DNA from: a bacterium
GTDB lineage: Bacteria > Verrucomicrobiota > Verrucomicrobiia > Verrucomicrobiales > Akkermansiaceae
Reading direction: 5' to 3'
DNA length: 64,000 nt
Assembly (NCBI GenBank): GCA_018222765.1
Contig: JAAEZT010000002.1
Coordinates: forward strand, 170,111-234,110
Positions 1-64,000 of this stretch are shown in pieces (the stretch's first letter is position 1; each line of letters begins with the position of its first letter). Below the pieces are notes generated by a model that was given only the letters and a program-made list of their open reading frames with translations, had not been told where the DNA came from and did not search any database. The position numbers and the translations under genes are program-made.

Positions 1-2229
1 AATCCGGGCGGAGAAGGACCGGAAAAATTGATCGACGGTGACGCCGACACCAAGTGGCTCGACTTCAACAAGGGCTGCGTGATCTTCGACTTCGGATCAG
101 CAGTCACCATCGACCGTTATCGCTTCAGGACGGCGAATGATTTTCCAGAACGCGATCCGGTGGCCTGGATTTTAGAGGGCAGCGACGGCCAAACGGCCTG
201 GTCGATCATTGAGGCCATCACGGTGCGGCAGGATGACTACCGAGAAAACTTCAACCATTTCACCCCCTCTGCACGCAAGGCTTACACCCAGAGCATCCCA
301 ATCCCGGCAATGCCAGCGATCCCGCCGCCGGTCATTACCCAATTCTCTTCCTCTCCCCAGATTCTTGTGAATGGAGAAACGACAAACCTTGGCTGGGACA
401 CCACTGCGGCGACCTCCCTCGAGATCGCCAACTTCGGTTCTATTTCCGGAGACAGCGGCAGTATCACGATCTCTCCCGCGGCCGACACCGATTCGAAATA
501 TACCCTGACCGCCGCCAATGGCGCGGGACGGGAAGTCGATGTGACTCTGGTTGTCCGCACCGTGGCCCAGGGCTCAGCGAATTTCCGTTTCCTGCGCTTC
601 ACGCCTGCGCGGCTCGCCGAGGAGCTCCCCGCATTTAATGATGCCAATAGCATCCAACTCGCGGAGTTTGAATTTTTCAACGGCGTGATCCAGATCGCAC
701 CAGTGACCGTGAGCAATCCGGGCGGGAACAGCCCGGCCGGCGAGGGTGTCAGCAAGGTTATCGACGGCGATCCCGGAACAAAGTGGCTCGACTTCAACAA
801 GGAGGGGCTGGTGTTCGATTTCGGCAGTCAGACCAACATCACCGCCTATCGCTGGACGACGGCGAACGACGAACCGTCGCGCGACCCCGTCTCCTGGTCG
901 TTGGAGGGCAGCAACGATGGCACGAACTGGAGCCTGGTCGACAACGTCACCAAGAACCGCGCCAACCCTGGCGAAAATGTCGCTGTTTATGCGGGTCTGC
1001 CCCGCGGCGCGACAACGCCCCCGATCCCGGTGCCGGATGCCAGTTCGCTGCTGCCGGTGATTTCGCAGTTCATTGGCGACGCTCCATTTCTCGTCTCCGA
1101 CGAACCGCTCGTCCTGACTTGGGCAACCAGCGGGGCGGCGAGCGTCTCCATTGATCAGGGGATCGGGCCGGTAACGACAAACGGATCGATAAGCGTAATG
1201 CCAACCTTCGATACGACCTACACCATGACCGCCACCAGCCCGGCGGGTAGTATCACCGAGCAATTTACCACAACTGTCGTGACACCGACCATCGGGCGAA
1301 TCTGCTACGAGGACTTTGACCTCGCAGGGTATGAACTCGGTCTGCTTGGCGATGCTAGGATCGTGAATGATTTTGCGGATATTCCCCTGCCCGGCGACGT
1401 CAACCGCCTGCGTCTCACGCCGGATTCGGACGGCAAGTATGGCTCGGCCTGGTTTCGCAAACGGGTCGATCTCTCGCAGGGATTTCAAACCTGGTTCGAC
1501 CTGCAATTTATGGCCGCCAACAATAGCGGTGCAGACAAGCTCACCTTCACCATCCAGAACAGACCGGAAGGGACCGGCGCGGAGGGGAACCTGCGCTCCG
1601 AGGCTTTCAAAATCATCTTCGATTCCTACCTCAACAGCGGTGACCCGAGCGCTGGATTCATCGAACTGGTCGACGGAAACCAAGTGTTGGCTACAATCGA
1701 TCTCACCGTCATTGACGGAATCGACCTGCCGGGGAGCGTTCCCAATGACCTCTCCAGCGACGACTTCGAGGTCGCGCCTTACCCGGTGCGAGTCGCCTAT
1801 GCCCCTGGCGACCTTGACCTTTTCTTTCAGGGGGTGCAGGTCATCGACAGCCTTGATGTCGATCTAGGGGCGACCGACGCACTCGACGAGGAAGGCAAAG
1901 CCTACGTCGGATTTTCAGCCTGCACCGGAGTGTTCTCCGAATACCATGATATCACGCGCTGGATCCTGGTCGAGGGCCCGCCCGCACCGCCGCTAAAGAT
2001 CATGGAGTTCGCGGTAGATCTCGATACCGACACTGCAATCTTCACTTTTACCTCAACCCAGTTCCGCACCTACACTATCGAGGGATCCGACGACGGACTC
2101 GTCTTCACGAAATTGGCCACCGGTATTCCCGGCGCCGCTGGCACCAGCGAAACAACCACCGGCCCAATCAGCTTCACCGAGACAAGCCAGAAGATGTTCC
2201 GTGTCGTCGATGAGAAATCTTCGCCTTAA
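1..2229 (+). CDS. Secreted discoidin-like / legume-lectin-like protein, 5' end outside window
   Basis: The frame is open from base 1, so the N-terminus is missing; 742 codons are visible. The first codons already encode part of a module that recurs at about residues 235-330, with shared strings NPGG, IDGD and TKWLDFNK followed by EGS. This is the look of an F5/8C (discoidin) carbohydrate-binding repeat. Each repeat is followed by an Ig-like stretch starting near VITQF or VISQF and rich in Ser/Thr. From about residue 435 to 650 comes a region resembling an L-type (legume) lectin sandwich. The last 80 residues form a beta-rich tail with a TYTIEGSDDG motif, common at the ends of verrucomicrobial secreted proteins. 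No catalytic motif was seen. The likely role is cell-surface or secreted glycan binding. The gene converges on its downstream neighbour and the two stop codons overlap in the sequence TTAA. Confidence 0.8.
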   Translation, partial: NPGGEGPEKLIDGDADTKWLDFNKGCVIFDFGSAVTIDRYRFRTANDFPERDPVAWILEGSDGQTAWSIIEAITVRQDDYRENFNHFTPSARKAYTQSIPIPAMPAIPPPVITQFSSSPQILVNGETTNLGWDTTAATSLEIANFGSISGDSGSITISPAADTDSKYTLTAANGAGREVDVTLVVRTVAQGSANFRFLRFTPARLAEELPAFNDANSIQLAEFEFFNGVIQIAPVTVSNPGGNSPAGEGVSKVIDGDPGTKWLDFNKEGLVFDFGSQTNITAYRWTTANDEPSRDPVSWSLEGSNDGTNWSLVDNVTKNRANPGENVAVYAGLPRGATTPPIPVPDASSLLPVISQFIGDAPFLVSDEPLVLTWATSGAASVSIDQGIGPVTTNGSISVMPTFDTTYTMTATSPAGSITEQFTTTVVTPTIGRICYEDFDLAGYELGLLGDARIVNDFADIPLPGDVNRLRLTPDSDGKYGSAWFRKRVDLSQGFQTWFDLQFMAANNSGADKLTFTIQNRPEGTGAEGNLRSEAFKIIFDSYLNSGDPSAGFIELVDGNQVLATIDLTVIDGIDLPGSVPNDLSSDDFEVAPYPVRVAYAPGDLDLFFQGVQVIDSLDVDLGATDALDEEGKAYVGFSACTGVFSEYHDITRWILVEGPPAPPLKIMEFAVDLDTDTAIFTFTSTQFRTYTIEGSDDGLVFTKLATGIPGAAGTSETTTGPISFTETSQKMFRVVDEKSSP

Positions 2230-4127
2230 GGTCGGCGACTGATGCGATAAAAGCCATTGGGTTCGCCACTGGGGTCGTGGATCAGACTTGAACTCCCGCC
2301 AGTCGCGGTCAGCGTCGCGACTGTTGCAAATGGAGTCGTCTCCACGTCCGCAGTGAATTGCAAATCGTAGGTGCTTCCGACATCGCTGTTCCAGGTGATG
2401 GTGTATCCACCCGCAGCCTGCGAGATCCCGGTGATAAAAAATTCTCCGGTATTCGGACCTGCCGCCGTGATTTTCAAATCAGAGATCGTCAGCGTCTCGG
2501 TCAAAGAACCGGCAGCACCGACGATGACAATCTGCGCAGTCACCGCATCCGCAGGGAGCTGCGCGGAAAGCGGTATATTGATGTCGAGCAACTCCGTATC
2601 CTCTGCCCCCGGCGCGAACTCTTCGTTCGTCAGCCAGCGATTTCCATCGGTGTCCAAGCCGCCGTTAACCAAATCGATCCGCCAGCCCTTCTCGGCGCTG
2701 TCGATCACTTCGACCCAAGCGGAAAAGGTGGCCGGGCCGTCGAAGTTGCTGCCCTCGCTTGTCTCCGAGGCGTTGAGCATCAGACTGACCTGGGCCGGAG
2801 GAAAGACGGCAAGGTTGATTGGCTGCGAAAGAATGGCAGCCCGCTCGTCCGAATCGTTGATGACAAACTCCCCGGCAGTCCCCGTCCCGGCCCATTCATC
2901 CGGGGAGTAGTATACCTTGAAGTCCGTCCCCGCACCAAAGTCGATCTGCCCCATCACGGTCAGTGGCGGCTGGGCTGCCGGAATAAATCGCACGTTGCTA
3001 ATGGCGAAGGTCTCGCTGTTCGAGTCATTGAGCGCATCGATATTCACCACCCCGCCTGTCATCCCCTCTGGGATCGGAACAACCAAGGGACGGAAGAAAT
3101 CCACGCGCTGACTACCTGCAAGACCAGCCCCGAACTCGTCGCCGTTCAACGAACCGCTTCCATCCGTATCGAGCGCCACCGGAATCAGGGACAGGAGAGT
3201 CGGTCCGTCGGCACCGTTGTCGACCTCCACCGTCGCCGAGAAACGATCATCGGCTTCGAAGTTTGAACCACTGCTGGTATCTCTTGCCGCGAAGTCCACC
3301 GCCACCAGCCATGGAATCGTATTGTCACCCAATGCCGCCCGCTTCGAGGACATGATTTCCGGGTTTCCATTGTTCAGTTCAAAGGCAAAGTCGGCCGGAT
3401 TTGTCCAAACTGAAAGCTGCTCAGACAAAGAGAAAACAGTCGCCGGCTCACCATCTTTTATTACTCCGAAAGGCAGTGATCCGATTCCCTCGTCGCTCAA
3501 CCGCAGGTCGAAACCCAGATCACTGCTTGTAGCTGAATTTTGGTGTAGCGAAACCGCTATGGTGTGGTCGCCGGCAGTGAGTCCTCCGATGCCAGTAATG
3601 ATCGAAACCGGATTATTTTCGTCGCCGCTTCGGCTCGCGAGGGACAGATAGGTGTCGTCATCGTCGAAGTTCACGCTCTGCCAGCGCACCCCGTCGATAT
3701 AGATCACTGCTCCGTCATCGACGATCATTTCGAGCGCGAGATATTCGACACCCACACCGAGCGTGAAGTCATGACGGAAGTAGGCGGTATAGCGGGCCTC
3801 TTCAACTGGCTGGGTGAGCGCGGTGGCGAGGCCACCATTATTTTGAAAATAGGTAAGCGTGCCATAACCGATCGGCGCCGGGCCTCTACCAGCGTCGAAT
3901 CCCGCCGCCGGGGTCACGAAGCTAGGTCCGTTATATGCGCCAAAGGCGTCGGTCTTGAGAAACCAGGTAGTATTAAAATCGTCGTCGGCTATTGCCGGGT
4001 CGAGCGCGTCAGTCGGATGCATGTAATCCCAGTCCGATCCGAAAGGGATCAGATCGAGAGCGGACGCAAGAGAGGTCGCAACGGCAAATGTAAGAGCTGC
4101 AAGGGAGTTAGGTGTCACGCCTGCCAT
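2226..4127 (-). CDS. Secreted beta-sandwich protein, PA14-like, function unknown
   Basis: An ATG at 4127 gives a clean signal peptide (hydrophobic core AALTFAVATSLASA); a TTG five codons upstream also keeps the frame but is less likely. About 633 residues. Residues 105-215 look like a PA14 or galactose-binding-type sandwich: a calcium-like acidic run DDGAVIYIDG, then LTAGDHTIAVSLHQN. Two similar beta-rich segments follow. The C-terminal 65 residues match the verrucomicrobial tail with YTITWNSDVGSTYDL and a final GFYRISRRP. No enzyme motif is visible. Its stop codon overlaps that of the convergent lectin-like gene. It could be an adhesin or a carbohydrate-binding surface protein; the function is not known. 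Confidence 0.75.
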   Translation of the reverse strand: MAGVTPNSLAALTFAVATSLASALDLIPFGSDWDYMHPTDALDPAIADDDFNTTWFLKTDAFGAYNGPSFVTPAAGFDAGRGPAPIGYGTLTYFQNNGGLATALTQPVEEARYTAYFRHDFTLGVGVEYLALEMIVDDGAVIYIDGVRWQSVNFDDDDTYLSLASRSGDENNPVSIITGIGGLTAGDHTIAVSLHQNSATSSDLGFDLRLSDEGIGSLPFGVIKDGEPATVFSLSEQLSVWTNPADFAFELNNGNPEIMSSKRAALGDNTIPWLVAVDFAARDTSSGSNFEADDRFSATVEVDNGADGPTLLSLIPVALDTDGSGSLNGDEFGAGLAGSQRVDFFRPLVVPIPEGMTGGVVNIDALNDSNSETFAISNVRFIPAAQPPLTVMGQIDFGAGTDFKVYYSPDEWAGTGTAGEFVINDSDERAAILSQPINLAVFPPAQVSLMLNASETSEGSNFDGPATFSAWVEVIDSAEKGWRIDLVNGGLDTDGNRWLTNEEFAPGAEDTELLDINIPLSAQLPADAVTAQIVIVGAAGSLTETLTISDLKITAAGPNTGEFFITGISQAAGGYTITWNSDVGSTYDLQFTADVETTPFATVATLTATGGSSSLIHDPSGEPNGFYRISRRP

Positions 4128-4301
4128 GTTGTAGAAAAACAAAGGCCGGGGCTATTTAGTACCCCAAAAGCACCCGTTCACTATTGAGCAGGTCTTCTAA
4201 CAGAGTCCGTGAACGCTTCAACCAACCAATCATCCGCAACTGGTAGTCCGAATAACTCACCTGTAAGAATTCCTCCGGCCCTTGCGTTCAATTCTCCCTC
4301 A

Positions 4302-4982
4302 ATGAAAACCATTTTTCTCCTCGCCACCAGCCTCACCCTCGGCTTCGCCAAGGCCCAGAACACGAGCCCAGTCGATCCCACCAAATTCGATCACCCCGTC
4401 AAGGTAGCCTGTGTTGGCGACAGCATCACCCAGGGCGTCGGCGCCAAGCGCGGAAAGTCATGGCCCGCGCAACTGCAACAAATGCTTGGCGAAAAATGGA
4501 AGGTGGAAAACTTCGGCCTCAGCGGCACCACCCTCATGAACAGTGGCAACAAGCCTTACCAGAAGTCACCTCACTTCAAGCGCGCCAAGGCCTCCGCTGC
4601 CGATGTCGTCGTCATCATGCTCGGAACCAATGACACCAAACCCAACAACTGGAAGCACTTCGAGAAAGACTACGAAAAAGACTACCGCGACCTCATCGCA
4701 CACTTCTCCTCCCAAGCCGGAAAACCTCGCATCTTCCTCTGCCTCCCACCCTACATCGCAAAGGATGGTAACTGGGGCATCAACGACCCCAATACCGTCG
4801 CCCAAAAACCAGTCGTTATGAAAATCGCCAAAGGCCTTGGCCTCGGCCTCATTGATGTCCACAGCGCCCTCAAGGGACAGGACGACCTCATCCCCGACAA
4901 AGTCCACCCCAATACCGGAGGTGCCACCGTCATTGCCAAAGCAGTCCACTTCGGACTCACGGGCAAGAAAGCGACCGACTAA
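4302..4982 (+). CDS. Secreted SGNH/GDSL hydrolase (carbohydrate esterase-like)
   Basis: Secreted esterase of the SGNH superfamily, 226 aa. The ATG at 4302 is chosen because it starts a typical signal peptide (MKTIFLLATSLTLGFAKA, likely cut after AKA); a GTG 31 codons upstream adds only low-complexity residues. All SGNH blocks are visible: block I GDSITQG with the nucleophilic Ser, block II Gly in GLSGTTL, block III Asn in GTND, and block V DKVHP with the catalytic Asp and His. The length is normal for the family. Members act on acetylated glycans (sialate O-acetylesterase or acetylxylan esterase type). Which substrate this one uses cannot be told from sequence. It stands alone on the + strand, divergent from the PA14-like gene. 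Confidence 0.85.
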   Translation: MKTIFLLATSLTLGFAKAQNTSPVDPTKFDHPVKVACVGDSITQGVGAKRGKSWPAQLQQMLGEKWKVENFGLSGTTLMNSGNKPYQKSPHFKRAKASAADVVVIMLGTNDTKPNNWKHFEKDYEKDYRDLIAHFSSQAGKPRIFLCLPPYIAKDGNWGINDPNTVAQKPVVMKIAKGLGLGLIDVHSALKGQDDLIPDKVHPNTGGATVIAKAVHFGLTGKKATD

Positions 4983-5238
4983 ACACGGTCTCTTTCACAT
5001 GCCCTACCTCGCAATTCCAGCACCTCCCAAAAGAGGGACTCATCCCGTATCCTAGCCGACTCCTAACAGGCCGATAGCTCGCAAGCTACGACAAACCACC
5101 TGCCAAAAAAGACCTTGGCAATGCGTGCCGGATATCCATGCTCTCAGCCAGCAAGAATCGTGACGAAGCTACTCAACACCGGCCTGCCTGTCCTTTTCGT
5201 CAAAAGAATCCTCCTAGAAGAAATTTAGTACTGAAAAT

Positions 5239-6183
5239 ATGAGAAACAAAAAAATCGTCATTATTGGAACCCGGACCTGGGAGCTCACTTCTATTCACCT
5301 TGATTACTTTATTAAGAATAACGCGAACATTGTCGGCATCCTGGAATCACCTACCGAGGGGATTACAACAACGACCTCAGGTGGCAGCTCAAGCAAGCCC
5401 ATCAATGTTGTCGCCGAAGAGCTGGGCATTCCAATCATCTGTGGCAAACCGAAAGATGAAGGCGTCATGGATCAAATGCGCGAATGGGCACCTGACATGG
5501 TTGTTGTCATTGGGTATCAGTTCTTCTTACCTGATGAGTTTCTCAATATCCCCCCAATGGGCGTTGTAAACTTCCATACATCTCTGCTGCCTCGTCACTG
5601 TGGAAGACATCCGGGCTTTTGGACAATCTGGTATGGGGATGAGCAGTCAGGAATGGCGGTTCACTTTATGGATTCTGGTTTGGATACCGGTGAGATTGCC
5701 TACAAGTCGTATGTGCCCGTTGAGGATGGTGATACCGTCGATTCCCTTTATGACCGAATCTGGAAAAACGATGAGAGCATCGTAAAACAACTTCTTGACG
5801 ATATTGACAACGATTGTGTGCCTAGAACGCCTCAAGACAGAACTGAATACACCTACAACTATGTTCCACATGAAAAGGACTTTGAGTTCGACTTCAGACA
5901 ACCGGCCCAGCTGCTAGTGAACAGACATTTGGTGAAGCCCAATAAGTCTTATATTGTCCTCAATGGCGAAAAGTACCCCGTCTCCAAATGCACCGCGATT
6001 GACGAGCCGACAACCTCACGCAATTTCAAGTTGAATACACCCTATGAGTGTAATGGAAATCTGGTGTATATGACCCCTAATAAGTGGCTTCAAATTGACC
6101 AACTCATCCAGGATGACGAACCTTGTTCCGGATTACAAGTTGCAGAAAAAGCACTCGACCAGATCACTAAGATCGGCAAATAG
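5239..6183 (+). CDS. Formyltransferase-fold enzyme (Fmt/ArnA-N-like), substrate unknown
   Basis: 314 aa, with the Rossmann-like formyltransferase domain in residues 1-200. The catalytic triad of N10-formyl-THF-dependent enzymes is visible: N111 and H113 in NFHTSLLP, and D149 in SGLDTGEI. The C-terminal third (about 215-300) is short and beta-rich and does not look like the tRNA-binding domain of Met-tRNA formyltransferase. The GTRTWELTS N-terminus also differs from Fmt. Amino-sugar or nucleotide-sugar N-formylation (ArnA or VioF style) is therefore more likely than initiator tRNA formylation, but this is inference. The DNA is visibly more AT-rich than its neighbours. The gene stands alone, with about 250 bp before it and a terminator 40 bp after it, which fits a separately acquired single-gene unit. 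Confidence 0.8.
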   Translation: MRNKKIVIIGTRTWELTSIHLDYFIKNNANIVGILESPTEGITTTTSGGSSSKPINVVAEELGIPIICGKPKDEGVMDQMREWAPDMVVVIGYQFFLPDEFLNIPPMGVVNFHTSLLPRHCGRHPGFWTIWYGDEQSGMAVHFMDSGLDTGEIAYKSYVPVEDGDTVDSLYDRIWKNDESIVKQLLDDIDNDCVPRTPQDRTEYTYNYVPHEKDFEFDFRQPAQLLVNRHLVKPNKSYIVLNGEKYPVSKCTAIDEPTTSRNFKLNTPYECNGNLVYMTPNKWLQIDQLIQDDEPCSGLQVAEKALDQITKIGK

Positions 6184-6223
6184 GGAAGCTCCTTGGAACT
6201 GAATTCCTAAAAAATCCATTCAC

Positions 6224-6262
6224 AAGCCCCGCCTGCGAAAATTGCAGCGCGGGGCTTCTTTG
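6224..6262 (+). terminator. Intrinsic terminator after the formyltransferase gene
   Basis: A perfect 9-bp stem, AAGCCCCGC at 6224-6232 with GCGGGGCTT at 6249-6257. A second short stem (CTGC/GCAG) lies inside the loop, and CTTTG follows. It sits about 40 bp after the stop codon of the formyltransferase. The T-tract is short, so efficiency is uncertain. It could also serve the minus-strand gene that ends at 6362. Confidence 0.65.
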
Positions 6263-6361
6263 TTGCCGAACCAGACCTCGATGACCTGCCTTTTGTTGGC
6301 GCTACCACCACCCCAACCGCGATCAGTGGAATGGTCGTGGAGGCCGACACCGCCCTCGCAA

Positions 6362-7540
6362 TCACCCAAAGGGATTCTCATACCAGAAGACCCCCAACTG
6401 ATCCCGCTCTTCACAGCATAGAATATCCAGATCACCATCGCCATCGACATCACAGGGCACCACGCGGTCATACTTCAGGCCCGGCTCTCCAGCGATTTCA
6501 TGACTCTGCCATTCCTTGTCAAAAGGTGTGCCTTTCCATGACAACCAACGCGTGCCCGAAAGTGGACCGGCAGCCCCTTCACAACTGAAGACGATATCGT
6601 TCTTCCCGTCTTGATTCACATCAAAAACCGCCGTGCTTTTTCCTCCGCCGACACCCTTGGGTAGAGGAATGACATGCTCACTCCAGCCGGTCTTTTCCCT
6701 CCGGTACCAAACGACGGACCCCTTATCAATGGCCACCACATCATCGCGACCATCCTGATCGAGATCACCGTGGGAGATGAATTTAATTTCACGGTCATTT
6801 CCGCCAAGGTTGTGGCGTTTCCAAACCTGTCCTTCCGCCACCGCATCACTTCCCGGATACTCCAACCAATAAACTCCCCGCTTCGCTCCTCTGCGGTCAC
6901 TAATCAAGACATCGTCGTCACCATCCTGATCCATATCGACCTTGATGAGAGACATGATCCATCCGGCGTCTTGCAGTTTATGAAATTTCCAGTTCGCCAG
7001 GTCCCGCGCATTATCGGGAACCTCCAGCCATCCCACACTTCCATTCTTCCCCTTCGAACTCACGATCAAGTCCATTCTGTTCTTCCCGTCGATCTGCATC
7101 GGCAGGGCATACATCCAGGATTGCTTTTTCGCATTCGCGGGGATGACCTCTGTTTTCCATTTGTCCTCCTTGAGATAATCTTCCGCTTTCGTTGGCGCCC
7201 AATGAACAAACATCGATTTGGTTCCCCCTTCACACGAACTCACCACATCCATGGCGCCATCGCCATCGAGGTCCACAAAGAGCGCATCTTCCGCCGACTT
7301 CACCTTTCCCACCGTCACCATCGGCCAGAGTGACCTGGCCTTCTCCCGCCCCGGGTGCAGATACGCCCGCACCACACCCCCTTCTTCCCATCCGGTCGCA
7401 ATATCCAGTAATCCGTCGCCATTGACATCCTCCAAACGAACTCCGTCGGCCCCCTTGGAAGTATTATCAATGGTATGCAGAGCCCAGGGCTCATCGGCCA
7501 GGGCGAGACAACTGAAAAAGAAGTAGACTGACTTTGTCAT
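6362..7540 (-). CDS. Secreted FG-GAP/VCBS beta-propeller repeat protein
   Basis: 392 aa from the ATG at 7540 (a GTG three codons upstream is in frame but lengthens the signal peptide pointlessly). A short signal peptide is followed by repeated calcium-binding FG-GAP blades: DVNGDGLLD, DLDGDGAMD, DMDQDGDDD, DLDQDGRDD, DVNQDGKND and DVDGDGDLD, spaced about 55 residues apart. That implies a 6-7-bladed integrin-like propeller filling the whole protein. No catalytic residues were seen. Such propellers are abundant in PVC bacteria and are thought to mediate protein-protein or ligand binding. It begins 16 bp after the stop of the HExxH protein gene on the same strand, so the two are probably co-transcribed. 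Confidence 0.85.
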   Translation of the reverse strand: MTKSVYFFFSCLALADEPWALHTIDNTSKGADGVRLEDVNGDGLLDIATGWEEGGVVRAYLHPGREKARSLWPMVTVGKVKSAEDALFVDLDGDGAMDVVSSCEGGTKSMFVHWAPTKAEDYLKEDKWKTEVIPANAKKQSWMYALPMQIDGKNRMDLIVSSKGKNGSVGWLEVPDNARDLANWKFHKLQDAGWIMSLIKVDMDQDGDDDVLISDRRGAKRGVYWLEYPGSDAVAEGQVWKRHNLGGNDREIKFISHGDLDQDGRDDVVAIDKGSVVWYRREKTGWSEHVIPLPKGVGGGKSTAVFDVNQDGKNDIVFSCEGAAGPLSGTRWLSWKGTPFDKEWQSHEIAGEPGLKYDRVVPCDVDGDGDLDILCCEERDQLGVFWYENPFG

Positions 7541-7556
7541 GAGTCTCACGCCCCCA

Positions 7557-8303
7557 TTATTTCACCGCCGCCGGCCCCCAAACCTTCTGCATCAGCTTAA
7601 ATCCTTCGGGGTCGTGGTCGCGGAGTTCGGCAGCCACGAAGGGATAGAAATCATTTCGATAAAGATAGGCTTCGGTCGCTTCAGCGAAATACTCCTTATG
7701 ATTCGTAGCCGCATAATGGCGCACGGTGCTTCCGGTAAAGAGCTGCACTTTCTCTAAAATCCCTTTTTTCATTGCGCCATTGTATGCCGCGAGAACATCG
7801 GGATCATTGAAGCCGAGAACCTGATCGTGATAAGCGTGTGCCAGTTCATGGAGAATGACGGCAGGATGTTTCAGTAATTGGTCCCTGGAAAATAGAGCCG
7901 CTGCTCTAGTGACGTGGACCTTCTTGTTGAGGCGGGGATCGTAACCGCGATTAATCAACCACTTGGCGCCGGGATGATACTGCATCGCGCTCAACTCAGG
8001 ATGCTTATGCTCCAGCCAAATCTCCATCGTCTTCATCTTTTCCAAAGGCTCTTCCGGCAGGAGAATGGCAATGCGTTGCAAATGATTGGCTAACATTTTG
8101 AGGGCCTGCTGCCCTTCTTCCTCATGCTTCCCGCCCTTCAACAGAGCTGGATCAACATGCACCGTCCATCCCTCGATATTTTTCTGGGCAGGTTCGATCC
8201 AACCAATTTTTTGGGGTGCCGCGGTTTGCCCAAGGGTCATCCAAGCAAATGAAAGGAGCAGAAGCAACGGAGCCGTCAGACGAAAGGAACGAAAAATACG
8301 CAT
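7557..8303 (-). CDS. Secreted zinc metallopeptidase-like protein (HExxH)
   Basis: 248 aa with a clear signal peptide (LTAPLLLLLSFAWMTLG, cut near the Q that follows). The zincin motif HELAH lies at about residues 151-155 and continues AYHDQ. About 50 residues later comes KEYFAEATEAYL, whose Glu is well placed as the third zinc ligand. That arrangement (gluzincin-like, resembling the anthrax lethal factor-like peptidase fold) supports a true peptidase. The region before it has alternating strands and helices (MEIWLEH) typical of the domain N-terminal to this active site. Substrate unknown. It is the first gene of a two-gene unit with the FG-GAP protein, which could be its partner or target; that link is inferred only from position. 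Confidence 0.75.
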   Translation of the reverse strand: MRIFRSFRLTAPLLLLLSFAWMTLGQTAAPQKIGWIEPAQKNIEGWTVHVDPALLKGGKHEEEGQQALKMLANHLQRIAILLPEEPLEKMKTMEIWLEHKHPELSAMQYHPGAKWLINRGYDPRLNKKVHVTRAAALFSRDQLLKHPAVILHELAHAYHDQVLGFNDPDVLAAYNGAMKKGILEKVQLFTGSTVRHYAATNHKEYFAEATEAYLYRNDFYPFVAAELRDHDPEGFKLMQKVWGPAAVK

Positions 8304-8617
8304 GGTGTGTTTACCGGGATTAACAGCCGAACCTTTCTAAATCCGAATCAGCAAGCAAAGGAATCACTTTCCAAATAGCGACTGTGATACCGCCTGCAAC
8401 TGCGGGCCTGCCTTGCAGTGGTCCTCAGCGGTGTTATCGATACCCCGAGACTACAAGCGGATCCCCCCGCGCGCCCAACTTCTCTGCAGCTTCCCGGTCA
8501 TGCCGCCTCTACAATTTGAGGCTCTGGGGTCTATCCCCTTTTCCCATCACCACCTACGACGACTGCCAACTCGAGAGTACGAGCAATGCCACTACTGTAA
8601 CTCTTTTAATAAAAATG
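8304..8617. other. 314-bp intergenic region, no gene recognised
   Basis: It lies between the start of the HExxH peptidase gene and the end of the phosphoesterase fusion gene, both on the minus strand, so it should hold the promoter of the first and the terminator of the second. A weak hairpin GGGG-TCTAT-CCCC followed by TTTT lies near 8526-8542 on the + strand. Short open frames here lack coding character. No convincing promoter hexamers or long repeats were seen. Confidence 0.5.
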
Positions 8618-11326
8618 CTATTTGAGCCCCGTGACTTTCAAGGTCCCGGCTCCCCCAATATATTTCGGATGGGTCTTGGACGAGAATGTTCCCACTCCCT
8701 GATCCTTCCCGTCGATGAAAAATGCTCCCACGGTTTCTCCCGCATCCAGCACCAGCTTCTGCGGCGATGAGCCATTGGCTCCTTCCAGCGACAAAGTCAC
8801 ATCATTTGGAATCACTCCCCCTGAATCTTTCGCGAGCACGAGCGAGCAATTGTCCCCAATGATTACGTCACCTTTCCCAAGAGATCCCTTCTTGCCTCTC
8901 ACCAAGACCCGGAAGGCTTGTTTCATGGAGGAGGAAGCTTCAAACCCTCCGGTAAAAGAATTGGTAGCTTCAAAAATGATGGTGTTCTTATTCACCCCGT
9001 TAATGGTCAGCTTTCCGGGTCCGGTAATCGCTTTGGCAAACAGACGGGTTTTCGAATGCCCACTGGTCGAAGCACCACCCCATATTTCCGCATCGCCAAC
9101 CAATTCCACCGGCCCCAAATCGCAATTGTGGGTTCGGAAAATGAGCCGGGCGTCGTGATGGAGGACGAGCGACGCCGGATCTTTTGGCAGGAGAGCGAGA
9201 CCTTGATCGCCCCACAAAACCAACGTCGCTTTCTCTCGAAGAACCAAGGATCCGGAAAACGATGGGATCTCGGCCTCCTCCAATTGCACTACGACCCCTC
9301 GCCCAACAATAGCATTATCATCCCCTTGAGGAAGCGTGTCATTTTGCCAATTTTCTGGCACCGCCCAGCTATTTCGATTGTTTTTGTCGCTCCGGGTCAT
9401 GGTCACGCCTGAGACTGTCGGCCGCAGAAGAAACTCATGCGGGGCCAAAGCCCGGGCGGTAAATCGTAATTCATCGAGAGCAAGTCGGTCCGGGTTTCCT
9501 TTTGCGCCAACCCGGAAAGGATTTACTTGCTTGAGCGACAAGCCGGCATGAGAAAGTTTCTTGGCAGCCACTTGCTGGCCATCCAGAAAGAGCCGCATTT
9601 CGCCGGCACCTCCACTATAATCATGGTCCCACACCACCCCAAAATGATGCGGCTTCGAATCGGCCACTCTTACTTCTTCAGCAAGCGCCTGGGTGATTTT
9701 GCTACCTGAATCGTAAAAGAAGCTCATCTGACCCTGGGTCATCCCCCGTCCCGGAGGCCGGAGATCCAAATGCCATCCTTGTCTCACTTTTTCTCCCGAG
9801 CGGGTTCCCAAAAGAAAGACCGGACGTTTCAGATTTCCTGCCAGAAACCAACCCTCAAAGGTAAATGACTTCTTGGCGTTTAAGACGAACTCACCACTGG
9901 GTTCGGTCTCCTGCCACACACCGATCTTGAGCGCCGAGGTGTTCTCTTTTAGATTGAGTGGAATTGGATCAGGAGCAATGGGAGCGATTTTTTTTCCTTT
10001 TGCCACTAACTCTAATTCAAAAAAATTGCCGCCATCGGCAAGCGGACCGTTCTCAGATTTCCCATCCATCCGCCACCAGGCACTCAACACGGTGTCTACC
10101 GGTTTCGGTTTTGGAGGCACGGGTTCCGGTTTTGGCGTATCCACTTTAGCCGCAACTACTTTTTCGCCATCCGGATCAGGAGCATCCGCTTTCATCGGAG
10201 CCTCTGGAATCCTAATGACCGGATCACTCTCCACTTCGGGAGCCACCGGTTCCGGGAGGCCTTCCCTGGGTGTTTCCCCAACCCCGGCGACCTTTTTCAC
10301 TATTCTTTTCTTGGGATTTTTCTCCTCGGCCTCTTTGTCATTTTGCACGACTGGAGCCTCCTTGGGCTCGTTCGTTTTAAGATGAAGCCCAAAGCAAATC
10401 ACCAAAACCGCTGCCACTGCCGAGATGATTTTTGGAGCTTTGGATGGCTTGGCGCTGGCCAGCACCGGATGCGTCCCGGTCAACTGCCCCATTCTGGCCA
10501 CCTGCCCGGAACTAATCAAAGAAGCCGAGCCCTGGCCAACCCTCATGTCCATTAGGCTACCGCCCTGGGACACCACCACTTCCTGACCCTCAACTGTAAA
10601 TTCGTATGTGCGAAGGAAAAACGGCCGCATTGCCAGCGTCGTCGCCTCGAGATCTCTTCGGTAGGCGGGAATGTCAAATTCGACTCTTCGAAATTCCAAC
10701 TCCTGCGTTTCGGTATCGTAGATCACATAGCGCGCCCGGAGATCCTCCGGATTGCGCGGCTCACCCACCGAACCCACATTAACAATATAGCGACTATCGG
10801 AATCCAGCGTAAGATCGCCGTCGGTGAATTCAGTGACCTCCCCGAAAATGTCCATCTCAAAGACCTTGGGCAAATGGGTATGCCCGATGAAGGTCACAAA
10901 GTGTTTCCCGGCTTCCAGATTTCTCTGTGCAACTTCGAGATCACTGATGTAACCGAACCTCCCCGGTTCTTCGATTTCAGCATGAACAAAAAGAATATCA
11001 CCGGCTTCAATCGCCAATGGCACGGATGACAGGAACTCTTTCCCCGCTTCGTCCATTTGACCCATCGTCCATTCGATGGCTTCCCGGGCGTGATCATTGA
11101 AGATGGAATAATCCATCATCCCCACCGCCGCGGCATCGTGATTTCCCATCACGAAGTTTCCCGTCACCGCCCGAACAGCCTCAAGAACTTCGGCCGGCTT
11201 TGGTCCATATCCCACCACATCACCCAGACAAACAACCTCCTCGATATTGCACTCGCGGAAATCCGCCAGAACCGCTTCCCAGGCGGGAAAGTTGGCGTGA
11301 ATGTCTGATACTATCGCGTAACGCAT
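8618..11326 (-). CDS. Metallophosphoesterase fused through a TM helix to LamG and beta-rich extracytoplasmic domains
   Basis: 902 aa with an unusual fusion. Residues 1-240 form a calcineurin-like phosphoesterase of the YfcE/MJ0936 type, with all metal motifs: SDIHAN (D8, H10), GDVVGYGP (D36), GNHD (N62, H63), H115 in FVHAE and GHTH (H149, H151). There is no signal peptide. A single hydrophobic segment (300-315, ISAVAAVLVICFGL) is preceded by Lys residues, so the phosphoesterase should be cytoplasmic and the rest outside. Residues 316-410 are a Pro/Lys/Glu-rich linker. About 415-640 look like a LamG/concanavalin sandwich (HHFGVVWDHDYSGG, LFLDGQQV, LDELRF). From 640 to 902 comes a beta-rich region like autotransporter-associated repeats. 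A link between an outside binding domain and inside phosphoesterase activity is plausible but unproven. It stands alone. Confidence 0.8.
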   Translation of the reverse strand: MRYAIVSDIHANFPAWEAVLADFRECNIEEVVCLGDVVGYGPKPAEVLEAVRAVTGNFVMGNHDAAAVGMMDYSIFNDHAREAIEWTMGQMDEAGKEFLSSVPLAIEAGDILFVHAEIEEPGRFGYISDLEVAQRNLEAGKHFVTFIGHTHLPKVFEMDIFGEVTEFTDGDLTLDSDSRYIVNVGSVGEPRNPEDLRARYVIYDTETQELEFRRVEFDIPAYRRDLEATTLAMRPFFLRTYEFTVEGQEVVVSQGGSLMDMRVGQGSASLISSGQVARMGQLTGTHPVLASAKPSKAPKIISAVAAVLVICFGLHLKTNEPKEAPVVQNDKEAEEKNPKKRIVKKVAGVGETPREGLPEPVAPEVESDPVIRIPEAPMKADAPDPDGEKVVAAKVDTPKPEPVPPKPKPVDTVLSAWWRMDGKSENGPLADGGNFFELELVAKGKKIAPIAPDPIPLNLKENTSALKIGVWQETEPSGEFVLNAKKSFTFEGWFLAGNLKRPVFLLGTRSGEKVRQGWHLDLRPPGRGMTQGQMSFFYDSGSKITQALAEEVRVADSKPHHFGVVWDHDYSGGAGEMRLFLDGQQVAAKKLSHAGLSLKQVNPFRVGAKGNPDRLALDELRFTARALAPHEFLLRPTVSGVTMTRSDKNNRNSWAVPENWQNDTLPQGDDNAIVGRGVVVQLEEAEIPSFSGSLVLREKATLVLWGDQGLALLPKDPASLVLHHDARLIFRTHNCDLGPVELVGDAEIWGGASTSGHSKTRLFAKAITGPGKLTINGVNKNTIIFEATNSFTGGFEASSSMKQAFRVLVRGKKGSLGKGDVIIGDNCSLVLAKDSGGVIPNDVTLSLEGANGSSPQKLVLDAGETVGAFFIDGKDQGVGTFSSKTHPKYIGGAGTLKVTGLK

Positions 11327-11486
11327 GGCGCTCTGGTGGAAACCGGATCCAGACTATAAAACCGATTGGCCATTTGGGAATCATAACCCCATAAAATTTC
11401 ATCACCCTGAATTTAAAATAATTACCGGGGTTTGGAACGATTTTGGCATCCAACATTCCAGTGAATCAGGGTGACTCCGCTCAATT

Positions 11487-12827
11487 TCATCCCGTCAATT
11501 CCGTCATTTCCCCACTACTATCGGCAAATTTCTCTACCGGGGCATCCACCGCGTTAAGCATCGAGACGAAGAGATTCGCAAGCGGCACCTTATTCTCACC
11601 CTCGTATGAGTGCAGGTTTCCATGCTTGAAACCGAGCGCCTTTCCACCGGCCACCTGAATTGGGTAATTCTTGGTGCTGTGGGAAGCGTGCGGGTGGGCC
11701 GAGCCCCAAACCACGACCGTTTGGTCGAGCATATTGCTTTCGCCTTCCGGAGTATTTCGCAAACGATCGAGAAAATAGGCATGCTGCTTGGCCCGCCAAT
11801 TATCCCACTTTCCTGATTCAGTCGGGCGCTTGTGGGCGATGTCGTGGGTCGCTCCTTTGTAACCGAGCACGTAGTTGGCGTAATTCCACATCTCACTCCC
11901 ACTGGAATGCTCGCTTTCGAGCATGAGGGTGGCGAAGCGGGTGGAATCGGTCTGGAAAGCCAGATAGAGCAAGTCATACATACATCGGGTGTATTCCTCG
12001 GGATCCTTGTGGGAGACTTCAAGGTTTAGCCCTTTGGTATCGACATCTGGAAGTGACTCATGAGTCCACTGGCTAGTGCGTTCGACACGCTTTTCCAACG
12101 CGCGAATGGAGTCGAGATACTCTTCCATTTTCACCTGGTCCTCTTTACCAAGACGACCCTGAAGCTTCCTGGAATCCTCCATCATCAAATCGAGCACACT
12201 TGCCTCGCGCTTGAGGTCGGCACGAACTTGTTCGATTCCTTTTCCAGCGTAGGGATTGAAGAGGCGGTTAAAAATTTCCTGAGGGCGATGCATCGACGGG
12301 ATTGGACGCCCGGGACCGTAATGAGAAAGCGTCTTGGCGCTGCCGTATGAACCAGTGCCACCTTCAGTGCCAAGAACAAGAGAAGCATAACGTGTCCTGT
12401 GTCCGATCATCTTCGCCGCGAGTTGATCCACCGAGATGTTGTTTGTCTTCTCCGTTCCCGACATGTCGGCACCGGTTGCAAAAACATCACCGCTGCTGTG
12501 ACCACCCATTCCGATTCCGCCCGCGTGTTCAAGACCACGGAGATAACTCACGGAGTTCTTCAGCGGCTTAAAAGGTGATGCGGATTGATTAAACGAGAGC
12601 GGTCCAGCCTCCTTGCAGGGCCACCAGTTCCAGTCGTGGTGCGAACCATCTTTGTTTTTGGGCTCGTATACCCCGTAGGCGATGTAGCTCAACACCATCC
12701 GCTTGGGCAATGCTTTACCGGGGGCCGTCTTTCCCCACGACATTCCCTGAAGAAATGGCAGGGCCAAGGCGGCACCGCCACCCCGGATGAATTCACGTCG
12801 ATCAAGATGCCAGGATTTCTGTTTCAT
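11487..12827 (-). CDS. DUF1552 family exported protein (second copy)
   Basis: 446 aa. It begins with a Tat-type signal: DRREFIRGGGAALALPF with the twin Arg. The body matches the DUF1552 family of PVC bacteria: RMVLSYIAYGVYE near the start, GGHSSGDVFATG, SVDQLAAKMIG, a helical KMEEYLDSIRALEKRVE, and a C-terminal VVWGSAHPHASHS. It has a sulfatase/alkaline-phosphatase-like feel but lacks the formylglycine motif. Function unknown. Its start overlaps the stop of the upstream DUF1592 gene by 4 bp (ATGA), a sign of coupled translation. DUF1552 and DUF1592 genes recur as neighbours three times in this window, so the products may form one complex. Last gene of the four-gene set. Confidence 0.88.
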   Translation of the reverse strand: MKQKSWHLDRREFIRGGGAALALPFLQGMSWGKTAPGKALPKRMVLSYIAYGVYEPKNKDGSHHDWNWWPCKEAGPLSFNQSASPFKPLKNSVSYLRGLEHAGGIGMGGHSSGDVFATGADMSGTEKTNNISVDQLAAKMIGHRTRYASLVLGTEGGTGSYGSAKTLSHYGPGRPIPSMHRPQEIFNRLFNPYAGKGIEQVRADLKREASVLDLMMEDSRKLQGRLGKEDQVKMEEYLDSIRALEKRVERTSQWTHESLPDVDTKGLNLEVSHKDPEEYTRCMYDLLYLAFQTDSTRFATLMLESEHSSGSEMWNYANYVLGYKGATHDIAHKRPTESGKWDNWRAKQHAYFLDRLRNTPEGESNMLDQTVVVWGSAHPHASHSTKNYPIQVAGGKALGFKHGNLHSYEGENKVPLANLFVSMLNAVDAPVEKFADSSGEMTELTG

Positions 12828-15343
12828 GGATTATTGGTAAAGGTAGGGCTTTGGCAGACGGATACAATGATGTCCTGAAGTTTGTAGCCGTTTCCTTTCG
12901 CCAGTTTGAGTAATCTCTCGACTTCAAATCGATCACGATAGGTTAGTTTCCTTCCAATACTGTAGGTCAGCAACCTCCGAATGACGTTTTCAACAATCTC
13001 ATCCTGACGTTCCTTGAGAAGGTATCTTTTTAGCTTCGGCATCCCGTCGACCTTAGGTCCATGAGGCACGCGCGATGAGGCATCAACTTCCTCCGTATAG
13101 ATCGATTTCAAATACTCTTGATAGCCCGCAAGGGTCTTGTCAGTTCCATGATGAAAGCCACGGACACGGACTTTCTCTTTCGGCACCAGGGGCTGGTATT
13201 TTCCGATCGCGCTGTAGCGTTCAAATGGAATCCCCCATGGATCGAGCCGCACGTGGCAATCGGCGCAGCTTTCCTGCTCCCTGTGAAGCGCGAGGAGATC
13301 CTTGATCGACACCGCTTCATCCGCGGAATCTCCGGCCGAATCTGACAGCGCCGGGACTTCCGCTGGCGGGGGTTTCACCTCGTGGCCCAAAATAGCCTCA
13401 CGCAACCAGACCGCCCGATAGATCGGATGAGGAGCAGAGCCCGTGGAGTTTCCGATCAACATCGCTCCCTGGGTCAACAATCCGCCAAGGCGATGCTCTG
13501 GCTTGACCGGGATGGCACGGAGCGTCAATCCCCGCACTCCATCAACACCATAATGCGCCGCAAGCGGTTCATTGAGATAGGCGAAGTCAGAGTCGATGAC
13601 ATTCATCACGCTTGCGTTGGTTTTAATCAGCTCACCAACGAAGCCCACTGTCTCCTCAAGCATGTAATCACGAATGGTCGGGCGAAAGAGCTGCTCCTGA
13701 CCACGCCGTTCGCCAAGGTGCACCGTATAGAGAAAGCGAGGAAAGAGATCGCGGTTAATGTTTACCGTTTTCATCTTGGCGATGCTCAACCACTGGGTGG
13801 AAAAATTCTCCACAAAACCTTCCGCTCGTTCATCGGAGAGGAGTCGTCGCGTTTGCGCTTCGATGACCGCTGAATCATTCAGCTTCCCTGAAGCGGCGAG
13901 ATCAAACAACTCTTTATCAGGCATACTCCCCCAGAGGAAATAGGAGAGCCGTGAAGCGAGTTCATACGGCTTGGTTGCTGCAGCCTGATCAATCACCGTG
14001 TGAAAAAGAAACTGGGGGGAAACCAGCACCATCGCCAAAGTTTCCCGCATGGCCTCTTCGAGAGTCTCAAATTCGGCATCATAAATCTTGAAGACACGGT
14101 AGTAGTGGTCGACCTCATCCCTAGCCACCGGTCGCCGAAAGGCTCTCGTCATGAAACGCTTGATTACCTCGTAGGCATACTCGGCCGGTTTATTCTCGCG
14201 CAGGGATGATTCAAAAAGAATGCGCGTATGATGCTCCGGCGGCCAAGTCTCGCTCACGGGCGCTTCAAACTCGATCGATTCGAGAACCACCCGCGGCGCC
14301 TCCAAGCTCCACGACGCATCAAAACCACTCTTGCGATGATCATTAAGCTCGCCGTTGTCGAAAATATTCTGAGCCGTAATGGTGATACTTGGAGGATGAA
14401 CTTTATTGCGGTGCCTGCTGGACGGTTGGATCGGAATATTCTCGATCCGCCCGCGAAACTCATACTCTCCCGGCTTATCAGGAGTATTTTTCAAATGAAC
14501 GACTCCCACTTCGTGGCAGACCCCCGATCCCGAATCATGTCGGAGGCTGGTTCCCATCACCAGACGAAGCGGCACCTCCTGAAAGCCCGCAGGAAGATTC
14601 CCTGACGCCTTGACACGAATTTTAAACTCACCGGTTTTGGGCCAACTTTTCAAGCCCATCGTTTTGTTACCAAGACCAGGTCCCTGGTAGACCCCGATTT
14701 CAGCTTGGGTCAATCCTCCCTTGCCGGGCTTGCCATGTTCCCATTTCGCGCTGCTTTGATGAAGCTCCGGCTTAGCAGGATCGACAATGGCACTCGCCAT
14801 CGCCTTGCGGGCGGCCTCCTTGTAACGAATCAATTGATCCGGCCCGATCATCATCATCTGCGCGGTATTGTTAAAATGATACGGCTTGTCCGGATCGGCG
14901 GGAAGATCCTTGGAGAGCTCGAGTTCAAAGCCCAACAAGTCCCGCATGGTATTCTGATACTCGAAGTTCGTGAGCCGCCGAGTCGTGGTCGCAACCGCAA
15001 CCTTGCTCTCTTTTTCAACGTAATCGCGAAGACCCGACTCGATCCATTTTGCAACCGCTTCGCGAGATTTCGCATCCGGCTGAGGTTCGTCTTCGGGAGG
15101 CATCTCTCCGCCTTCCAACATCTCCAGAACCAACTCCCAATGCTCAAGATCCCCTTCCACCATCTCACCCCGCAGAGTATGGACAGTAATGTCGCCCTTG
15201 CTCTTTTTAAGGCCGTGGCAGGAAACACAATGCTCTTCAAAAAACGGTTTCACCACCTTCTCAAAAACCACCTCATCCGCCCAGACCACCTGCGGGAAAA
15301 CCAATCCCGCGGAAATCACCAAACCCCGAATCAACCTTTCCAT
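12824..15343 (-). CDS. DUF1587/DUF1592/DUF1588/DUF1585 cytochrome-like protein (second copy)
   Basis: 839 aa with a signal peptide (VISAGLVFPQVVWA). Order of parts: planctomycete cytochrome-type heme site CVSCH near residue 38; DUF1587 around 118-190 (RRLTNFEYQNTMRDLLG); a beta-rich middle 200-360; DUF1595/1592 around 385-560 (FMTRAFRRPV, SRLSYFLWGSMPD); DUF1588 around 620-730 with a second CADCH; and DUF1585 at the C-terminus (RRLLTYSIGRKLTYRDR). With two CxxCH motifs it is likely a periplasmic heme protein. The biochemical role of the family is not established; it often sits near polysaccharide degradation genes. The start overlaps the previous gene's stop by one base (TAATG) and its own stop overlaps the next start by four, so translation is coupled on both sides. 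Confidence 0.88.
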   Translation of the reverse strand: MERLIRGLVISAGLVFPQVVWADEVVFEKVVKPFFEEHCVSCHGLKKSKGDITVHTLRGEMVEGDLEHWELVLEMLEGGEMPPEDEPQPDAKSREAVAKWIESGLRDYVEKESKVAVATTTRRLTNFEYQNTMRDLLGFELELSKDLPADPDKPYHFNNTAQMMMIGPDQLIRYKEAARKAMASAIVDPAKPELHQSSAKWEHGKPGKGGLTQAEIGVYQGPGLGNKTMGLKSWPKTGEFKIRVKASGNLPAGFQEVPLRLVMGTSLRHDSGSGVCHEVGVVHLKNTPDKPGEYEFRGRIENIPIQPSSRHRNKVHPPSITITAQNIFDNGELNDHRKSGFDASWSLEAPRVVLESIEFEAPVSETWPPEHHTRILFESSLRENKPAEYAYEVIKRFMTRAFRRPVARDEVDHYYRVFKIYDAEFETLEEAMRETLAMVLVSPQFLFHTVIDQAAATKPYELASRLSYFLWGSMPDKELFDLAASGKLNDSAVIEAQTRRLLSDERAEGFVENFSTQWLSIAKMKTVNINRDLFPRFLYTVHLGERRGQEQLFRPTIRDYMLEETVGFVGELIKTNASVMNVIDSDFAYLNEPLAAHYGVDGVRGLTLRAIPVKPEHRLGGLLTQGAMLIGNSTGSAPHPIYRAVWLREAILGHEVKPPPAEVPALSDSAGDSADEAVSIKDLLALHREQESCADCHVRLDPWGIPFERYSAIGKYQPLVPKEKVRVRGFHHGTDKTLAGYQEYLKSIYTEEVDASSRVPHGPKVDGMPKLKRYLLKERQDEIVENVIRRLLTYSIGRKLTYRDRFEVERLLKLAKGNGYKLQDIIVSVCQSPTFTNNP

Positions 15344-16737
15344 TACCCGAAGAACTCCTTAATTGGACCTTTCTGATCCATGTCAGTCAGCCCGGTATCA
15401 ATAGCCCCATAATGCTCAACGGGATTTCCGTAGGCATTCAGAATAGTGGTATACCAATTCCCCAAAGTCTTGTGACCTTCCTTGCCGTAGTGAGGAAGGC
15501 GGAGATATTTCCCGGCGATATCAAGCTTCACCTTGTTGCCCGACAGCACCACGAATGGCCACTCGGTTCCCTTACTGTGATGAGTCTCCCCATTGTCCGG
15601 AAAGTAAAGAAGCATGGTGTTATCAAACATCGTTCCCCCATCTTCGGGAATCTCTTTCAGCCGAGTCACAACACGATCAACCAAAGCCATGTGATGGCGG
15701 CGAACCTTCTCGCGAACTTCCACCGCTTCAAATTTTCCTACGGACTTGTTGTGGCCCACATCGTGAAGATTCACGTTCTCGTTTTCGATATCTTTGATCC
15801 CGGTATATCTCGTGCCCAACTCATCAATCGTCAGGGTCACGACATTGGTCATCCCGGAAATAAGCGACGAAAGAAGAATTTCTCCGTGACCAATCTGACG
15901 ATCAATCGTGGAAAGATCGTCTGCAAAATATTTTTGATCCAACTTGGGAACATGACGCCGAATCACATCAGCCATCGCATCCATCTTCCGGTTCCGCTCG
16001 CGGATATCATCAATCGAATCCGCGTAGTTCTTCACCTTCGCTTTCTCCAGCCCACGCAACTCTTCGGAAAGCCCCCCTTCGTTCTTCGCCGCAAATTCCA
16101 AGAGACGACGCTCAAGCTGATATTGGACCTGCGAATCTTTATCGCTTAGCACCGACTTGAACAATTCCTGCATCGCGACTTTCGGCGAGCCAAAGGCATA
16201 GTTCGGTTGCTGGGGACCACGGGCCGAAAAGCCTTTCTCGATCCCGTTGATATTTCCTCGTGAATTGCCACCCCCACTGGGAAAGCAAGCCAGCTCGATA
16301 TGCTCCAGCGGAGAGGGATTCAACTTGGCCAACTCAAAATCCACCGTCGCCCACTTGATCGAACTCAGCCGCTCATTGGCCTTGTAAACCCCCAGCGATG
16401 ACTGCCAGGTGTGGTGACCCGTCGTGCACATCTTGCCGGAGAGTCCCTGCAGGATCGTCATGTTCTCCTTGTGCTCGTTGAGCGCCCCCATCCAATCGGG
16501 CAGATCATGATTTTTTAGCTCCACCTGAAAAGAGTCCTTTCTCTTCTCCATGGCCAACTCCTCTTCGCTCAGCGTGGGCGGCACCAAGGCATCGGGAAAC
16601 AATCCGTTCCCTTTATGAATGAAGATAAATCGCTTTGGAGGATTTCCGTTTGTCGACTTGGCAAACAAGCCGGAGCCCAGGGCCATCGACCCGGCACCCA
16701 GCATCGATTGTTTCAAGAATTTTCTACGGCTATTCAT
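15343..16737 (-). CDS. DUF1552 family exported protein (first copy)
   Basis: 464 aa, starting MNSRRKFLKQSMLGAGSMAL, a Tat signal with RRKFLK. The body follows the DUF1552 pattern: RFIFIHKGNGLFPD, a TTGHHTWQSSLG segment, a long helix with RERNRKMDAMADVIRRHV, LISGMTNVVTLTIDELG, and a C-terminal LYFPDNGETHHS. It is clearly related to, but distant from, the copy 2.5 kb downstream. Its start codon overlaps the stop of the upstream DUF1592 gene by 8 bp. Export by Tat suggests it folds, perhaps with a cofactor, before reaching the periplasm, where its DUF1592 partner (Sec-type signal) would meet it. Function unknown. Confidence 0.88.
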   Translation of the reverse strand: MNSRRKFLKQSMLGAGSMALGSGLFAKSTNGNPPKRFIFIHKGNGLFPDALVPPTLSEEELAMEKRKDSFQVELKNHDLPDWMGALNEHKENMTILQGLSGKMCTTGHHTWQSSLGVYKANERLSSIKWATVDFELAKLNPSPLEHIELACFPSGGGNSRGNINGIEKGFSARGPQQPNYAFGSPKVAMQELFKSVLSDKDSQVQYQLERRLLEFAAKNEGGLSEELRGLEKAKVKNYADSIDDIRERNRKMDAMADVIRRHVPKLDQKYFADDLSTIDRQIGHGEILLSSLISGMTNVVTLTIDELGTRYTGIKDIENENVNLHDVGHNKSVGKFEAVEVREKVRRHHMALVDRVVTRLKEIPEDGGTMFDNTMLLYFPDNGETHHSKGTEWPFVVLSGNKVKLDIAGKYLRLPHYGKEGHKTLGNWYTTILNAYGNPVEHYGAIDTGLTDMDQKGPIKEFFG

Positions 16738-19213
16738 TGCGTTGGATTGGTTTTTTTCGGTAGATGAAGGAGTCCGAGGTCAACAAAGACAGGACGACCA
16801 TTTTAAAACTTCCACCGCTTTTCACGTAAGCGGTTTCAGCATCGATTAAAGTTTGTGAATCGGAAAGCATTTCATTTCGTCCCATGAAGTAGCGGAAGGC
16901 ATGACGAATGATCGACTGCTGGACTCTACGGGACTTAGCGAGCCGATCAATCAACTCAAAGGCATCTTTGACCTCTCCGTCTAATGCCATATCGCCTGTC
17001 CCTTCGAGGAATCCGACCGAATTCAAGGGTTTAGTCTTATAAGTGTGCTCCCCAAACTTCCCCTGCCCCTTCTTTAGGATGTTTTCAGGATGCTCCAGAG
17101 ACTCGCTCAACCGATAGCGGCCAAAGTCATCGAAGACTTCAAAAGTCAACCCGAGCGGATTCATTTGCACGTGACACTTCCAGCACTCTTCCTTTGAAGT
17201 CACGCCGTCCAACCTTTCACGCAAGGTGCGATGGTGATCCTCCGGAATTTGCGCATCCACCGTGATGGGAACGTCTGGCACATAGCCCGCGAGCAGTTTT
17301 TCACGAACCCACCTTCCGCGCCGCACCGGATCAGTCTCAGTGTTTTGGGAATGCGCCACTAGCCAGGCCGGATGGGTCAGGATTCCTTTCCGATTGGGAA
17401 CCTGAAAGGGCTGCGTCGTCGGAAAGTCCCAGTAATCCTGATCGGTGTATTTCCCATTCCCTCCAATCGGCCCACTGCCAGCCGATTTCGGCAAGCTGTA
17501 AACCTCGGCATAACTGAACTTCTGTCCGCCGTGATAAAACCACGGAGATGTCGCCGGAGTAATCCCGCGGCCAAAGGTCACTTTGAAATACTGCATGAAC
17601 CTCTGAAAGTCTCTCCCGGTTCGCTTATCGTCGGCCTTGGTAATCTTAATCGCCTTCAGCACCTCACGATATCTCTCAAAATTCTCCGTAACAAATTTTT
17701 TGGGGTCGTCCTCCCATCCGGTGTCCTTCAGCGCTTCCCAAACCGCTTTCCAACTCGCGATGATTTTCGCTCCTTCTTCATTGTTGTGACGATGAAGCAC
17801 AAAAAACTCATCCGTGGTAAGGAGCTTCTCAAAGACAGCCTGATCCTCCTTCAGAACCCAATCAACCACCTTGTCAGCCTCATTGGTCACCCAACCCGCC
17901 GTTCCGGAATAGCCTCTCGCAGAATTCATAAACGCACCGCCACTTCGGGCGGTATCCTTAAAAACCTTGGTGCTATTTGGATAACCAAAGAACTCGCGGA
18001 AGAAGCGATTAAGCTTCGGGTGGGACACTTTGTGTGAGCGCAGGTGCAGGCCATTCACCGTCGGGTCTACCTCCCCTAAAAATGCTTTCTTATCCTTGAG
18101 CAAACGCAGGACTTCCCGCCGATAATCCTCCCTTGTATTCAGCCGACCTTCCTCCGCCGCCCTAACCAGAGCTTCGTCAGGGTTGCGGTCGCTGAGAGCA
18201 TAGGCAATAGCGTAGCTCGCCTCCCGGGGAGACAGTTTGCGGCGCCCTTCTTGATCCAATTCGCCATCCCCGAACTCAAGGCGATACATAAACTCCGACT
18301 TCAGCAGCACACTCACCAACATCTGGCGCAAGCCTTCCGTATTCCCACCCAGCGCAATACTCTCCTTCAAAAGTGCGAGGTGATTCTTCAACTCCTCCTC
18401 GCTGGCCCGACGCTGGAGCACGCAGTGATACTGCGCGTGGATCGCCGAAGTCATTTCCTTCTCAGTCGGAGTTGATTTCTTAGTAACAATCACCGTGAAT
18501 GCTTCCGGAGTATTCCCCGGATGCCACTTATCTTTGGGGTTCTCAAATTCATTCGCCTTCAGCTCCCCATTCTTGACCCGCGCCTCCCTGAGCTGCTTTC
18601 GCGAAATCCAATCAGCGTTCGTCAACATCGTCAACAAATGTCCACCATCCAGAGTCGTGGTATCGTAATAACGAACACCGGCATGGTCCGGAAGAATGAT
18701 CGGAACAGTCACCCCATAAAAAGTCCGCTGACGCCCTTTCGCCTCAAGCCCAAAAACCGCATTGACTCGCTCAATAAAAATCTGGGGGCTCACCAACCAT
18801 CTCCGGGAAGGCGTAAAGGGCTTCTCTTTAATCTCGCCACTGAAGAGTTTCTCATGATCCACATAGTTTCCGTAATTGGGATAGCGCAACTTATCTTCCA
18901 AAGTCGACGCATTGCGCTTCTTCAACTCACCCGCCACCCAAACGAGCATTTCCTTGCGCTCCGAAACGCCCGGTTGCTTCTTTTTCTTCTTCGGAGGCAT
19001 CTGCTCGAAATAAAGCTGCTCCTGAATCTTGTTGAAGACATCGAGCCGCACCTCCAGCGGAAGCGTGTCCAATTGATCCAGCCGGAGACCGCCCTTCTGC
19101 TCCCATTCGTCGTGACAGGAATGACAGTAGTTCTCGAGAAACTTCTCCGGCTCGATGGCCATCGCGGACCCGAACGACAAAGCCGTAAAAATGATGCTCC
19201 ATCGCTTCCTCAT
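16730..19213 (-). CDS. DUF1592/DUF1588/DUF1585 cytochrome-like protein, divergent first copy
   Basis: The ATG at 19213 starts MRKRWSIIFTALSFGSAMA, a good Sec signal; an in-frame TTG or ATG up to 24 codons earlier cannot be excluded. 827 aa from this start. A heme site CHSCH lies about 30 residues in, followed by a Lys-rich PPKKKKKQPG loop. The DUF1587-like part is divergent, with an insert around GVRYYDTTTLDGGH. Then follow the DUF1592 (SPREASYAIAYALSD), DUF1588 (CWKCHVQMNPLGLTFEVFDDFGRYR) and DUF1585 (RHAFRYFMGRNEMLSDSQTL) parts. First gene of the four-gene unit that ends at 11487. The gap to the DUF1501 gene upstream is about 160 bp, so a separate promoter is possible. Confidence 0.85.
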   Translation of the reverse strand: MRKRWSIIFTALSFGSAMAIEPEKFLENYCHSCHDEWEQKGGLRLDQLDTLPLEVRLDVFNKIQEQLYFEQMPPKKKKKQPGVSERKEMLVWVAGELKKRNASTLEDKLRYPNYGNYVDHEKLFSGEIKEKPFTPSRRWLVSPQIFIERVNAVFGLEAKGRQRTFYGVTVPIILPDHAGVRYYDTTTLDGGHLLTMLTNADWISRKQLREARVKNGELKANEFENPKDKWHPGNTPEAFTVIVTKKSTPTEKEMTSAIHAQYHCVLQRRASEEELKNHLALLKESIALGGNTEGLRQMLVSVLLKSEFMYRLEFGDGELDQEGRRKLSPREASYAIAYALSDRNPDEALVRAAEEGRLNTREDYRREVLRLLKDKKAFLGEVDPTVNGLHLRSHKVSHPKLNRFFREFFGYPNSTKVFKDTARSGGAFMNSARGYSGTAGWVTNEADKVVDWVLKEDQAVFEKLLTTDEFFVLHRHNNEEGAKIIASWKAVWEALKDTGWEDDPKKFVTENFERYREVLKAIKITKADDKRTGRDFQRFMQYFKVTFGRGITPATSPWFYHGGQKFSYAEVYSLPKSAGSGPIGGNGKYTDQDYWDFPTTQPFQVPNRKGILTHPAWLVAHSQNTETDPVRRGRWVREKLLAGYVPDVPITVDAQIPEDHHRTLRERLDGVTSKEECWKCHVQMNPLGLTFEVFDDFGRYRLSESLEHPENILKKGQGKFGEHTYKTKPLNSVGFLEGTGDMALDGEVKDAFELIDRLAKSRRVQQSIIRHAFRYFMGRNEMLSDSQTLIDAETAYVKSGGSFKMVVLSLLTSDSFIYRKKPIQRNE

Positions 19214-19375
19214 GCCAGTGAGGCGAAATGAAAAAGATCGAAAAGCCATAGAGAAAAAACAAAAAATGGCAATCAGCCGTGACACCGTAAATCAACGAGG
19301 GGAAGCGGCATTCCGCAACTAAAATCGGTCCACCAACCCTGCTTAAAAACGATCAGGATTATTCACTTCGCCCAA

Positions 19376-20812
19376 TTACGCGAAGACATCCATCACCGCT
19401 TTTCCGTGACCGTCCTTGGTTGCAAAGAAGGGGCGCTTTTCGACATCAAAAGCTGTCTTGGGGCTGATACCCATCGCCGTGAAAATCGTGGCGTGCAGAT
19501 CTTCGACAGGAACCGGGTTCTCCACTGCGAGCAAGGGTCGTTCATCCGCAGTCTTCCCGTAGAGTCCGCCCTTTTTCACTCCACCGCCAAACATCGCCAC
19601 GCTCGTTCCACCGGTGAAGTGCCGGTGAAGGCCGTATTGCTTCATCTCCGTGAGCTTGTCAGTCCGGGCACGGGATTGATCCTTGGCATTCGACCCGGGC
19701 CTTCCTTCAATCATCATGTCCCGGCTGAACTCACTCGCGATCACCACGAGCGTCCGGTCGAGCAATCCCCGCTCCTCCAAATCCCGAATCAACTGCGCAA
19801 TCGGCGCATCGATTTCCTTCTTTAAACGATCCACCGTAGAGTGCCCGTTCTCGTGAGTATCAAAGTGGACAAAAGGAATGTATTCCGTCGTCACTTCGAC
19901 AAAACGCGCGCCTTCCTCAACCAGACGACGCGCCAAAAGGCAACCCTGTCCAAAACGACCGGTGTCATACTTCTCAACCGATTCCTTGGGTTCAAGTGTC
20001 AGATCGAAGGCGCCTTTCTCTTCCGATTGCAACAAGCGATGCGCCGACTCCATCGAACGCAACATCGACTCCTGCTGAAAGTCGCTCATGTATTCCCTGT
20101 TGGGATTTTGATCGATGAGCTTTTTAAAATGCTTGTAACGATTCGCAAAGCGCCCTGGCTCCATCCCTTTGGGCGGCTGCACCGAGCGCACGGCATCTTT
20201 AGGATAAGGAAGATTCATCGGCCCAAATTCCGAGCCAAAAAAACCACCCGTGGTGAAAGCCTTGAGTTCCTCTTTTTCGCCAACTCCTTCGAGTCGTTGC
20301 CCAATGTTAATGAAAGGCGGGATGACAGGATTCTTTGGACCCAACACCTTGCCCATCCAGGCCCCGATGTGCGGAGCGGCCACCGTGAGTGGCGGAACAT
20401 ACCCGGTATGCCAGTGGTACTGATGACGCGAATGCAAAATGTGCCCGAGGTCGGGTTGCACTGCAGACCGAATCAAGGTGCCCCGGTCCATCACCTGGGC
20501 GATTTTCTCCATCCCTTTAGTGATTTTGATGTTGTCCACCGCAGTATCGATAGCCGGGAAAGTGCTCAGGATCTTATCGACCTCCAGCCCCTTCTCATAA
20601 GGAAAGTAGCGTTTCGGATCAAAGGTATCCGGCGCGGCCATTCCACCGGCGAGCCAGATCAAAATACAGGAATCGGCCTTCGCCTCGGGATGCTTCACCT
20701 CGGCAGCATCCGCCAGGGCTCTCGCTCCGCTACCACCCAATGCGGCCAGCGAGGCAGCACTCAACTTTTTGACGAAATCTCGTCGCGTTCTTTGTTCTTC
20801 CGGAGTCATCAT
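19376..20812 (-). CDS. DUF1501 family exported protein (sulfatase-like fold)
   Basis: The ATG at 20812 is chosen because it lies one base after the stop of the upstream gene and begins MMTPEEQRTRRDFVKKLSAA, a Tat signal with the twin Arg. Longer in-frame starts would sit inside the upstream gene. 478 aa. DUF1501 features: CILIWLAGGMAAPDTFDPK, HSRHQYHWHTGY, a long middle with FGQGCLLARRLVEEGARFVEVT, VIASEFSRD, and HHFTGG-like RHFTGGTSVAMFGGGVKKG. The family shares the alkaline phosphatase/sulfatase core; no formylglycine motif is present. Its invariable partner is the DUF1549/1553 cytochrome-like protein, encoded immediately upstream. Function unknown; a shared periplasmic complex is inferred. 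Confidence 0.9.
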   Translation of the reverse strand: MMTPEEQRTRRDFVKKLSAASLAALGGSGARALADAAEVKHPEAKADSCILIWLAGGMAAPDTFDPKRYFPYEKGLEVDKILSTFPAIDTAVDNIKITKGMEKIAQVMDRGTLIRSAVQPDLGHILHSRHQYHWHTGYVPPLTVAAPHIGAWMGKVLGPKNPVIPPFINIGQRLEGVGEKEELKAFTTGGFFGSEFGPMNLPYPKDAVRSVQPPKGMEPGRFANRYKHFKKLIDQNPNREYMSDFQQESMLRSMESAHRLLQSEEKGAFDLTLEPKESVEKYDTGRFGQGCLLARRLVEEGARFVEVTTEYIPFVHFDTHENGHSTVDRLKKEIDAPIAQLIRDLEERGLLDRTLVVIASEFSRDMMIEGRPGSNAKDQSRARTDKLTEMKQYGLHRHFTGGTSVAMFGGGVKKGGLYGKTADERPLLAVENPVPVEDLHATIFTAMGISPKTAFDVEKRPFFATKDGHGKAVMDVFA

Positions 20813-20813
20813 C

Positions 20814-23177
20814 TTAACGAACGATTTGGTATTCAGGTTGCATGAAGACGAGCCAGAGCAGGTCTTCGATCGATTGCGCATCACGACCATCGCCAATGAC
20901 ACTCGATAAGACCGTACGCTCTCCCTCCAAAGGAGCACGCGAAAAGGCATGACGGAAAATCCAATCGACCATCTCGCCACTCTCCTCACCCTTTCTCGCG
21001 AATGTCTGCGCGCCTTTCTGCATGTGATTCGCCATCAAGTCTCCATTCGCCAAGTCAATCGCCTGCAAAGTCGTCAAATCACGAGGTCGCGAGGTCACTA
21101 CCTGATCCCGATGCGGCCGTCCGAGTGACCGCATGAGAAAATCATTCTTCACCAAGGCCGCTCTCACCGGCGGGATATTACCCCCTCCACTCACCGCAAG
21201 AATCTGCTTCGGATCTAGAATCTTCCCCCAGGGTCCCGTCGAGTGATCGTGCAATTCCGCCGCCGACTTCCATTGGCCTCCCGGCGGCCGGGCCTGCCAC
21301 GAGCCATCAGAAACAACTGCGACCTGCTTTCCTCCCCGAGTCATGATAATCTCGCTAATAAAACCCGCCGAGCCACCAAACATCTCGGCGTCCACTTCGA
21401 TCAAATTATCCCCCTTCCTCAAGGCCTTGGTCAGATCCGCCACCACCGGCTTCTGCCAGTCCCGCGAAGACGCCACCTTTGTCCCATTCACCTTCATCAC
21501 GAAAGCATTGTCGCAAGTCGCGATCAGCCTTGCTGATACGGGAACCTCGGTGAGCTTAATGGTCTTTCGAAGCTGCGATTTTTTCCCGGTCTTCCCCTGG
21601 TGCCAAATCCACTTAGCCGAAATCGGCTGAGGCTTGATACTCGTCTTCATCAATTCTTTCTTATCCGGAATCGTCCGATCAACCTTTCCCGCCGCTTCAT
21701 CCGGAGAAACCCCGCTCACCTGCCAGATCGTATCTAGCAGTTGCTCGGCCGTCATCCGCTTCGCGATGGGACCGCGATATTGATAATCCTCCCCAAGTTC
21801 TTTTTCCAATATCACACTTCGCGACTGATAAGCCTTCGAGTTCATGATAAAACGAACGAGTTTTTTTAAATCGTATCCATCCTCGGCAAATCGCACCGCC
21901 AGATAATCAAGCAAGTCCTCGTTCCACGGTTTGGAATCAAGAGCGTCAACCGGATGAGCAATCCCCCGCCCCATCAATCGCTCCCAGTATCGATTCACCA
22001 GGGTCCGCGTAAATCTACCATTCTCCTCATGCGTCATGAGCGCGGCCAATTGCTTCAATCGCTCGTTTTTCGAAGCCTTTGGATCAACATTTCCCAATTC
22101 GGGAAAAATCCACCTCGCGGTCGCCATTTTTCCCGTCGGTTTGTCGCAACGATGCAGCTCCAATTTCTTATCCGAAAAGATGGCCGCTAAATTATAGGCT
22201 TCCTCCAATTTCCATCGATCAATGAAGCTGTCATGACAACTCGCACACTTCATGTTGATACCGAGAAAGACCTGCGAGATGTTTTGCGAAAACTGAATCT
22301 CACGCGTCTGGCTCGAATTCACATCGCCCCGCCATTTGATCCCATTGATGAATCCCTCCGAAGCTGCCGTCGGCGAAATCAATTCCCTCACAAACTGATC
22401 ATACGCTTTGTTCTCCCGCAGCGATTGATAGAGCCACCCCGTAATTTGTTTCCGCCCTCCGGTGATGAAGCCCGTCCCGGTATAATCATTCCGTAACAGG
22501 TCATTCCACATCGTGAGCCAGTGATCGGCATAGGCAATATCCCGTGCCAGCAAGCGATTAATCGCCTTGGCCTTCTTATCCACATCCGAGTCCTTCAGGA
22601 ATGACTCCAACTCCGCCGGCGTCGGCAGTAAACCCACAATATCCAAAGTAGCCCGACGCAGAAAAACCGCATCTGGAGCCAGGCCCGGATTTGTCACTTT
22701 CTGCTGCGCCATCCCGGCATCTAAAATCCGGTCGATCGGATGATCCCGCCCCTGATGGGCCGGAGGTAATTTTACCTTCCGCGGTTTTAAGGGCGGCTCC
22801 CACGATGACTCACCCAAAGTAATCCCTTCCTCCCAGGGAAGACCTTCATTGATCCACCTCTCTAAGACCTCAATTTCCCTCGCCTCAAGCCTCGGCCCTT
22901 TGGGAGGCATCCACTCATCATCATCCTTCGAGTGAATCAACTTGATCATCAAGCTCTCCTTCGCCTTCCCCGAAATCGCGACCTCTCCAAATTCCGACCC
23001 CGCCAAAAGCTCCGCGCGCGTGTTGATCGACAGCCCGCCCTTCTTCTTGGTGCCCGTGTGACATTCCGTGCAATGCTTCCGAAGCACCGGCATCACTTCG
23101 TGCACAAAGTCCACTTCCCCCTTCGCCAGCGACGACAGCCCAAGCAGGAAAACCCCTCTGACAAAAAAACCTCTCAC
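20814..23177 (-). CDS. PSCyt1-DUF1549-DUF1553 cytochrome-like protein with an inserted carbohydrate-binding-like domain
   Basis: 787 aa with a short signal peptide (FLLGLSSLAKG). A heme motif CTECH lies at residues 36-40 (planctomycete cytochrome domain, to about 115), then DUF1549 from about 140 to 340, with CASCH and its FIDRWK follow-up, and DUF1553 from about 375. DUF1553 seems to be interrupted: residues about 505-655 (SAKWIWHQGKTG, a strand-rich stretch with ATCDNAFVMKVNG and GDNLIEVDAEM) resemble the N-terminal sandwich of bacterial alpha-L-rhamnosidases. The DUF1553 ending (LGRPHRDQVVTSRPRDLTTLQAI) resumes afterwards. Translation of the following DUF1501 gene starts one base after this stop. 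The promoter must lie in the region shared with the divergent GntR/LacI regulator. Confidence 0.88.
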   Translation of the reverse strand: MRGFFVRGVFLLGLSSLAKGEVDFVHEVMPVLRKHCTECHTGTKKKGGLSINTRAELLAGSEFGEVAISGKAKESLMIKLIHSKDDDEWMPPKGPRLEAREIEVLERWINEGLPWEEGITLGESSWEPPLKPRKVKLPPAHQGRDHPIDRILDAGMAQQKVTNPGLAPDAVFLRRATLDIVGLLPTPAELESFLKDSDVDKKAKAINRLLARDIAYADHWLTMWNDLLRNDYTGTGFITGGRKQITGWLYQSLRENKAYDQFVRELISPTAASEGFINGIKWRGDVNSSQTREIQFSQNISQVFLGINMKCASCHDSFIDRWKLEEAYNLAAIFSDKKLELHRCDKPTGKMATARWIFPELGNVDPKASKNERLKQLAALMTHEENGRFTRTLVNRYWERLMGRGIAHPVDALDSKPWNEDLLDYLAVRFAEDGYDLKKLVRFIMNSKAYQSRSVILEKELGEDYQYRGPIAKRMTAEQLLDTIWQVSGVSPDEAAGKVDRTIPDKKELMKTSIKPQPISAKWIWHQGKTGKKSQLRKTIKLTEVPVSARLIATCDNAFVMKVNGTKVASSRDWQKPVVADLTKALRKGDNLIEVDAEMFGGSAGFISEIIMTRGGKQVAVVSDGSWQARPPGGQWKSAAELHDHSTGPWGKILDPKQILAVSGGGNIPPVRAALVKNDFLMRSLGRPHRDQVVTSRPRDLTTLQAIDLANGDLMANHMQKGAQTFARKGEESGEMVDWIFRHAFSRAPLEGERTVLSSVIGDGRDAQSIEDLLWLVFMQPEYQIVR

Positions 23178-23582
23178 TCTCTGAAACCTACGGGTGAATT
23201 CGGATTCTATTTCACTTCGCGAAACGGTATTTCGCGAGCAGTCAACCAGACGACAGGTTTGAGGTCATGTTCACCACCTTTTACTGCCAAAAGAAACAGT
23301 ATCAAATCTTGTCCAACATGAGACTTATCAAGTGGGAAGTTATTTTGGAATTCATAAATGCTTTCTATGTGGACGTTCGTGTTAGGCCCTGGGGGAGCAA
23401 ATTGCGCTGCGGCGTTAACAGGTTTCGGAGATTTTCAGCACCCGCTCATCCAGCACCGATTGCCCTATGGAGCTTCGACGATGACACATAACGGTATCCG
23501 GTATCCGCCCTCCCCTTGATCGCCAACTCCCTGGGTCGGATTTATCATCGACAACCAGTATCCTTTTAGGCAGGTCTCATTT
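23178..23582. other. 405-bp divergent intergenic region between the cytochrome-like operon and the regulator gene
   Basis: Both flanking genes read outward, so this region should hold both promoters. It contains a perfect 7-bp inverted repeat at 23218-23236 (separate entry) and a direct repeat GGTATCC-GGTATCC near 23491-23504. The DNA around 23280-23350 is AT-rich and could hold promoter elements, though no convincing -35/-10 pair was fixed. No gene is recognised. Confidence 0.55.
23218..23236. promoter_or_regulatory. Perfect palindrome, candidate operator of the GntR/LacI-type regulator
   Basis: CGCGAAA (23218-23224), spacer CGGTA, then TTTCGCG (23230-23236): perfect 7-bp arms. It lies about 41 bp upstream of the start of the DUF1549/1553 gene and about 350 bp upstream of the divergent regulator. 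A 19-bp dyad of this form fits a dimeric winged-helix repressor. Assignment to the neighbouring regulator is inference. Confidence 0.45.
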
Positions 23583-24644
23583 GTGAGTTCGCTCAACTTC
23601 TCGTCCATCGCCTCACAAGTCGCCGACCACCTGCGCCTTGAGATCGCGAATGGACGCTGGAAGGAAGTGATACCCGGAAGAAATTCCCTCGCCGAGGAAC
23701 TCTCGGTCAGCCCCAAGACCGTCGAATGCGCCCTCTCTCTCCTGGAAAATGAAGGAATCCTCATCGGACAAGGAGCCGGGCGAAGACGTCGCATTGCCGC
23801 TCAACCCAAGAGCGGGGCGGCCTGCTCAATGCGTATTGCCATTTTGGATTATGAGGCGGCCACAAGAAAGGAAGACACCATGGTTGACCTTCTCCACCGT
23901 CTGGAAAAAGCCGGGCACCAACCTTTCTACACCTCGAAGAGCCTCCTCGATCTCAAGATGAATCCCAAGCGGGTGATCCAGGAGGTCAGACAAACCACCG
24001 CCGACGCCTGGATCGTCTGCGCCGCTTCACGCGAAATTCTCTCCTGGTTCGCCAAACAGGAAACGCCCGTTATGGCTCTCTTCGGAAGAAGGCGGGAACT
24101 CCCCATTGCCGGAGTGGGACCGGATCACATTTCCGCCTCGCGGGATGCCACCAAGCGCTTGATCGAACTCGGACACAAACGCATCGTCCTGATCACCCGA
24201 AACGACCGACGAGGCGGCGGCGACGGCCCCGAGCGTGCCATTTTCGACGAGATGTCCCGACACGGTCTCTCGGTCGGACCTTATAATATGCCCGAATGGG
24301 AAAAGAGTGCCGAAGGCTTGCAACAACTCCTCGATAACCTTTTACAAATTACGCCGCCCACCGCCTTGATCATCGATGAAGCCTTCATTTTCCACGCTAC
24401 CATGACCCACCTCGCGCAACGCGGAGTGCTTTCACCGGCAAATATTTCTCTGATCTGCTGTGAACCTGATACGACCTTTGCCTGGTGCAGGCCCTCCGTC
24501 TCATTCATCCGATGGGATCACCGTCCCGTCACCCGGCGGATCGAGAGCTGGGCCCGCAATCTCGCCCAAGGAAAAATTGACCACCATCAAACTCTCACCA
24601 AAGCTGAATTCATCGAAGGCGGCACCATCGGACCTGCCGAATAA
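23583..24644 (+). CDS. GntR-type DNA-binding domain fused to a LacI-type sugar-binding domain, transcription regulator
   Basis: 353 aa, starting with GTG at 23583, preceded by AGG-rich sequence. Residues 1-70 form a GntR-type winged helix: VADHLRLEIANGRW, SLAEELSVSPKTVECALSLLENEG. From about 82 to 350 it resembles a periplasmic-binding-protein/LacI ligand domain (MRIAILDYEA, RLIELGHKRIVLIT, TALIIDEAFIF). This build matches the AraR or bacterial XylR style of sugar-responsive regulators. The ligand is probably a sugar or sugar acid; which one cannot be read from sequence. It is divergent from the cytochrome-like operon and lies 33 bp upstream of the large heme dehydrogenase-like gene, so it could control either or both. 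The palindrome at 23218-23236 is a candidate binding site. Confidence 0.85.
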   Translation: MSSLNFSSIASQVADHLRLEIANGRWKEVIPGRNSLAEELSVSPKTVECALSLLENEGILIGQGAGRRRRIAAQPKSGAACSMRIAILDYEAATRKEDTMVDLLHRLEKAGHQPFYTSKSLLDLKMNPKRVIQEVRQTTADAWIVCAASREILSWFAKQETPVMALFGRRRELPIAGVGPDHISASRDATKRLIELGHKRIVLITRNDRRGGGDGPERAIFDEMSRHGLSVGPYNMPEWEKSAEGLQQLLDNLLQITPPTALIIDEAFIFHATMTHLAQRGVLSPANISLICCEPDTTFAWCRPSVSFIRWDHRPVTRRIESWARNLAQGKIDHHQTLTKAEFIEGGTIGPAE

Positions 24645-24677
24645 TTTCACCTCATCAACACTTCTGATCTCTATCTC

Positions 24678-27600
24678 ATGATTCTTAATACCCGCACTTC
24701 CTTCTCGCTCTGCGCCCTTCTCGCTATTCTCACTCCCTCTGTCATCGAAGCCGTTCCCGAAAAAGAAAAGAAGCCTGAGAAAATTGAAGGGACCGCCAAC
24801 CCCGAGAAATTTCCCGCCAAAGATCCCGACGAAGCTCTTCTCTCAACCATCACCTATCCTGCCGAAATGAAGGCCGGTGTCTTTGCGAGGCAGCCGGACA
24901 TCCTCAACGCCACCGCCATTTGCTTCGACGAACAGAACCGCCTCTACGCCTCCGAGACCCATCGCTTCGACCGCGGTATCGAAGACAACCGGCGCAACCA
25001 ACATTGGCTGCGCGATGAAATTGCTCTCACCTCCACCGACGAGCGCCTGGAGATGTACAAAAAGCACGATGAGGTAAAACCTCTCTCCTACTACACCGAA
25101 TACTCCGACAAGATTCGCGTCCTCGAAGACACCGATGGCGATGGCAAAGCCGACGTCTCCAAAATCTTCGCCGACGAATTCAACGATCCCCTCGATGGCA
25201 CCGCCGCCGGCATCATGGCTGCCAATGGCAAAGTTTACTACGCCTGCATCCCCCACGTTTGGATGCTCGAAGATACCAACAGCGACCTCCAAGCCGACAA
25301 GCGCACTTCTCTTCAAGAAGGCTACGGCATCAGCGTGAGCCTCAGCGGACACGACCTGAACGGCTTCGCATTCGGGCCGGACGGACGCATCTATTTCACC
25401 ATCGGTGACCGCGGCTACAACCTGAAGACCGACGACGGTCGCCATCTCTACGATCAATACGCCGGAGCCATTTTCCGCATGGAGCCCGATGGCAGCGGTC
25501 TCGAAGTCGTGCACTACGGTCTCCGCAACCCCAAGGAGATTGCCTTCGACCAATACGGAGAAGCCTTCTCCGTCGATAACAACGCCGACATGGGCGACAA
25601 AGCCCGCATCGTGCACATCGTCGAAGGGGCCACCTCCGGCTGGCATCGCGGTAATCAAAACCTGCGCAACTTCCGCCATGCCATCGACGTCAACGATCGC
25701 CACGAAATCCCCTGGATGGAAGAAAGCGGCTGGGATGTGAAAGGAAAAAATCGACCCGCAGCCTACCTTCCTCCCACCGATCATCTCAGCACCGGGCCAT
25801 CCGGCCTCACTTACAATCCCGGCACCGGCCTAGATCCCAAGTGGGCCAACAACTTCTTCATCTGCGACTACCGCGGAGCGAAAAGCGGCGTCATCGCCTT
25901 CGAGATGAAACCCTCCGGCGCATCCTTCGCTCTCGAACGCGAGGAAACCTTCATCCAGGGATTCCTCAATACCGACATGGAATTTGGATACGATGGCAAA
26001 GTCTACGTTAGCGACTTCACCGGCAGCTGGCGAACCTACGACCTCGGCACCATTTTTGTATTCGAAAACGAAAAGGAAACTGCCAAACCCATCATCGCTG
26101 AGGTACGCTCGCTCTTCGCGAATGGCATCGAAAAACTCGCCCCCGAAAAGCTTGCCTCTCTCCTCGGTCACACCGACATGCGCGTTCGTCAGCGCGCCCA
26201 GTTCGCCCTCGCGAAAGACACCACCAACCGGCCTCACCTTCTCAAAGCCACCGACGCCGGCAACAAGCTCGTCCACCGCCTTCACGGACTCTGGGGACTA
26301 GGCCAACTCGCCCGCAGTTTAAAGGACCTCAAATCTGCCCAAGCTCTTTCCAAACTCACCATGGACTCCGAATGGCGCATCCGCAGCCAGGCCGCAAAAG
26401 CCCTCGGAGATTCCTTTCCGAAAGAATTCCAAAGCACCGCTGCCTTTCTCCTAAAAGATAAACACCCGAACACCCAAGTCCATGCCGCCATCGCCCTCGG
26501 AAAATCCAAGAACCCGCAATACATCCCTGCGCTCATCTCCCTCCTCGAAAAGAACAAAGATGCCGACGTCTACCTTCGTCACGGAGCCATCCAGGGCTTG
26601 ATCGGCATTGCCGACGTCGATGCCTCAATCAAGCACGCCAGAGGTTCCTCTCCCGCCGTCCGGCGCGGCCTTGTCATCGCTCTCCGGCGCCTGAAGAGCG
26701 ACAAGCTCGCCGCCTTCGTCACTGACCCCGATCCCAGCATCGCCGTCGAAGCGATCCAAGCCATCAACGATGACTACATCGAGGGAGCCCGCTCCGCCGT
26801 CGCCCGCGCCACTAACTTGCTCGGCAAGTCCAGCACCATGGTCGACAACCGAATTCTCAATTCCATCTACCGCATGGGCGATGAGGAAAATGCCCGCCGC
26901 GCGCTGAACATTGCGACAAATTCCAACTACCCGGAATCAATCCGCATGGAAGCCCTCTTCGTTCTGCAACGTTGGGAAAACCCACCTGCCGCCGATCCCA
27001 CCACCGGTATGCACCGCCCTCTCACCAATGAACGCTCGCTCGCAAAGCTTCGTCCCGATATCACCAAAAAACTGAAGCTTCTCCTCGACTCCTGTTCCGG
27101 AGCACTTCTCGCCGAAGTCATCCGCACCACCGAAGGCTTTGGCATCGAGATCACACCTGCGACCTTGCTCACCCACTTCGCCAATTCGAAGAACGCCACG
27201 GGCATTCGTCTTGCCGCTCTCGAAACTCTTCTGAAGAACAAAGAAGACGGCCTACGCCCCCTTCTCGACAAAACCCTCAAAGATCGCGACCGCGAGATCC
27301 GCGCCAAGAGCTTCGAAACCCTCACATCCCTCGATCCCGTGGCCGCTGTTACACAAGCCAAAACCATCTTTGCCACCGGTCAAATCTTCGACAAACAACG
27401 CGCCTTCGCCGCTCTGGAAAAACTCCCCAATGCCGCCGGTCTCATCCTGACCAAGCTCAAGGGTCTTAAGAACCAAGACCCCGCCATCCACCTCGATATC
27501 CTCGATGCCGCCGCCCAACGCAGTGAGCCGGAAATCAAAAAAGCCCTCGTTGCCTATGAGGCGGGACTAGATTCATCTAATCCCTTCGCCGCATACGCCG

Positions 27601-28046
27601 TAACGGCCGACGGCGGAGACATCAACCGAGGCCGTTCCGTTTTCTACAACCACGGAGCCGCCCAATGTACCCGGTGCCATAAAGGACAGAAAGGTCGCAA
27701 AGGAGGTGTCGCCGGACCAAACCTACAAAATGTCGGCAGCCTCCACAACCGCGCCTACCTCGTCGACTCTATTGTCAACCCTGGCGCCCACATTGCTCCC
27801 GGCTACGGCACCGTTTCCCTCACCCTCAATAATGACGACATCGTCGCGGGAACCCTCACCAAAGAAAACGCCAAACAAGTCACTCTCAAAGACCTCGCCA
27901 ACGGAGAATCAAAAACCTACCCCCGCAGCGAGATCAAAGAAATCTCCCAAGCCATGTCTACCATGCCCCCCATGATCGGCATCCTCGAAAAGTCCGAAAT
28001 CCGCGACCTCGTCGCCTACCTTGCCTCCCTCAAAGCGCCCAAGTAA
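24678..28046 (+). CDS. PVC-type dehydrogenase-like beta-propeller with HEAT repeats and C-terminal cytochrome c
   Basis: 1122 aa, exported (MILNTRTSFSLCALLAILTPSVIEA). Residues 60-490 form a beta-propeller like the membrane-bound/PQQ-type glucose dehydrogenases of PVC bacteria (NATAICFDEQNRLYASET, LEDTDGDGKAD, FAFGPDGRIYFTIGDRG, HYGLRNPKEIAFD, STGPSGLTYNPG). Residues 495-980 are alpha-helical HEAT-like repeats (RSQAAKALGDSF, VHAAIALGKSK). The end is a cytochrome c domain: heme site CTRCH at 997-1001 and a Met-rich STMPPMIGIL that could supply the axial ligand. The likely role is periplasmic oxidation of a sugar or alcohol with electron transfer through the fused heme. The cofactor is not certain. 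It lies 33 bp behind the regulator gene and may be co-transcribed with it. Confidence 0.85.
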   Translation: MILNTRTSFSLCALLAILTPSVIEAVPEKEKKPEKIEGTANPEKFPAKDPDEALLSTITYPAEMKAGVFARQPDILNATAICFDEQNRLYASETHRFDRGIEDNRRNQHWLRDEIALTSTDERLEMYKKHDEVKPLSYYTEYSDKIRVLEDTDGDGKADVSKIFADEFNDPLDGTAAGIMAANGKVYYACIPHVWMLEDTNSDLQADKRTSLQEGYGISVSLSGHDLNGFAFGPDGRIYFTIGDRGYNLKTDDGRHLYDQYAGAIFRMEPDGSGLEVVHYGLRNPKEIAFDQYGEAFSVDNNADMGDKARIVHIVEGATSGWHRGNQNLRNFRHAIDVNDRHEIPWMEESGWDVKGKNRPAAYLPPTDHLSTGPSGLTYNPGTGLDPKWANNFFICDYRGAKSGVIAFEMKPSGASFALEREETFIQGFLNTDMEFGYDGKVYVSDFTGSWRTYDLGTIFVFENEKETAKPIIAEVRSLFANGIEKLAPEKLASLLGHTDMRVRQRAQFALAKDTTNRPHLLKATDAGNKLVHRLHGLWGLGQLARSLKDLKSAQALSKLTMDSEWRIRSQAAKALGDSFPKEFQSTAAFLLKDKHPNTQVHAAIALGKSKNPQYIPALISLLEKNKDADVYLRHGAIQGLIGIADVDASIKHARGSSPAVRRGLVIALRRLKSDKLAAFVTDPDPSIAVEAIQAINDDYIEGARSAVARATNLLGKSSTMVDNRILNSIYRMGDEENARRALNIATNSNYPESIRMEALFVLQRWENPPAADPTTGMHRPLTNERSLAKLRPDITKKLKLLLDSCSGALLAEVIRTTEGFGIEITPATLLTHFANSKNATGIRLAALETLLKNKEDGLRPLLDKTLKDRDREIRAKSFETLTSLDPVAAVTQAKTIFATGQIFDKQRAFAALEKLPNAAGLILTKLKGLKNQDPAIHLDILDAAAQRSEPEIKKALVAYEAGLDSSNPFAAYAVTADGGDINRGRSVFYNHGAAQCTRCHKGQKGRKGGVAGPNLQNVGSLHNRAYLVDSIVNPGAHIAPGYGTVSLTLNNDDIVAGTLTKENAKQVTLKDLANGESKTYPRSEIKEISQAMSTMPPMIGILEKSEIRDLVAYLASLKAPK

Positions 28047-28479
28047 AAGTGACTACTGGTGATGACAGCGCGCCACATGAAATAATAACCACCGATTAGA
28101 CCTTATCCCTCATAAACATATACTATATATGCACGAATTTCATCTGCGCCTCGGTTTCCCTTACTGACTTTCCCTCCTTCACCTGGAGCTCCTTTTGATG
28201 TTATCCTCTTTTCCAATCACAAGGAAGGTGACGCCCAGAATTTGTGATCTTTAAGAATTTTGGTAAACTTAATGAAATGGCAGGAAATAGTTCTTCGGTG
28301 ACGGGATTGCGCCAAAAGGTGATTGCCTTGTCTTGGTTCCGACCCTGTAACAGGAGGCTTCCGGCGGGCTTCAGGGGCACTCCCCCTCAAGACCCAATCG
28401 CAAGGAGTCCGGGAGAGACTACTCTTAGTCTCTTGCCAATTGGGATCATCTTGCCGACTAGGGGTTTCCCCCATTCATT

Positions 28480-28694
28480 TTAGGGAGGCCACCTGATTGT
28501 AAACGGCTCTCAAAACTGTATCTTTTCTCCTGCTTGAGATGGATGAAACATAAATGAGGTTTCACTACCGAGATTCCTGCAGTCTTACGTTCCGGGAGGG
28601 AACAATGAGACAAAAGGAAGTCTTCGGGAAATCTTATCGTTTCTTGGGTGGCTAGGGAAAAGCGAGAAGGCTTTCTCTAGCCACCCTTTTTTTC
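28480..28694 (+). ncRNA. Candidate small RNA or attenuator leader ahead of the nitric oxide synthase gene
   Basis: Three spaced hairpins end in an intrinsic terminator. GGCCACCT at 28487-28494 can pair over eight positions (six Watson-Crick, two G-U) with the 5' arm of the terminator at 28646-28653, which would give an antiterminator. Chance pairing of this length is possible. The 5' boundary is arbitrary. There is no match to any RNA family known to me. Confidence 0.25.
28646..28694 (+). terminator. Strong intrinsic terminator directly upstream of the nitric oxide synthase start
   Basis: Perfect 10-bp arms GGGTGGCTAG (28646-28655) and CTAGCCACCC (28677-28686), with further partial pairing in the loop, followed by TTTTTTTC. 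The T-tract is on the + strand only. It ends 18 bp before the ATG at 28712, while the previous + strand gene stopped 600 bp earlier, so it either ends a small transcript or controls read-through into the next gene. Confidence 0.85.
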
Positions 28695-28711
28695 TTGATG
28701 CACTTGTATGC

Positions 28712-29779
28712 ATGACTTCACAAACTTGGAGTCAGACGCACCCCTATACAGATCTCCCAATGAGGACCACTCCAAATATCGATTCTCAAACCCCACCCCA
28801 TGTTCACCTCCCAGAAGGGGATTTGTCCGGCAGCGCCCTCGAGCAAATGGCAAGACTGGCTTGGCGTAACAACGCACACTGCATCGGACGTCTGCTCTGG
28901 GAAACGCTACACCTTCTTGACGCGCGGACTGCAGACAGTCCTGACGAAGTGTTCGAGGCTTGTCTTCGTCACATTGATTTCGCTACCAACGACGGATGCA
29001 TCCGCCCCACCATCACCGTGTTTGCGTCCGCCGAACCGAGTGAGAAAGGCATCCGCTTATGGAACAGCCAACTCATCCGATACGCTGGCTACCGCGCTGC
29101 CGACGGAACAGTTCTCGGTGATCCGGCCGAGACCGAATTTACGGCTCGGGCAATTGAAATGGGATGGCAGCCGCCCCGCGACCGTTCCGCTTTCGATCTT
29201 CTGCCGGTCGTGGTGGAATTCCCCGGCCATGCGCCACGCTGGTTTGAGCTCCCGAGGAAGACCGTCATGGAGGTCCAGATTTCCCATCCCGAATTTAGTT
29301 GGTTTGCAGAGATGGGGCTGAGGTGGCACGCGCTACCCTCTGTTTGCAATTTAGCGCTCATCGGAGACGGTCAACGCTTCACTGCCGCCCCCTTCAGCGG
29401 TTTCTATATGGGCACCGAGATCGCTTCGCGAAACTTCGGTGACGAGACGCGTTACAACTTACTTCCCGAAGTGGCAGACCGCATGGGAATCGATCGATCC
29501 AAGCGGTGCATGTTGTGGAAGGACCGAGCCCTTGTGGAACTCAACACGGCGGTGCTGCACTCCTTCCGCGAAGCAGGAGTAGCCATCGTAGATCACCACA
29601 CTGCTTCGGCACAATTCATGCAGCATGTTCAGCGAGAGGAAAAGTGCGGGCGCCCAGTGCCCGGCGACTGGTCGTGGCTGGTGCCTCCAATGTCCGGTTC
29701 GGCCTGCCCGGTCTTCCATCGATATTACGATGACAGCCGCCCAACGCCGTCCTTTGTCAAGCAGGACAAACCGTGGTAA
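28712..29779 (+). CDS. nos: Bacterial nitric oxide synthase oxygenase domain protein
   Basis: 355 aa; the length and sequence match the stand-alone bacterial NOS oxygenase, which makes NO and citrulline from arginine using heme, a reduced pterin and electrons from a separate reductase. Visible marks: the heme-binding WRNNAHCIGR with proximal Cys C57 and stacking Trp W51; RPTITVF; NSQLIRYAGY; GWQPPRDRSAFDLLP; substrate Glu E236 in FYMGTEIASRN; R240; VDHHTASAQF; and the pterin-site DWSWLVPPMSGS (W320, W322), ending FVKQDKPW. No reductase domain or zinc Cys pair is present, as in other bacterial enzymes. Odd points: His replaces the Arg usually before the heme Cys, and V211 stands where Bacillus enzymes carry Ile. 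Start at 28712; an in-frame ATG at 28760 is also possible, and neither has a clear ribosome site. A sensor kinase and regulator follow. Confidence 0.95.
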   Translation: MTSQTWSQTHPYTDLPMRTTPNIDSQTPPHVHLPEGDLSGSALEQMARLAWRNNAHCIGRLLWETLHLLDARTADSPDEVFEACLRHIDFATNDGCIRPTITVFASAEPSEKGIRLWNSQLIRYAGYRAADGTVLGDPAETEFTARAIEMGWQPPRDRSAFDLLPVVVEFPGHAPRWFELPRKTVMEVQISHPEFSWFAEMGLRWHALPSVCNLALIGDGQRFTAAPFSGFYMGTEIASRNFGDETRYNLLPEVADRMGIDRSKRCMLWKDRALVELNTAVLHSFREAGVAIVDHHTASAQFMQHVQREEKCGRPVPGDWSWLVPPMSGSACPVFHRYYDDSRPTPSFVKQDKPW

Positions 29780-29923
29780 ACGAACCATCATCGAAATCAA
29801 TTGGGCCATCATCTATTTGAGATAGGATGAAACTTGGGCTGGCACTCCAATCCAAGACCGAAAAAGTGCTGAAAAATATGGCCCAAGATGGGAATTCCCT
29901 GTTTGGTATCAGCAGCCTAAGGA

Positions 29924-32545
29924 ATGAGTGAGCATGAACGAATCAGGGCGCTTAAGCGCTACGAAATACTCGACACGCCCCCTGAGAGGGAATTTGACGA
30001 CATCACGCATCTTGCAGCGCAGATTTGTGAAACGCCCATTGCGCTAATCTCCCTCGTAGATCAAGAGCGGCTGTGGTTCAAAAGCACCGTGGGACTGGAG
30101 CTCTGTGAGATGCCGCGAAACATCTCGTTCTGTGAGAACGCCACTCTGAGTGAAGACCTATTTGAGGTGTTCGACGCCTCAAAGGACAAACGGTTTCTTG
30201 CAAACCCTCTTGTCACTGGAGAGCCACACATCCGTTCCTATGCAGGCGCTCCTCTCGTCACGCCAGACGGCCAAAACCTCGGAACACTCTGCGTCATCGA
30301 TCAGTCTCCACGGGAGCTCCGTGAAGAGCAGCGTGACGGCCTTAAGCGCTTGGCTGCTCAGGTCGTGCGACAGCTCGAAGTGCGCCATGACCGGATGCAA
30401 CTGATCAGGAACACTGAGGAGTTGAGGGAAAGCAATGAGCGGACCGAACAGATCATCGCCTCCGCGCTAGATGCTGTCATCACGATGGGAATGGACGGCT
30501 TGATCGTCAGCTGGAATCCGCAAGCGGAAACAATTTTCGGTTGGAGCGCCGGGGAAGTCATTGGGAAAAGGATGTCGGAGGTCATTATCCCTCCTTCCCA
30601 ACGCGAGGCCCATGAACGGGGACTCGACCACTTGGCCAAAACCGGAGAGGCGAGGGTTCTCGATCGCCGACTTGAAATGACCGCGCTGAACAAGGAGGGC
30701 AAGGAATTCCCCATCGAGCTGACGATCTCCCAAGTCCGGGTGTCGGGCCAACCCTTCTTCAGCGGCTTCATTCGCGACCTTAGTGCGGTCAAGGAGGCCG
30801 AGACGAAGCTCAAACGTACGAGCGAATTACTCTCCGCCGTAGGCCATCTCCAATCGGGCTATATCAGCCGGGATCATGCCGGAGCAGCGGAAACCTTCGA
30901 CGCCCTCTTGCAACTTCTTTTGAAATTCACCGACAGCGAATACGGTTTTGTGGCCGAGGTACTTCGTGATGAAAATGGAGACCCCTACCTTAAGACCCAT
31001 GCCATCACCAACATTGCCTGGAACGATGAAATGCGTGCTTTCTACGAGAAGCACAAGGCAGCAGGCCTGGAATTCCGTAATCTCAAAACGCTGTTTGGAG
31101 TAGCCTTGATTACTGGTGAGACGGTCATCTCCAACGACCCCTCCACGGACCCGCGACGGGGTGGGCTACCACCAGGTCATCCCCCCATGAACTCTTTCCT
31201 CGGAGTGCCCATTAAGCAAGGTGAGGAAATAATCGGTATGGTGGGCGTGTCCAATCGTCCAGGTGGTTACGACCCAGAGATTGTCGAAGAAATTGACCTT
31301 CTTTTCTCCACCTATGGTACGATTATCAGGGGCTTTCAGTTCGCAAAACAGCAGCAAGCCGACCAGCAGCGCATCGAGGCCCTCAACCTGAACCTTGAAG
31401 CACGGGCCGCTGATTTGGCGGAGGCCTTGGATATGAATCGACGGGTGGAACGCGAGCGTCGGGATGCTCTTGAGGAATACTCCGCAAACCTCGAACAGCG
31501 GGTCGCTGAGCGCACTGCAGAACTCGAGCAGTCCCAGCGTCAGTTCCAAGACCTTTTTGAGTTCGCGCCTGACGCGCTGGTCATGACCGATCAGGCTGGC
31601 GTGATTCAGCTGGCCAATCTCCAGTCCGAGCGGATCTTCGGATGGAAACGAGAGGAGTTGCTTGGGCAATCGGCAGAAATCCTTCTTCCCTTCTTGCGGG
31701 GTGAGTTTCCTGGGGAACAGCTCAATATCTCGGAAGATACCGAAAATGCCAGCCTCTCTGGCAGGCGCAAGGACGACACGGAATTCCCCCTAGAGATCAG
31801 CTTCAGCCCGATACAAACGGGAGACTGCAAACTGGTCACAGTCGCCATGAGGGATGTATCGGAACGAATTCTCTTGGAACAAGAGGTGGCGAGAATCAGT
31901 AGCCATGAGCAAGAACGTCTCTCACGCGAGCTGCACGACCACCTTGGTGCATATCTCGCTGGAATTGCATTCCGTTGTAAGACAATGGCAGAGACCCTGA
32001 AGACCAGAGCCATTCCCGAGGCAGAGCACGCCCAGCAACTCGTAGGCCAAATCAATGACGGGATCAATTTGGTCCGGAATTTTGCCCGCTTGCTTTCTCC
32101 AGTGGATGTCGCCTCCGGGGGCCTCGCCGCGGGGTTGACCGGGCTCGCTCGAGAGATGGAGACGATTTTCGAAATCGACTGCCAAGTGAATCTCTCCAGT
32201 AAGCTTCCGCCTCTCACTCAGGAGCAAAGCATGCAGCTCTACCGCATCGCTCAGGAGGCCATTCGCAATGCCGTGCAGCACGGGAAAGCCCCGCACGTAT
32301 CCCTCTCCATTCAATGCGACGCAGACTGCCTGACGATGACAATTGCGAACGACGGCGTGCCATGGAATCCTGAGGAAAAACCCCGGCTGGGACTGGGACT
32401 GCGAACCATGCGGCACCGGGCCGCCGGTCTCGGTGGATCGTTCACCATTCACGCCAAACCCGATGGCCTCACTGAAGCAATCTGCATACTTCCCTATCCA
32501 ACTGAAACGGAAGTAACCCCAGCTCCTCCCGATGAAAAAAATTAG
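29924..32545 (+). CDS. GAF-PAS-GAF-PAS sensor histidine kinase (HisKA_3 type)
   Basis: 873 aa, no transmembrane segment, so a cytoplasmic sensor. Order: GAF 1-155 (RYEILDTPPEREFDDIT, a common GAF entry); PAS about 170-295 (ALDAVITMGMDGLIVSWN, FGWSAGEVIG); second GAF about 305-475 (NSFLGVPIKQGEEIIGMVGV); coiled coil 480-540; PAS about 540-655 (FEFAPDALVMTDQAGVI); HisKA_3 with the phospho-acceptor His near 671 in SRELHDHLG; and an HATPase with N-box QEAIRNAVQHG and a GLGLRTM G-box. GAF or PAS domains may bind heme, flavin or small ligands; no ligand can be assigned here. The gene starts 144 bp after the NO synthase gene on the same strand and overlaps the response regulator by 14 bp, so NO or a redox cue is an attractive but unproven input. 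Confidence 0.92.
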   Translation: MSEHERIRALKRYEILDTPPEREFDDITHLAAQICETPIALISLVDQERLWFKSTVGLELCEMPRNISFCENATLSEDLFEVFDASKDKRFLANPLVTGEPHIRSYAGAPLVTPDGQNLGTLCVIDQSPRELREEQRDGLKRLAAQVVRQLEVRHDRMQLIRNTEELRESNERTEQIIASALDAVITMGMDGLIVSWNPQAETIFGWSAGEVIGKRMSEVIIPPSQREAHERGLDHLAKTGEARVLDRRLEMTALNKEGKEFPIELTISQVRVSGQPFFSGFIRDLSAVKEAETKLKRTSELLSAVGHLQSGYISRDHAGAAETFDALLQLLLKFTDSEYGFVAEVLRDENGDPYLKTHAITNIAWNDEMRAFYEKHKAAGLEFRNLKTLFGVALITGETVISNDPSTDPRRGGLPPGHPPMNSFLGVPIKQGEEIIGMVGVSNRPGGYDPEIVEEIDLLFSTYGTIIRGFQFAKQQQADQQRIEALNLNLEARAADLAEALDMNRRVERERRDALEEYSANLEQRVAERTAELEQSQRQFQDLFEFAPDALVMTDQAGVIQLANLQSERIFGWKREELLGQSAEILLPFLRGEFPGEQLNISEDTENASLSGRRKDDTEFPLEISFSPIQTGDCKLVTVAMRDVSERILLEQEVARISSHEQERLSRELHDHLGAYLAGIAFRCKTMAETLKTRAIPEAEHAQQLVGQINDGINLVRNFARLLSPVDVASGGLAAGLTGLAREMETIFEIDCQVNLSSKLPPLTQEQSMQLYRIAQEAIRNAVQHGKAPHVSLSIQCDADCLTMTIANDGVPWNPEEKPRLGLGLRTMRHRAAGLGGSFTIHAKPDGLTEAICILPYPTETEVTPAPPDEKN

Positions 32546-33182
32546 CGTTTTAGTCGTAGATGATCACCCCTTTTTCCGGAGCGGCCTGATACAATGGTTA
32601 AATCAGCAAGAGCTGGTTTCAAGCTGTGCGGAAGCAGGCTCGGTAGCCGAGGCCAGAATGGCAGTCGAGGAGGCAGAGCCGGACGTGATCCTCATGGATT
32701 TGAGGCTTGGCGATGGAGAAGGCCTGGAACTCACCCGAGAACTGGCGCCAGAACATCCGGAGATCCGGATCGTCGCATTGTCACAATTCGACGAGGACCT
32801 TTATGCCCACCGGGCCCTTCAGGCGGGAGCCCGAGGTTACCTGATGAAATCCGAAGCCACCGAATCGGTTCTAGCTGCAATTCGGACCGTCATGAAAGGA
32901 GGAATCCACCTCAGCAGCGTGATGGCTGCCAAGCTCCTCCAGAATATCTTTCCCGATCCGATTTCAAATTCCGTGGACCTTGCTAAGTTGTCCGACCGCG
33001 AACTCCAGGTATTCCAACTTCTGGGCGCCGGAAGGAGTACGGTTGAAATTGCCAGCCACCTAAAATTAAGCCCCAAAACAGTGGAAACTTATCGGGAGAA
33101 CCTGAAAAAGAAACTGGCCCTACCAGATGGAGCTGCCCTGCTACGGGCTGCAACCCTCTGGTCGGAGGGCGGAAATAGCTAG
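32532..33182 (+). CDS. NarL/LuxR-family response regulator
   Basis: 216 aa. The receiver domain (1-125) shows the acidic pair D10-D11, phospho-acceptor D56 in VILMDLRLG, and the conserved Lys in GYLMKSE. A LuxR-type helix-turn-helix occupies 145-205 (LSDRELQVFQLLGAGRSTVEIASHLKLSPKTVETYR). It overlaps the sensor kinase gene by 14 bp, so the two are translationally coupled and form a cognate pair; HisKA_3 kinases normally pair with this regulator class. Target genes are unknown. The upstream NO synthase gene or the genes that follow are candidates. Confidence 0.95.
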   Translation: MKKISVLVVDDHPFFRSGLIQWLNQQELVSSCAEAGSVAEARMAVEEAEPDVILMDLRLGDGEGLELTRELAPEHPEIRIVALSQFDEDLYAHRALQAGARGYLMKSEATESVLAAIRTVMKGGIHLSSVMAAKLLQNIFPDPISNSVDLAKLSDRELQVFQLLGAGRSTVEIASHLKLSPKTVETYRENLKKKLALPDGAALLRAATLWSEGGNS

Positions 33183-33341
33183 GTTAGATTGAGGACACAC
33201 CCGGTTTCCCAAGACCCTCTGCCCATACCTTCACTACCAAAACCTGACTCTTTATAGGCAGGGTCAACCAACCCTTTCCCGGATGCGGGATCGCTCTGCC
33301 GTCGCATCAATGCCAGCATGGGTTCCTCATCTGACAAAGCC

Positions 33342-35633
33342 ATGCCGACTCTCCGATCTTTCGCCTTCCTGACCATTTTACTTTCCACGGGCCCTCCTTC
33401 GCTGGCCAAAGAGCACCTTCTCGGGCCAACGGGAATCATGGCCCAAGCCAAGGGGAATCAACTTCTGGTTCAGAGCATCGATCCCGAATCACCGGCTGAA
33501 GGAAAACTAAAGAAAGGCGACATCATCACCGGAGCGGCCGGGAAACCCTTGTCGCAAAATGCCCGCCAGGAATTTGCCCGGGCGATTGGCCGGGCCGAGG
33601 CCTCCAAAGGCATTCTTCCCCTCACGCTCAAAGGCGGACGGAAAATCTCACTGCAACTCCAAGCCCTAGGTTCCTACAGCAAAACCGCTCCATGGGATTG
33701 TCAAAAAACAGACGCCATCATCACCCGCATCGCCGATCAGATGTTGGAGTCGAAAACCTTCGTCAACAATCAGATGCCCGTCGGCTACATCGGACTCCTC
33801 GCAACCGGTGAAAAGAAGTACCTCGATTTCGTGAAGGCAGAACTTCCCAAACAATCATGGGCGCAGGCTCCTGATTCCGCTGACCTCGCCGCCTTGCTGG
33901 AGGGAGACAAAGACTTTGGCTACATCGGTTGGTATTGGGGTTATCAAATGATTGCGCTCGCTGAGTATCACCTCGCCACCGGCAACAGATCGGTCCTCCC
34001 CGCTCTCGAAGCCTACGCCCTCACAATGGCGCGCGGTCAGGATCCTGCCGGCATCTGGGGTCATCGCCTCGCCACCGTCAAACGCAACGGCCGCCTTCCA
34101 GGATATGCTCATATCAACAACCCCAGCCTGAGCACACTCATTGGCATGCAGATGGCCCTCAAATGCGGTATCGACAATCCGGAAATCAAAGCCGGAGTCG
34201 CTCGAAGCGTCGCCTTCTACAAAACCTATGTCGGTGAAGGCACCATCCCCTACGGGGTCCACGATCCCGACACCCGCATCTTCAACAACAACGGCAACAG
34301 CGCCATGGCCGCCCTGGTGATGAGCCTCGCTGGCGAAAAAGAAGCCGCGCAATTCTTTTCCCACCAATCCGCCGCCGCGCATGACATTCAGGAAACCGGA
34401 CACGCCACTCATTACTTCAACGTGCTCTGGACTCCGCTCGGCGCCAATGTTGCTGGTCCGGAAATCTCGCAGGCCTTCTTCAAGAAAGGCAACTGGGTAC
34501 GCACCCTCTACCGTGCCTGGAACGACCGCTTTACCTACGACGGCCAAAACCAAAAAGCCGCCAACGACGACGGCTCACTCCTTCTGGCCTACTGCCTTCC
34601 CAGAAAAAAACTCTTCATCACCGGAAAAGACGCCGACGAATCACTTTGGGCCAAAGGCGGGCAAGTCAGCAAGATTATCAATGCCTCGCAGATCGACTAC
34701 GCATCCTTGAGCGAAGAGGAATTGATCGCCCTCTTCGGCCACCCCGCGCCTCAAGTGACGCGCCGCGCCGTGTGGACTCTCCGGGACCGCAAGGGCGACT
34801 TCACTCCAAAGGTCGCCAAGCTCATCAAAAACGGAACCAACATTGAAAAACGCAGCGCCATCGGCTTCTTCGGATACCGGTGCCCGCCCGAATGGGCTCT
34901 CCCACAGATCGATCTCATCGGCTCCGTCCTTCGTAATGAAAAGGAACATCCCAAAGTCCGTTCCGCCGCCACCTATGCTCTCTGCTGGCACGGCAAGCCC
35001 GCCCAAAAATTCTACGAGGACATGTTGAAGCTGGTCGTGGCAGAAGAACCAAACGACCCTTTCAAACTCATCGACAAGGAACTTGCCAAAAGCCTCAACA
35101 TTCTTGCTCCCGATCCCTTCGCCACCGAACTGGTCACGGACAAGAAGCTCTTCTACCAAGCCGCCCTCAAACTTTCCGACAACCCTCGTCAAGAAGCGCG
35201 ATCCGATGGCATGAAGATGCTCCACTCCATCCCAGCCGAAGACTTCCACCTCGTCGCCGGCAAGGTCAAACACGTGGTCCGTAATAACGACCCGAATTAC
35301 CATTCCTATCACAACCCCATGGCGGGCGTGCAAGCGGCGGCCCTCGTTCTTGCGGAACTCGACATCGAAGAAGGACTCGAATGGAGTTGGGCCATGCTCG
35401 AAGCCGAGGACGGAAAAGCCGGTTTCAAAGCCCGCGCCATTCTCACCATCCTCAAGGCCTATGGCCCCAGCGCGAAACCCTACCTCGAAAAGATCCGGGC
35501 AGATGAAAACCTCACCCGCCTCCTGACCTCGGGACGCTGGAAGCGGATGTATGACCAAATGGTCAAAGCCGTGGAAGGCGGCGAACCTGAAAAACTCGTT
35601 CCCTTTGAAAAGGCCAGCACACCAGGCAACTAG
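33342..35633 (+). CDS. Secreted PDZ-domain protein with helical-toroid and HEAT-like repeats (DUF6288-like)
   Basis: The ATG at 33342 begins MPTLRSFAFLTILLSTGPPSLA, a signal peptide; an ATG eight codons earlier adds polar residues. 763 aa. Residues about 25-120 look like a PDZ domain (VQSIDPESPAEGKLKKGDIITGAAG). About 125-460 are repeated helical pairs with many aromatic and Gly residues (GYIGWYWGYQMIALAEYHLATGN), like an alpha/alpha toroid. About 470-600 are HEAT-like (APQVTRRAVWTLRDRKG). I associate this build with the family called DUF6288, from memory. No catalytic motif is certain. A paralogue with the same layout lies 1.8 kb downstream, beyond a phosphatase and a YdjY-domain gene, so the four genes may form one functional set. 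Confidence 0.75.
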   Translation: MPTLRSFAFLTILLSTGPPSLAKEHLLGPTGIMAQAKGNQLLVQSIDPESPAEGKLKKGDIITGAAGKPLSQNARQEFARAIGRAEASKGILPLTLKGGRKISLQLQALGSYSKTAPWDCQKTDAIITRIADQMLESKTFVNNQMPVGYIGLLATGEKKYLDFVKAELPKQSWAQAPDSADLAALLEGDKDFGYIGWYWGYQMIALAEYHLATGNRSVLPALEAYALTMARGQDPAGIWGHRLATVKRNGRLPGYAHINNPSLSTLIGMQMALKCGIDNPEIKAGVARSVAFYKTYVGEGTIPYGVHDPDTRIFNNNGNSAMAALVMSLAGEKEAAQFFSHQSAAAHDIQETGHATHYFNVLWTPLGANVAGPEISQAFFKKGNWVRTLYRAWNDRFTYDGQNQKAANDDGSLLLAYCLPRKKLFITGKDADESLWAKGGQVSKIINASQIDYASLSEEELIALFGHPAPQVTRRAVWTLRDRKGDFTPKVAKLIKNGTNIEKRSAIGFFGYRCPPEWALPQIDLIGSVLRNEKEHPKVRSAATYALCWHGKPAQKFYEDMLKLVVAEEPNDPFKLIDKELAKSLNILAPDPFATELVTDKKLFYQAALKLSDNPRQEARSDGMKMLHSIPAEDFHLVAGKVKHVVRNNDPNYHSYHNPMAGVQAAALVLAELDIEEGLEWSWAMLEAEDGKAGFKARAILTILKAYGPSAKPYLEKIRADENLTRLLTSGRWKRMYDQMVKAVEGGEPEKLVPFEKASTPGN

Positions 35634-35658
35634 ACCGCTCTGTAAACAATCCATAATC

Positions 35659-36507
35659 ATGAAACTGTCGCGCGCCCTCCCTCTATTCATCGCTACTGCG
35701 ATAGCCAGCGTCCTGCTGCTCTCCAATCGACCCGGACTAGCGCAGGAGACCAGGAAGACGAATTCTCCCAATGAATTCACCTTCATCCAGATGTGCGACA
35801 CCCAATTGGGCATGGGCGGCTATGATCACGATGTGAAAACCTTCGAACTCGCGGTCGCGCAAATCAATAAAATGGCTCCCGACTTCGTCCTCATCTGTGG
35901 CGACCTTGTCGGTAAGGCCAACGACAAATCTTTCGCCGACTTCAATCGGATCAAATCAGGCTTCAAAATCCCCTGCCATTGTGCCGCCGGAAACCACGAC
36001 GTTGCGAATAAACCCACCCCGGAGTCTCTCGAAAACTATCGGAAGAAAATTGGCAAAGACTACTTCGTGGTGGAGCACAAAGGATACTCCTTCGTCGTAG
36101 CCAATACCCAACTTTGGAAAGCCCCCCTCAAAGGCGAATCCGAGAAGCATGATGCCTGGTTCAAGGCCGCTCTAAAAACCGCCAAGGCAAAAGACAGCCC
36201 GGTGGTGGTCGTCACCCACTACCCGCTCTTCACGAAATCTCCTGATGAGAAGGAGAACTACTACAACATCGAACCAGCGAAGCGAAAGGAACTCCTCGAC
36301 CTCTTCGAAAGCCACGGAGTCGTCGCCATGCTCGCCGGGCACACCCACAAGTTCATCGAGAACGACTACAAAGGCATCCAGATGGTCAACGGAGAAACCA
36401 CGAGCAAGAACTTCGACAAACGCCCGCTGGGATTCCGCAAATGGACTGCGAAGGAAAAAGGCAAACTCAGCCACGAGTATGTCAAACTCGAAGGAGAGAT
36501 TCCCTAG
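35659..36507 (+). CDS. Secreted calcineurin-like metallophosphoesterase
   Basis: 282 aa from the ATG at 35659, which gives a signal peptide (ALPLFIATAIASVLLLSNRPGLA); a longer frame overlapping the previous gene is unlikely. The dinuclear metal motifs appear in order: FIQMCDTQLG (first Asp), VLICGDLVGK, AGNHDV, VVVTHYPLF and LAGHTHKF. The sequence resembles the CPPED1-like branch of the superfamily. It is predicted to be a periplasmic or extracellular phosphatase; substrate unknown. It follows the first PDZ-repeat gene by 25 bp and is probably co-transcribed with it. Confidence 0.85.
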   Translation: MKLSRALPLFIATAIASVLLLSNRPGLAQETRKTNSPNEFTFIQMCDTQLGMGGYDHDVKTFELAVAQINKMAPDFVLICGDLVGKANDKSFADFNRIKSGFKIPCHCAAGNHDVANKPTPESLENYRKKIGKDYFVVEHKGYSFVVANTQLWKAPLKGESEKHDAWFKAALKTAKAKDSPVVVVTHYPLFTKSPDEKENYYNIEPAKRKELLDLFESHGVVAMLAGHTHKFIENDYKGIQMVNGETTSKNFDKRPLGFRKWTAKEKGKLSHEYVKLEGEIP

Positions 36508-36580
36508 GAATTGAAATTAGCTAGACCTGCAATCCATCTTGGTTAGCTTGCGGACTCGGATCGGCCCTTTGGTGAAAATT

Positions 36581-37357
36581 ATGAAAACGGTAAAAACATG
36601 GCTCTGGATCATACTCTCTTTGCAGAGCCTTGCTTTCGCCGACCCCAAGAAAGAACCCGTGCCCAACAAGGACTTCGAGGTTTCTGAAAAAGAAGTCAAA
36701 CTCCCCGGCGTCACCGTGAACCGCGAGACCCGCGAAGTCCGGGTCGAAGCCACCGTTTGCCTCAAGTCCGGCATCCTCGAATACCTCGTTTGCAAGCCCA
36801 ACACCTTCGAACACGAGGCAATCTTCACCACCACCACCAAGCCGGAGTTGATCCACGCCGCCCTGCTCTTAAGTGGCGTCACTCCAACTCCGCTCCCCCG
36901 GAATTTCCCCGGGCTTTGGTTTGAGAAAGCGCTGAAGCAAAAAAACTCCCGTGTTACAATCGAAGCCGAATGGAAAAAGGAGGGCAAAATGAAGCGGGTC
37001 AATCTCACCGAAATGCTTCAAAGCCGCGAAGACATTGAGGACCTCACCGATGAAGATGCGCCTGCAAAAAAAATCGAAGACGCCTGGGTCTTCACCGGGT
37101 CCTTCCTTCACACCGACGAGAAGACTGGCAAGCGGGCTTACACCGCAAATTTCAGCGGCATCATCGTCGGGATCTGGCCCGACCCCAGCACCGTGATTCA
37201 ATACGGAATCGAAAACGGCAATCCCTACGAAGGCAAGAACCTAGGAATCGAAATCAACGAAGCCAAGGTCCCAGATGTCGGAACCAAGGTGAATCTCATC
37301 TTCTCAAAGTTCGCTCCTCCGGCGAAGAAAGAGAAAGCCCCGAAAGACGCCAAGTAA
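36581..37357 (+). CDS. Secreted YdjY-domain protein
   Basis: 258 aa from the ATG at 36581, giving a signal peptide (TWLWIILSLQSLAFA). The centre (about 40-200) matches the YdjY-type domain of PVC proteins: VRVEATVCLKSGILEYLVC, FEHEAIFTTTTKPELIHAALLLSG, and a later AWVFTGSFL. Despite the name, no 4Fe-4S Cys pattern is present. The C-terminal 60 residues are beta-rich (IEINEAKVPDVGTKVNLIFS), ending in a Lys-rich tail. Function unknown. It lies between the phosphatase and the second PDZ-repeat gene on the same strand. Confidence 0.75.
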   Translation: MKTVKTWLWIILSLQSLAFADPKKEPVPNKDFEVSEKEVKLPGVTVNRETREVRVEATVCLKSGILEYLVCKPNTFEHEAIFTTTTKPELIHAALLLSGVTPTPLPRNFPGLWFEKALKQKNSRVTIEAEWKKEGKMKRVNLTEMLQSREDIEDLTDEDAPAKKIEDAWVFTGSFLHTDEKTGKRAYTANFSGIIVGIWPDPSTVIQYGIENGNPYEGKNLGIEINEAKVPDVGTKVNLIFSKFAPPAKKEKAPKDAK

Positions 37358-37453
37358 GCGCACTAAAACCCTCGCCCTAAAAAAGACGAGGAATCAGGCA
37401 ACACAGGCCGATTTTGGTCCGTATCTCAATGGCTACGAATTCCCATCGCACTC

Positions 37454-39937
37454 GTGTCTGCTTTCAAACATCTCCTCATCCTCCTTCTGGCTCTTCCCGC
37501 TTTTGCCAACACCCTGCCGGCTGGCAAGGACACCGAAGACATCATGGTCGGAGTGACGGGAATGTTTGTCGCGATCAAAGGCGGCGAACTCCAAGTCACG
37601 CAAATCACTCCGGACACCCCGGCGGCCGCATCACTTGAAAAAGGTGATGTCTTGCTGGAGGTCGATGGCACTTCATTGGAGGTTCAGGATCCACGACACC
37701 CACTCGGCTTCGCCATCAACGCCGCCGAGGGACGCGACGGAAAAATGAAATTTTCCATCGAACGAGGCGGAGCAAAGAAGAGCGTCCTAGTTCAACTCGC
37801 CCCATCCGGCAGCTATGGTTCAACCTATCCCGTCGATTGCAAAAAATCGCAGCGTATCGTGAACGAAACCGCCGCCTTCATTATAAAACACGGCGGACCC
37901 GGCGGCGGCATCAATGGGAACCTCGAAGGCCTTTTCCTCCTCTCAACCGGTGACAAGAAATACCTTCCCGCTGTCGAAAAATACGCCGTCGCTCTAGCCG
38001 GGAAAAAAGCCGGAACCAGCGTCTGGGGAATTGGTTACAGTGGCATCTTCCTCGGCGAATACTACCTCGCCACCGGAGACAAGCGGGTCCTGCCTGCGCT
38101 CAAGGAACGATGCGAAACACTCAGCTCCGGCCAGTATTTCGGCGGCTGGGGACACGGAGCCTCCCACTGCGGCCCGGGTTACGTCACCGGCGGATTGCTC
38201 AATGCCGCGGGCGACCAGGCTTTAACTACCTTGATCCTTGCCCGCGAATGTGGCGTAGAGGTAAACCAAAAAACCTATGATGACGCCTTGCGTTTCTTCT
38301 TCCGCTTCGCCGGCCGCGGCGGTGTGCCATACGGAGATCATCACCCGGAACTTTGGTGGTCATCGAATGGCAAGAACGGCGGCTTGGCCTCGGCTCTCAC
38401 CTTGTTGCCGGAAAAGAAATTTCAAGCGGGTGCCCAACTCCTCGCCCTCAGTGAAACCGACACCTATTTCGGATGCGAAGGAGGGCACGGTTCCTGCTTT
38501 GGCAACCAAACGTGGCGCAACATCGTCGATGCTCTCGTCCCTGCCGAGCACCTCGATTCCTATTGGCGACACAAGGACAAGATGGTCTGGTTCTATGAAT
38601 TATCCCGCATGCCCGGCGGAGGGTTCCGGACGCCCTGGCATCCCGGTCATGGCACCATCGGAAAAGCACCCCTCTACCAAACCGGCCTCATCGCAATGGC
38701 CTACACTTCCTATCTCAAAAACCTCCGCATCTGTGGCAAGCCACGCACCGAATTCAGTGTCCCCCACAAACCCACCGCCGTTGAACTTTCACTCGAAACA
38801 GACGACTTCCATCGCGTCGATTTTATCGACGGAGTGAAAATCAAGGAAGAACCTCACGAGATCGCCGCTGTCTTCCAAACAATCTACAACAAAGACGGCT
38901 CTATCAAATCGACCAAGTCCAAGGCCTCCATCAACACCAAAGGAAAGAGACAAATGCCCGTCGAGTGGTATGCCAAAATGATGCGCCACTACTCACCCAC
39001 CGTCCGCGACTGGGCCGCTCATGGATTGGGTTTTCAAGGTGAGTCAGCGATCCCTGAAATCAAGAAAGCTCTCGCCAGCAAAGACGGACGCCTTCGCGTG
39101 GCAGGACTCGATGCCATCAGTTGTGCCACCGGCTGGGGCATTGGCAAAACCACCTCGAACATCACTCCTGAAATGATCAAGGCGCACTTCCTGCCGCAGA
39201 TTCTCAAACCACTCAAAGCCCCTAAAGCTCCGATGTGGGAAAAGCGGCACGCCTTGATGGCGCTGAGTTGCGCTGATGCCGCGACCATCACCGAACAACT
39301 CGACACCATCACTCCCTACCTCAAAAATCAGGAATGGTGGCTACGAGCCGCGGCCTTTACGGCGCTGCAAGCTCTCATCCCTGAAACCGACGCCTTCCTC
39401 TCTGCCTTGCCTGCCATGCTGCAGAGTTACGATGCTGACAGCAATCTCCCGAGCCGCCGTTGGGGCGCGACCACCTTGTTCAAAACCGCCATCGCCAAGA
39501 ACCCGGAACTCAAAGAGCCCCTCGTCGCCGGCATGGCAAAGTCAGTCAACAAGCTCGAACTCCGTGAGGGCTTCAAGCAGCCCATCGACTTGAACAACAT
39601 CTTTGAAACCCTGCGCTACATCGACATGAAGAAGCATCCGGAAAATGCCATTCCCTTTCTTCCGGCCATCGAGCGCACCTACCCGTCCATGGAAGCTCTC
39701 CCCGCGAGTTGGACCATCATCGGCGCCCGTTGGGGCAACATCGGCCTGGCCAAAGCCGCGACCCAATTGGGTAAAAAAGGACGCCCCTTCATCGCCAGCA
39801 TGAAGCGAATCCAATCCAACCTAGAAGCCCGCTGCGCAAAGAAAGACCGGCAGGGCGCCACGCTGCAAAAAGCCCTCGATTCTCTCAAGACAACCGTCGA
39901 GGAATGGGAAAGCAAATTCGGAAAAGTCTCGATCTAA
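37454..39937 (+). CDS. Secreted PDZ-domain protein with helical-toroid and HEAT-like repeats, second paralogue
   Basis: 827 aa with a GTG start at 37454, right before a signal peptide (FKHLLILLLALPAFA); the ATG at 37429 is out of frame. PDZ-like domain about 25-125 (VTQITPDTPAAASLEKGDVLLEVDG). A helical repeat region about 130-440 contains GLFLLSTGDKKYLPAVEKYAV and GIFLGEYYLATGDKRVLPAL, close in pattern to the first paralogue. A HEAT-like end part starts near 510 (HYSPTVRDWAAHGLGF). The AEGRDGKMKF loop and Gly-rich segments before 330 differ from the sister copy. It shares order and direction with the phosphatase and YdjY-domain genes. Function unknown; a scaffold or glycan-processing role is possible for a toroid fold. 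Confidence 0.75.
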   Translation: MSAFKHLLILLLALPAFANTLPAGKDTEDIMVGVTGMFVAIKGGELQVTQITPDTPAAASLEKGDVLLEVDGTSLEVQDPRHPLGFAINAAEGRDGKMKFSIERGGAKKSVLVQLAPSGSYGSTYPVDCKKSQRIVNETAAFIIKHGGPGGGINGNLEGLFLLSTGDKKYLPAVEKYAVALAGKKAGTSVWGIGYSGIFLGEYYLATGDKRVLPALKERCETLSSGQYFGGWGHGASHCGPGYVTGGLLNAAGDQALTTLILARECGVEVNQKTYDDALRFFFRFAGRGGVPYGDHHPELWWSSNGKNGGLASALTLLPEKKFQAGAQLLALSETDTYFGCEGGHGSCFGNQTWRNIVDALVPAEHLDSYWRHKDKMVWFYELSRMPGGGFRTPWHPGHGTIGKAPLYQTGLIAMAYTSYLKNLRICGKPRTEFSVPHKPTAVELSLETDDFHRVDFIDGVKIKEEPHEIAAVFQTIYNKDGSIKSTKSKASINTKGKRQMPVEWYAKMMRHYSPTVRDWAAHGLGFQGESAIPEIKKALASKDGRLRVAGLDAISCATGWGIGKTTSNITPEMIKAHFLPQILKPLKAPKAPMWEKRHALMALSCADAATITEQLDTITPYLKNQEWWLRAAAFTALQALIPETDAFLSALPAMLQSYDADSNLPSRRWGATTLFKTAIAKNPELKEPLVAGMAKSVNKLELREGFKQPIDLNNIFETLRYIDMKKHPENAIPFLPAIERTYPSMEALPASWTIIGARWGNIGLAKAATQLGKKGRPFIASMKRIQSNLEARCAKKDRQGATLQKALDSLKTTVEEWESKFGKVSI

Positions 39938-40151
39938 GGCCTAGGATCAACACCAAGGACTCAATAACTTCCGGCACTGCTCCAAAAAACAAAAACGTCG
40001 ATAGCCTGGTCGGCTTCTTTCACGGTCCCACAAACGGCTTCGACCGTCTCAAGCTCTACGACTCCGCCATGCCATCTTCACCGCTAAAACACCACCTCCG
40101 CGGCGCACTCACTTCCATCGGTGCTGCCGTCCGCTGTTCCCTGTGAGTGGC

Positions 40152-41498
40152 TTAAACCGAGAGTCCCTCGAGAGGAGTTCTCGTCTCCCCAAATTTCTCC
40201 ATGGGGAGCCCCATCCGCTGCAGCAAGGTGAGATGTAATTGCGACATCGAAGTTGATCGACGAGGTGCCAAATAGTGGCCCGTTCTGAGAGAGCCCGATC
40301 CGCCACCGGCGAGAAGAATGGGAAGGTTCTTTTCCTCGTGCGCGTGGCCATCAGCGATACTCGATCCGTAAACGATCATGGAGCTATCCAGAGCACTGGT
40401 GCCATCGGCATTCTTGAGTTCTTTTAACCGCCCGAGGAAATAGGCGAGCTGCGCATGATGCCAGCGGGTGACCGAGTTATACATCCCGAGCTTTGACTTC
40501 GTGCTATCCCATTTGGTCTTGCCATCGTCGTCCTCCGTGCGGCCACTCGCATCCTTCCAATGTGAGAGCGCATGCCATGTCCCTTTCACTCCCGGCACAA
40601 AATCGAAGTAGCGATTGCTCTGTCCATGATCGAGCATGAAGGTCGAAACACGTGTCGCGCCCGACCAAAATGACAAGGCCATCAATTCCAACATCTGCCG
40701 CACATACTCTTGATGATCAGCAGGAATCCCGGCCGCCGGACGGGTCAGGGTATCTGTAAGCGCCTTGTCATCCGCGATTCGCTGGGTTTGTTCTTCCGCA
40801 AATTCAAGACGCTTCTCAACCGCACGCACTGCATCGAGATATTCATCGATCTTGCGATTATCGGCTAAGCTGGCCCGACGCTTAAGAGACTTCGATTGCT
40901 CGAGAACAAGGTCCAAAACACTCCGGTTCACGAATCCCTCACCCCCGCGACGAAACAATTTATCAAAAACCGCCCGCGGCCTCGTCTCGCGGGCAGCCGG
41001 AACATCGCGTCGCGTCCAAGAAAGGCAATTGCGTGGCAGACTCCCGGAAAAACTCCCTTCGCCTGCCGTGCTCAATTCCAGCGAAGGCAAGGGCGTCGAG
41101 TCACTCAGGTTCTGCGCCACGATTTGGTCAACGGAAGGCGCTCCCACATCATTCTTACGATGATCATACGAGCCACCAGTCAACCAGGTTGCGGTTCCCG
41201 CTCCGTGACCATTCCCTCGCGGAGTCCAAAGATTTTTGGTGACCACGAGATCTGATTTGAATTCCTCCAATGGCTCCATCCAGCGGTTGAGTTTCTGCAA
41301 CTCACCAGCAGGGCCAACTTTTTCCGGTTCCCAACTCCCCTCGGCCGTACCATTTGGAAAGTAGAGATAGGCCAGACGAGGAGGGATCCCGGTCTTGGCT
41401 GAGGTCGCTATCGAAGCCCCAAAACTCTCCATCGCAGGAAGTGAGAGACAAGCTCCCATTCCTCTGAGGAAAGCACGGCGGTTCGGATTACTCTTCAT
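40152..41498 (-). CDS. DUF1552 family exported protein (third copy)
   Basis: 448 aa with a Tat signal (NRRAFLRGMGACLSLPA). Family features: RLAYLYFPNGTAEGSWEPE, GNGHGAGTATWLTGGSYDHRK-type segment, SVDQIVAQNL, helix KIDEYLDAVRAVEKRLEFAEE, FMLDHGQSNRYFDF and IVYGSSIADGHAH. The start overlaps the stop of the DUF1592 gene by 11 bp, the same pairing as at 11-19 kb. It is the last gene of the unit that begins with an ECF sigma factor at 46402, which ties this pair to a regulated envelope response. Function unknown. Confidence 0.9.
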   Translation of the reverse strand: MKSNPNRRAFLRGMGACLSLPAMESFGASIATSAKTGIPPRLAYLYFPNGTAEGSWEPEKVGPAGELQKLNRWMEPLEEFKSDLVVTKNLWTPRGNGHGAGTATWLTGGSYDHRKNDVGAPSVDQIVAQNLSDSTPLPSLELSTAGEGSFSGSLPRNCLSWTRRDVPAARETRPRAVFDKLFRRGGEGFVNRSVLDLVLEQSKSLKRRASLADNRKIDEYLDAVRAVEKRLEFAEEQTQRIADDKALTDTLTRPAAGIPADHQEYVRQMLELMALSFWSGATRVSTFMLDHGQSNRYFDFVPGVKGTWHALSHWKDASGRTEDDDGKTKWDSTKSKLGMYNSVTRWHHAQLAYFLGRLKELKNADGTSALDSSMIVYGSSIADGHAHEEKNLPILLAGGGSGSLRTGHYLAPRRSTSMSQLHLTLLQRMGLPMEKFGETRTPLEGLSV

Positions 41499-43905
41499 CT
41501 GATTTTCCCGCAGCCACGGGTGGAAGGCGTTTCATTGTAAACGGATAACTCTCGGTAATAGCGAGCACCAAATCGCCGAAACGATATCCCGTCGGCTTCA
41601 GCCTGGCCGCGATTTCGTTTACGGTCGCTTCATCGTAAAACTCAAGCTGCCGACCCAGCGCGTAGGCCAACATCTTGCGGATCGCCTGTGAGCCAAGATC
41701 ATCGAGCCGTTCATCAATCAAGGCCAATTTGAGTCCGGCAGGCCCACGAAATTTGGCTCCGCTTGGCAAGGTCCCGCGATCATCAATCCCATCCCGCCAT
41801 TGGCCAAATTCAGCGTAGCTTTCCAAGCCGAAACCAAGCGGATCAATCTGGGCATGGCATCCGGCACAACGCGGAGATTCCCGATGTGCTTCGAGCTTCT
41901 GCCGTAGGCTCATCACCGCGCGGCGGCCGCCACCTTTCACTTCAATCTCCGGGACATCGGGCGGAGCCGGTGGCGGAGGCGTCCCCAACAGAGTATCGAG
42001 AATCCATTTTCCCCGAACCACCGGACTGGTGCGATCGGGAAAAGAAGTCGTAGCAAGGACGCTGGCCTGTCCGAAGATACCGCCACGTTGATTCGTTTCA
42101 AGTTTGACCCTCCGCATCGCCGTCCCCTCGACTCCGTCGATCCGATAATGGCGCGCCAACTCCTCATTCAGAAAAGTATAATCGGCATCGATCAATCGCG
42201 CGACAGGTGCGTTATCCATCACCAAGGAATAAAAAAAGTAAGCCGTCTCGGCACGCATCGCCGCCATCAGGCTCTCGGTGCACCAGGGATTGTCGATCGG
42301 ATCTTTGCGAATGCGAGGACCCACATCATCGGTGCTGAGCCACTCCGCCGCAAAGATTTCCCCAAGCGAGAGACTCCGGGGATCGTCGAGCATGCGTTTG
42401 ATCTGGGCCTGACGACTTGCGGAATTGGAAAGCTTGCCGGCAGCAGCCGCATTGAGAAGTTTATCATCAGGAGTCGACGCCCACAGAAAATAGGAGAGGC
42501 GCGTCGCAAAATCAAAATCTGACACGACTTGGTCTTTTCCATTCTCCGCTGCCTCCTCGACACGAAGCAGAAACTTCGGGGAAACGAGAATCGTCTTAAA
42601 AGCAAGGGCCAGAGCATCCGCTTGGAATTTTGATGTCTTCAGCGCTACTTCATAGCGAGCCGTAATCTCCTTAATCTCAGCATTAGTCGGCGGGCGCCGA
42701 TAGGCACGGCGCATAAATCTCTCGACCGCTCCCACGGCATCTTCGGGATTGCCGGCCAAATAGCTCCACGCCTTTTTATCTGCCCGCACCTCATCAATCA
42801 CCCCTTCGGCGGCGGTGAAATATCGATCAAGATGAGCCGTCTGCAGAAAGAGAGTATTCGCGCTATTGGAAAATCCGCTGGCCCCGCTGAAATCCATGGG
42901 GAAGTCATCCGCCGGCCGAAGATCGAGCCCGACAAGATCGCGGATCGTACGATTGTATTCCTCGCGGGTAAGACGACGAGCCGGAACATAGCCCGGATTT
43001 CGCACTTTGCTGTAGTCAAAACCCTCAATCTCCGCCGCCAGCCAAGCTCGCAATTTCAGGCGATCAGCGTCAGCCGGTTGCGGCTTCTTCTTAGGCGGCA
43101 TATCGCCCATCTTCACCCGCTCTGCGACATTTTCCCAAAGCAGTCGATTGCGAACCAGCGGGATCTGTGTGAGTGCCCTTTCCAAATTAATATCGCCCTT
43201 CGCACTGGCATTATCATGACAGCCAAAACAATGCTCCTCAAGTATCGGAAGAATCTCTTTTTCAAAGTTGAAGGTGATGCCGTGAAGCTCATCCTTTCCC
43301 TCCCCGCCGTCTTTCGGAGCAGGCATATAAGCCGGCCCGGAGATCTCCTTTGCATCCATCTCTTCCTCCTCGTCTCCCTCCTCGACGAATCCAAAATCCT
43401 CAAGCGTTTCCCTAAATCGCTCGCGCAACGCCACCTCGGGATTCTTAAGACGCCACTCTAATTCCTCTTCTATTTCTTCAGCCGCCTCAGGAAAAAGTTT
43501 CATCTCCAATCGGTCCATTTTATTTTGCAACGCGATCTGCTTTTTCAACAAGCGAAGCAAACCTACCTCTCCTTCATCTTCGCCAATCTTATCCTCTCGA
43601 AATCGCCAGGCCAGCACCTCAATCTCAGCCTCCACATTTTCCACGCCAACCAGAACCTCCGCCCACTCCTCGCCATGCTCTTCCTTCTCTTCAAGAAACA
43701 TCTCCCGCAATTCAACGCCACGCTCACGAGCTTCCTCCAGCTCCTCGCCCTCATGCATTTCAATCGCCGCCAACACGCCCGTAGCCCGACGCTTAAGAAA
43801 GGCCTTTGTCTCTTCGTCAAGCGGCTCAGCCCAAGAGGAAAATCCCGACAGCAACGCCACCATCCCAAGGATGATCCTGACGCCAGACTCACTCTCATTC
43901 ATCAA
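41488..43905 (-). CDS. DUF1587/DUF1592/DUF1588/DUF1585 protein with Glu-rich helical N-terminal extension
   Basis: 805 aa. After a signal peptide (ILGMVALLSGFSSWA), residues about 27-190 form a very Glu-rich, probably coiled-coil extension (EGEELEEARERGVELREMF) not present in the other two copies here. Then the heme site CFGCH near residue 237, DUF1587 (RRLTREEYNRTIRDLVG), DUF1592 (FMRRAYRRPP, TRLSYFLWASTPD), DUF1588 (RGGIFGQASVLATTS, then CAGCHAQIDPLGFGLESYAEFG) and DUF1585 (IRKMLAYALGRQLEFYDE). The Glu-rich part resembles that of the esterase encoded 16 bp upstream. It is followed by the overlapping DUF1552 gene. Confidence 0.9.
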   Translation of the reverse strand: MMNESESGVRIILGMVALLSGFSSWAEPLDEETKAFLKRRATGVLAAIEMHEGEELEEARERGVELREMFLEEKEEHGEEWAEVLVGVENVEAEIEVLAWRFREDKIGEDEGEVGLLRLLKKQIALQNKMDRLEMKLFPEAAEEIEEELEWRLKNPEVALRERFRETLEDFGFVEEGDEEEEMDAKEISGPAYMPAPKDGGEGKDELHGITFNFEKEILPILEEHCFGCHDNASAKGDINLERALTQIPLVRNRLLWENVAERVKMGDMPPKKKPQPADADRLKLRAWLAAEIEGFDYSKVRNPGYVPARRLTREEYNRTIRDLVGLDLRPADDFPMDFSGASGFSNSANTLFLQTAHLDRYFTAAEGVIDEVRADKKAWSYLAGNPEDAVGAVERFMRRAYRRPPTNAEIKEITARYEVALKTSKFQADALALAFKTILVSPKFLLRVEEAAENGKDQVVSDFDFATRLSYFLWASTPDDKLLNAAAAGKLSNSASRQAQIKRMLDDPRSLSLGEIFAAEWLSTDDVGPRIRKDPIDNPWCTESLMAAMRAETAYFFYSLVMDNAPVARLIDADYTFLNEELARHYRIDGVEGTAMRRVKLETNQRGGIFGQASVLATTSFPDRTSPVVRGKWILDTLLGTPPPPAPPDVPEIEVKGGGRRAVMSLRQKLEAHRESPRCAGCHAQIDPLGFGLESYAEFGQWRDGIDDRGTLPSGAKFRGPAGLKLALIDERLDDLGSQAIRKMLAYALGRQLEFYDEATVNEIAARLKPTGYRFGDLVLAITESYPFTMKRLPPVAAGKSDEE

Positions 43906-43921
43906 CTGCCAGCTTAACGAA

Positions 43922-45313
43922 TTATTCCCCTTTCAAAAACTCCAGGAGTAATTCCTGACTCAGGGCCTGGGTGGCATTGTGACCATGATCGTTCACCTTA
44001 AAGTGCACGACATCTCCATCGAGATAGGAGAAGACTTCAATCTTCCCATTCACCGTGCTCGGTTCCCTGAGCTTTTTCCCCCCGTATCCCATCCGCTTGG
44101 CCCACAGAAAAATCGATTCCTCCGCATCAACAAAAGGAAGCTTTCCTCCTTTCGCCGGAATCGCTTTGGAAGGACCACCGCGATAGGGAACTAACGGGTC
44201 ATTGGTTCCAGAAATATTCAGCAGGCGCTTTCCTACGAGAGGCTTCGCGACCTCCTCATAATTATTCTCTTCCCCGCGCGATTTAAAATTCTTCCCGTCA
44301 TACTGAAATCCGTTCAAGGGACTGACCGCACTAATGTAGTTCTTAATATTGGGAAGCTTCGTCTCAATCGCGATTTGATTGACCAACGCCGCTCCATTGG
44401 AAATCCCCATGATCGTGAAGTCATTTTCCTTTACGTCGTCCCGCTCGGCGAGTTCACGGATAATCGCCTCAACAAATTCCCGGTCATCTGCCTTTGATCG
44501 TTCCGAGACGATGTTCCAACTCTCCCGGTAGCCTTCGGGAAAAACCGTGATGGACTGGCTGGCAACCTTCGGATATCGGTTGAGGATCATTCTTTGCAAA
44601 CCCCGGGCATTCCCGCCATTGCCATGTAGGAAGATGATCACAGGCAATGCTTCTCCATCATCAAGCTTCGGGATATTCACCCAATACGGACGCGCATAAT
44701 TTTTTTCCTGTGACCAAGATTGCTTGATCGCATTCTCCCCGTCGCCTTCCTCTTCCTGCTCTCCCTCTTCCCGCTCTTCCTCATCGGATAAAATCTCCCT
44801 GAGTTCTTCCGCGATAATTCGCTCACGGCTTTCCTGCATCTCGGCAAGCTCTTCTGCAATTTCCTCGACTTCCTTTTTCAACTTCTCGAGCTCCCGATGT
44901 CCATACTCAATCTCGCGATCAATTTGCGCGCCAACAAGCTTTCCGATCTCCTTCCTAATCTCCCTTTTTCCGGCTTCATCGTCAGCCTCGTGCCAGGCTT
45001 CTACCAAAGACTCCATGCGAACCCGGGTTCGTTCCTCATCCAAAAAGTTTTCGGCAGCTTCCGCGCCCTCTTCGCGCTTGATCTCAAGATACTCCATTAA
45101 AAGATCAGCGGCACTTTCAACGACCTCCGCATAGCCTTCCTCACCCTCTTCCTCTTTCACGCGCTCGAGCAAGTCCATTGATTCAGGCATTTTCTCTTTC
45201 AAGAAATCAAGGACGTGTTCAACGGTCGGGCGCTCTTCTTCGGCGCGGAGAAGAGATCCGAAAGCCGAGAGAACGACAACAAAAGCAATCATCAAGGAAT
45301 TCATTTTTAACAT
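43922..45313 (-). CDS. Secreted PHB-depolymerase/feruloyl esterase-like hydrolase with Glu-rich helical region
   Basis: 463 aa from the ATG at 45313; a GTG two codons earlier is also possible. Signal peptide MIAFVVVLSAFGSLLRA. About residues 27-200 are highly charged and helical (KREEGAEAAENFLDEERTR, HRELEKLKKEVEEIAEELAE), a probable coiled coil. The alpha/beta hydrolase domain follows. Numbering from the GTG, it carries the oxyanion motif HGNGG (232-236), nucleophile S307 in GISNGA, acid D374 in SGTNDPLV and base His at 445-447 in NDHGHN. This matches the polyhydroxybutyrate depolymerase/LpqC-type esterase family. The natural ester substrate is not known. It is third in the sigma/anti-sigma unit and next to the DUF1592 gene with a similar extension. 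Confidence 0.85.
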   Translation of the reverse strand: MLKMNSLMIAFVVVLSAFGSLLRAEEERPTVEHVLDFLKEKMPESMDLLERVKEEEGEEGYAEVVESAADLLMEYLEIKREEGAEAAENFLDEERTRVRMESLVEAWHEADDEAGKREIRKEIGKLVGAQIDREIEYGHRELEKLKKEVEEIAEELAEMQESRERIIAEELREILSDEEEREEGEQEEEGDGENAIKQSWSQEKNYARPYWVNIPKLDDGEALPVIIFLHGNGGNARGLQRMILNRYPKVASQSITVFPEGYRESWNIVSERSKADDREFVEAIIRELAERDDVKENDFTIMGISNGAALVNQIAIETKLPNIKNYISAVSPLNGFQYDGKNFKSRGEENNYEEVAKPLVGKRLLNISGTNDPLVPYRGGPSKAIPAKGGKLPFVDAEESIFLWAKRMGYGGKKLREPSTVNGKIEVFSYLDGDVVHFKVNDHGHNATQALSQELLLEFLKGE

Positions 45314-45321
45314 TTTCACGA

Positions 45322-45840
45322 TTAGGAGGTGGGTAAGTGGTTGAGTTCGGTTCGTAGTTTGCGGGCCCGGTCACGGGCGATAGAAATTCGTTCCAGAGCG
45401 GGATCTTGAGGACGTGTAGAAAAAAGACGCTTTGAAAGCTTCGCCCTCGTAGCAGGTTCATTTGAACTTTCCTTTTCTTTAACGACGACTTCCTCGACTT
45501 GGCTGGTTCCTTCATGAAGCCACGACTTGATGCCCACGGCAATCACTGCAATCACTGCGGCCGCGGCTGCGGCTGCGGCTGCGATCCAAGGGAGAGGGAA
45601 TCGGGTTACCTTTCTTTCAACTAACCTCTCAGTCACCGCTTCAAGAGCGAAGGAACGTGACGAGTTCATCATCGGTAGGTCTACGAGTTCATCACGAAGA
45701 ACATTAAGCTTATCCAGCTCACCGAGGTATCGTTGAGCAGCCGGATCTTTTTCGGAAAGAGCCTCAATTTCAGCAGAGAGTTTGGAATCCGCTTCACCAC
45801 TCCAATAGAGCAACAGATCATCTTCGGTCTTTGAGTCCAT
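45322..45840 (-). CDS. Anti-sigma factor, single-pass membrane protein
   Basis: 172 aa. The N-terminal half (EDDLLLYWSGEADSKLSAEIEALSEKDP) has the size and character of an anti-sigma cytoplasmic domain, but no zinc His/Cys motif is present. One transmembrane helix lies at about 83-105 with a long Ala run (PWIAAAAAAAAAVIAVIAVG). The C-terminal 65 residues are highly charged and should lie in the periplasm. It starts 4 bp after the ECF sigma factor stop, the usual place for the cognate anti-sigma. Release on an envelope signal would turn on this unit; the signal is unknown. Confidence 0.8.
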   Translation of the reverse strand: MDSKTEDDLLLYWSGEADSKLSAEIEALSEKDPAAQRYLGELDKLNVLRDELVDLPMMNSSRSFALEAVTERLVERKVTRFPLPWIAAAAAAAAAVIAVIAVGIKSWLHEGTSQVEEVVVKEKESSNEPATRAKLSKRLFSTRPQDPALERISIARDRARKLRTELNHLPTS

Positions 45841-45844
45841 CGTC

Positions 45845-46402
45845 CTATTCGTTCGATTCAGATTCCAGGAGGGGTTTCAGGCGCTTCTTGGCGCGATGCA
45901 TTCTGGCCAGCACCGTTCCGATTGGAACATCAATTACTTCAGCAATTTCCTTAAAAGGAAGGTCGCCCTGCAAACGCAGGGCCAGCACCTCCCGTTCAGC
46001 ATCTGGAAGTTGGGCGATGGCCCTATCGAGAGACTGCAGACGTTCTTTTTGCACCATCACCTCCATTGCTGCAGGCTGACGATCGATCAAGGGATCGGCG
46101 CCGAGGCATTCCTCCGGCGCTTCAGCAACCAAGGTACGACGGCGGCGACGAATAATTTCGATAGCCTCATTACGACCAATTCGAAACAACCAACTCTTGA
46201 AGTGATTTTCCTCCCGATAGCGCGGTAGTGCGAGAAGAGCCTTAGAAAAAGTCTCCTGCATCGCATCTTCGCAATCTTGTGAGTGGTGTAGCATTTGCCA
46301 AATAAATTGATAGAGCGCCCGTTGATGTTTCCCCAGCAACTCGACGGCAGCATTGCCATCCCCATCGCTGCAGAATTTTCGGATTAAGAGAGAGTCATCC
46401 AC
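45845..46402 (-). CDS. ECF-family RNA polymerase sigma factor
   Basis: 185 aa with a GTG start at 46402. Region 2 lies at about 22-90 (QFIWQMLHHSQDCEDAMQETFSKAL, HFKSWLFRIGRNEAIEIIRRRRR), region 4 at about 120-175 (AIAQLPDAEREVLALRLQGDLPFKEIAEVIDVPIGTVLARMHRAKKRL). Regions 1 and 3 are absent, as in ECF factors. It heads a five-gene unit: sigma, anti-sigma, esterase, DUF1592 and DUF1552 proteins. It likely drives its own promoter in the 359-bp region upstream, but no motif could be fixed. Confidence 0.95.
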   Translation of the reverse strand: MDDSLLIRKFCSDGDGNAAVELLGKHQRALYQFIWQMLHHSQDCEDAMQETFSKALLALPRYREENHFKSWLFRIGRNEAIEIIRRRRRTLVAEAPEECLGADPLIDRQPAAMEVMVQKERLQSLDRAIAQLPDAEREVLALRLQGDLPFKEIAEVIDVPIGTVLARMHRAKKRLKPLLESESNE

Positions 46403-46761
46403 AGGGGTTCAGAGAGCACTAACGGGGATTCATCTACTTTATTGCCGGAATTTGAATCTTTTTTTATCTCCCGGCTATTTCAAAGAGGCACTCAAGAGAT
46501 TTACAGCAGCCAAATCCGAGAAATATCCAAAGCGACACTCCCAAATTGCGCCTACGAAAGTGAAGCTTTGCTTCCTCTCTTCGAAACCGACCATCTCAAC
46601 AAAATCGAAAAATCTACCACAATCTTCAGCCAAGGGAAATTGGCTCCTGAGCTTCGCGCGCTCTCCTCTGCAATGAAGCACTTATTCGATCTCGATCAAT
46701 TCTGTTAGTCTTATCCTCTTGCTGAACGAATAGACAAACTGCTAGTTACAAGGTCATCAAC
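46403..46761. other. 359-bp divergent intergenic region between the sigma factor and PQQ-dehydrogenase genes
   Basis: It holds the promoters of two outward-reading genes. A weak inverted repeat GCCGG...CCGGC with an AT-rich loop lies near 46443-46475. Short open frames lack coding character. No clear ECF-type -35/-10 pair could be chosen by eye. Confidence 0.5.
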
Positions 46762-49323
46762 ATGACTTCATTTCTCAAGTTCATCCTCGCTCTTGCTCTC
46801 ACCGGTCTTGTTCACGGAGTGGATGCTTTCCGCTTTCAATCCAAAACCGTCGCAGAAAACTTCGCCCGTCCCATGGGATTTGCTCTTGCGCCCGACGGCT
46901 CGATCTTTCTCATCGAACTTCAGGGCAAGGTCAACCGCATCGATCCCACTACAGGAAACCGTACTACCATCGCCGAAATCAAGGTCTTCGGCGAACAAGA
47001 GAACGGCCTTCTTGGAATTACGCTCGATCCAGATTTTGCGAACAACCAACACCTCTTCCTCCTCTACTCACCCGCCGATTTTGTGGGCCAACGCATCAGC
47101 CGCTTCACGCTCCAGGGCGACCAACTTACCGATGAAAAGAAAGTCCTCGAGTGGGGCATTCAACGTCGCGAGTGTTGCCACCACGGCGGCATGCTTCAGT
47201 TCGGACCCGACGGCTGCCTCTACGCCTCCGCTGGTGACAACACCCATCCCTTTGGCGACTCCGCTTCCTACGCCCCCATTGATCGCCGCCCGGGACGCGA
47301 ACCCTGGAACGCCGAAAAATCCTCCGCCAATCCTAACGACTTTCGCGGCGGCATCATCCGCATCAAAGTCAATCCCGACGCCTCCTATTCCATTCCCGAA
47401 GGCAACCTCTTCCCTTTGGGCACCCCAGGAACCAAGCCGGAAATCTACATCATGGGATGCCGCAACCCGTGGAAGTTTTCCATCGATCCAAAGTCCGGCC
47501 ACCTCTACTGGGGTGACGTTGGACCCGACGCAGGAAAGGACGGCCCCCGTGGCCCGCGCGGGCACGACGAAATCAATCAGGCCCGCCAAGCCGGATTCTT
47601 CGGCTGGCCCTACTTCATTGCCGACAACAGACCCTATGCCTTCGTCGATTTCACCAATGGCAAGGTCGGTAAAAAATACGACCCTGCCAAACCGATCAAC
47701 GATTCACCCCTCAACACCGGACGTCACAACCTCCCACCCGCGAAACCTGCTTTCATCTTTTATCCCTACGCCGACTCAGAGGAATTCCCCATCCTCAAGA
47801 AAGGCGGCCGCACCGCCTGCGCCGGTCCCGTTTTTCACCACCGCCCCGAGTTCGAAAAAACAAACGGCCTGCCCGCCCACTACGACAACTGCCTTCTCTT
47901 CTGGGACTGGAACCGTCCCTTCATCAAGTGGGCTCGCCTCGATGAAAACCAAAATCTCGCCGGCATCGAGGACTTCCCTCTCCCCGTCAAAATCCGTCGC
48001 CCCTCCGATGCCGTCTTCGCTCCCGACGGAACCCTCTGGTTCCTCGACTACGGAGCCACCTGGGGCGACAACACGGACGCCCGACTCCTCCACATTTCCT
48101 ACCTCCATGGAAACCTCAAACCCCTTGCACGATTCGAGGCCGATAAAAAACACGGCGCGCTTCCCCTCATAATCAAACTCGATGCCTCTTCCTCTCAAGA
48201 CCCCGAAGGAGAAAAGCTCCGCTACTCGTGGTCTTTTCAGGACATCGAATTTTCCACCTCCCAAAAACCAGCTCTCACCCTCATTGAACCCGGCGACCAC
48301 CCCATTACCCTCAAAGTCACCGACCCATCCGGAGCCACCGCCACCACGACCCAAACCATCACCACAGGCAACAATCCTCCCGCCCTCACTTTCAAAGAAC
48401 CACTTGACGGTTCTTTCTTCACTCCCGGAAAACCCCTCGCCTATCGCCTTCACATCACGGACACCGAAGATGGAGACTCAAAGAAGTCACCCGATGCCTT
48501 CGCCGCGAGCGTGATCACACTCGCTCCTCTCGCCAAGGAATCACCCGGCCTCTCGGCCATTCGCGCTTCCGATTGTTTCAATTGCCACCACGCCAGCCAA
48601 AAACTCATCGGCCCCTCCTTCACCGAAATCGCAAAACGCTACAAAGGTAATCCCACCTCCTTCGACCAATCCGTGCAGCGTGTCATCTCCGGCTCCGCCA
48701 AAGTTTGGGGAGAAGTCCCCATGCTTCCCCATCCCAATCTCTCCCGCGATCAAGTCACTGCAATGGTTAGCTGGATCTACTCCCTCAGCGAAACCACGGC
48801 ACCCAAAATCTCCCGCGGAGTTTCCGGTAGCCTCGTCACGCCTTCCCACCAAGGCACGCTCGAACTTTCCGCCAATCACACCGACCTCGGCGCCCACTCT
48901 GGTAAGGCTTCACCCCTCTCCGGCACCACCACCATCCGACTACAATCCCGCACCATCCAGGCCGAAAAATTTTCAAAAAACGGAGGCCCTAAATTGCTCA
49001 ACGAATCCGCCAAGGACGGCAAAGCCTTCATCGGAGCCATCAACCACGACCAGTGGTCCGAGTATCATCGCTTCCGCCTCAGGGGCTGCCAAAAGATCAC
49101 CTTCTACTATGCCTCCGCCGGCCCCGGAGCCACCGTCACCGTGACTGCCAACGATAAAAAAATCGCCACAGCCCAACTCAAGCCCACCGGCGACTGGAAC
49201 AAGTGGCAGGAAGTCACCGTCCCCCTCGAAAACCTCCCCGGCGGCCTCGTCAACCTCCGCCTCACCTTCACCAACCCCGGCCAAAAACACCTCACCAACC
49301 TCGACTGGTTCCGCTTCGAATAA
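46762..49323 (+). CDS. Secreted PQQ-type sugar dehydrogenase fused to PKD, cytochrome c and carbohydrate-binding domains
   Basis: 853 aa with a signal peptide (FLKFILALALTGLVHGVDA). Residues 25-450 form the six-bladed propeller of soluble glucose/sorbosone dehydrogenases (ARPMGFALAPDGSIFLIE, NGLLGITLDPDF, GDNTHPFGD, GCRNPWKFSID, FGWPYF, RRPSDAVFAPDGTLWFLDYG). About 455-535 is a PKD-like domain (LDASSSQDPEGEKLRYSW). A cytochrome c domain has heme site C605-H609 (CFNCH) and Met ligand candidate M654 in EVPMLPHP. Residues about 725-853 look like a CBM6-type carbohydrate-binding domain ending in LDWFRFE. The likely function is oxidation of a sugar held on a polysaccharide, passing electrons to the fused heme. 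Next on the strand is a sulfatase, which supports work on sulfated glycans. Confidence 0.87.
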   Translation: MTSFLKFILALALTGLVHGVDAFRFQSKTVAENFARPMGFALAPDGSIFLIELQGKVNRIDPTTGNRTTIAEIKVFGEQENGLLGITLDPDFANNQHLFLLYSPADFVGQRISRFTLQGDQLTDEKKVLEWGIQRRECCHHGGMLQFGPDGCLYASAGDNTHPFGDSASYAPIDRRPGREPWNAEKSSANPNDFRGGIIRIKVNPDASYSIPEGNLFPLGTPGTKPEIYIMGCRNPWKFSIDPKSGHLYWGDVGPDAGKDGPRGPRGHDEINQARQAGFFGWPYFIADNRPYAFVDFTNGKVGKKYDPAKPINDSPLNTGRHNLPPAKPAFIFYPYADSEEFPILKKGGRTACAGPVFHHRPEFEKTNGLPAHYDNCLLFWDWNRPFIKWARLDENQNLAGIEDFPLPVKIRRPSDAVFAPDGTLWFLDYGATWGDNTDARLLHISYLHGNLKPLARFEADKKHGALPLIIKLDASSSQDPEGEKLRYSWSFQDIEFSTSQKPALTLIEPGDHPITLKVTDPSGATATTTQTITTGNNPPALTFKEPLDGSFFTPGKPLAYRLHITDTEDGDSKKSPDAFAASVITLAPLAKESPGLSAIRASDCFNCHHASQKLIGPSFTEIAKRYKGNPTSFDQSVQRVISGSAKVWGEVPMLPHPNLSRDQVTAMVSWIYSLSETTAPKISRGVSGSLVTPSHQGTLELSANHTDLGAHSGKASPLSGTTTIRLQSRTIQAEKFSKNGGPKLLNESAKDGKAFIGAINHDQWSEYHRFRLRGCQKITFYYASAGPGATVTVTANDKKIATAQLKPTGDWNKWQEVTVPLENLPGGLVNLRLTFTNPGQKHLTNLDWFRFE

Positions 49324-49493
49324 GGTAAAGACAGAACACCAAGGCATACGACGCTGACAATGAGGGTTTAGCGTCGTGCTCTTAGCTTTCTCGCGGACAA
49401 AAAAGAGGACAAGCTCAGCGCCTGATCAATGTCCTCAAGAAACCTAATTTCCATTGAAGGCATCCATCCTCCAAAGCCGTATCATTTCCACAC

Positions 49494-51374
49494 ATGAGAA
49501 TTCCTCTCCTTACCTTCTTCCTGGCAACCTTCCTGCACGCTGAAAAAAAACCCAACGTCGTCTACATTCTTGCCGACGACCTTGGCTGGGCCGACACCAC
49601 GATTTACGGTCACACCAAGCTCTACCAAACCCCCAACCTTGATAGGCTCGCCAAGCGCGGCATGACCTTCACCCGGGCCTACGCCGCCAGCCCGCTTTGC
49701 TCGCCCACCCGCTCCAGCATTCTCACGGGCCTCAACCCGGCCACCACCATGCTGACCACCCCCAACTGCCACACTGGAAAACCTATCCTCACCGCGGCCG
49801 AAGGTAAAAGATCAGCCCCGCAAAACAAAGCGATCCAGCCCATCCCCGTCAACCGACTTGACACAAACTACTATACCCTCGCCGAATCCTTCCGTGACTC
49901 CGGATACGCCACCAGCCACTTCGGCAAGTGGCACCTCGGCGCCGAACCTCACTCACCGCTTGAACACGGGTTCGACCTCGACATCCCACACTGGCACGGA
50001 CCCGGACCCGCCGGGAGTTTCGTCGCCCCCTGGAAATATCCCGACTTCGATCCCAATACGCCCAACGAACACATCGAAGACCGCATGGCCCAGGAAGCCG
50101 TGGTCTTCATGGAGAAGAACAAAGACAAACCCTTCTTCCTCAACTACTGGATGTTCTCCGTCCACGCTCCCTTCGATGCCAAGAAAGACCTCATCGAAAA
50201 ATACCGAAGCCTCATTAATCCCAAAGACCCGCAGCGCAGTCCCACTTACGCTGCCATGGTCGAATCAATGGATGATGCCGTTGGCACCTTGATGAACGCT
50301 CTTGACCGGCTCAAACTCACCGACAATACCATCATCGTTTTCTTTTCCGACAACGGCGGCAACATGTATAACGAAGTCGATGGCACCACCCCGACCAGCA
50401 ATACGCCTCTTCGCGGCGGCAAGGCCACTATGTTCGAAGGCGGTGTGCGCGTGCCCATGATCGTCTCCTGGCCCGGCCACATCGAACCGGCTTCCACCAA
50501 CGACACCCTCGTTCAGTCCATCGACTTCTTCCCCACCTTCGCCGAACTCCTCGATCTCAAAACCGAAGAGAGTCAAAAATTCGACGGTGTTAGTATCGCC
50601 AAAGCCCTCAAAGGAGCCTCACAAGAACGCGGTCCCATCTTCACTTACTTTCCGCACAACCCACCCGTCCCCGACTGGCTTCCCCCCTCCGTCTCGGTCC
50701 ACCACGACCACTGGAAGCTCATCCGCGAATTCTTCCAAGGCGAAAACCAAGCCCATCACTATCATCTCTACGATCTAAACGAGGATATCGGCGAAAAGAA
50801 TAACCTCGCCAAAGAAAACCCCAAGATCGTGCGCGAACTCGATCAACTCATCGCGGAATTTCTCAAGGAAAGCAAAGCCGTCCTTCCAGTCCCCAACCCC
50901 TCCTTTGATCCTAAAAAATACCAACCCGAATTAGTCGGTATCGGCAAAGATCGCAGCAACAAAAAGAAACCCGCCAAAGACGATCCCTTCCGCAAAGAAC
51001 TTCAAGGCTGGAAAGCCCGGAACTGCCAAGCCGCCGTCAAAGACGGAATAATCACCCTCAAAGGTACCGCCCCCGATCCTTTCCTTGGCACTGGCGCCGG
51101 TCAATTCAGCGGCCCCACAAAAATTACCTTCCGCGTCCTCTCCCCCAAAGGCGGAAAGGGAAAAGTCTCCTGGGCCAACAACACCCCTACCCCCCAATCC
51201 GTCCCCTTCACTCTCAAAACAGGCAAGTGGACCGAACTCACCCTCGACCTCCCCGCAAAAGATAACCTCGGCATCCTCCGCCTCCATTTACCAGCGGGCA
51301 ATCAAACCATCAAAGTTGATTCCTTGAAACTCCAATCCCAGAGCAGCTCAATCGTTCGATCCTGGAAATTTTAA
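49494..51374 (+). CDS. Secreted formylglycine-dependent sulfatase with C-terminal beta-rich domain
   Basis: 626 aa, signal peptide [15 protein letters not shown]. The sulfatase core (20-470) shows [15 protein letters not shown] (metal Asp pair), [13 protein letters not shown] with the Cys (C69) that is turned into formylglycine by the CxPxR rule, the GKWHLG motif, FFSDNGG, and a [17 protein letters not shown] stretch. After a linker, about 500-626 form a beta-rich domain ([19 protein letters not shown]) often found at the end of verrucomicrobial sulfatases. It removes sulfate esters from glycans in the periplasm or outside. The sugar is not known. Neighbouring genes suggest the freed sugar is oxidised and taken up as an acid. 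Confidence 0.92.
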
Positions 51375-51450
51375 ATTCCCGACCGAACCAGTTTTTCTCC
51401 ACTTTGAAAAAGCCACTCATGCTCTCACTTTTCAATCTCCTGGGGGAAAC

Positions 51451-52758
51451 CTAAACCATCGGCAGCACCCGGCTCGCGATCCACACCACGGCAAAACCCG
51501 TCACACCCATCAGGGAAAGCATCACCGAGAAGGTCTTAAGCGTTTCCTTTTCATTCATCCCGGACATTTTTGAGATAATCCAAAAGCCGCTATCGTTCAT
51601 CCATGGGAGTGGCTTGGAACCACAGCCAATCGCGAGAGCGACATAGACTGCGTGAAATCCCAGTTCGGCCTCCAAAACCATCGGCGCAACGATGCCTACC
51701 GATGTGATCATCGCCACCGTCGCTGATCCCTGCGCAAAGCGAACGAGTGCGGTCAGCCCAAAGGCCAGCAGAAGCACGCTCTCTCCGCTTCCAACCATCC
51801 CCGAAAGCTCTCCGCCAATTCCGGTCCCTTTCAATACCGACCCAAAAGCCGCGCCCGCCGCGGTGATCAAGATAATTACCCCGCCACTCGAGAGCGCCTC
51901 ATTCACCACTCTCTTCAACTCACAATATCGCGACGCCAAAATCATCGCAACCCCCGCACCGAGCGCCATCGCAATATTTTTATCACTCAATATCACCAAC
52001 CAATCCGGAACCTCCCCTTGCATCTTCACAAAGGTTCCCACGCTAATCAAAATGAGCGGCAGCAAGATTGGAAAAATCGACCAACCTAATTCAGGAAGCT
52101 TTCTCTCTTCCTCCTTCTCCACTTCAGGAAGATCCACCTCCCGGAATGGAATCTCAAAGCGCTCGTTGGCCCAGCGCGCGTAGACATAGCCCACTGAAAT
52201 TGTCACCAACCCCAACAACAAGCCCGCCGGAATGAGCACCCCCAGACTCACCTCGAGTCCGGCCGCCACAAGGAGCGGCCCCGGCGTCGGCGGCACCAGG
52301 GAATGTGCCATACTCGCTCCCGCCACCACGCTTAGAAGAGCCAGAATATAGACCTTCGGATTCGTCCTCGCGAAAGCCCGCACTAATGGAAGCATCAAAT
52401 AAAACACTGTGTCAAAAAACACCGGGATCCCCAACACAAAGCCACTCCCCAAAAACGCCATCGGCGCCTTCTTCACTCCAAACAAAGCCAGTAATCCCTG
52501 CACAATCCGCTGCGCCGCGCCACTCAGCAAAAGGCACTGGCCAATGATCGCCGCCAGCGCGATGAGAATTCCGATTTTCTTACAACCGATGCCAAAGCCT
52601 TCCGCCACCTTCGCCATCGCCTCCGTCCCTACACCCGGCGTCAACACCGACACGACAAAGGCTCCCAAAATCAATCCTAGGAAGGCATGTAATCGCAGTA
52701 GTAAAATCGACACAATCACCACCGCCAAACCCACCAAACAGATTTCAATAGCTCCCAT
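51451..52758 (-). CDS. GntP-family sugar-acid permease
   Basis: 435 aa, almost entirely hydrophobic with about 12 transmembrane helices and a polar loop near 200-225 (FREVDLPEVEKEEERKLPE). Family marks: GFVLGIPVFFDTVFYLMLP, VPPTPGPLLVAAGL and a LPWMNDSGFWIISKMSG C-terminal signature. GntP carriers import gluconate and related aldonates with protons. The start is 140 bp from the start of the divergent dehydratase gene, so the two probably share a control region. The stop is 76 bp from that of the convergent sulfatase gene. Confidence 0.9.
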   Translation of the reverse strand: MGAIEICLVGLAVVIVSILLLRLHAFLGLILGAFVVSVLTPGVGTEAMAKVAEGFGIGCKKIGILIALAAIIGQCLLLSGAAQRIVQGLLALFGVKKAPMAFLGSGFVLGIPVFFDTVFYLMLPLVRAFARTNPKVYILALLSVVAGASMAHSLVPPTPGPLLVAAGLEVSLGVLIPAGLLLGLVTISVGYVYARWANERFEIPFREVDLPEVEKEEERKLPELGWSIFPILLPLILISVGTFVKMQGEVPDWLVILSDKNIAMALGAGVAMILASRYCELKRVVNEALSSGGVIILITAAGAAFGSVLKGTGIGGELSGMVGSGESVLLLAFGLTALVRFAQGSATVAMITSVGIVAPMVLEAELGFHAVYVALAIGCGSKPLPWMNDSGFWIISKMSGMNEKETLKTFSVMLSLMGVTGFAVVWIASRVLPMV

Positions 52759-52898
52759 CTCTCTACTCTCTTTAATTAATCAATCGGGAGCCACCCTTAA
52801 ATTCAATGCACGGAGTGCGGGATTCAGAGTTCAATGTTCGGCGTTCAAAGATTCCACCCTTTCCCCTTCCCAAAATTTCATGCACCCTCCGCCCATCC

Positions 52899-54626
52899 AT
52901 GAGCCGACTTTCACCCGAACAACTTCGCTCCCACCGATTCTTCGGACCCGATGACCTTCGCTCCTTCGGTCACCGCTCCCGCCACAAGCAACTCGGCATC
53001 AACAACGAGGAATATCAGGACAAGCCGGTCATCGCCATTCTCAATACCTGGAACGACCTCCTCCCCTGCCACTCCCACTTCCGCCAACGCGCCGAAGAAA
53101 TCAAACGCGGCATCTGGCAAGCCGGCGGCTACCCTGTCGAAATGCCCGTGATGGGTCTCAGCGAGACCTTCATGAAGCCCACCTCGATGTTCTACCGCAA
53201 CATGCTCTCGATGGAAGTAGAGGAAACTCTCCGCGCCCACCCCGTCGATGGCGCGGTTCTCATGGGCGGCTGTGACAAGACCGTGCCCGCCCTTCTCATG
53301 GGAGCGATCATGGTCGATATCCCAGTCATCTTTATGCCCGGCGGAGCGATGATGCGGGCATCCTGGCGAGGCGAACAACTCGCTTCCGGATCCGACGTCT
53401 GGCGCTACTGGGCCGAACGAGGGGCCGGCAATCTCTCTTGCGAAGATTGGGAGGACTTCGAAGACCACATCACACCCGGCCCCGGACACTGCATGACGAT
53501 GGGCACAGCTTCCACAATGACCTCGATCACCGAGACCCTCGGACTCACTCTTCCCGGAGCCTCGTCTATCCCCGCCGTTCACGCCGCCCACTCCCGCATG
53601 GCTGCCGCTTGCGGGCTACGCATCGTTGATATGGTTTGGGAAGACCTCAAGCCATCGAAATACCTCACCCGCGAATCTTTCGAAAACGCCATCACCGCCG
53701 ACATGGCCATCGGCGGCTCCACGAACGCAATTATTCATATCACTGCGATGGCCAAACGCGCCGGAGTTGATCTTCCGCTTGAACTCTTCGACAAGATCTC
53801 CAGCAAAACGCCTGTTCTCGCCAACCTCCGCCCATCCGGGAAATACGTCATGGCCGACTTCTTCGACGCCGGTGGACTTCCTGCGCTTCTCAACCGCGTG
53901 CGACACCTTCTCCATCTCGACGCTCCCACCGTCTTCGGGAAAACACTCGGCGAATGCCTCGACGGCTCGGAAGTTTTCAATGACGACGTCATCGTTCCTC
54001 TCGACAAACCACTCTTCAAACAAGGCGGCACCGCCATCCTTAGAGGCAACCTCGCTCCTGAGAGCGCCGTCATCAAAACCTCCGCCGCGTCGCCCGAGCT
54101 ACTCCAGCACAAAGGGCCGGCCGTCGTTTTCAAAGACTATCCCGACGTGCAACAGCGCATTCACGACCCCGCCCTCGGCATCACCGAAAAGCACATCATC
54201 GTGATGCAAAATGCCGGCCCCATTGGCGCGCCCGGCATTCCCGAATCCGGCATGCTTCCCATTCCAAAATACCTTCTCGAAAAAGGCGTCCGCGATATCC
54301 TTCGCATCTCCGACGCCCGCATGTCCGGCACCTCTTATGGCACCTGCGTCCTGCACGTATCGCCCGAAGCCTCTGTCGGCGGCCCCCTCGCTTTGGTGGA
54401 GGATGGCGACATAATCGAACTCGATGTCGAGAGCCGTACCGTCACCCTACACGTCAGCGACGCCGAATTAGCGACTCGCCGCGAAGCCTGGACGCCTCCC
54501 GAAAAACGCTTCTCCCGCGGCTACGGGAAACTCTTCGAAGAAGAAATCACTCAAGCCAACGAAGGTTGTGATTTCAAATTCCTCCACAATGACGGCTCCT
54601 GCACTCCCGACCCCGGCATCCATTAA
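52899..54626 (+). CDS. IlvD/Edd-family sugar-acid dehydratase
   Basis: 575 aa from the ATG at 52899 (SRLSPEQLRSHRFFGPDDL); an upstream in-frame ATG lies in non-conserved sequence. The iron-sulfur Cys residues of the family are present: C57 in LPCHSHF, C125 in GGCDKTVPA, and C198 in GPGHCMTMGTAST, plus IGGSTNAIIH and ARMSGTSYGTCVLHV near the end. The N-terminus with a short FRSFGHRSRHKQLG-type segment is closer to L-arabinonate and related aldonate dehydratases than to IlvD of branched amino acid synthesis. Neighbours (GntP permease, DapA-type aldolase) support an aldonate substrate: aldonate to 2-keto-3-deoxy acid. The exact sugar is unknown. Confidence 0.85.
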   Translation: MSRLSPEQLRSHRFFGPDDLRSFGHRSRHKQLGINNEEYQDKPVIAILNTWNDLLPCHSHFRQRAEEIKRGIWQAGGYPVEMPVMGLSETFMKPTSMFYRNMLSMEVEETLRAHPVDGAVLMGGCDKTVPALLMGAIMVDIPVIFMPGGAMMRASWRGEQLASGSDVWRYWAERGAGNLSCEDWEDFEDHITPGPGHCMTMGTASTMTSITETLGLTLPGASSIPAVHAAHSRMAAACGLRIVDMVWEDLKPSKYLTRESFENAITADMAIGGSTNAIIHITAMAKRAGVDLPLELFDKISSKTPVLANLRPSGKYVMADFFDAGGLPALLNRVRHLLHLDAPTVFGKTLGECLDGSEVFNDDVIVPLDKPLFKQGGTAILRGNLAPESAVIKTSAASPELLQHKGPAVVFKDYPDVQQRIHDPALGITEKHIIVMQNAGPIGAPGIPESGMLPIPKYLLEKGVRDILRISDARMSGTSYGTCVLHVSPEASVGGPLALVEDGDIIELDVESRTVTLHVSDAELATRREAWTPPEKRFSRGYGKLFEEEITQANEGCDFKFLHNDGSCTPDPGIH

Positions 54627-54718
54627 CAAAGGAATCGCGGCACCCCGCCGCTTCACTTCGCAAGACTCCACAATCCACGCGGCGAGGGCCCCTCAACGCC
54701 TTTCCCAAGAAAATCATC

Positions 54719-55624
54719 ATGCAAACTTCACCAGTCACACCCGAGCAACTCAACTCCTCTGTCATCGCCGTCCCGCCTCTGGCCCGCGACGTCGATCTCA
54801 AAATCGATCGCGAGGAAAACGCGAAAATCATTCGTCACATTGAATCTGGCGGCGTTTCCACGCTCCTCTACGGCGGTAACGCCAACTTCTACCATATCGC
54901 TCCCAGCGAATACACCGAAGCTCTCAACATCCTCACCAAGGAAAGCGCAGATAAGACCCTCGTCGTTCCCTCCGTCGGCCCTGCCTACGGCACCATGATG
55001 GATCAAACAATGATCCTCCGCGATTTCGATTTCCCCACTGTCATGGTCCTTCCCATGCAAGGTCTCACCACCGATGCCGGAGTGGCTGCGGGCTTTCGAA
55101 AATTCGTCGGGGCCTACGGGAAACCCGCCGTGCTCTACATCAAATTCGAAGGCTATCTTGAACCCGAAACCGTCGCCTCACTTGTCGACGACGGACTCGT
55201 TTCTTGGATCAAATACGCCATCGTTCGCGAGGACCCGGCCCAGGACGACTACCTCTCCCGCCTCATTGAAGTCGTTGATCCCCGGCTCATCGTCAGCGGC
55301 ATTGGCGAGCAACCCGCCATCACCCACCTCACCAAATTTCAAATCAATGGCTTCACCTCCGGTTGTGTCTGCGTCCGTCCCGATCTTTCCCAGAAAATGC
55401 TCGCGGCCATCAACGACGGAGACTTTGAACTCGCCGAGAGTATCCGCAATACCTTCCAACCCCTCGAAGATCTCCGCAACGAAATCAACCCGATTCGCGT
55501 CCTCCACGAAGCTGTGTCCTCAGCTGGGATCGCCCAAACCGGGCCGCACCTTCCTCTCCTGAGCGGACTTGACGCCGCTGACGCCAGCCGTGTTCAAGAG
55601 GCCGCGAAAGCTCTCCTAGAATAA
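54719..55624 (+). CDS. DapA-family aldolase/dehydratase (keto-deoxy sugar-acid type)
   Basis: 301 aa with a (beta/alpha)8 barrel of the dihydrodipicolinate synthase family. The substrate loop reads YGGNANFYHI, the catalytic Tyr is Y140 in VLYIKFEG, and the Schiff-base Lys is K165 in VSWIKYAIVRED. A lysine-synthesis role is unlikely next to a GntP permease and an aldonate dehydratase. It probably cleaves or dehydrates the 2-keto-3-deoxy acid made by the dehydratase. The start lies 92 bp after the dehydratase stop, in the same direction, and no signal peptide is present, so it is cytoplasmic. Confidence 0.85.
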   Translation: MQTSPVTPEQLNSSVIAVPPLARDVDLKIDREENAKIIRHIESGGVSTLLYGGNANFYHIAPSEYTEALNILTKESADKTLVVPSVGPAYGTMMDQTMILRDFDFPTVMVLPMQGLTTDAGVAAGFRKFVGAYGKPAVLYIKFEGYLEPETVASLVDDGLVSWIKYAIVREDPAQDDYLSRLIEVVDPRLIVSGIGEQPAITHLTKFQINGFTSGCVCVRPDLSQKMLAAINDGDFELAESIRNTFQPLEDLRNEINPIRVLHEAVSSAGIAQTGPHLPLLSGLDAADASRVQEAAKALLE

Positions 55625-55677
55625 TCACAAAAACCAGTTCTGACGAACGCCCCCACATCCCGCCCCCTTCATCGAAG

Positions 55678-56733
55678 ATGAAACCCACCTACCTTGCCCT
55701 CCTCTTCTGCACCTGTCTTCTTCCTGCCGATGAACTTGCGAGGACGCTGACGCAAGCCGTCGAGGAGGGAACAATTCCCGGCGTTGGCCAAATTCAATTC
55801 ACCAACGATACCATCTCCAAACCCACCTACGCGGGAACTCTCCACGTCGATAGCAAGGAGGAGCCCAAGCCCGGATCACTCTGGCACATTGGCTCTGATG
55901 CCAAGGCGATGACCGCCACCTTGATCGCACGGCTGGTCGAAAAAAAGAAACTCACTTGGGAAACCACGGTGGCGGACATTTTCCCAAAAAAAGCCAAGGA
56001 CTTTCATCCTGATGCGAGCAAAATCACGATGACCCAGCTCCTCGGTCACACCGCCGGACTCCCTGCCAACCCGGGAGTAAAACATAAAACCGCTTCCCGG
56101 AAAGAGGGAGCAGAGAGCAATCGAAAACTCCGCCTTGAGCTTTTTCTCGAAGCTCTGGAAGACAAACCGGGCGAGGGTTATCTTTATTCCAATCTGGGAT
56201 ACATCGGAGCCGGAGCGATCGCGGCAGAGCTTCTCAACACGACCTGGGAGAAAGCAATGGAGCAGGAGGTCTTCAAACCACTTGGCATCAAATCCGTTGG
56301 CTATGGGGCTCCCGAAGGAAGAAATGTCGTCCGTGGTCACTTCAACGGCCGGGCCAGACCCACCGGCTATGAGGGAGACAACCCGGCGATCTACGGTCCC
56401 GCCGGCGGGCTTCATATCTCGCTGAGTGATTGGGCCATTTTCGCCCAAGACCAACTCAATGGTCATCTGGGCAAAGGCAAACTCCTCCAAACCGAGAGCT
56501 ACCAAAAACTCCACACGCCGGTCACGGACCGCTACGCCTTGGGCTGGGGAATCTCTAAAAACAGTAACAGCGACGTCGTCCGCCTCACCCACGATGGGAG
56601 CAACACCATGTGGTATGCCCGTGTCACCATCGACCTCCGAGAAAACACCGGAATCTGCGTCGTCGCCAACGCCAAAAAAGAAGACACCCCCGAATGGATC
56701 GGTAAAATCGCCGAGGCCGCCAAGGGAAGGTAA
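55678..56733 (+). CDS. Secreted serine hydrolase of the beta-lactamase/DD-peptidase class C fold
   Basis: 351 aa, signal peptide MKPTYLALLFCTCLLPA. Catalytic pieces: nucleophile S73 and K76 in SDAK (SxxK), Y170-S171-N172 in YSN, and HDGSN in the place of the KTG motif. This points to the class C beta-lactamase-related esterase/peptidase group rather than a true beta-lactamase. It could be an esterase or a D-aminopeptidase. It starts 53 bp after the aldolase gene on the same strand. It converges with the secreted protein gene on the other strand; only 2 bp separate the stop codons. Confidence 0.85.
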   Translation: MKPTYLALLFCTCLLPADELARTLTQAVEEGTIPGVGQIQFTNDTISKPTYAGTLHVDSKEEPKPGSLWHIGSDAKAMTATLIARLVEKKKLTWETTVADIFPKKAKDFHPDASKITMTQLLGHTAGLPANPGVKHKTASRKEGAESNRKLRLELFLEALEDKPGEGYLYSNLGYIGAGAIAAELLNTTWEKAMEQEVFKPLGIKSVGYGAPEGRNVVRGHFNGRARPTGYEGDNPAIYGPAGGLHISLSDWAIFAQDQLNGHLGKGKLLQTESYQKLHTPVTDRYALGWGISKNSNSDVVRLTHDGSNTMWYARVTIDLRENTGICVVANAKKEDTPEWIGKIAEAAKGR

Positions 56734-56735
56734 GC

Positions 56736-57602
56736 CTAAAGAGTAACGCGCAAGCGATAAAATTTCCGGCCCGGCGCTCTCGGAATACTCAAGACAATGT
56801 TTGATTCTGTCCGAATGATTCCGGCTTCACTGACATCGGTCCATTGGGCGGGATCCAAAGTGCTGTTTTCTTGAAAACCGATATTCAACTCCTCGGCGTC
56901 GGCACGCAGAGGGATTTCATAGCGGAACATCGAATCGTCATCAGGATCGACCACAAACTCACCCGGCATTTGGGAGCGTTCTTTGGGGTCAAGATCGAGA
57001 ACGAACTCCAGAAGGTTTTCCAAACCGTCATTATCCGGGTCGGCATTGGGTCCCGAGATAGCCGGATCATCTAACTCAGCTCCGTTCCAATTTTCCTCGC
57101 GCCATTCTGCAAAGGGATCGGCCGGCCCGGCGACATTGATGGTGAGAGAATAAGGAGCTGTGCTCTGCCCACCAAGATTTGCAAATCTCCAGGCAACAAG
57201 AGTCACGTCAAAAACACCAGACTCAGTAGGAGTTCCAACGATCTTGGAAAATCCAAAATCGATTCCAGTGCCAATTTCTATCGACAATCCCTCTGGGAGC
57301 CCCTCAAAGGACACATCCCGCATGTTGTATCTATTGGTCGTAAAACTCCATGAAAATTCTTCATTGAGTTGGGCTTCGGTAGGATTTGTGAAGGTATCAT
57401 CTTCTGGCTCAATCACGATCGTTTGTCCCGACAGGCTGTGTGTACTCACAAAACTAACCGCCATTGGGGTAGTAACTTTCAAACTCAAGGGCGAGCCCAG
57501 AAGCGGGCAAATATTCTTAATAAAAGGGAGGCGTTGGGTGAACATGGCCAACGAACTGGTAAGCGCATGCATCGAGCGCTCGTAGTAGAGACGTGCTTTC
57601 AT
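56736..57602 (-). CDS. Secreted protein of unknown function at the end of the DUF4266/ApbE module
   Basis: 288 aa. The N-terminus is odd: about 40 residues (KARLYYERSMHALTSSL) precede a hydrophobic stretch with KVTTPMAVSFVSTHSLSGQ that could be the real signal. The core (60-150) resembles an Ig-like or cadherin-like domain (FEGLPEGLSIEIG, GTPTESGVFDVTLVAW). An acidic ADPDNDGLENLLEF segment near 185, a dockerin/thrombospondin-type-3-like calcium motif, follows. The end has the usual verrucomicrobial tail ending FYRLRVTL. It starts 17 bp after the DUF4266 lipoprotein stop and is probably the last gene of that unit. No enzyme motif is visible. Confidence 0.65.
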   Translation of the reverse strand: MKARLYYERSMHALTSSLAMFTQRLPFIKNICPLLGSPLSLKVTTPMAVSFVSTHSLSGQTIVIEPEDDTFTNPTEAQLNEEFSWSFTTNRYNMRDVSFEGLPEGLSIEIGTGIDFGFSKIVGTPTESGVFDVTLVAWRFANLGGQSTAPYSLTINVAGPADPFAEWREENWNGAELDDPAISGPNADPDNDGLENLLEFVLDLDPKERSQMPGEFVVDPDDDSMFRYEIPLRADAEELNIGFQENSTLDPAQWTDVSEAGIIRTESNIVLSIPRAPGRKFYRLRVTL

Positions 57603-57619
57603 TATTTTAATCTAATAGA

Positions 57620-57835
57620 TTAGTTGCAACCGCAGCCGCCGCCGCCAATTCCATTTCCACCATGAGAGGCTTCCCGGGAGAAAAACATGTGATCAGACAT
57701 GGCGGCCCCAAGCGGGTCGCGCTCGGGCTTCATCACTTTACTTGCGAGGTTGGCCCGTTCCGCCGGTGTGGAGACCACGGCACAGGAAGTCAGGAGACAT
57801 GGTAATATGATCAGGAGTCTAGCGGGCAAGGACAT
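57620..57835 (-). CDS. DUF4266 small lipoprotein with Gly/Cys-rich tail
   Basis: 71 aa. A lipobox LTSC gives a lipid-modified Cys at residue 18. The short mature part reads ANLASKVMKPERDPLGAAMSD, then MFFSREASHGGNG, and ends GGGGCGCN. This fits DUF4266, a family I recall beside DUF3570 and ApbE genes. The start overlaps the end of the ApbE gene by 17 bp, so the two are coupled. The two tail Cys residues could bind a metal or form disulfide or adduct bonds. A Ser or Thr could be flavinylated by the neighbouring ApbE, but the classic ApbE target motif is not seen. Confidence 0.85.
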   Translation of the reverse strand: MSLPARLLIILPCLLTSCAVVSTPAERANLASKVMKPERDPLGAAMSDHMFFSREASHGGNGIGGGGCGCN

Positions 57836-58766
57836 GGCGGTGAATTGTTGTAGTGTAGTGCGTTTGTTGGATCGTTTGAATTATAGCATCTGTTCCGAAA
57901 TGACGCGAAATTTCTTTTAGTCCCCCCTCTACGCCCAAAATACAGGCATTTGTGGAGAGCAATCCGGCAGTGAGACAATCGTCGGCGAGACAGGATGCGG
58001 TGAGCACGTCAGTTTCAGCAGGAGCACCGGAGCGAGCATCCATGATGTGCCCGAACTTCTTCCCTCCAATTGTTCGAAATCGCCGGCCGTTCCCGGAAGT
58101 GGCCATCGCCTTCCCTGTAAAGGCGAGACGATGAAGCGGAGTGTCTTCCTTCGTGGCATCCTCGACCCCGACCACCCAGTATGGCCCGTGCGGGGGCTCG
58201 CCCAGGGTGGCGAGGTCGCGACCGAGATCGACGAGGACATCGGGAATCTCATGCTGCTTCGCCAAGGCAATCAACTGATCCACCGCGTATTCTTTTCCGA
58301 AGCCACCAATCTCCAGCGCCATTCCTTTCTCTGGCAGAAAAACACTTCCCTCTCCCCATTCGACCGAAGGCCACGAAACGAGCTTTTTGGTTTCGGAAAT
58401 CTCTTCTTCAGCCGGGAGCCGGTCCTCCTTTGCAGCCTGATCCCAAAGCAGGGTCAGGGGAAATGAGGTGGGATCATTCAAGCCATTGGTGAAGCGATAG
58501 GTGTGCTCACAAAGCTTCAAGACGTGTTCCTGAACTTCGTTGAGTTCGAAAGACTGCTTTCCAGCACCCGCATTGATCCGGCTCAAGAGGCTGTCCGGCT
58601 TGAATCGCGACCAGGTATTTTCAAACTCCTTGATCCAAGCCAGAGCGGCAGCCCGAAAAGATTTGGCGCCCTCGACCGAAGGCGTTCGGAATTGCACGAT
58701 ACACTCCGTCCCCAACGCCTTGAAGCGAAGCTTAAAAAGACCAGCGGTGAGATCAGCAGCGGACAT
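57819..58766 (-). CDS. apbE: ApbE-family FAD:protein FMN transferase
   Basis: 315 aa. It moves FMN from FAD to Thr/Ser of a target protein. Family features: FKALGTECIVQF at the start, WSRFKPDSLLSRIN, ALEIGGFGKEYAVDQLI (the Gly-rich FAD site), DVLVDLGRDLATLG, KFGHIMDARSGAP, and DVLTASCLADDCLTAG, with Asp residues fit for Mg binding. No signal peptide was seen, so it may act in the cytoplasm or be exported by another route. It starts one base after the DUF3570 gene stop and ends inside the DUF4266 gene. The natural target here is presumably a product of this unit. Confidence 0.9.
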   Translation of the reverse strand: MSAADLTAGLFKLRFKALGTECIVQFRTPSVEGAKSFRAAALAWIKEFENTWSRFKPDSLLSRINAGAGKQSFELNEVQEHVLKLCEHTYRFTNGLNDPTSFPLTLLWDQAAKEDRLPAEEEISETKKLVSWPSVEWGEGSVFLPEKGMALEIGGFGKEYAVDQLIALAKQHEIPDVLVDLGRDLATLGEPPHGPYWVVGVEDATKEDTPLHRLAFTGKAMATSGNGRRFRTIGGKKFGHIMDARSGAPAETDVLTASCLADDCLTAGLLSTNACILGVEGGLKEISRHFGTDAIIQTIQQTHYTTTIHRHVLAR

Positions 58767-58767
58767 C

Positions 58768-59928
58768 CTAAAATGTCCATTGTGCTCCCAAGGAAATCAC
58801 ATTTGCGGTCGGAAAAAAGATGTCCGGTGTCCCCGAACTTCGGCCATCCATTTCATAACGCTCCCACTGGATGTCCAAGGTCAGATCATTACGAACATCC
58901 CATGCCAGGCGCACGCCATAGGCTAGGGAATCAAATGCAGAGAGACGGTAATCCGATGAATAATGCGCACCACTTCCATCATTACTCCCATGACCAACAA
59001 TTCCAGTTCCGGTCAGTGTTGGGTAATAGTAATCGGCTTTGGTTTGTTGGTAATAACGCACGTAGGGCGTCACACTCAAACGCGGGTTGACCTGCTGAAT
59101 CCATTTCAGTTCCGCAGTGTGGCCTTCAATACTATCGCTATTGGCAAAGAAGCGATACGAAGCCTGTATTGCGGCATTTGCTGGTTCAACATAGTGCCGT
59201 AATGTCGCCTTTGCGACAAATCGATCTAACTCATCCGGTCGATTTTCGGGAACCTCCCGAGCTCTCAGCTGATCATTTCGAATGAAAGTATCAGAGATCA
59301 AGCGGTAGGGATCGGCAAGGTATCCTTCACTGCGACCATAGCCAATATTGAGATCTAATATGGTATTGGTCGAAAGAATCTGTGAGAATCCGAGATTCAA
59401 ATCAAGGGTATCTTTGTCTCGGTCAAATGGAATACTTGTAAAGCCTGTCGCGATCACAGTGTCATCAGCATAAGCGACCCCCGCAGTAACGGTGGTATTT
59501 TTCTGGTTGAATTGACGACTCACTTTTCCAGTGAAGGCACTCGAGCGATAGTCATCCTCAATGCTTCGGGCATATTCGAAAGTCAGCGTGTATTCATCCA
59601 CCTCTTGCTCCAGCGTAGTTACAACAACCCGGCGCTCATCTTCGATTGAAGAAAAATCCCATTGGGTAGGATTGAGTAAATCAGGATCGCTCCTTGAATG
59701 CGACCCGGTTGGAGTCTCTCCCGAAAGACTATCGACCGCAAGGCGCAGACTGAAACTCGTCGACTCTCCTTCCAAACGATAATCAAGATAGTGGGACTCG
59801 ACATCAATACGACCGTCTTCTTCATCGTATAGCTGGAAGCGATACTTCAGGGCGTCCTGCCCGTAAGTGGATACCGTACTGAGAACCGGAAGTGCGCCAA
59901 AAACGTATTTCACGGCGGACTTTATCAC
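58768..59928 (-). CDS. DUF3570 beta-barrel-like outer-membrane protein
   Basis: 386 aa from the GTG at 59928; a TTG three codons upstream is an alternative. A signal peptide (FGALPVLSTVSTYGQ) precedes the mature start DALKYRFQLYDEEDGRID. The rest is a series of amphipathic beta strands with alternating aromatic residues (YTLTFEYARSIEDDYRSSAF, LDLNLGFSQILSTNT, PYVRYYQQTKADYYYP), ending ISLGAQWTF with a C-terminal Phe typical of outer-membrane barrels. The DNA looks more AT-rich than average here. First gene of the DUF3570-ApbE-DUF4266 unit. It may be the outer-membrane export or anchoring part for the lipoprotein; the role is unproven. Confidence 0.85.
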   Translation of the reverse strand: MIKSAVKYVFGALPVLSTVSTYGQDALKYRFQLYDEEDGRIDVESHYLDYRLEGESTSFSLRLAVDSLSGETPTGSHSRSDPDLLNPTQWDFSSIEDERRVVVTTLEQEVDEYTLTFEYARSIEDDYRSSAFTGKVSRQFNQKNTTVTAGVAYADDTVIATGFTSIPFDRDKDTLDLNLGFSQILSTNTILDLNIGYGRSEGYLADPYRLISDTFIRNDQLRAREVPENRPDELDRFVAKATLRHYVEPANAAIQASYRFFANSDSIEGHTAELKWIQQVNPRLSVTPYVRYYQQTKADYYYPTLTGTGIVGHGSNDGSGAHYSSDYRLSAFDSLAYGVRLAWDVRNDLTLDIQWERYEMDGRSSGTPDIFFPTANVISLGAQWTF

Positions 59929-59954
59929 AAGCAGCAAGGAGCTGCCATCGAAAT

Positions 59955-60830
59955 CTACTCCTCCATCTCCTCGGAGTAATCCACCGTCTCGATGGTGGCG
60001 TCCTTCCGAAGTTCCTCGGCGAGCGTCTGGAGAACTTTGCGCTTCTTTCGGGCGACGGTGCGTTGCTCCAGTTCTTCACGAATTTCCTCCATCGGAGCGG
60101 TTTCAGCCGGCTTGAGTCCAGTGATCTTAATGAGGTGCAGCGCGTGCTCGTAGCTGATGACAGGTGAGACTTCACCCTCGCGAAGCGAGAAGAGAACAGA
60201 CTCAAAGGGATTAGTGGGCCTGTCGAAAGGAATCCAACCGAGGTCAATCTCTTTGGATGTTTTGTCTGTTTCCCGTTCGCAGATTTTTTCAAAATCAGCA
60301 TCCTCCTGCAGCGCTTCTTCACGCAACTCGCACATCCGCCCAAAAACATCCGCCGGAGCGAGCTTCTCGTTGAGATTTTTCATGACGTGGAGGCTGCGAG
60401 CCTCCGCAGGCGACCGGTATTCATTGATGTGCTCCTGGTAAAAGGCATCAATCTCCTCCTCGGTCGCCAATTCGTCGCCACCAGTGAGTTCGGTGATCAG
60501 CTTATCCATCCGCATTGATGCTGAAATTTCGTGCCGCATCATATCGCGCTGGGACTCCAGCATTTCCCAGGACGCACCGTGTTCGCGATAGAGATCAATC
60601 ATCTCCTTGAGCTTGGGTGTGATCTCGTCTTCGGAAATCTCGGGGTAGCGTTTCTCGGCTTCCTGAGCGATGAGAATGGAGTCCGCCACTTCCCGCTCGG
60701 CTTGTTCCTGAAATTCCGGGTCGCGTTCACAACAAGAAATTTGCAGCCGTTGCTCGGCCTCCGTCTTGATACGGGAAAAGGTTTCTTCCACCAGATTCGG
60801 ATCGATCAATTCTCCATTTACGCGAAGCAT
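59955..60830 (-). CDS. Parvulin-type peptidyl-prolyl isomerase (SurA/PrsA-like)
   Basis: 291 aa. Residues 1-125 are helical and acidic, like a SurA N-terminal chaperone part (RVNGELIDPNLVEETFSRI, EREVADSILIAQEAEKRYP). Residues about 130-240 match a PpiC/parvulin domain (ARSLHVMKNL, EIDLGWIPFDRPTNPFESVLFSLREGEVSPVIS, HALHLIKI). No signal peptide is seen, which is unusual for a SurA-like protein; it may act in the cytoplasm, or its start lies further upstream. It is 26 bp upstream of the DUF3570 gene, so it may help fold the barrel. Divergent from the CPBP protease gene. Confidence 0.8.
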   Translation of the reverse strand: MLRVNGELIDPNLVEETFSRIKTEAEQRLQISCCERDPEFQEQAEREVADSILIAQEAEKRYPEISEDEITPKLKEMIDLYREHGASWEMLESQRDMMRHEISASMRMDKLITELTGGDELATEEEIDAFYQEHINEYRSPAEARSLHVMKNLNEKLAPADVFGRMCELREEALQEDADFEKICERETDKTSKEIDLGWIPFDRPTNPFESVLFSLREGEVSPVISYEHALHLIKITGLKPAETAPMEEIREELEQRTVARKKRKVLQTLAEELRKDATIETVDYSEEMEE

Positions 60831-60911
60831 GCCGGATAATTGACGAGGCCTTGCTAAAAGGCCAACCGTTTTTACTCTACACCTGCCTCCGGGCTTTTAT
60901 CTTCCCACCTG

Positions 60912-61685
60912 ATGATCCCTCCACCGCTTCCTCCCTACGAAAAAACGGCCTGGAATGTCTGGTGGACCTTCCTCTGGGCCTTCGCGCTCATCATCGTCTG
61001 GCAACTGACCCTGAGCCTGGCCCTGATGGTGGCCGCCGGATTTTCAACCCTCTCCGACGGCTCTTTTGATTGGGATCTCTTCGATAGCGATCAATTCACG
61101 AAGCTCCTCTTCAACAACATGCTCGACGGGGATGTTGCGGGATTTGCCGCCTTCACGACAATCTTCGTGATCTGCCCGGTGTGTTGGCTCCTGGGCAAAG
61201 TCCGCCCGCATTGGGGAGGCTGGGAATACCTTGGTGTGGAACGGGTCAAGTGGTGGCATTGGCCGCTCTGGGGAGCCGTGACCTGTGGACTTGGCGTTCT
61301 CTTCGGCTATCTTAGCCCCAGTCTCGGGGTCGAAGAAATGGACGATTCCATGGTGGAAATGGCAGACACCACCGACTTCCCCATTCTCCTCTTTCTCGGC
61401 GTGGCCATCGCCGCGCCCTTGGTGGAAGAGTTCATCTTCCGCGGCGTTCTCTTCCGGGGATGGCGGGAATCGAAACTGGGGCTAATTCTCACCCTTGTCC
61501 TTACTTCCTTCATCTGGACCAGTCTGCACGTGCAATACCCCGCGATCATCCTCTGGTATCTCTTCTTCTTCGGAATTATTCTCGGCCTCGCCCGTGAGTG
61601 GACCAGCAACATCTGGGTTCCGGTCTGGATGCATTTCGTCAACAACGCCCTCGCAACCTGGGAGATGCTCAAATACACCGCCTGA
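60912..61685 (+). CDS. CPBP-family intramembrane metalloprotease
   Basis: 257 aa with about seven hydrophobic segments. CPBP/CAAX-protease motifs: EEFIFRG with E172-E173 and R177, then H206 in LHVQYP, and H241/N245 in WMHFVNN, all on membrane helices. The N-terminus MIPPPLPPYEK is Pro-rich and cytosolic. The family cleaves peptides within the membrane (prenyl-protein processing, bacteriocin self-immunity, or anti-sigma release). The role here is unknown. It is divergent from the PPIase gene (81 bp apart) and converges with the OmpA-type gene (18 bp between the stops). Confidence 0.85.
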   Translation: MIPPPLPPYEKTAWNVWWTFLWAFALIIVWQLTLSLALMVAAGFSTLSDGSFDWDLFDSDQFTKLLFNNMLDGDVAGFAAFTTIFVICPVCWLLGKVRPHWGGWEYLGVERVKWWHWPLWGAVTCGLGVLFGYLSPSLGVEEMDDSMVEMADTTDFPILLFLGVAIAAPLVEEFIFRGVLFRGWRESKLGLILTLVLTSFIWTSLHVQYPAIILWYLFFFGIILGLAREWTSNIWVPVWMHFVNNALATWEMLKYTA

Positions 61686-61703
61686 CCCACCCATCGCGCA
61701 CGC

Positions 61704-63110
61704 TTAAAAGTCGAGATAGATCTCGGTGCGGCGATTGGCCCGGCGACCGGTTGGATTGTCCTCGCCGCTCTCAGTGGCATTAGGCAAGCGGGGCTTGGTT
61801 TCGCCCTCCGCCAGCGCGGTGATTTGGCTCCTGGGAACGCCCGATCCCAGAAGGTATTCTTCTACGGCCTTGGCGCGTTTTGCGGACAATTCATTGTTAT
61901 AGGCATCGCTGCCCAAGGCATCGGTATGCCCCGAGAGAGTCAGTTTTTTCGACGGATCTAACTTTAATAAACCTGCCACGATGTTGAGTTGCCGCTCGGT
62001 TCGTGGAGTGAGTTCGTTTTCATCGAACCCGAAGTAAAGAATCAAGGTGTCGCCTCCGGTAGGATTTTTAATCAAAGGCGTGTAGTGCACATCGCCGCCA
62101 GCCACCCGGGTCGCATAGTCAGCCAACAGGGAATCCAAATTCACCTCGGTGATCTGCCAGGGTTGGTCGGGAGCCGAACGCTGTACGTTCACTCCAAATT
62201 CGGCGGCTTTTTTACCGCTTTCGTCTTCGACGTACGCCATGAAGCCTGCTGTCAATTCACGATTGAACATGGCGCGCAGAGGTTTCTTTACGCGCAAATG
62301 ATACTTCGCTTCCTCGAAAATAATGCAGAGCCCGGCGATCTTGGCATCGGAAACTTTCGATGAATCGACAAAAGAACGTGCCACATCGAAATCCTGCTGC
62401 AACGCGGACTGGAGAAAAGCATCGGTGATCCCCAGCGAATCGACCAACATGGCCTTACCCGGAGCCCCAGATTCTTTACCGGAGGGAAGATTAACCTTAT
62501 CAACCGCCCATTTTCCAGTCTTGCCACGCTCAAGATCAAAAAAGATCCGCGACTTCATCAAGTCGTCCAGATTGATAGCCCAGCGAGCTCTTCGATTGGC
62601 TTCCAGTTCGCCAATTTCAGAAACCGGCTTCACCAAATGAAGCTTGAGCTTCCCTGACTCGGAAAGTTGGCGAAAGGCTTTGAGGTGACTCTCACTCATA
62701 GCATTTTTCCCGATCATGCCCGCCGCACTTCTGATGTCTCCCCCCTCAAGGGAAGCGCCAATCTTTTTCAACAAGACCTCCGGATCCACCTCGGAAAATC
62801 CTGACCCCAGACCAGCGAGCATTTCCTCGGCCGTATCCGGCATCACCGAGTCCGCAGGCATTACCCGCTTTTTGGTCCGATCTACAAAGGGGTCTGGCTC
62901 GCCATCAACTTCTTGCTCAACGGGCGCTGGCTCCTCGACCTTGACCACCGGCTTCGGTTCCGGTTCCGGTTCCGGCCTAGGATCATCATTGCTCCCCAGA
63001 GTAAGTTTGCTCACAAAAAATCCCACCGAGACCACCGCAGCCACCACCACGGCGATGAACAAATAAAGTCCAAAACTGGAACGGGGTTCGTATGAATCGT
63101 AAGTTCCCAT
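61704..63110 (-). CDS. Inner-membrane anchored OmpA-C-domain protein
   Basis: 468 aa from the ATG at 63110, which lies 4 bp after the HtrA stop codon; longer starts would overlap HtrA. One transmembrane helix (about 14-36, FGLYLFIAVVVAAVVSVGFF) is followed by a Pro-Glu repeat linker (PEPEPEPKP, TonB-like). The middle (100-330) is alpha/beta with no known family. The C-terminal 120 residues are an OmpA peptidoglycan-binding domain (YFGFDENELTPRTERQLNIV, LTLSGHTDALGSDAYN, LSAKRAKAVEEYL, GRRANRRTEIYLDF). Likely role: linking the inner membrane to the cell wall, together with the co-transcribed HtrA-like protease. Confidence 0.85.
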   Translation of the reverse strand: MGTYDSYEPRSSFGLYLFIAVVVAAVVSVGFFVSKLTLGSNDDPRPEPEPEPKPVVKVEEPAPVEQEVDGEPDPFVDRTKKRVMPADSVMPDTAEEMLAGLGSGFSEVDPEVLLKKIGASLEGGDIRSAAGMIGKNAMSESHLKAFRQLSESGKLKLHLVKPVSEIGELEANRRARWAINLDDLMKSRIFFDLERGKTGKWAVDKVNLPSGKESGAPGKAMLVDSLGITDAFLQSALQQDFDVARSFVDSSKVSDAKIAGLCIIFEEAKYHLRVKKPLRAMFNRELTAGFMAYVEDESGKKAAEFGVNVQRSAPDQPWQITEVNLDSLLADYATRVAGGDVHYTPLIKNPTGGDTLILYFGFDENELTPRTERQLNIVAGLLKLDPSKKLTLSGHTDALGSDAYNNELSAKRAKAVEEYLLGSGVPRSQITALAEGETKPRLPNATESGEDNPTGRRANRRTEIYLDF

Positions 63111-63114
63111 AAGA

Positions 63115-64000
63115 CTAGTCGGTTTTTCGGGGAATGGGGGGGAGGACAACCTCCACTGGAAGGCTCGTTCCACGGGTCACCTTTAAGCGAGTTTTCTGAA
63201 CCGCTGCTGTAGCTACGAGTCTGAGATAAAAATCTTCCGCATTTTTAATCTGAGAGCCATTTATTTCCAAAAGATTGTCCATCCGGGAGAGTCCGGCTCG
63301 ATGGGCCAAACTCTTTTCCAAAACCTCATCAATAAAGACCCCGCGATATCGTTGATAACGGGAACCCTTGGGAGGATCAACAACCCTCAGGCCAACCGCC
63401 TCAATAATCGCGGTATCCGAAGCCAGGCGCCCGCTCTGAATCTCGCTGGGAACCGCGAAGGGGTCCAGTTCGTCGATTTTCGCGACCAGATTCACGATTT
63501 TGTCACCCCGCCACACACTGATATTCACTTCGGAATCCACCTTCGATAATTCCACTCGATTCAGGAGAACCTCCGCACTCTCCACTCCCTCATTGTCATA
63601 CGCGATGACGATGTCATTGGGCTTCAGACCCGCCTTGTCCGCCGGGCCATCTGGCTCGACGTCCCAGACCACTACGCCTTTTCCCGAGTAGCTGAAGACA
63701 TCCCGGAGGTAGTCATTCACCTCCCTCAAGCGGAATCCAAGGTATCCATATATCGGACGTCCTTTCTCTCGAATATGATCAAAGGTCCGTTTGGCGTCGT
63801 TCGATGGAATAGAAAAGCCAATCCCCTGGAAACTCGGATTTTCACGATCCAAGGTATAGATCGAGGCATTGATCGCGATGATCTCACCCAGATGATTCAA
63901 CAGGGGGCCACCGGAATTCCCGGGGTTAATGGCCGCATCTGTTTGAAACAAATCACGTTTGATATCTGACAATGAACGATCACGTGCTGAGATCCGGCCC
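63115..64000 (-). CDS. HtrA/DegP-like serine protease with PDZ domains, N-terminal part outside window
   Basis: The frame is open to the window edge, so the N-terminal part is missing; about 295 codons are visible. At the edge the reading continues upstream through GRISARDRS, matching the usual HtrA strand before the active site. The catalytic Ser is in GNSGGP within TDAAINPGNSGGPLLN, and IGFSIP follows. A first PDZ domain (about GYLGFRLREV to IVNLVAKID) and a second PDZ (VGLRVVDPP to LKVTRGTS) follow. It is a periplasmic quality-control protease. His and Asp of the triad lie outside the window. It precedes the OmpA-type gene by 4 bp, so the two are coupled. Confidence 0.9.
   Translation of the reverse strand, partial: GRISARDRSLSDIKRDLFQTDAAINPGNSGGPLLNHLGEIIAINASIYTLDRENPSFQGIGFSIPSNDAKRTFDHIREKGRPIYGYLGFRLREVNDYLRDVFSYSGKGVVVWDVEPDGPADKAGLKPNDIVIAYDNEGVESAEVLLNRVELSKVDSEVNISVWRGDKIVNLVAKIDELDPFAVPSEIQSGRLASDTAIIEAVGLRVVDPPKGSRYQRYRGVFIDEVLEKSLAHRAGLSRMDNLLEINGSQIKNAEDFYLRLVATAAVQKTRLKVTRGTSLPVEVVLPPIPRKTD

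Follow-up and report, generated by a model that had tools for sequence, protein, structure and literature searches.

The locus described here raises the question of how a bacterial nitric oxide synthase (NOS) is switched, and a review of the field notes that little is known about the effect of regulators on bacterial NOS gene expression (PMC9500659). The window, a stretch of 64,000 nucleotides from an uncultured Akkermansiaceae bacterium, carries on one strand the intact genes of a NOS, a histidine kinase and a response regulator (Table 1). Pfam assignments and coordinates confirm the sequence-only reading, in which a complete NOS is followed on the same strand by a soluble GAF/PAS kinase and an overlapping LuxR-type regulator; the overlap of the latter two genes is 14 bp. 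A kinase with HisKA_3 and HATPase domains adjoining a REC-GerE regulator of the NarL/LuxR type has the composition of a two-component system. All three genes are under purifying selection, with computed dN/dS values of 0.16-0.23 for the NOS, 0.12-0.17 for the kinase and 0.02-0.07 for the regulator, and NCBIfam assigns an equivalog to none of the three proteins. The gap between the NOS and kinase genes (29801-29887) contains a nine-base inverted repeat (TTGGGCCAT/ATGGCCCAA) and a GGGAATTCCC palindrome, which are largely conserved in four species.

Table 1. Genes and predicted control features of the NOS locus (positions in the window)
Feature	Position	Strand	Basis or remark
Candidate regulator-binding element	28459..28499	+	Two GGG..CCC inverted repeats; relatives-only weight matrix
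Predicted extended -10, CTGTATCTT	28516..28524	+	Inferred from spacing shared with other element copies
Predicted 5' leader, strongly structured RNA	28531..28759	+	Folding energy against shuffles
Terminator-like hairpin and run of 7 T, just 5' of the NOS gene	28646..28693	+	GGGTGGCTAG...CTAGCCACCC TTTTTTT
NOS oxygenase, 339 aa	28760..29779	+	PF02898, 453.5 bits (E 6e-136; curated cut-off 22.7); longer frame from annotated start 28712
Soluble histidine kinase, GAF-PAS-GAF-PAS-HisKA_3-HATPase_c, 873 aa	29924..32545	+	Pfam
PAS1 of the kinase, FixL-like	30470..30784	+	His230 codon 30611-30613
LuxR/NarL-type response regulator, 216 aa, phospho-acceptor Asp56	32532..33182	+	Response_reg and GerE

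The synthase and its occurrence in the phylum

The NOS is encoded by a single copy in its genome and contains PF02898 as its only domain, with no fused Fe-S/FAD reductase, while its closest solved structure in a PDB search is 2flq (E 3e-105). As aligned with about 68 relatives, the heme Cys, the proximal Trp, the substrate Glu and both C-terminal Trp residues are invariant, which bears out the heme Cys, substrate Glu and pterin Trps picked out from the sequence at first reading. An active-site Trp position, which we take to be W587 of rat nNOS, is occupied by Phe in the window NOS, by His or Tyr in most relatives of more than 54% identity, and by Trp in most NOS outside that group. At two further positions, Val and Ser, as in mammals, stand in place of the Ile and His of Bacillus NOS; the residue correspondence with nNOS and Bacillus comes from the alignment, together with the customary numbering. 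The NOS of Geobacillus stearothermophilus (2flq), Bacillus subtilis and Staphylococcus aureus share the domain, the heme Cys, the substrate Glu and the pterin Trp, and likewise have no attached reductase, whereas the window NOS differs from them in the Phe at W587, in Val/Ser for Ile/His, and in the dedicated two-component pair alongside. A missing reductase gene near the NOS is normal for bacterial NOS (PMC9500659), and the window enzyme looks like an ordinary bacterial NOS under a seemingly private two-component switch.

Translation of the NOS probably starts at the ATG at 28760 rather than at the annotated 28712, because three relatives, whose NOS are 92-96% identical, have a stop codon between the two positions. 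In these relatives, the upstream ATG at 28712 is the start of a frame of five codons (MTSQI or MTPQI) that closes ahead of the NOS, while in the window (28712-28760) the stop of this small frame has been lost and the frame is fused to the NOS.

NOS genes occur in 18 of 388 sampled Verrucomicrobiota genomes and in 102 of the 387 genomes taken from the order, and freshwater verrucomicrobial metagenome-assembled genomes (MAGs) with NOS were reported in 2017 (PMC5673642). The earlier supposition that NOS is rare in this lineage was therefore wrong, and rarity is not the point of interest. The freshwater MAG NOS come from the same phylum, but toxin genes are not adjacent to them and no regulator is described there (PMC5673642). 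The majority of the NOS genes in these samples have unrelated neighbours and no such kinase-regulator pair.

Several other arrangements were observed. Three loci from another family of the order (L171 9463-12660, L172 9662-12853 and L173 7317-10508) encode a NOS fusion of about 1063 aa that also includes two cyclic-nucleotide-binding domains together with one BFD-like 2Fe-2S and one FAD reductase domain, and the same fusion, truncated by the contig end, is found in another family of the class (L073 3-2648); it resembles the self-sufficient NOS of Sorangium. Another regulator, a sigma-54-type response regulator, lies 35 bp before a NOS in L063 (7994-9473).

Linkage of the synthase with the kinase-regulator pair

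Kinase orthologues of at least 54% identity come from 15 genomes of the order sample, with G536 left out (partial match, 46%); a scan of genome contigs with the kinase alignment returned four true orthologues, all already in this set, plus distant kinases. A NOS lies within 7.5 kb of the pair, on the same strand, in nine of the 15 genomes. G720 makes a tenth, in which a contig break falls within the regulator; the order kinase-regulator-NOS can be deduced there because overlapping regulator halves end the kinase contig and the NOS contig. The expectation that in most relatives the pair would not stand apart from a NOS thus holds (10/15, nine observed and one deduced), while chance would bring two genes within 7.5 kb of each other in about 0.4% of 4-Mb genomes, an expectation far below 1% per genome.

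The linked loci belong to two GTDB families and show two gene orders. NOS-kinase-regulator, the order whose conservation was to be checked, is confined to three close species (G000, the window genome, with G404 and G395), and its conservation throughout the phylum is rejected; G435, G438, G709, G642, G625 and G681 have kinase-regulator-NOS on the same strand, with 0.6-1.3 kb between pair and NOS (about 7 kb in G435). The NOS is elsewhere than the pair in G600, G317, G431 and G447, and is missing from G407, where the pair is present. The linked NOS group in a single clade (support 100/98), in which three GTDB families are intermingled, and the genes flanking them vary, which suggests that the cassette moved horizontally as a unit. 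Since both flanks and gene order differ among loci, the linkage has outlived rearrangement.

That the neighbours are together by chance or by passive co-inheritance, with no functional link, is highly improbable. Close relatives do share ancestry, and the cassette may stem from one event, but the linkage spans two families and is kept amid different flanks and in both gene orders, which already disfavours this reading, and so does the common pair-specific element in front of the NOS described below.

G391 represents a natural deletion, as it has lost most of the kinase and the regulator, with only the first codons and an internal scrap of the kinase remaining, and has kept the NOS (92% identity, dN/dS 0.17-0.19). 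Because this NOS stayed under purifying selection after the loss, NOS can work without the pair. In L136 (8861-9628), a 255-aa protein with its own element copy in front is encoded between kinase and regulator, and it matches no known Pfam or NCBIfam family. Literature searches among openly accessible papers found no description of a NOS two-component module or of a NOS beside H-NOX.

A pair-specific element, a predicted promoter and a structured leader

The linked loci contain a DNA element of 38-43 bp, which consists of two GGG..CCC inverted repeats spaced by about 22 bp, followed at fixed spacing by a predicted extended -10. The window copy reads TAGGGGTTTCCCCCA TTCATTTT AGGGAGGCCACCTGATTG and is located about 300 bp upstream of the NOS; relatives carry one to three copies of the form AAGGGTGACCCTTACTCATTTTCAGGGTGAAACCCCGATGCGG in the regulator-NOS gap. 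A weight matrix trained on the relatives' copies alone, with the window copy left out, gives the latter (28460) 19.3 bits and the G404/G395 copies 22.4 bits, against a best score of 11.0 bits in reversed sequence. Its 20 hits in 1.3 Mb all fall at these loci, and untrained copies were also found behind the regulators of G269 and G317.

The relatives' form occurs in 7 of 17 chosen genomes and in 5 of 234 family genomes, all of which carry the kinase-regulator pair. The element follows the pair rather than the NOS, because the NOS-only genomes G591, G506 and G515 have no copy; G431 and G447 have the pair, and no element was seen in them. The window form has a single copy in each of four genomes, its own, G404, G395 and, with 2 mismatches, G391, with no copy in 13 other congeners, no second copy in its own genome at up to 3 mismatches, and no hit of the backwards-pattern control in any genome searched. 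A genome-wide repeat was considered and rejected (1-4 copies per genome), and a known RNA was likewise discarded (no Rfam match).

The element stands after the regulator gene in relatives and upstream of the NOS in the window clade, and two copies sit just behind the NOS. In several relatives it lies 20-70 bp behind the regulator gene and 0.6-1 kb before the NOS, with a small PEP-CTERM-like frame between. The pair might serve mainly to control small PEP-CTERM surface proteins, with the NOS riding along or as a minor target, a reading which we regard as unlikely. In G435, G709 and other relatives, the stretch from regulator to NOS codes for a PEP-CTERM-like tail (the small open reading frames at this place in G625 and G720 have no NCBIfam match and were read as PEP-CTERM by eye), and the sole element copy away from the cluster, on contig C281 of G642, directly precedes the gene of a surface protein with a PEP-CTERM domain. 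Against this, the window clade has no PEP-CTERM frame left, the single element copy of the window genome faces the NOS, and the NOS linkage survives rearrangement.

A separate inverted repeat of about 100 nt with a G tract in its loop (GAGTTGAAGTCGCCAAG...GGGGGGGG...CTTGGCGATTTCAGCTC) is found in the regulator-NOS gap of L136, L138, L142, L145 and L146 and behind the regulator in L091. Its stem varies between loci by changes on both sides, and it has no Rfam match in L136, L138 and L145.

By a count made by eye, 15 of the 22 element copies have TG[CT]A at 20-23 bases behind CCGA, across diverged spacers, with extended -10 sequences such as TGTATAAT in G438, TGTAAAAT in G642 and TGTATCTT in the window; AAAACTGTATC at the predicted -10 is invariant in four species. 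The element copies may thus mark a promoter with an extended -10, as the fixed distance to TG[CT]A and the normal promoter position of the G642 C281 copy suggest. Transcription is predicted to start near 28531, which would place the repeat centres near -65 and -42, where activators commonly bind. Judged by co-occurrence, the putative binder of the element is the LuxR-type regulator, although the element could belong to another factor.

It is quite improbable that the element works as an RNA or terminator feature, or binds some other regulator, and is thereby uninformative on the LuxR-type regulator. The relatives' copies do lie close behind stop codons, and the repeats could form small hairpins, but the conserved unpaired linker CATTTT, the fixed -10 spacing and the lack of a T run do not fit such a feature. 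Nor do the restriction of the element to genomes with the pair, its placement ahead of a gene both in the window clade and at G642 C281, or the missing Rfam match.

The predicted leader RNA (28531 to 28765) has a computed folding energy of -85.4 kcal/mol (z -5.4), with none of 200 shuffles as stable, and has no Rfam match. Among four sequences, both-side changes are seen in 7 pairs of the leader. The leader ends in a long terminator-like hairpin with seven T at 28687-28693, the stem of which is preserved in G404/G395 through compensatory changes, while its T run is broken in G391, which lost the pair; 3 pairs of this hairpin differ on both sides among the four species and are still paired. Attenuation in the leader before the NOS is a reasonable guess.

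The possible signal and the proposed control of the synthase

The best solved matches of PAS1 are the heme-PAS of FixL (E 5e-18) and then that of DosP. The proximal His that ligates heme in FixL aligns with His230, which is kept in 11 of 12 orthologues, while the distal Arg of FixL is not kept, a Leu being at the aligned place (read by eye). Such a proximal-type His is also found in PAS domains that bind no heme. The HDH motif of the kinase, with His671, is invariant in 12 orthologues. Most plausibly, the kinase would respond to a diatomic gas or to redox state via the FixL-like PAS1.

The locus resembles FixL-FixJ and NarX-NarL in having a soluble PAS kinase with a FixL-like PAS, a LuxR/NarL-type regulator, and inverted repeats at a predicted -42/-65. 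It differs from them in scoring far below the NCBIfam cut-offs for FixL, NarX and NarL (112 bits for the kinase against the FixL equivalog, cut-off 850), in its two GAF domains, and in having a NOS as the putative target.

H-NOX genes neighbour related NOS or the pair, which hints at an NO theme. In G591, G579 and G714, which have no pair, H-NOX and an HNOBA kinase gene lie behind the NOS gene on its strand; G506, also without the pair, has H-NOX and an HNOBA kinase within 7 kb of the NOS, with a LuxR-type regulator between, and in G431 and G447 the pair itself is about 7 kb from H-NOX. This suggests that NO-sensing signalling around NOS recurs in the order. The H-NOX/HNOBA kinases of these sister lineages are NO-responsive and stand beside NOS, whereas the window genome has no match to H-NOX (HNOB domain) and its kinase has no HNOBA domain. 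The loci with a NOS beside H-NOX and HNOBA kinase genes, in genomes that have no pair, are L139 (9540-13784), L141, L164 (9432-12904) and L144 (247-7982).

The pair might instead read out NO, or the product of the NOS, and regulate other genes, with the NOS constitutive. The FixL-like PAS1, the H-NOX sensors adjoining other NOS and the retention of the NOS without the pair in G391 are compatible with this arrangement, to which we give a low probability, as no other target is visible in the genome, where the element has no other copy at up to 3 mismatches.

The sequence-only reading proposed that the pair senses or controls NO production. Control of the NOS by the pair is well supported, and beyond the original evidence, through the linkage over relatives (10/15) and the pair-specific element before the NOS, while sensing of NO by the pair is a part that we still infer. 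We consider it reasonably probable that the locus is a NOS expression cassette, in which the pair senses a signal and activates the NOS promoter ahead of a structured leader, with positive feedback. The soluble kinase would sense an intracellular signal and phosphorylate the LuxR-type regulator, which would bind both inverted repeats of the element and activate the promoter with the extended -10. The transcript would cross the structured leader, where the terminator-like hairpin may act as a second checkpoint, and would continue past the end of the NOS to include the kinase and the regulator, which would provide the positive feedback. The NOS would then convert arginine to NO, drawing its electrons from a general cellular reductase like other oxygenase-only bacterial NOS.

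More tentatively, and with the balance somewhat against it, the locus may be an NO autoregulatory circuit, in which a heme-PAS kinase senses the NO (or O2) that its own NOS works on, and the regulator acts on the NOS promoter from a private tandem operator, with attenuation in the leader; this cassette would have been transferred among Verrucomicrobiales, while in sister lineages H-NOX kinases would do the same job. If true, such a circuit would represent the first case in which a bacterial NOS is shown to be under a two-component switch. A private regulator, together with a mapped candidate operator, promoter and leader, makes NOS switching directly testable.
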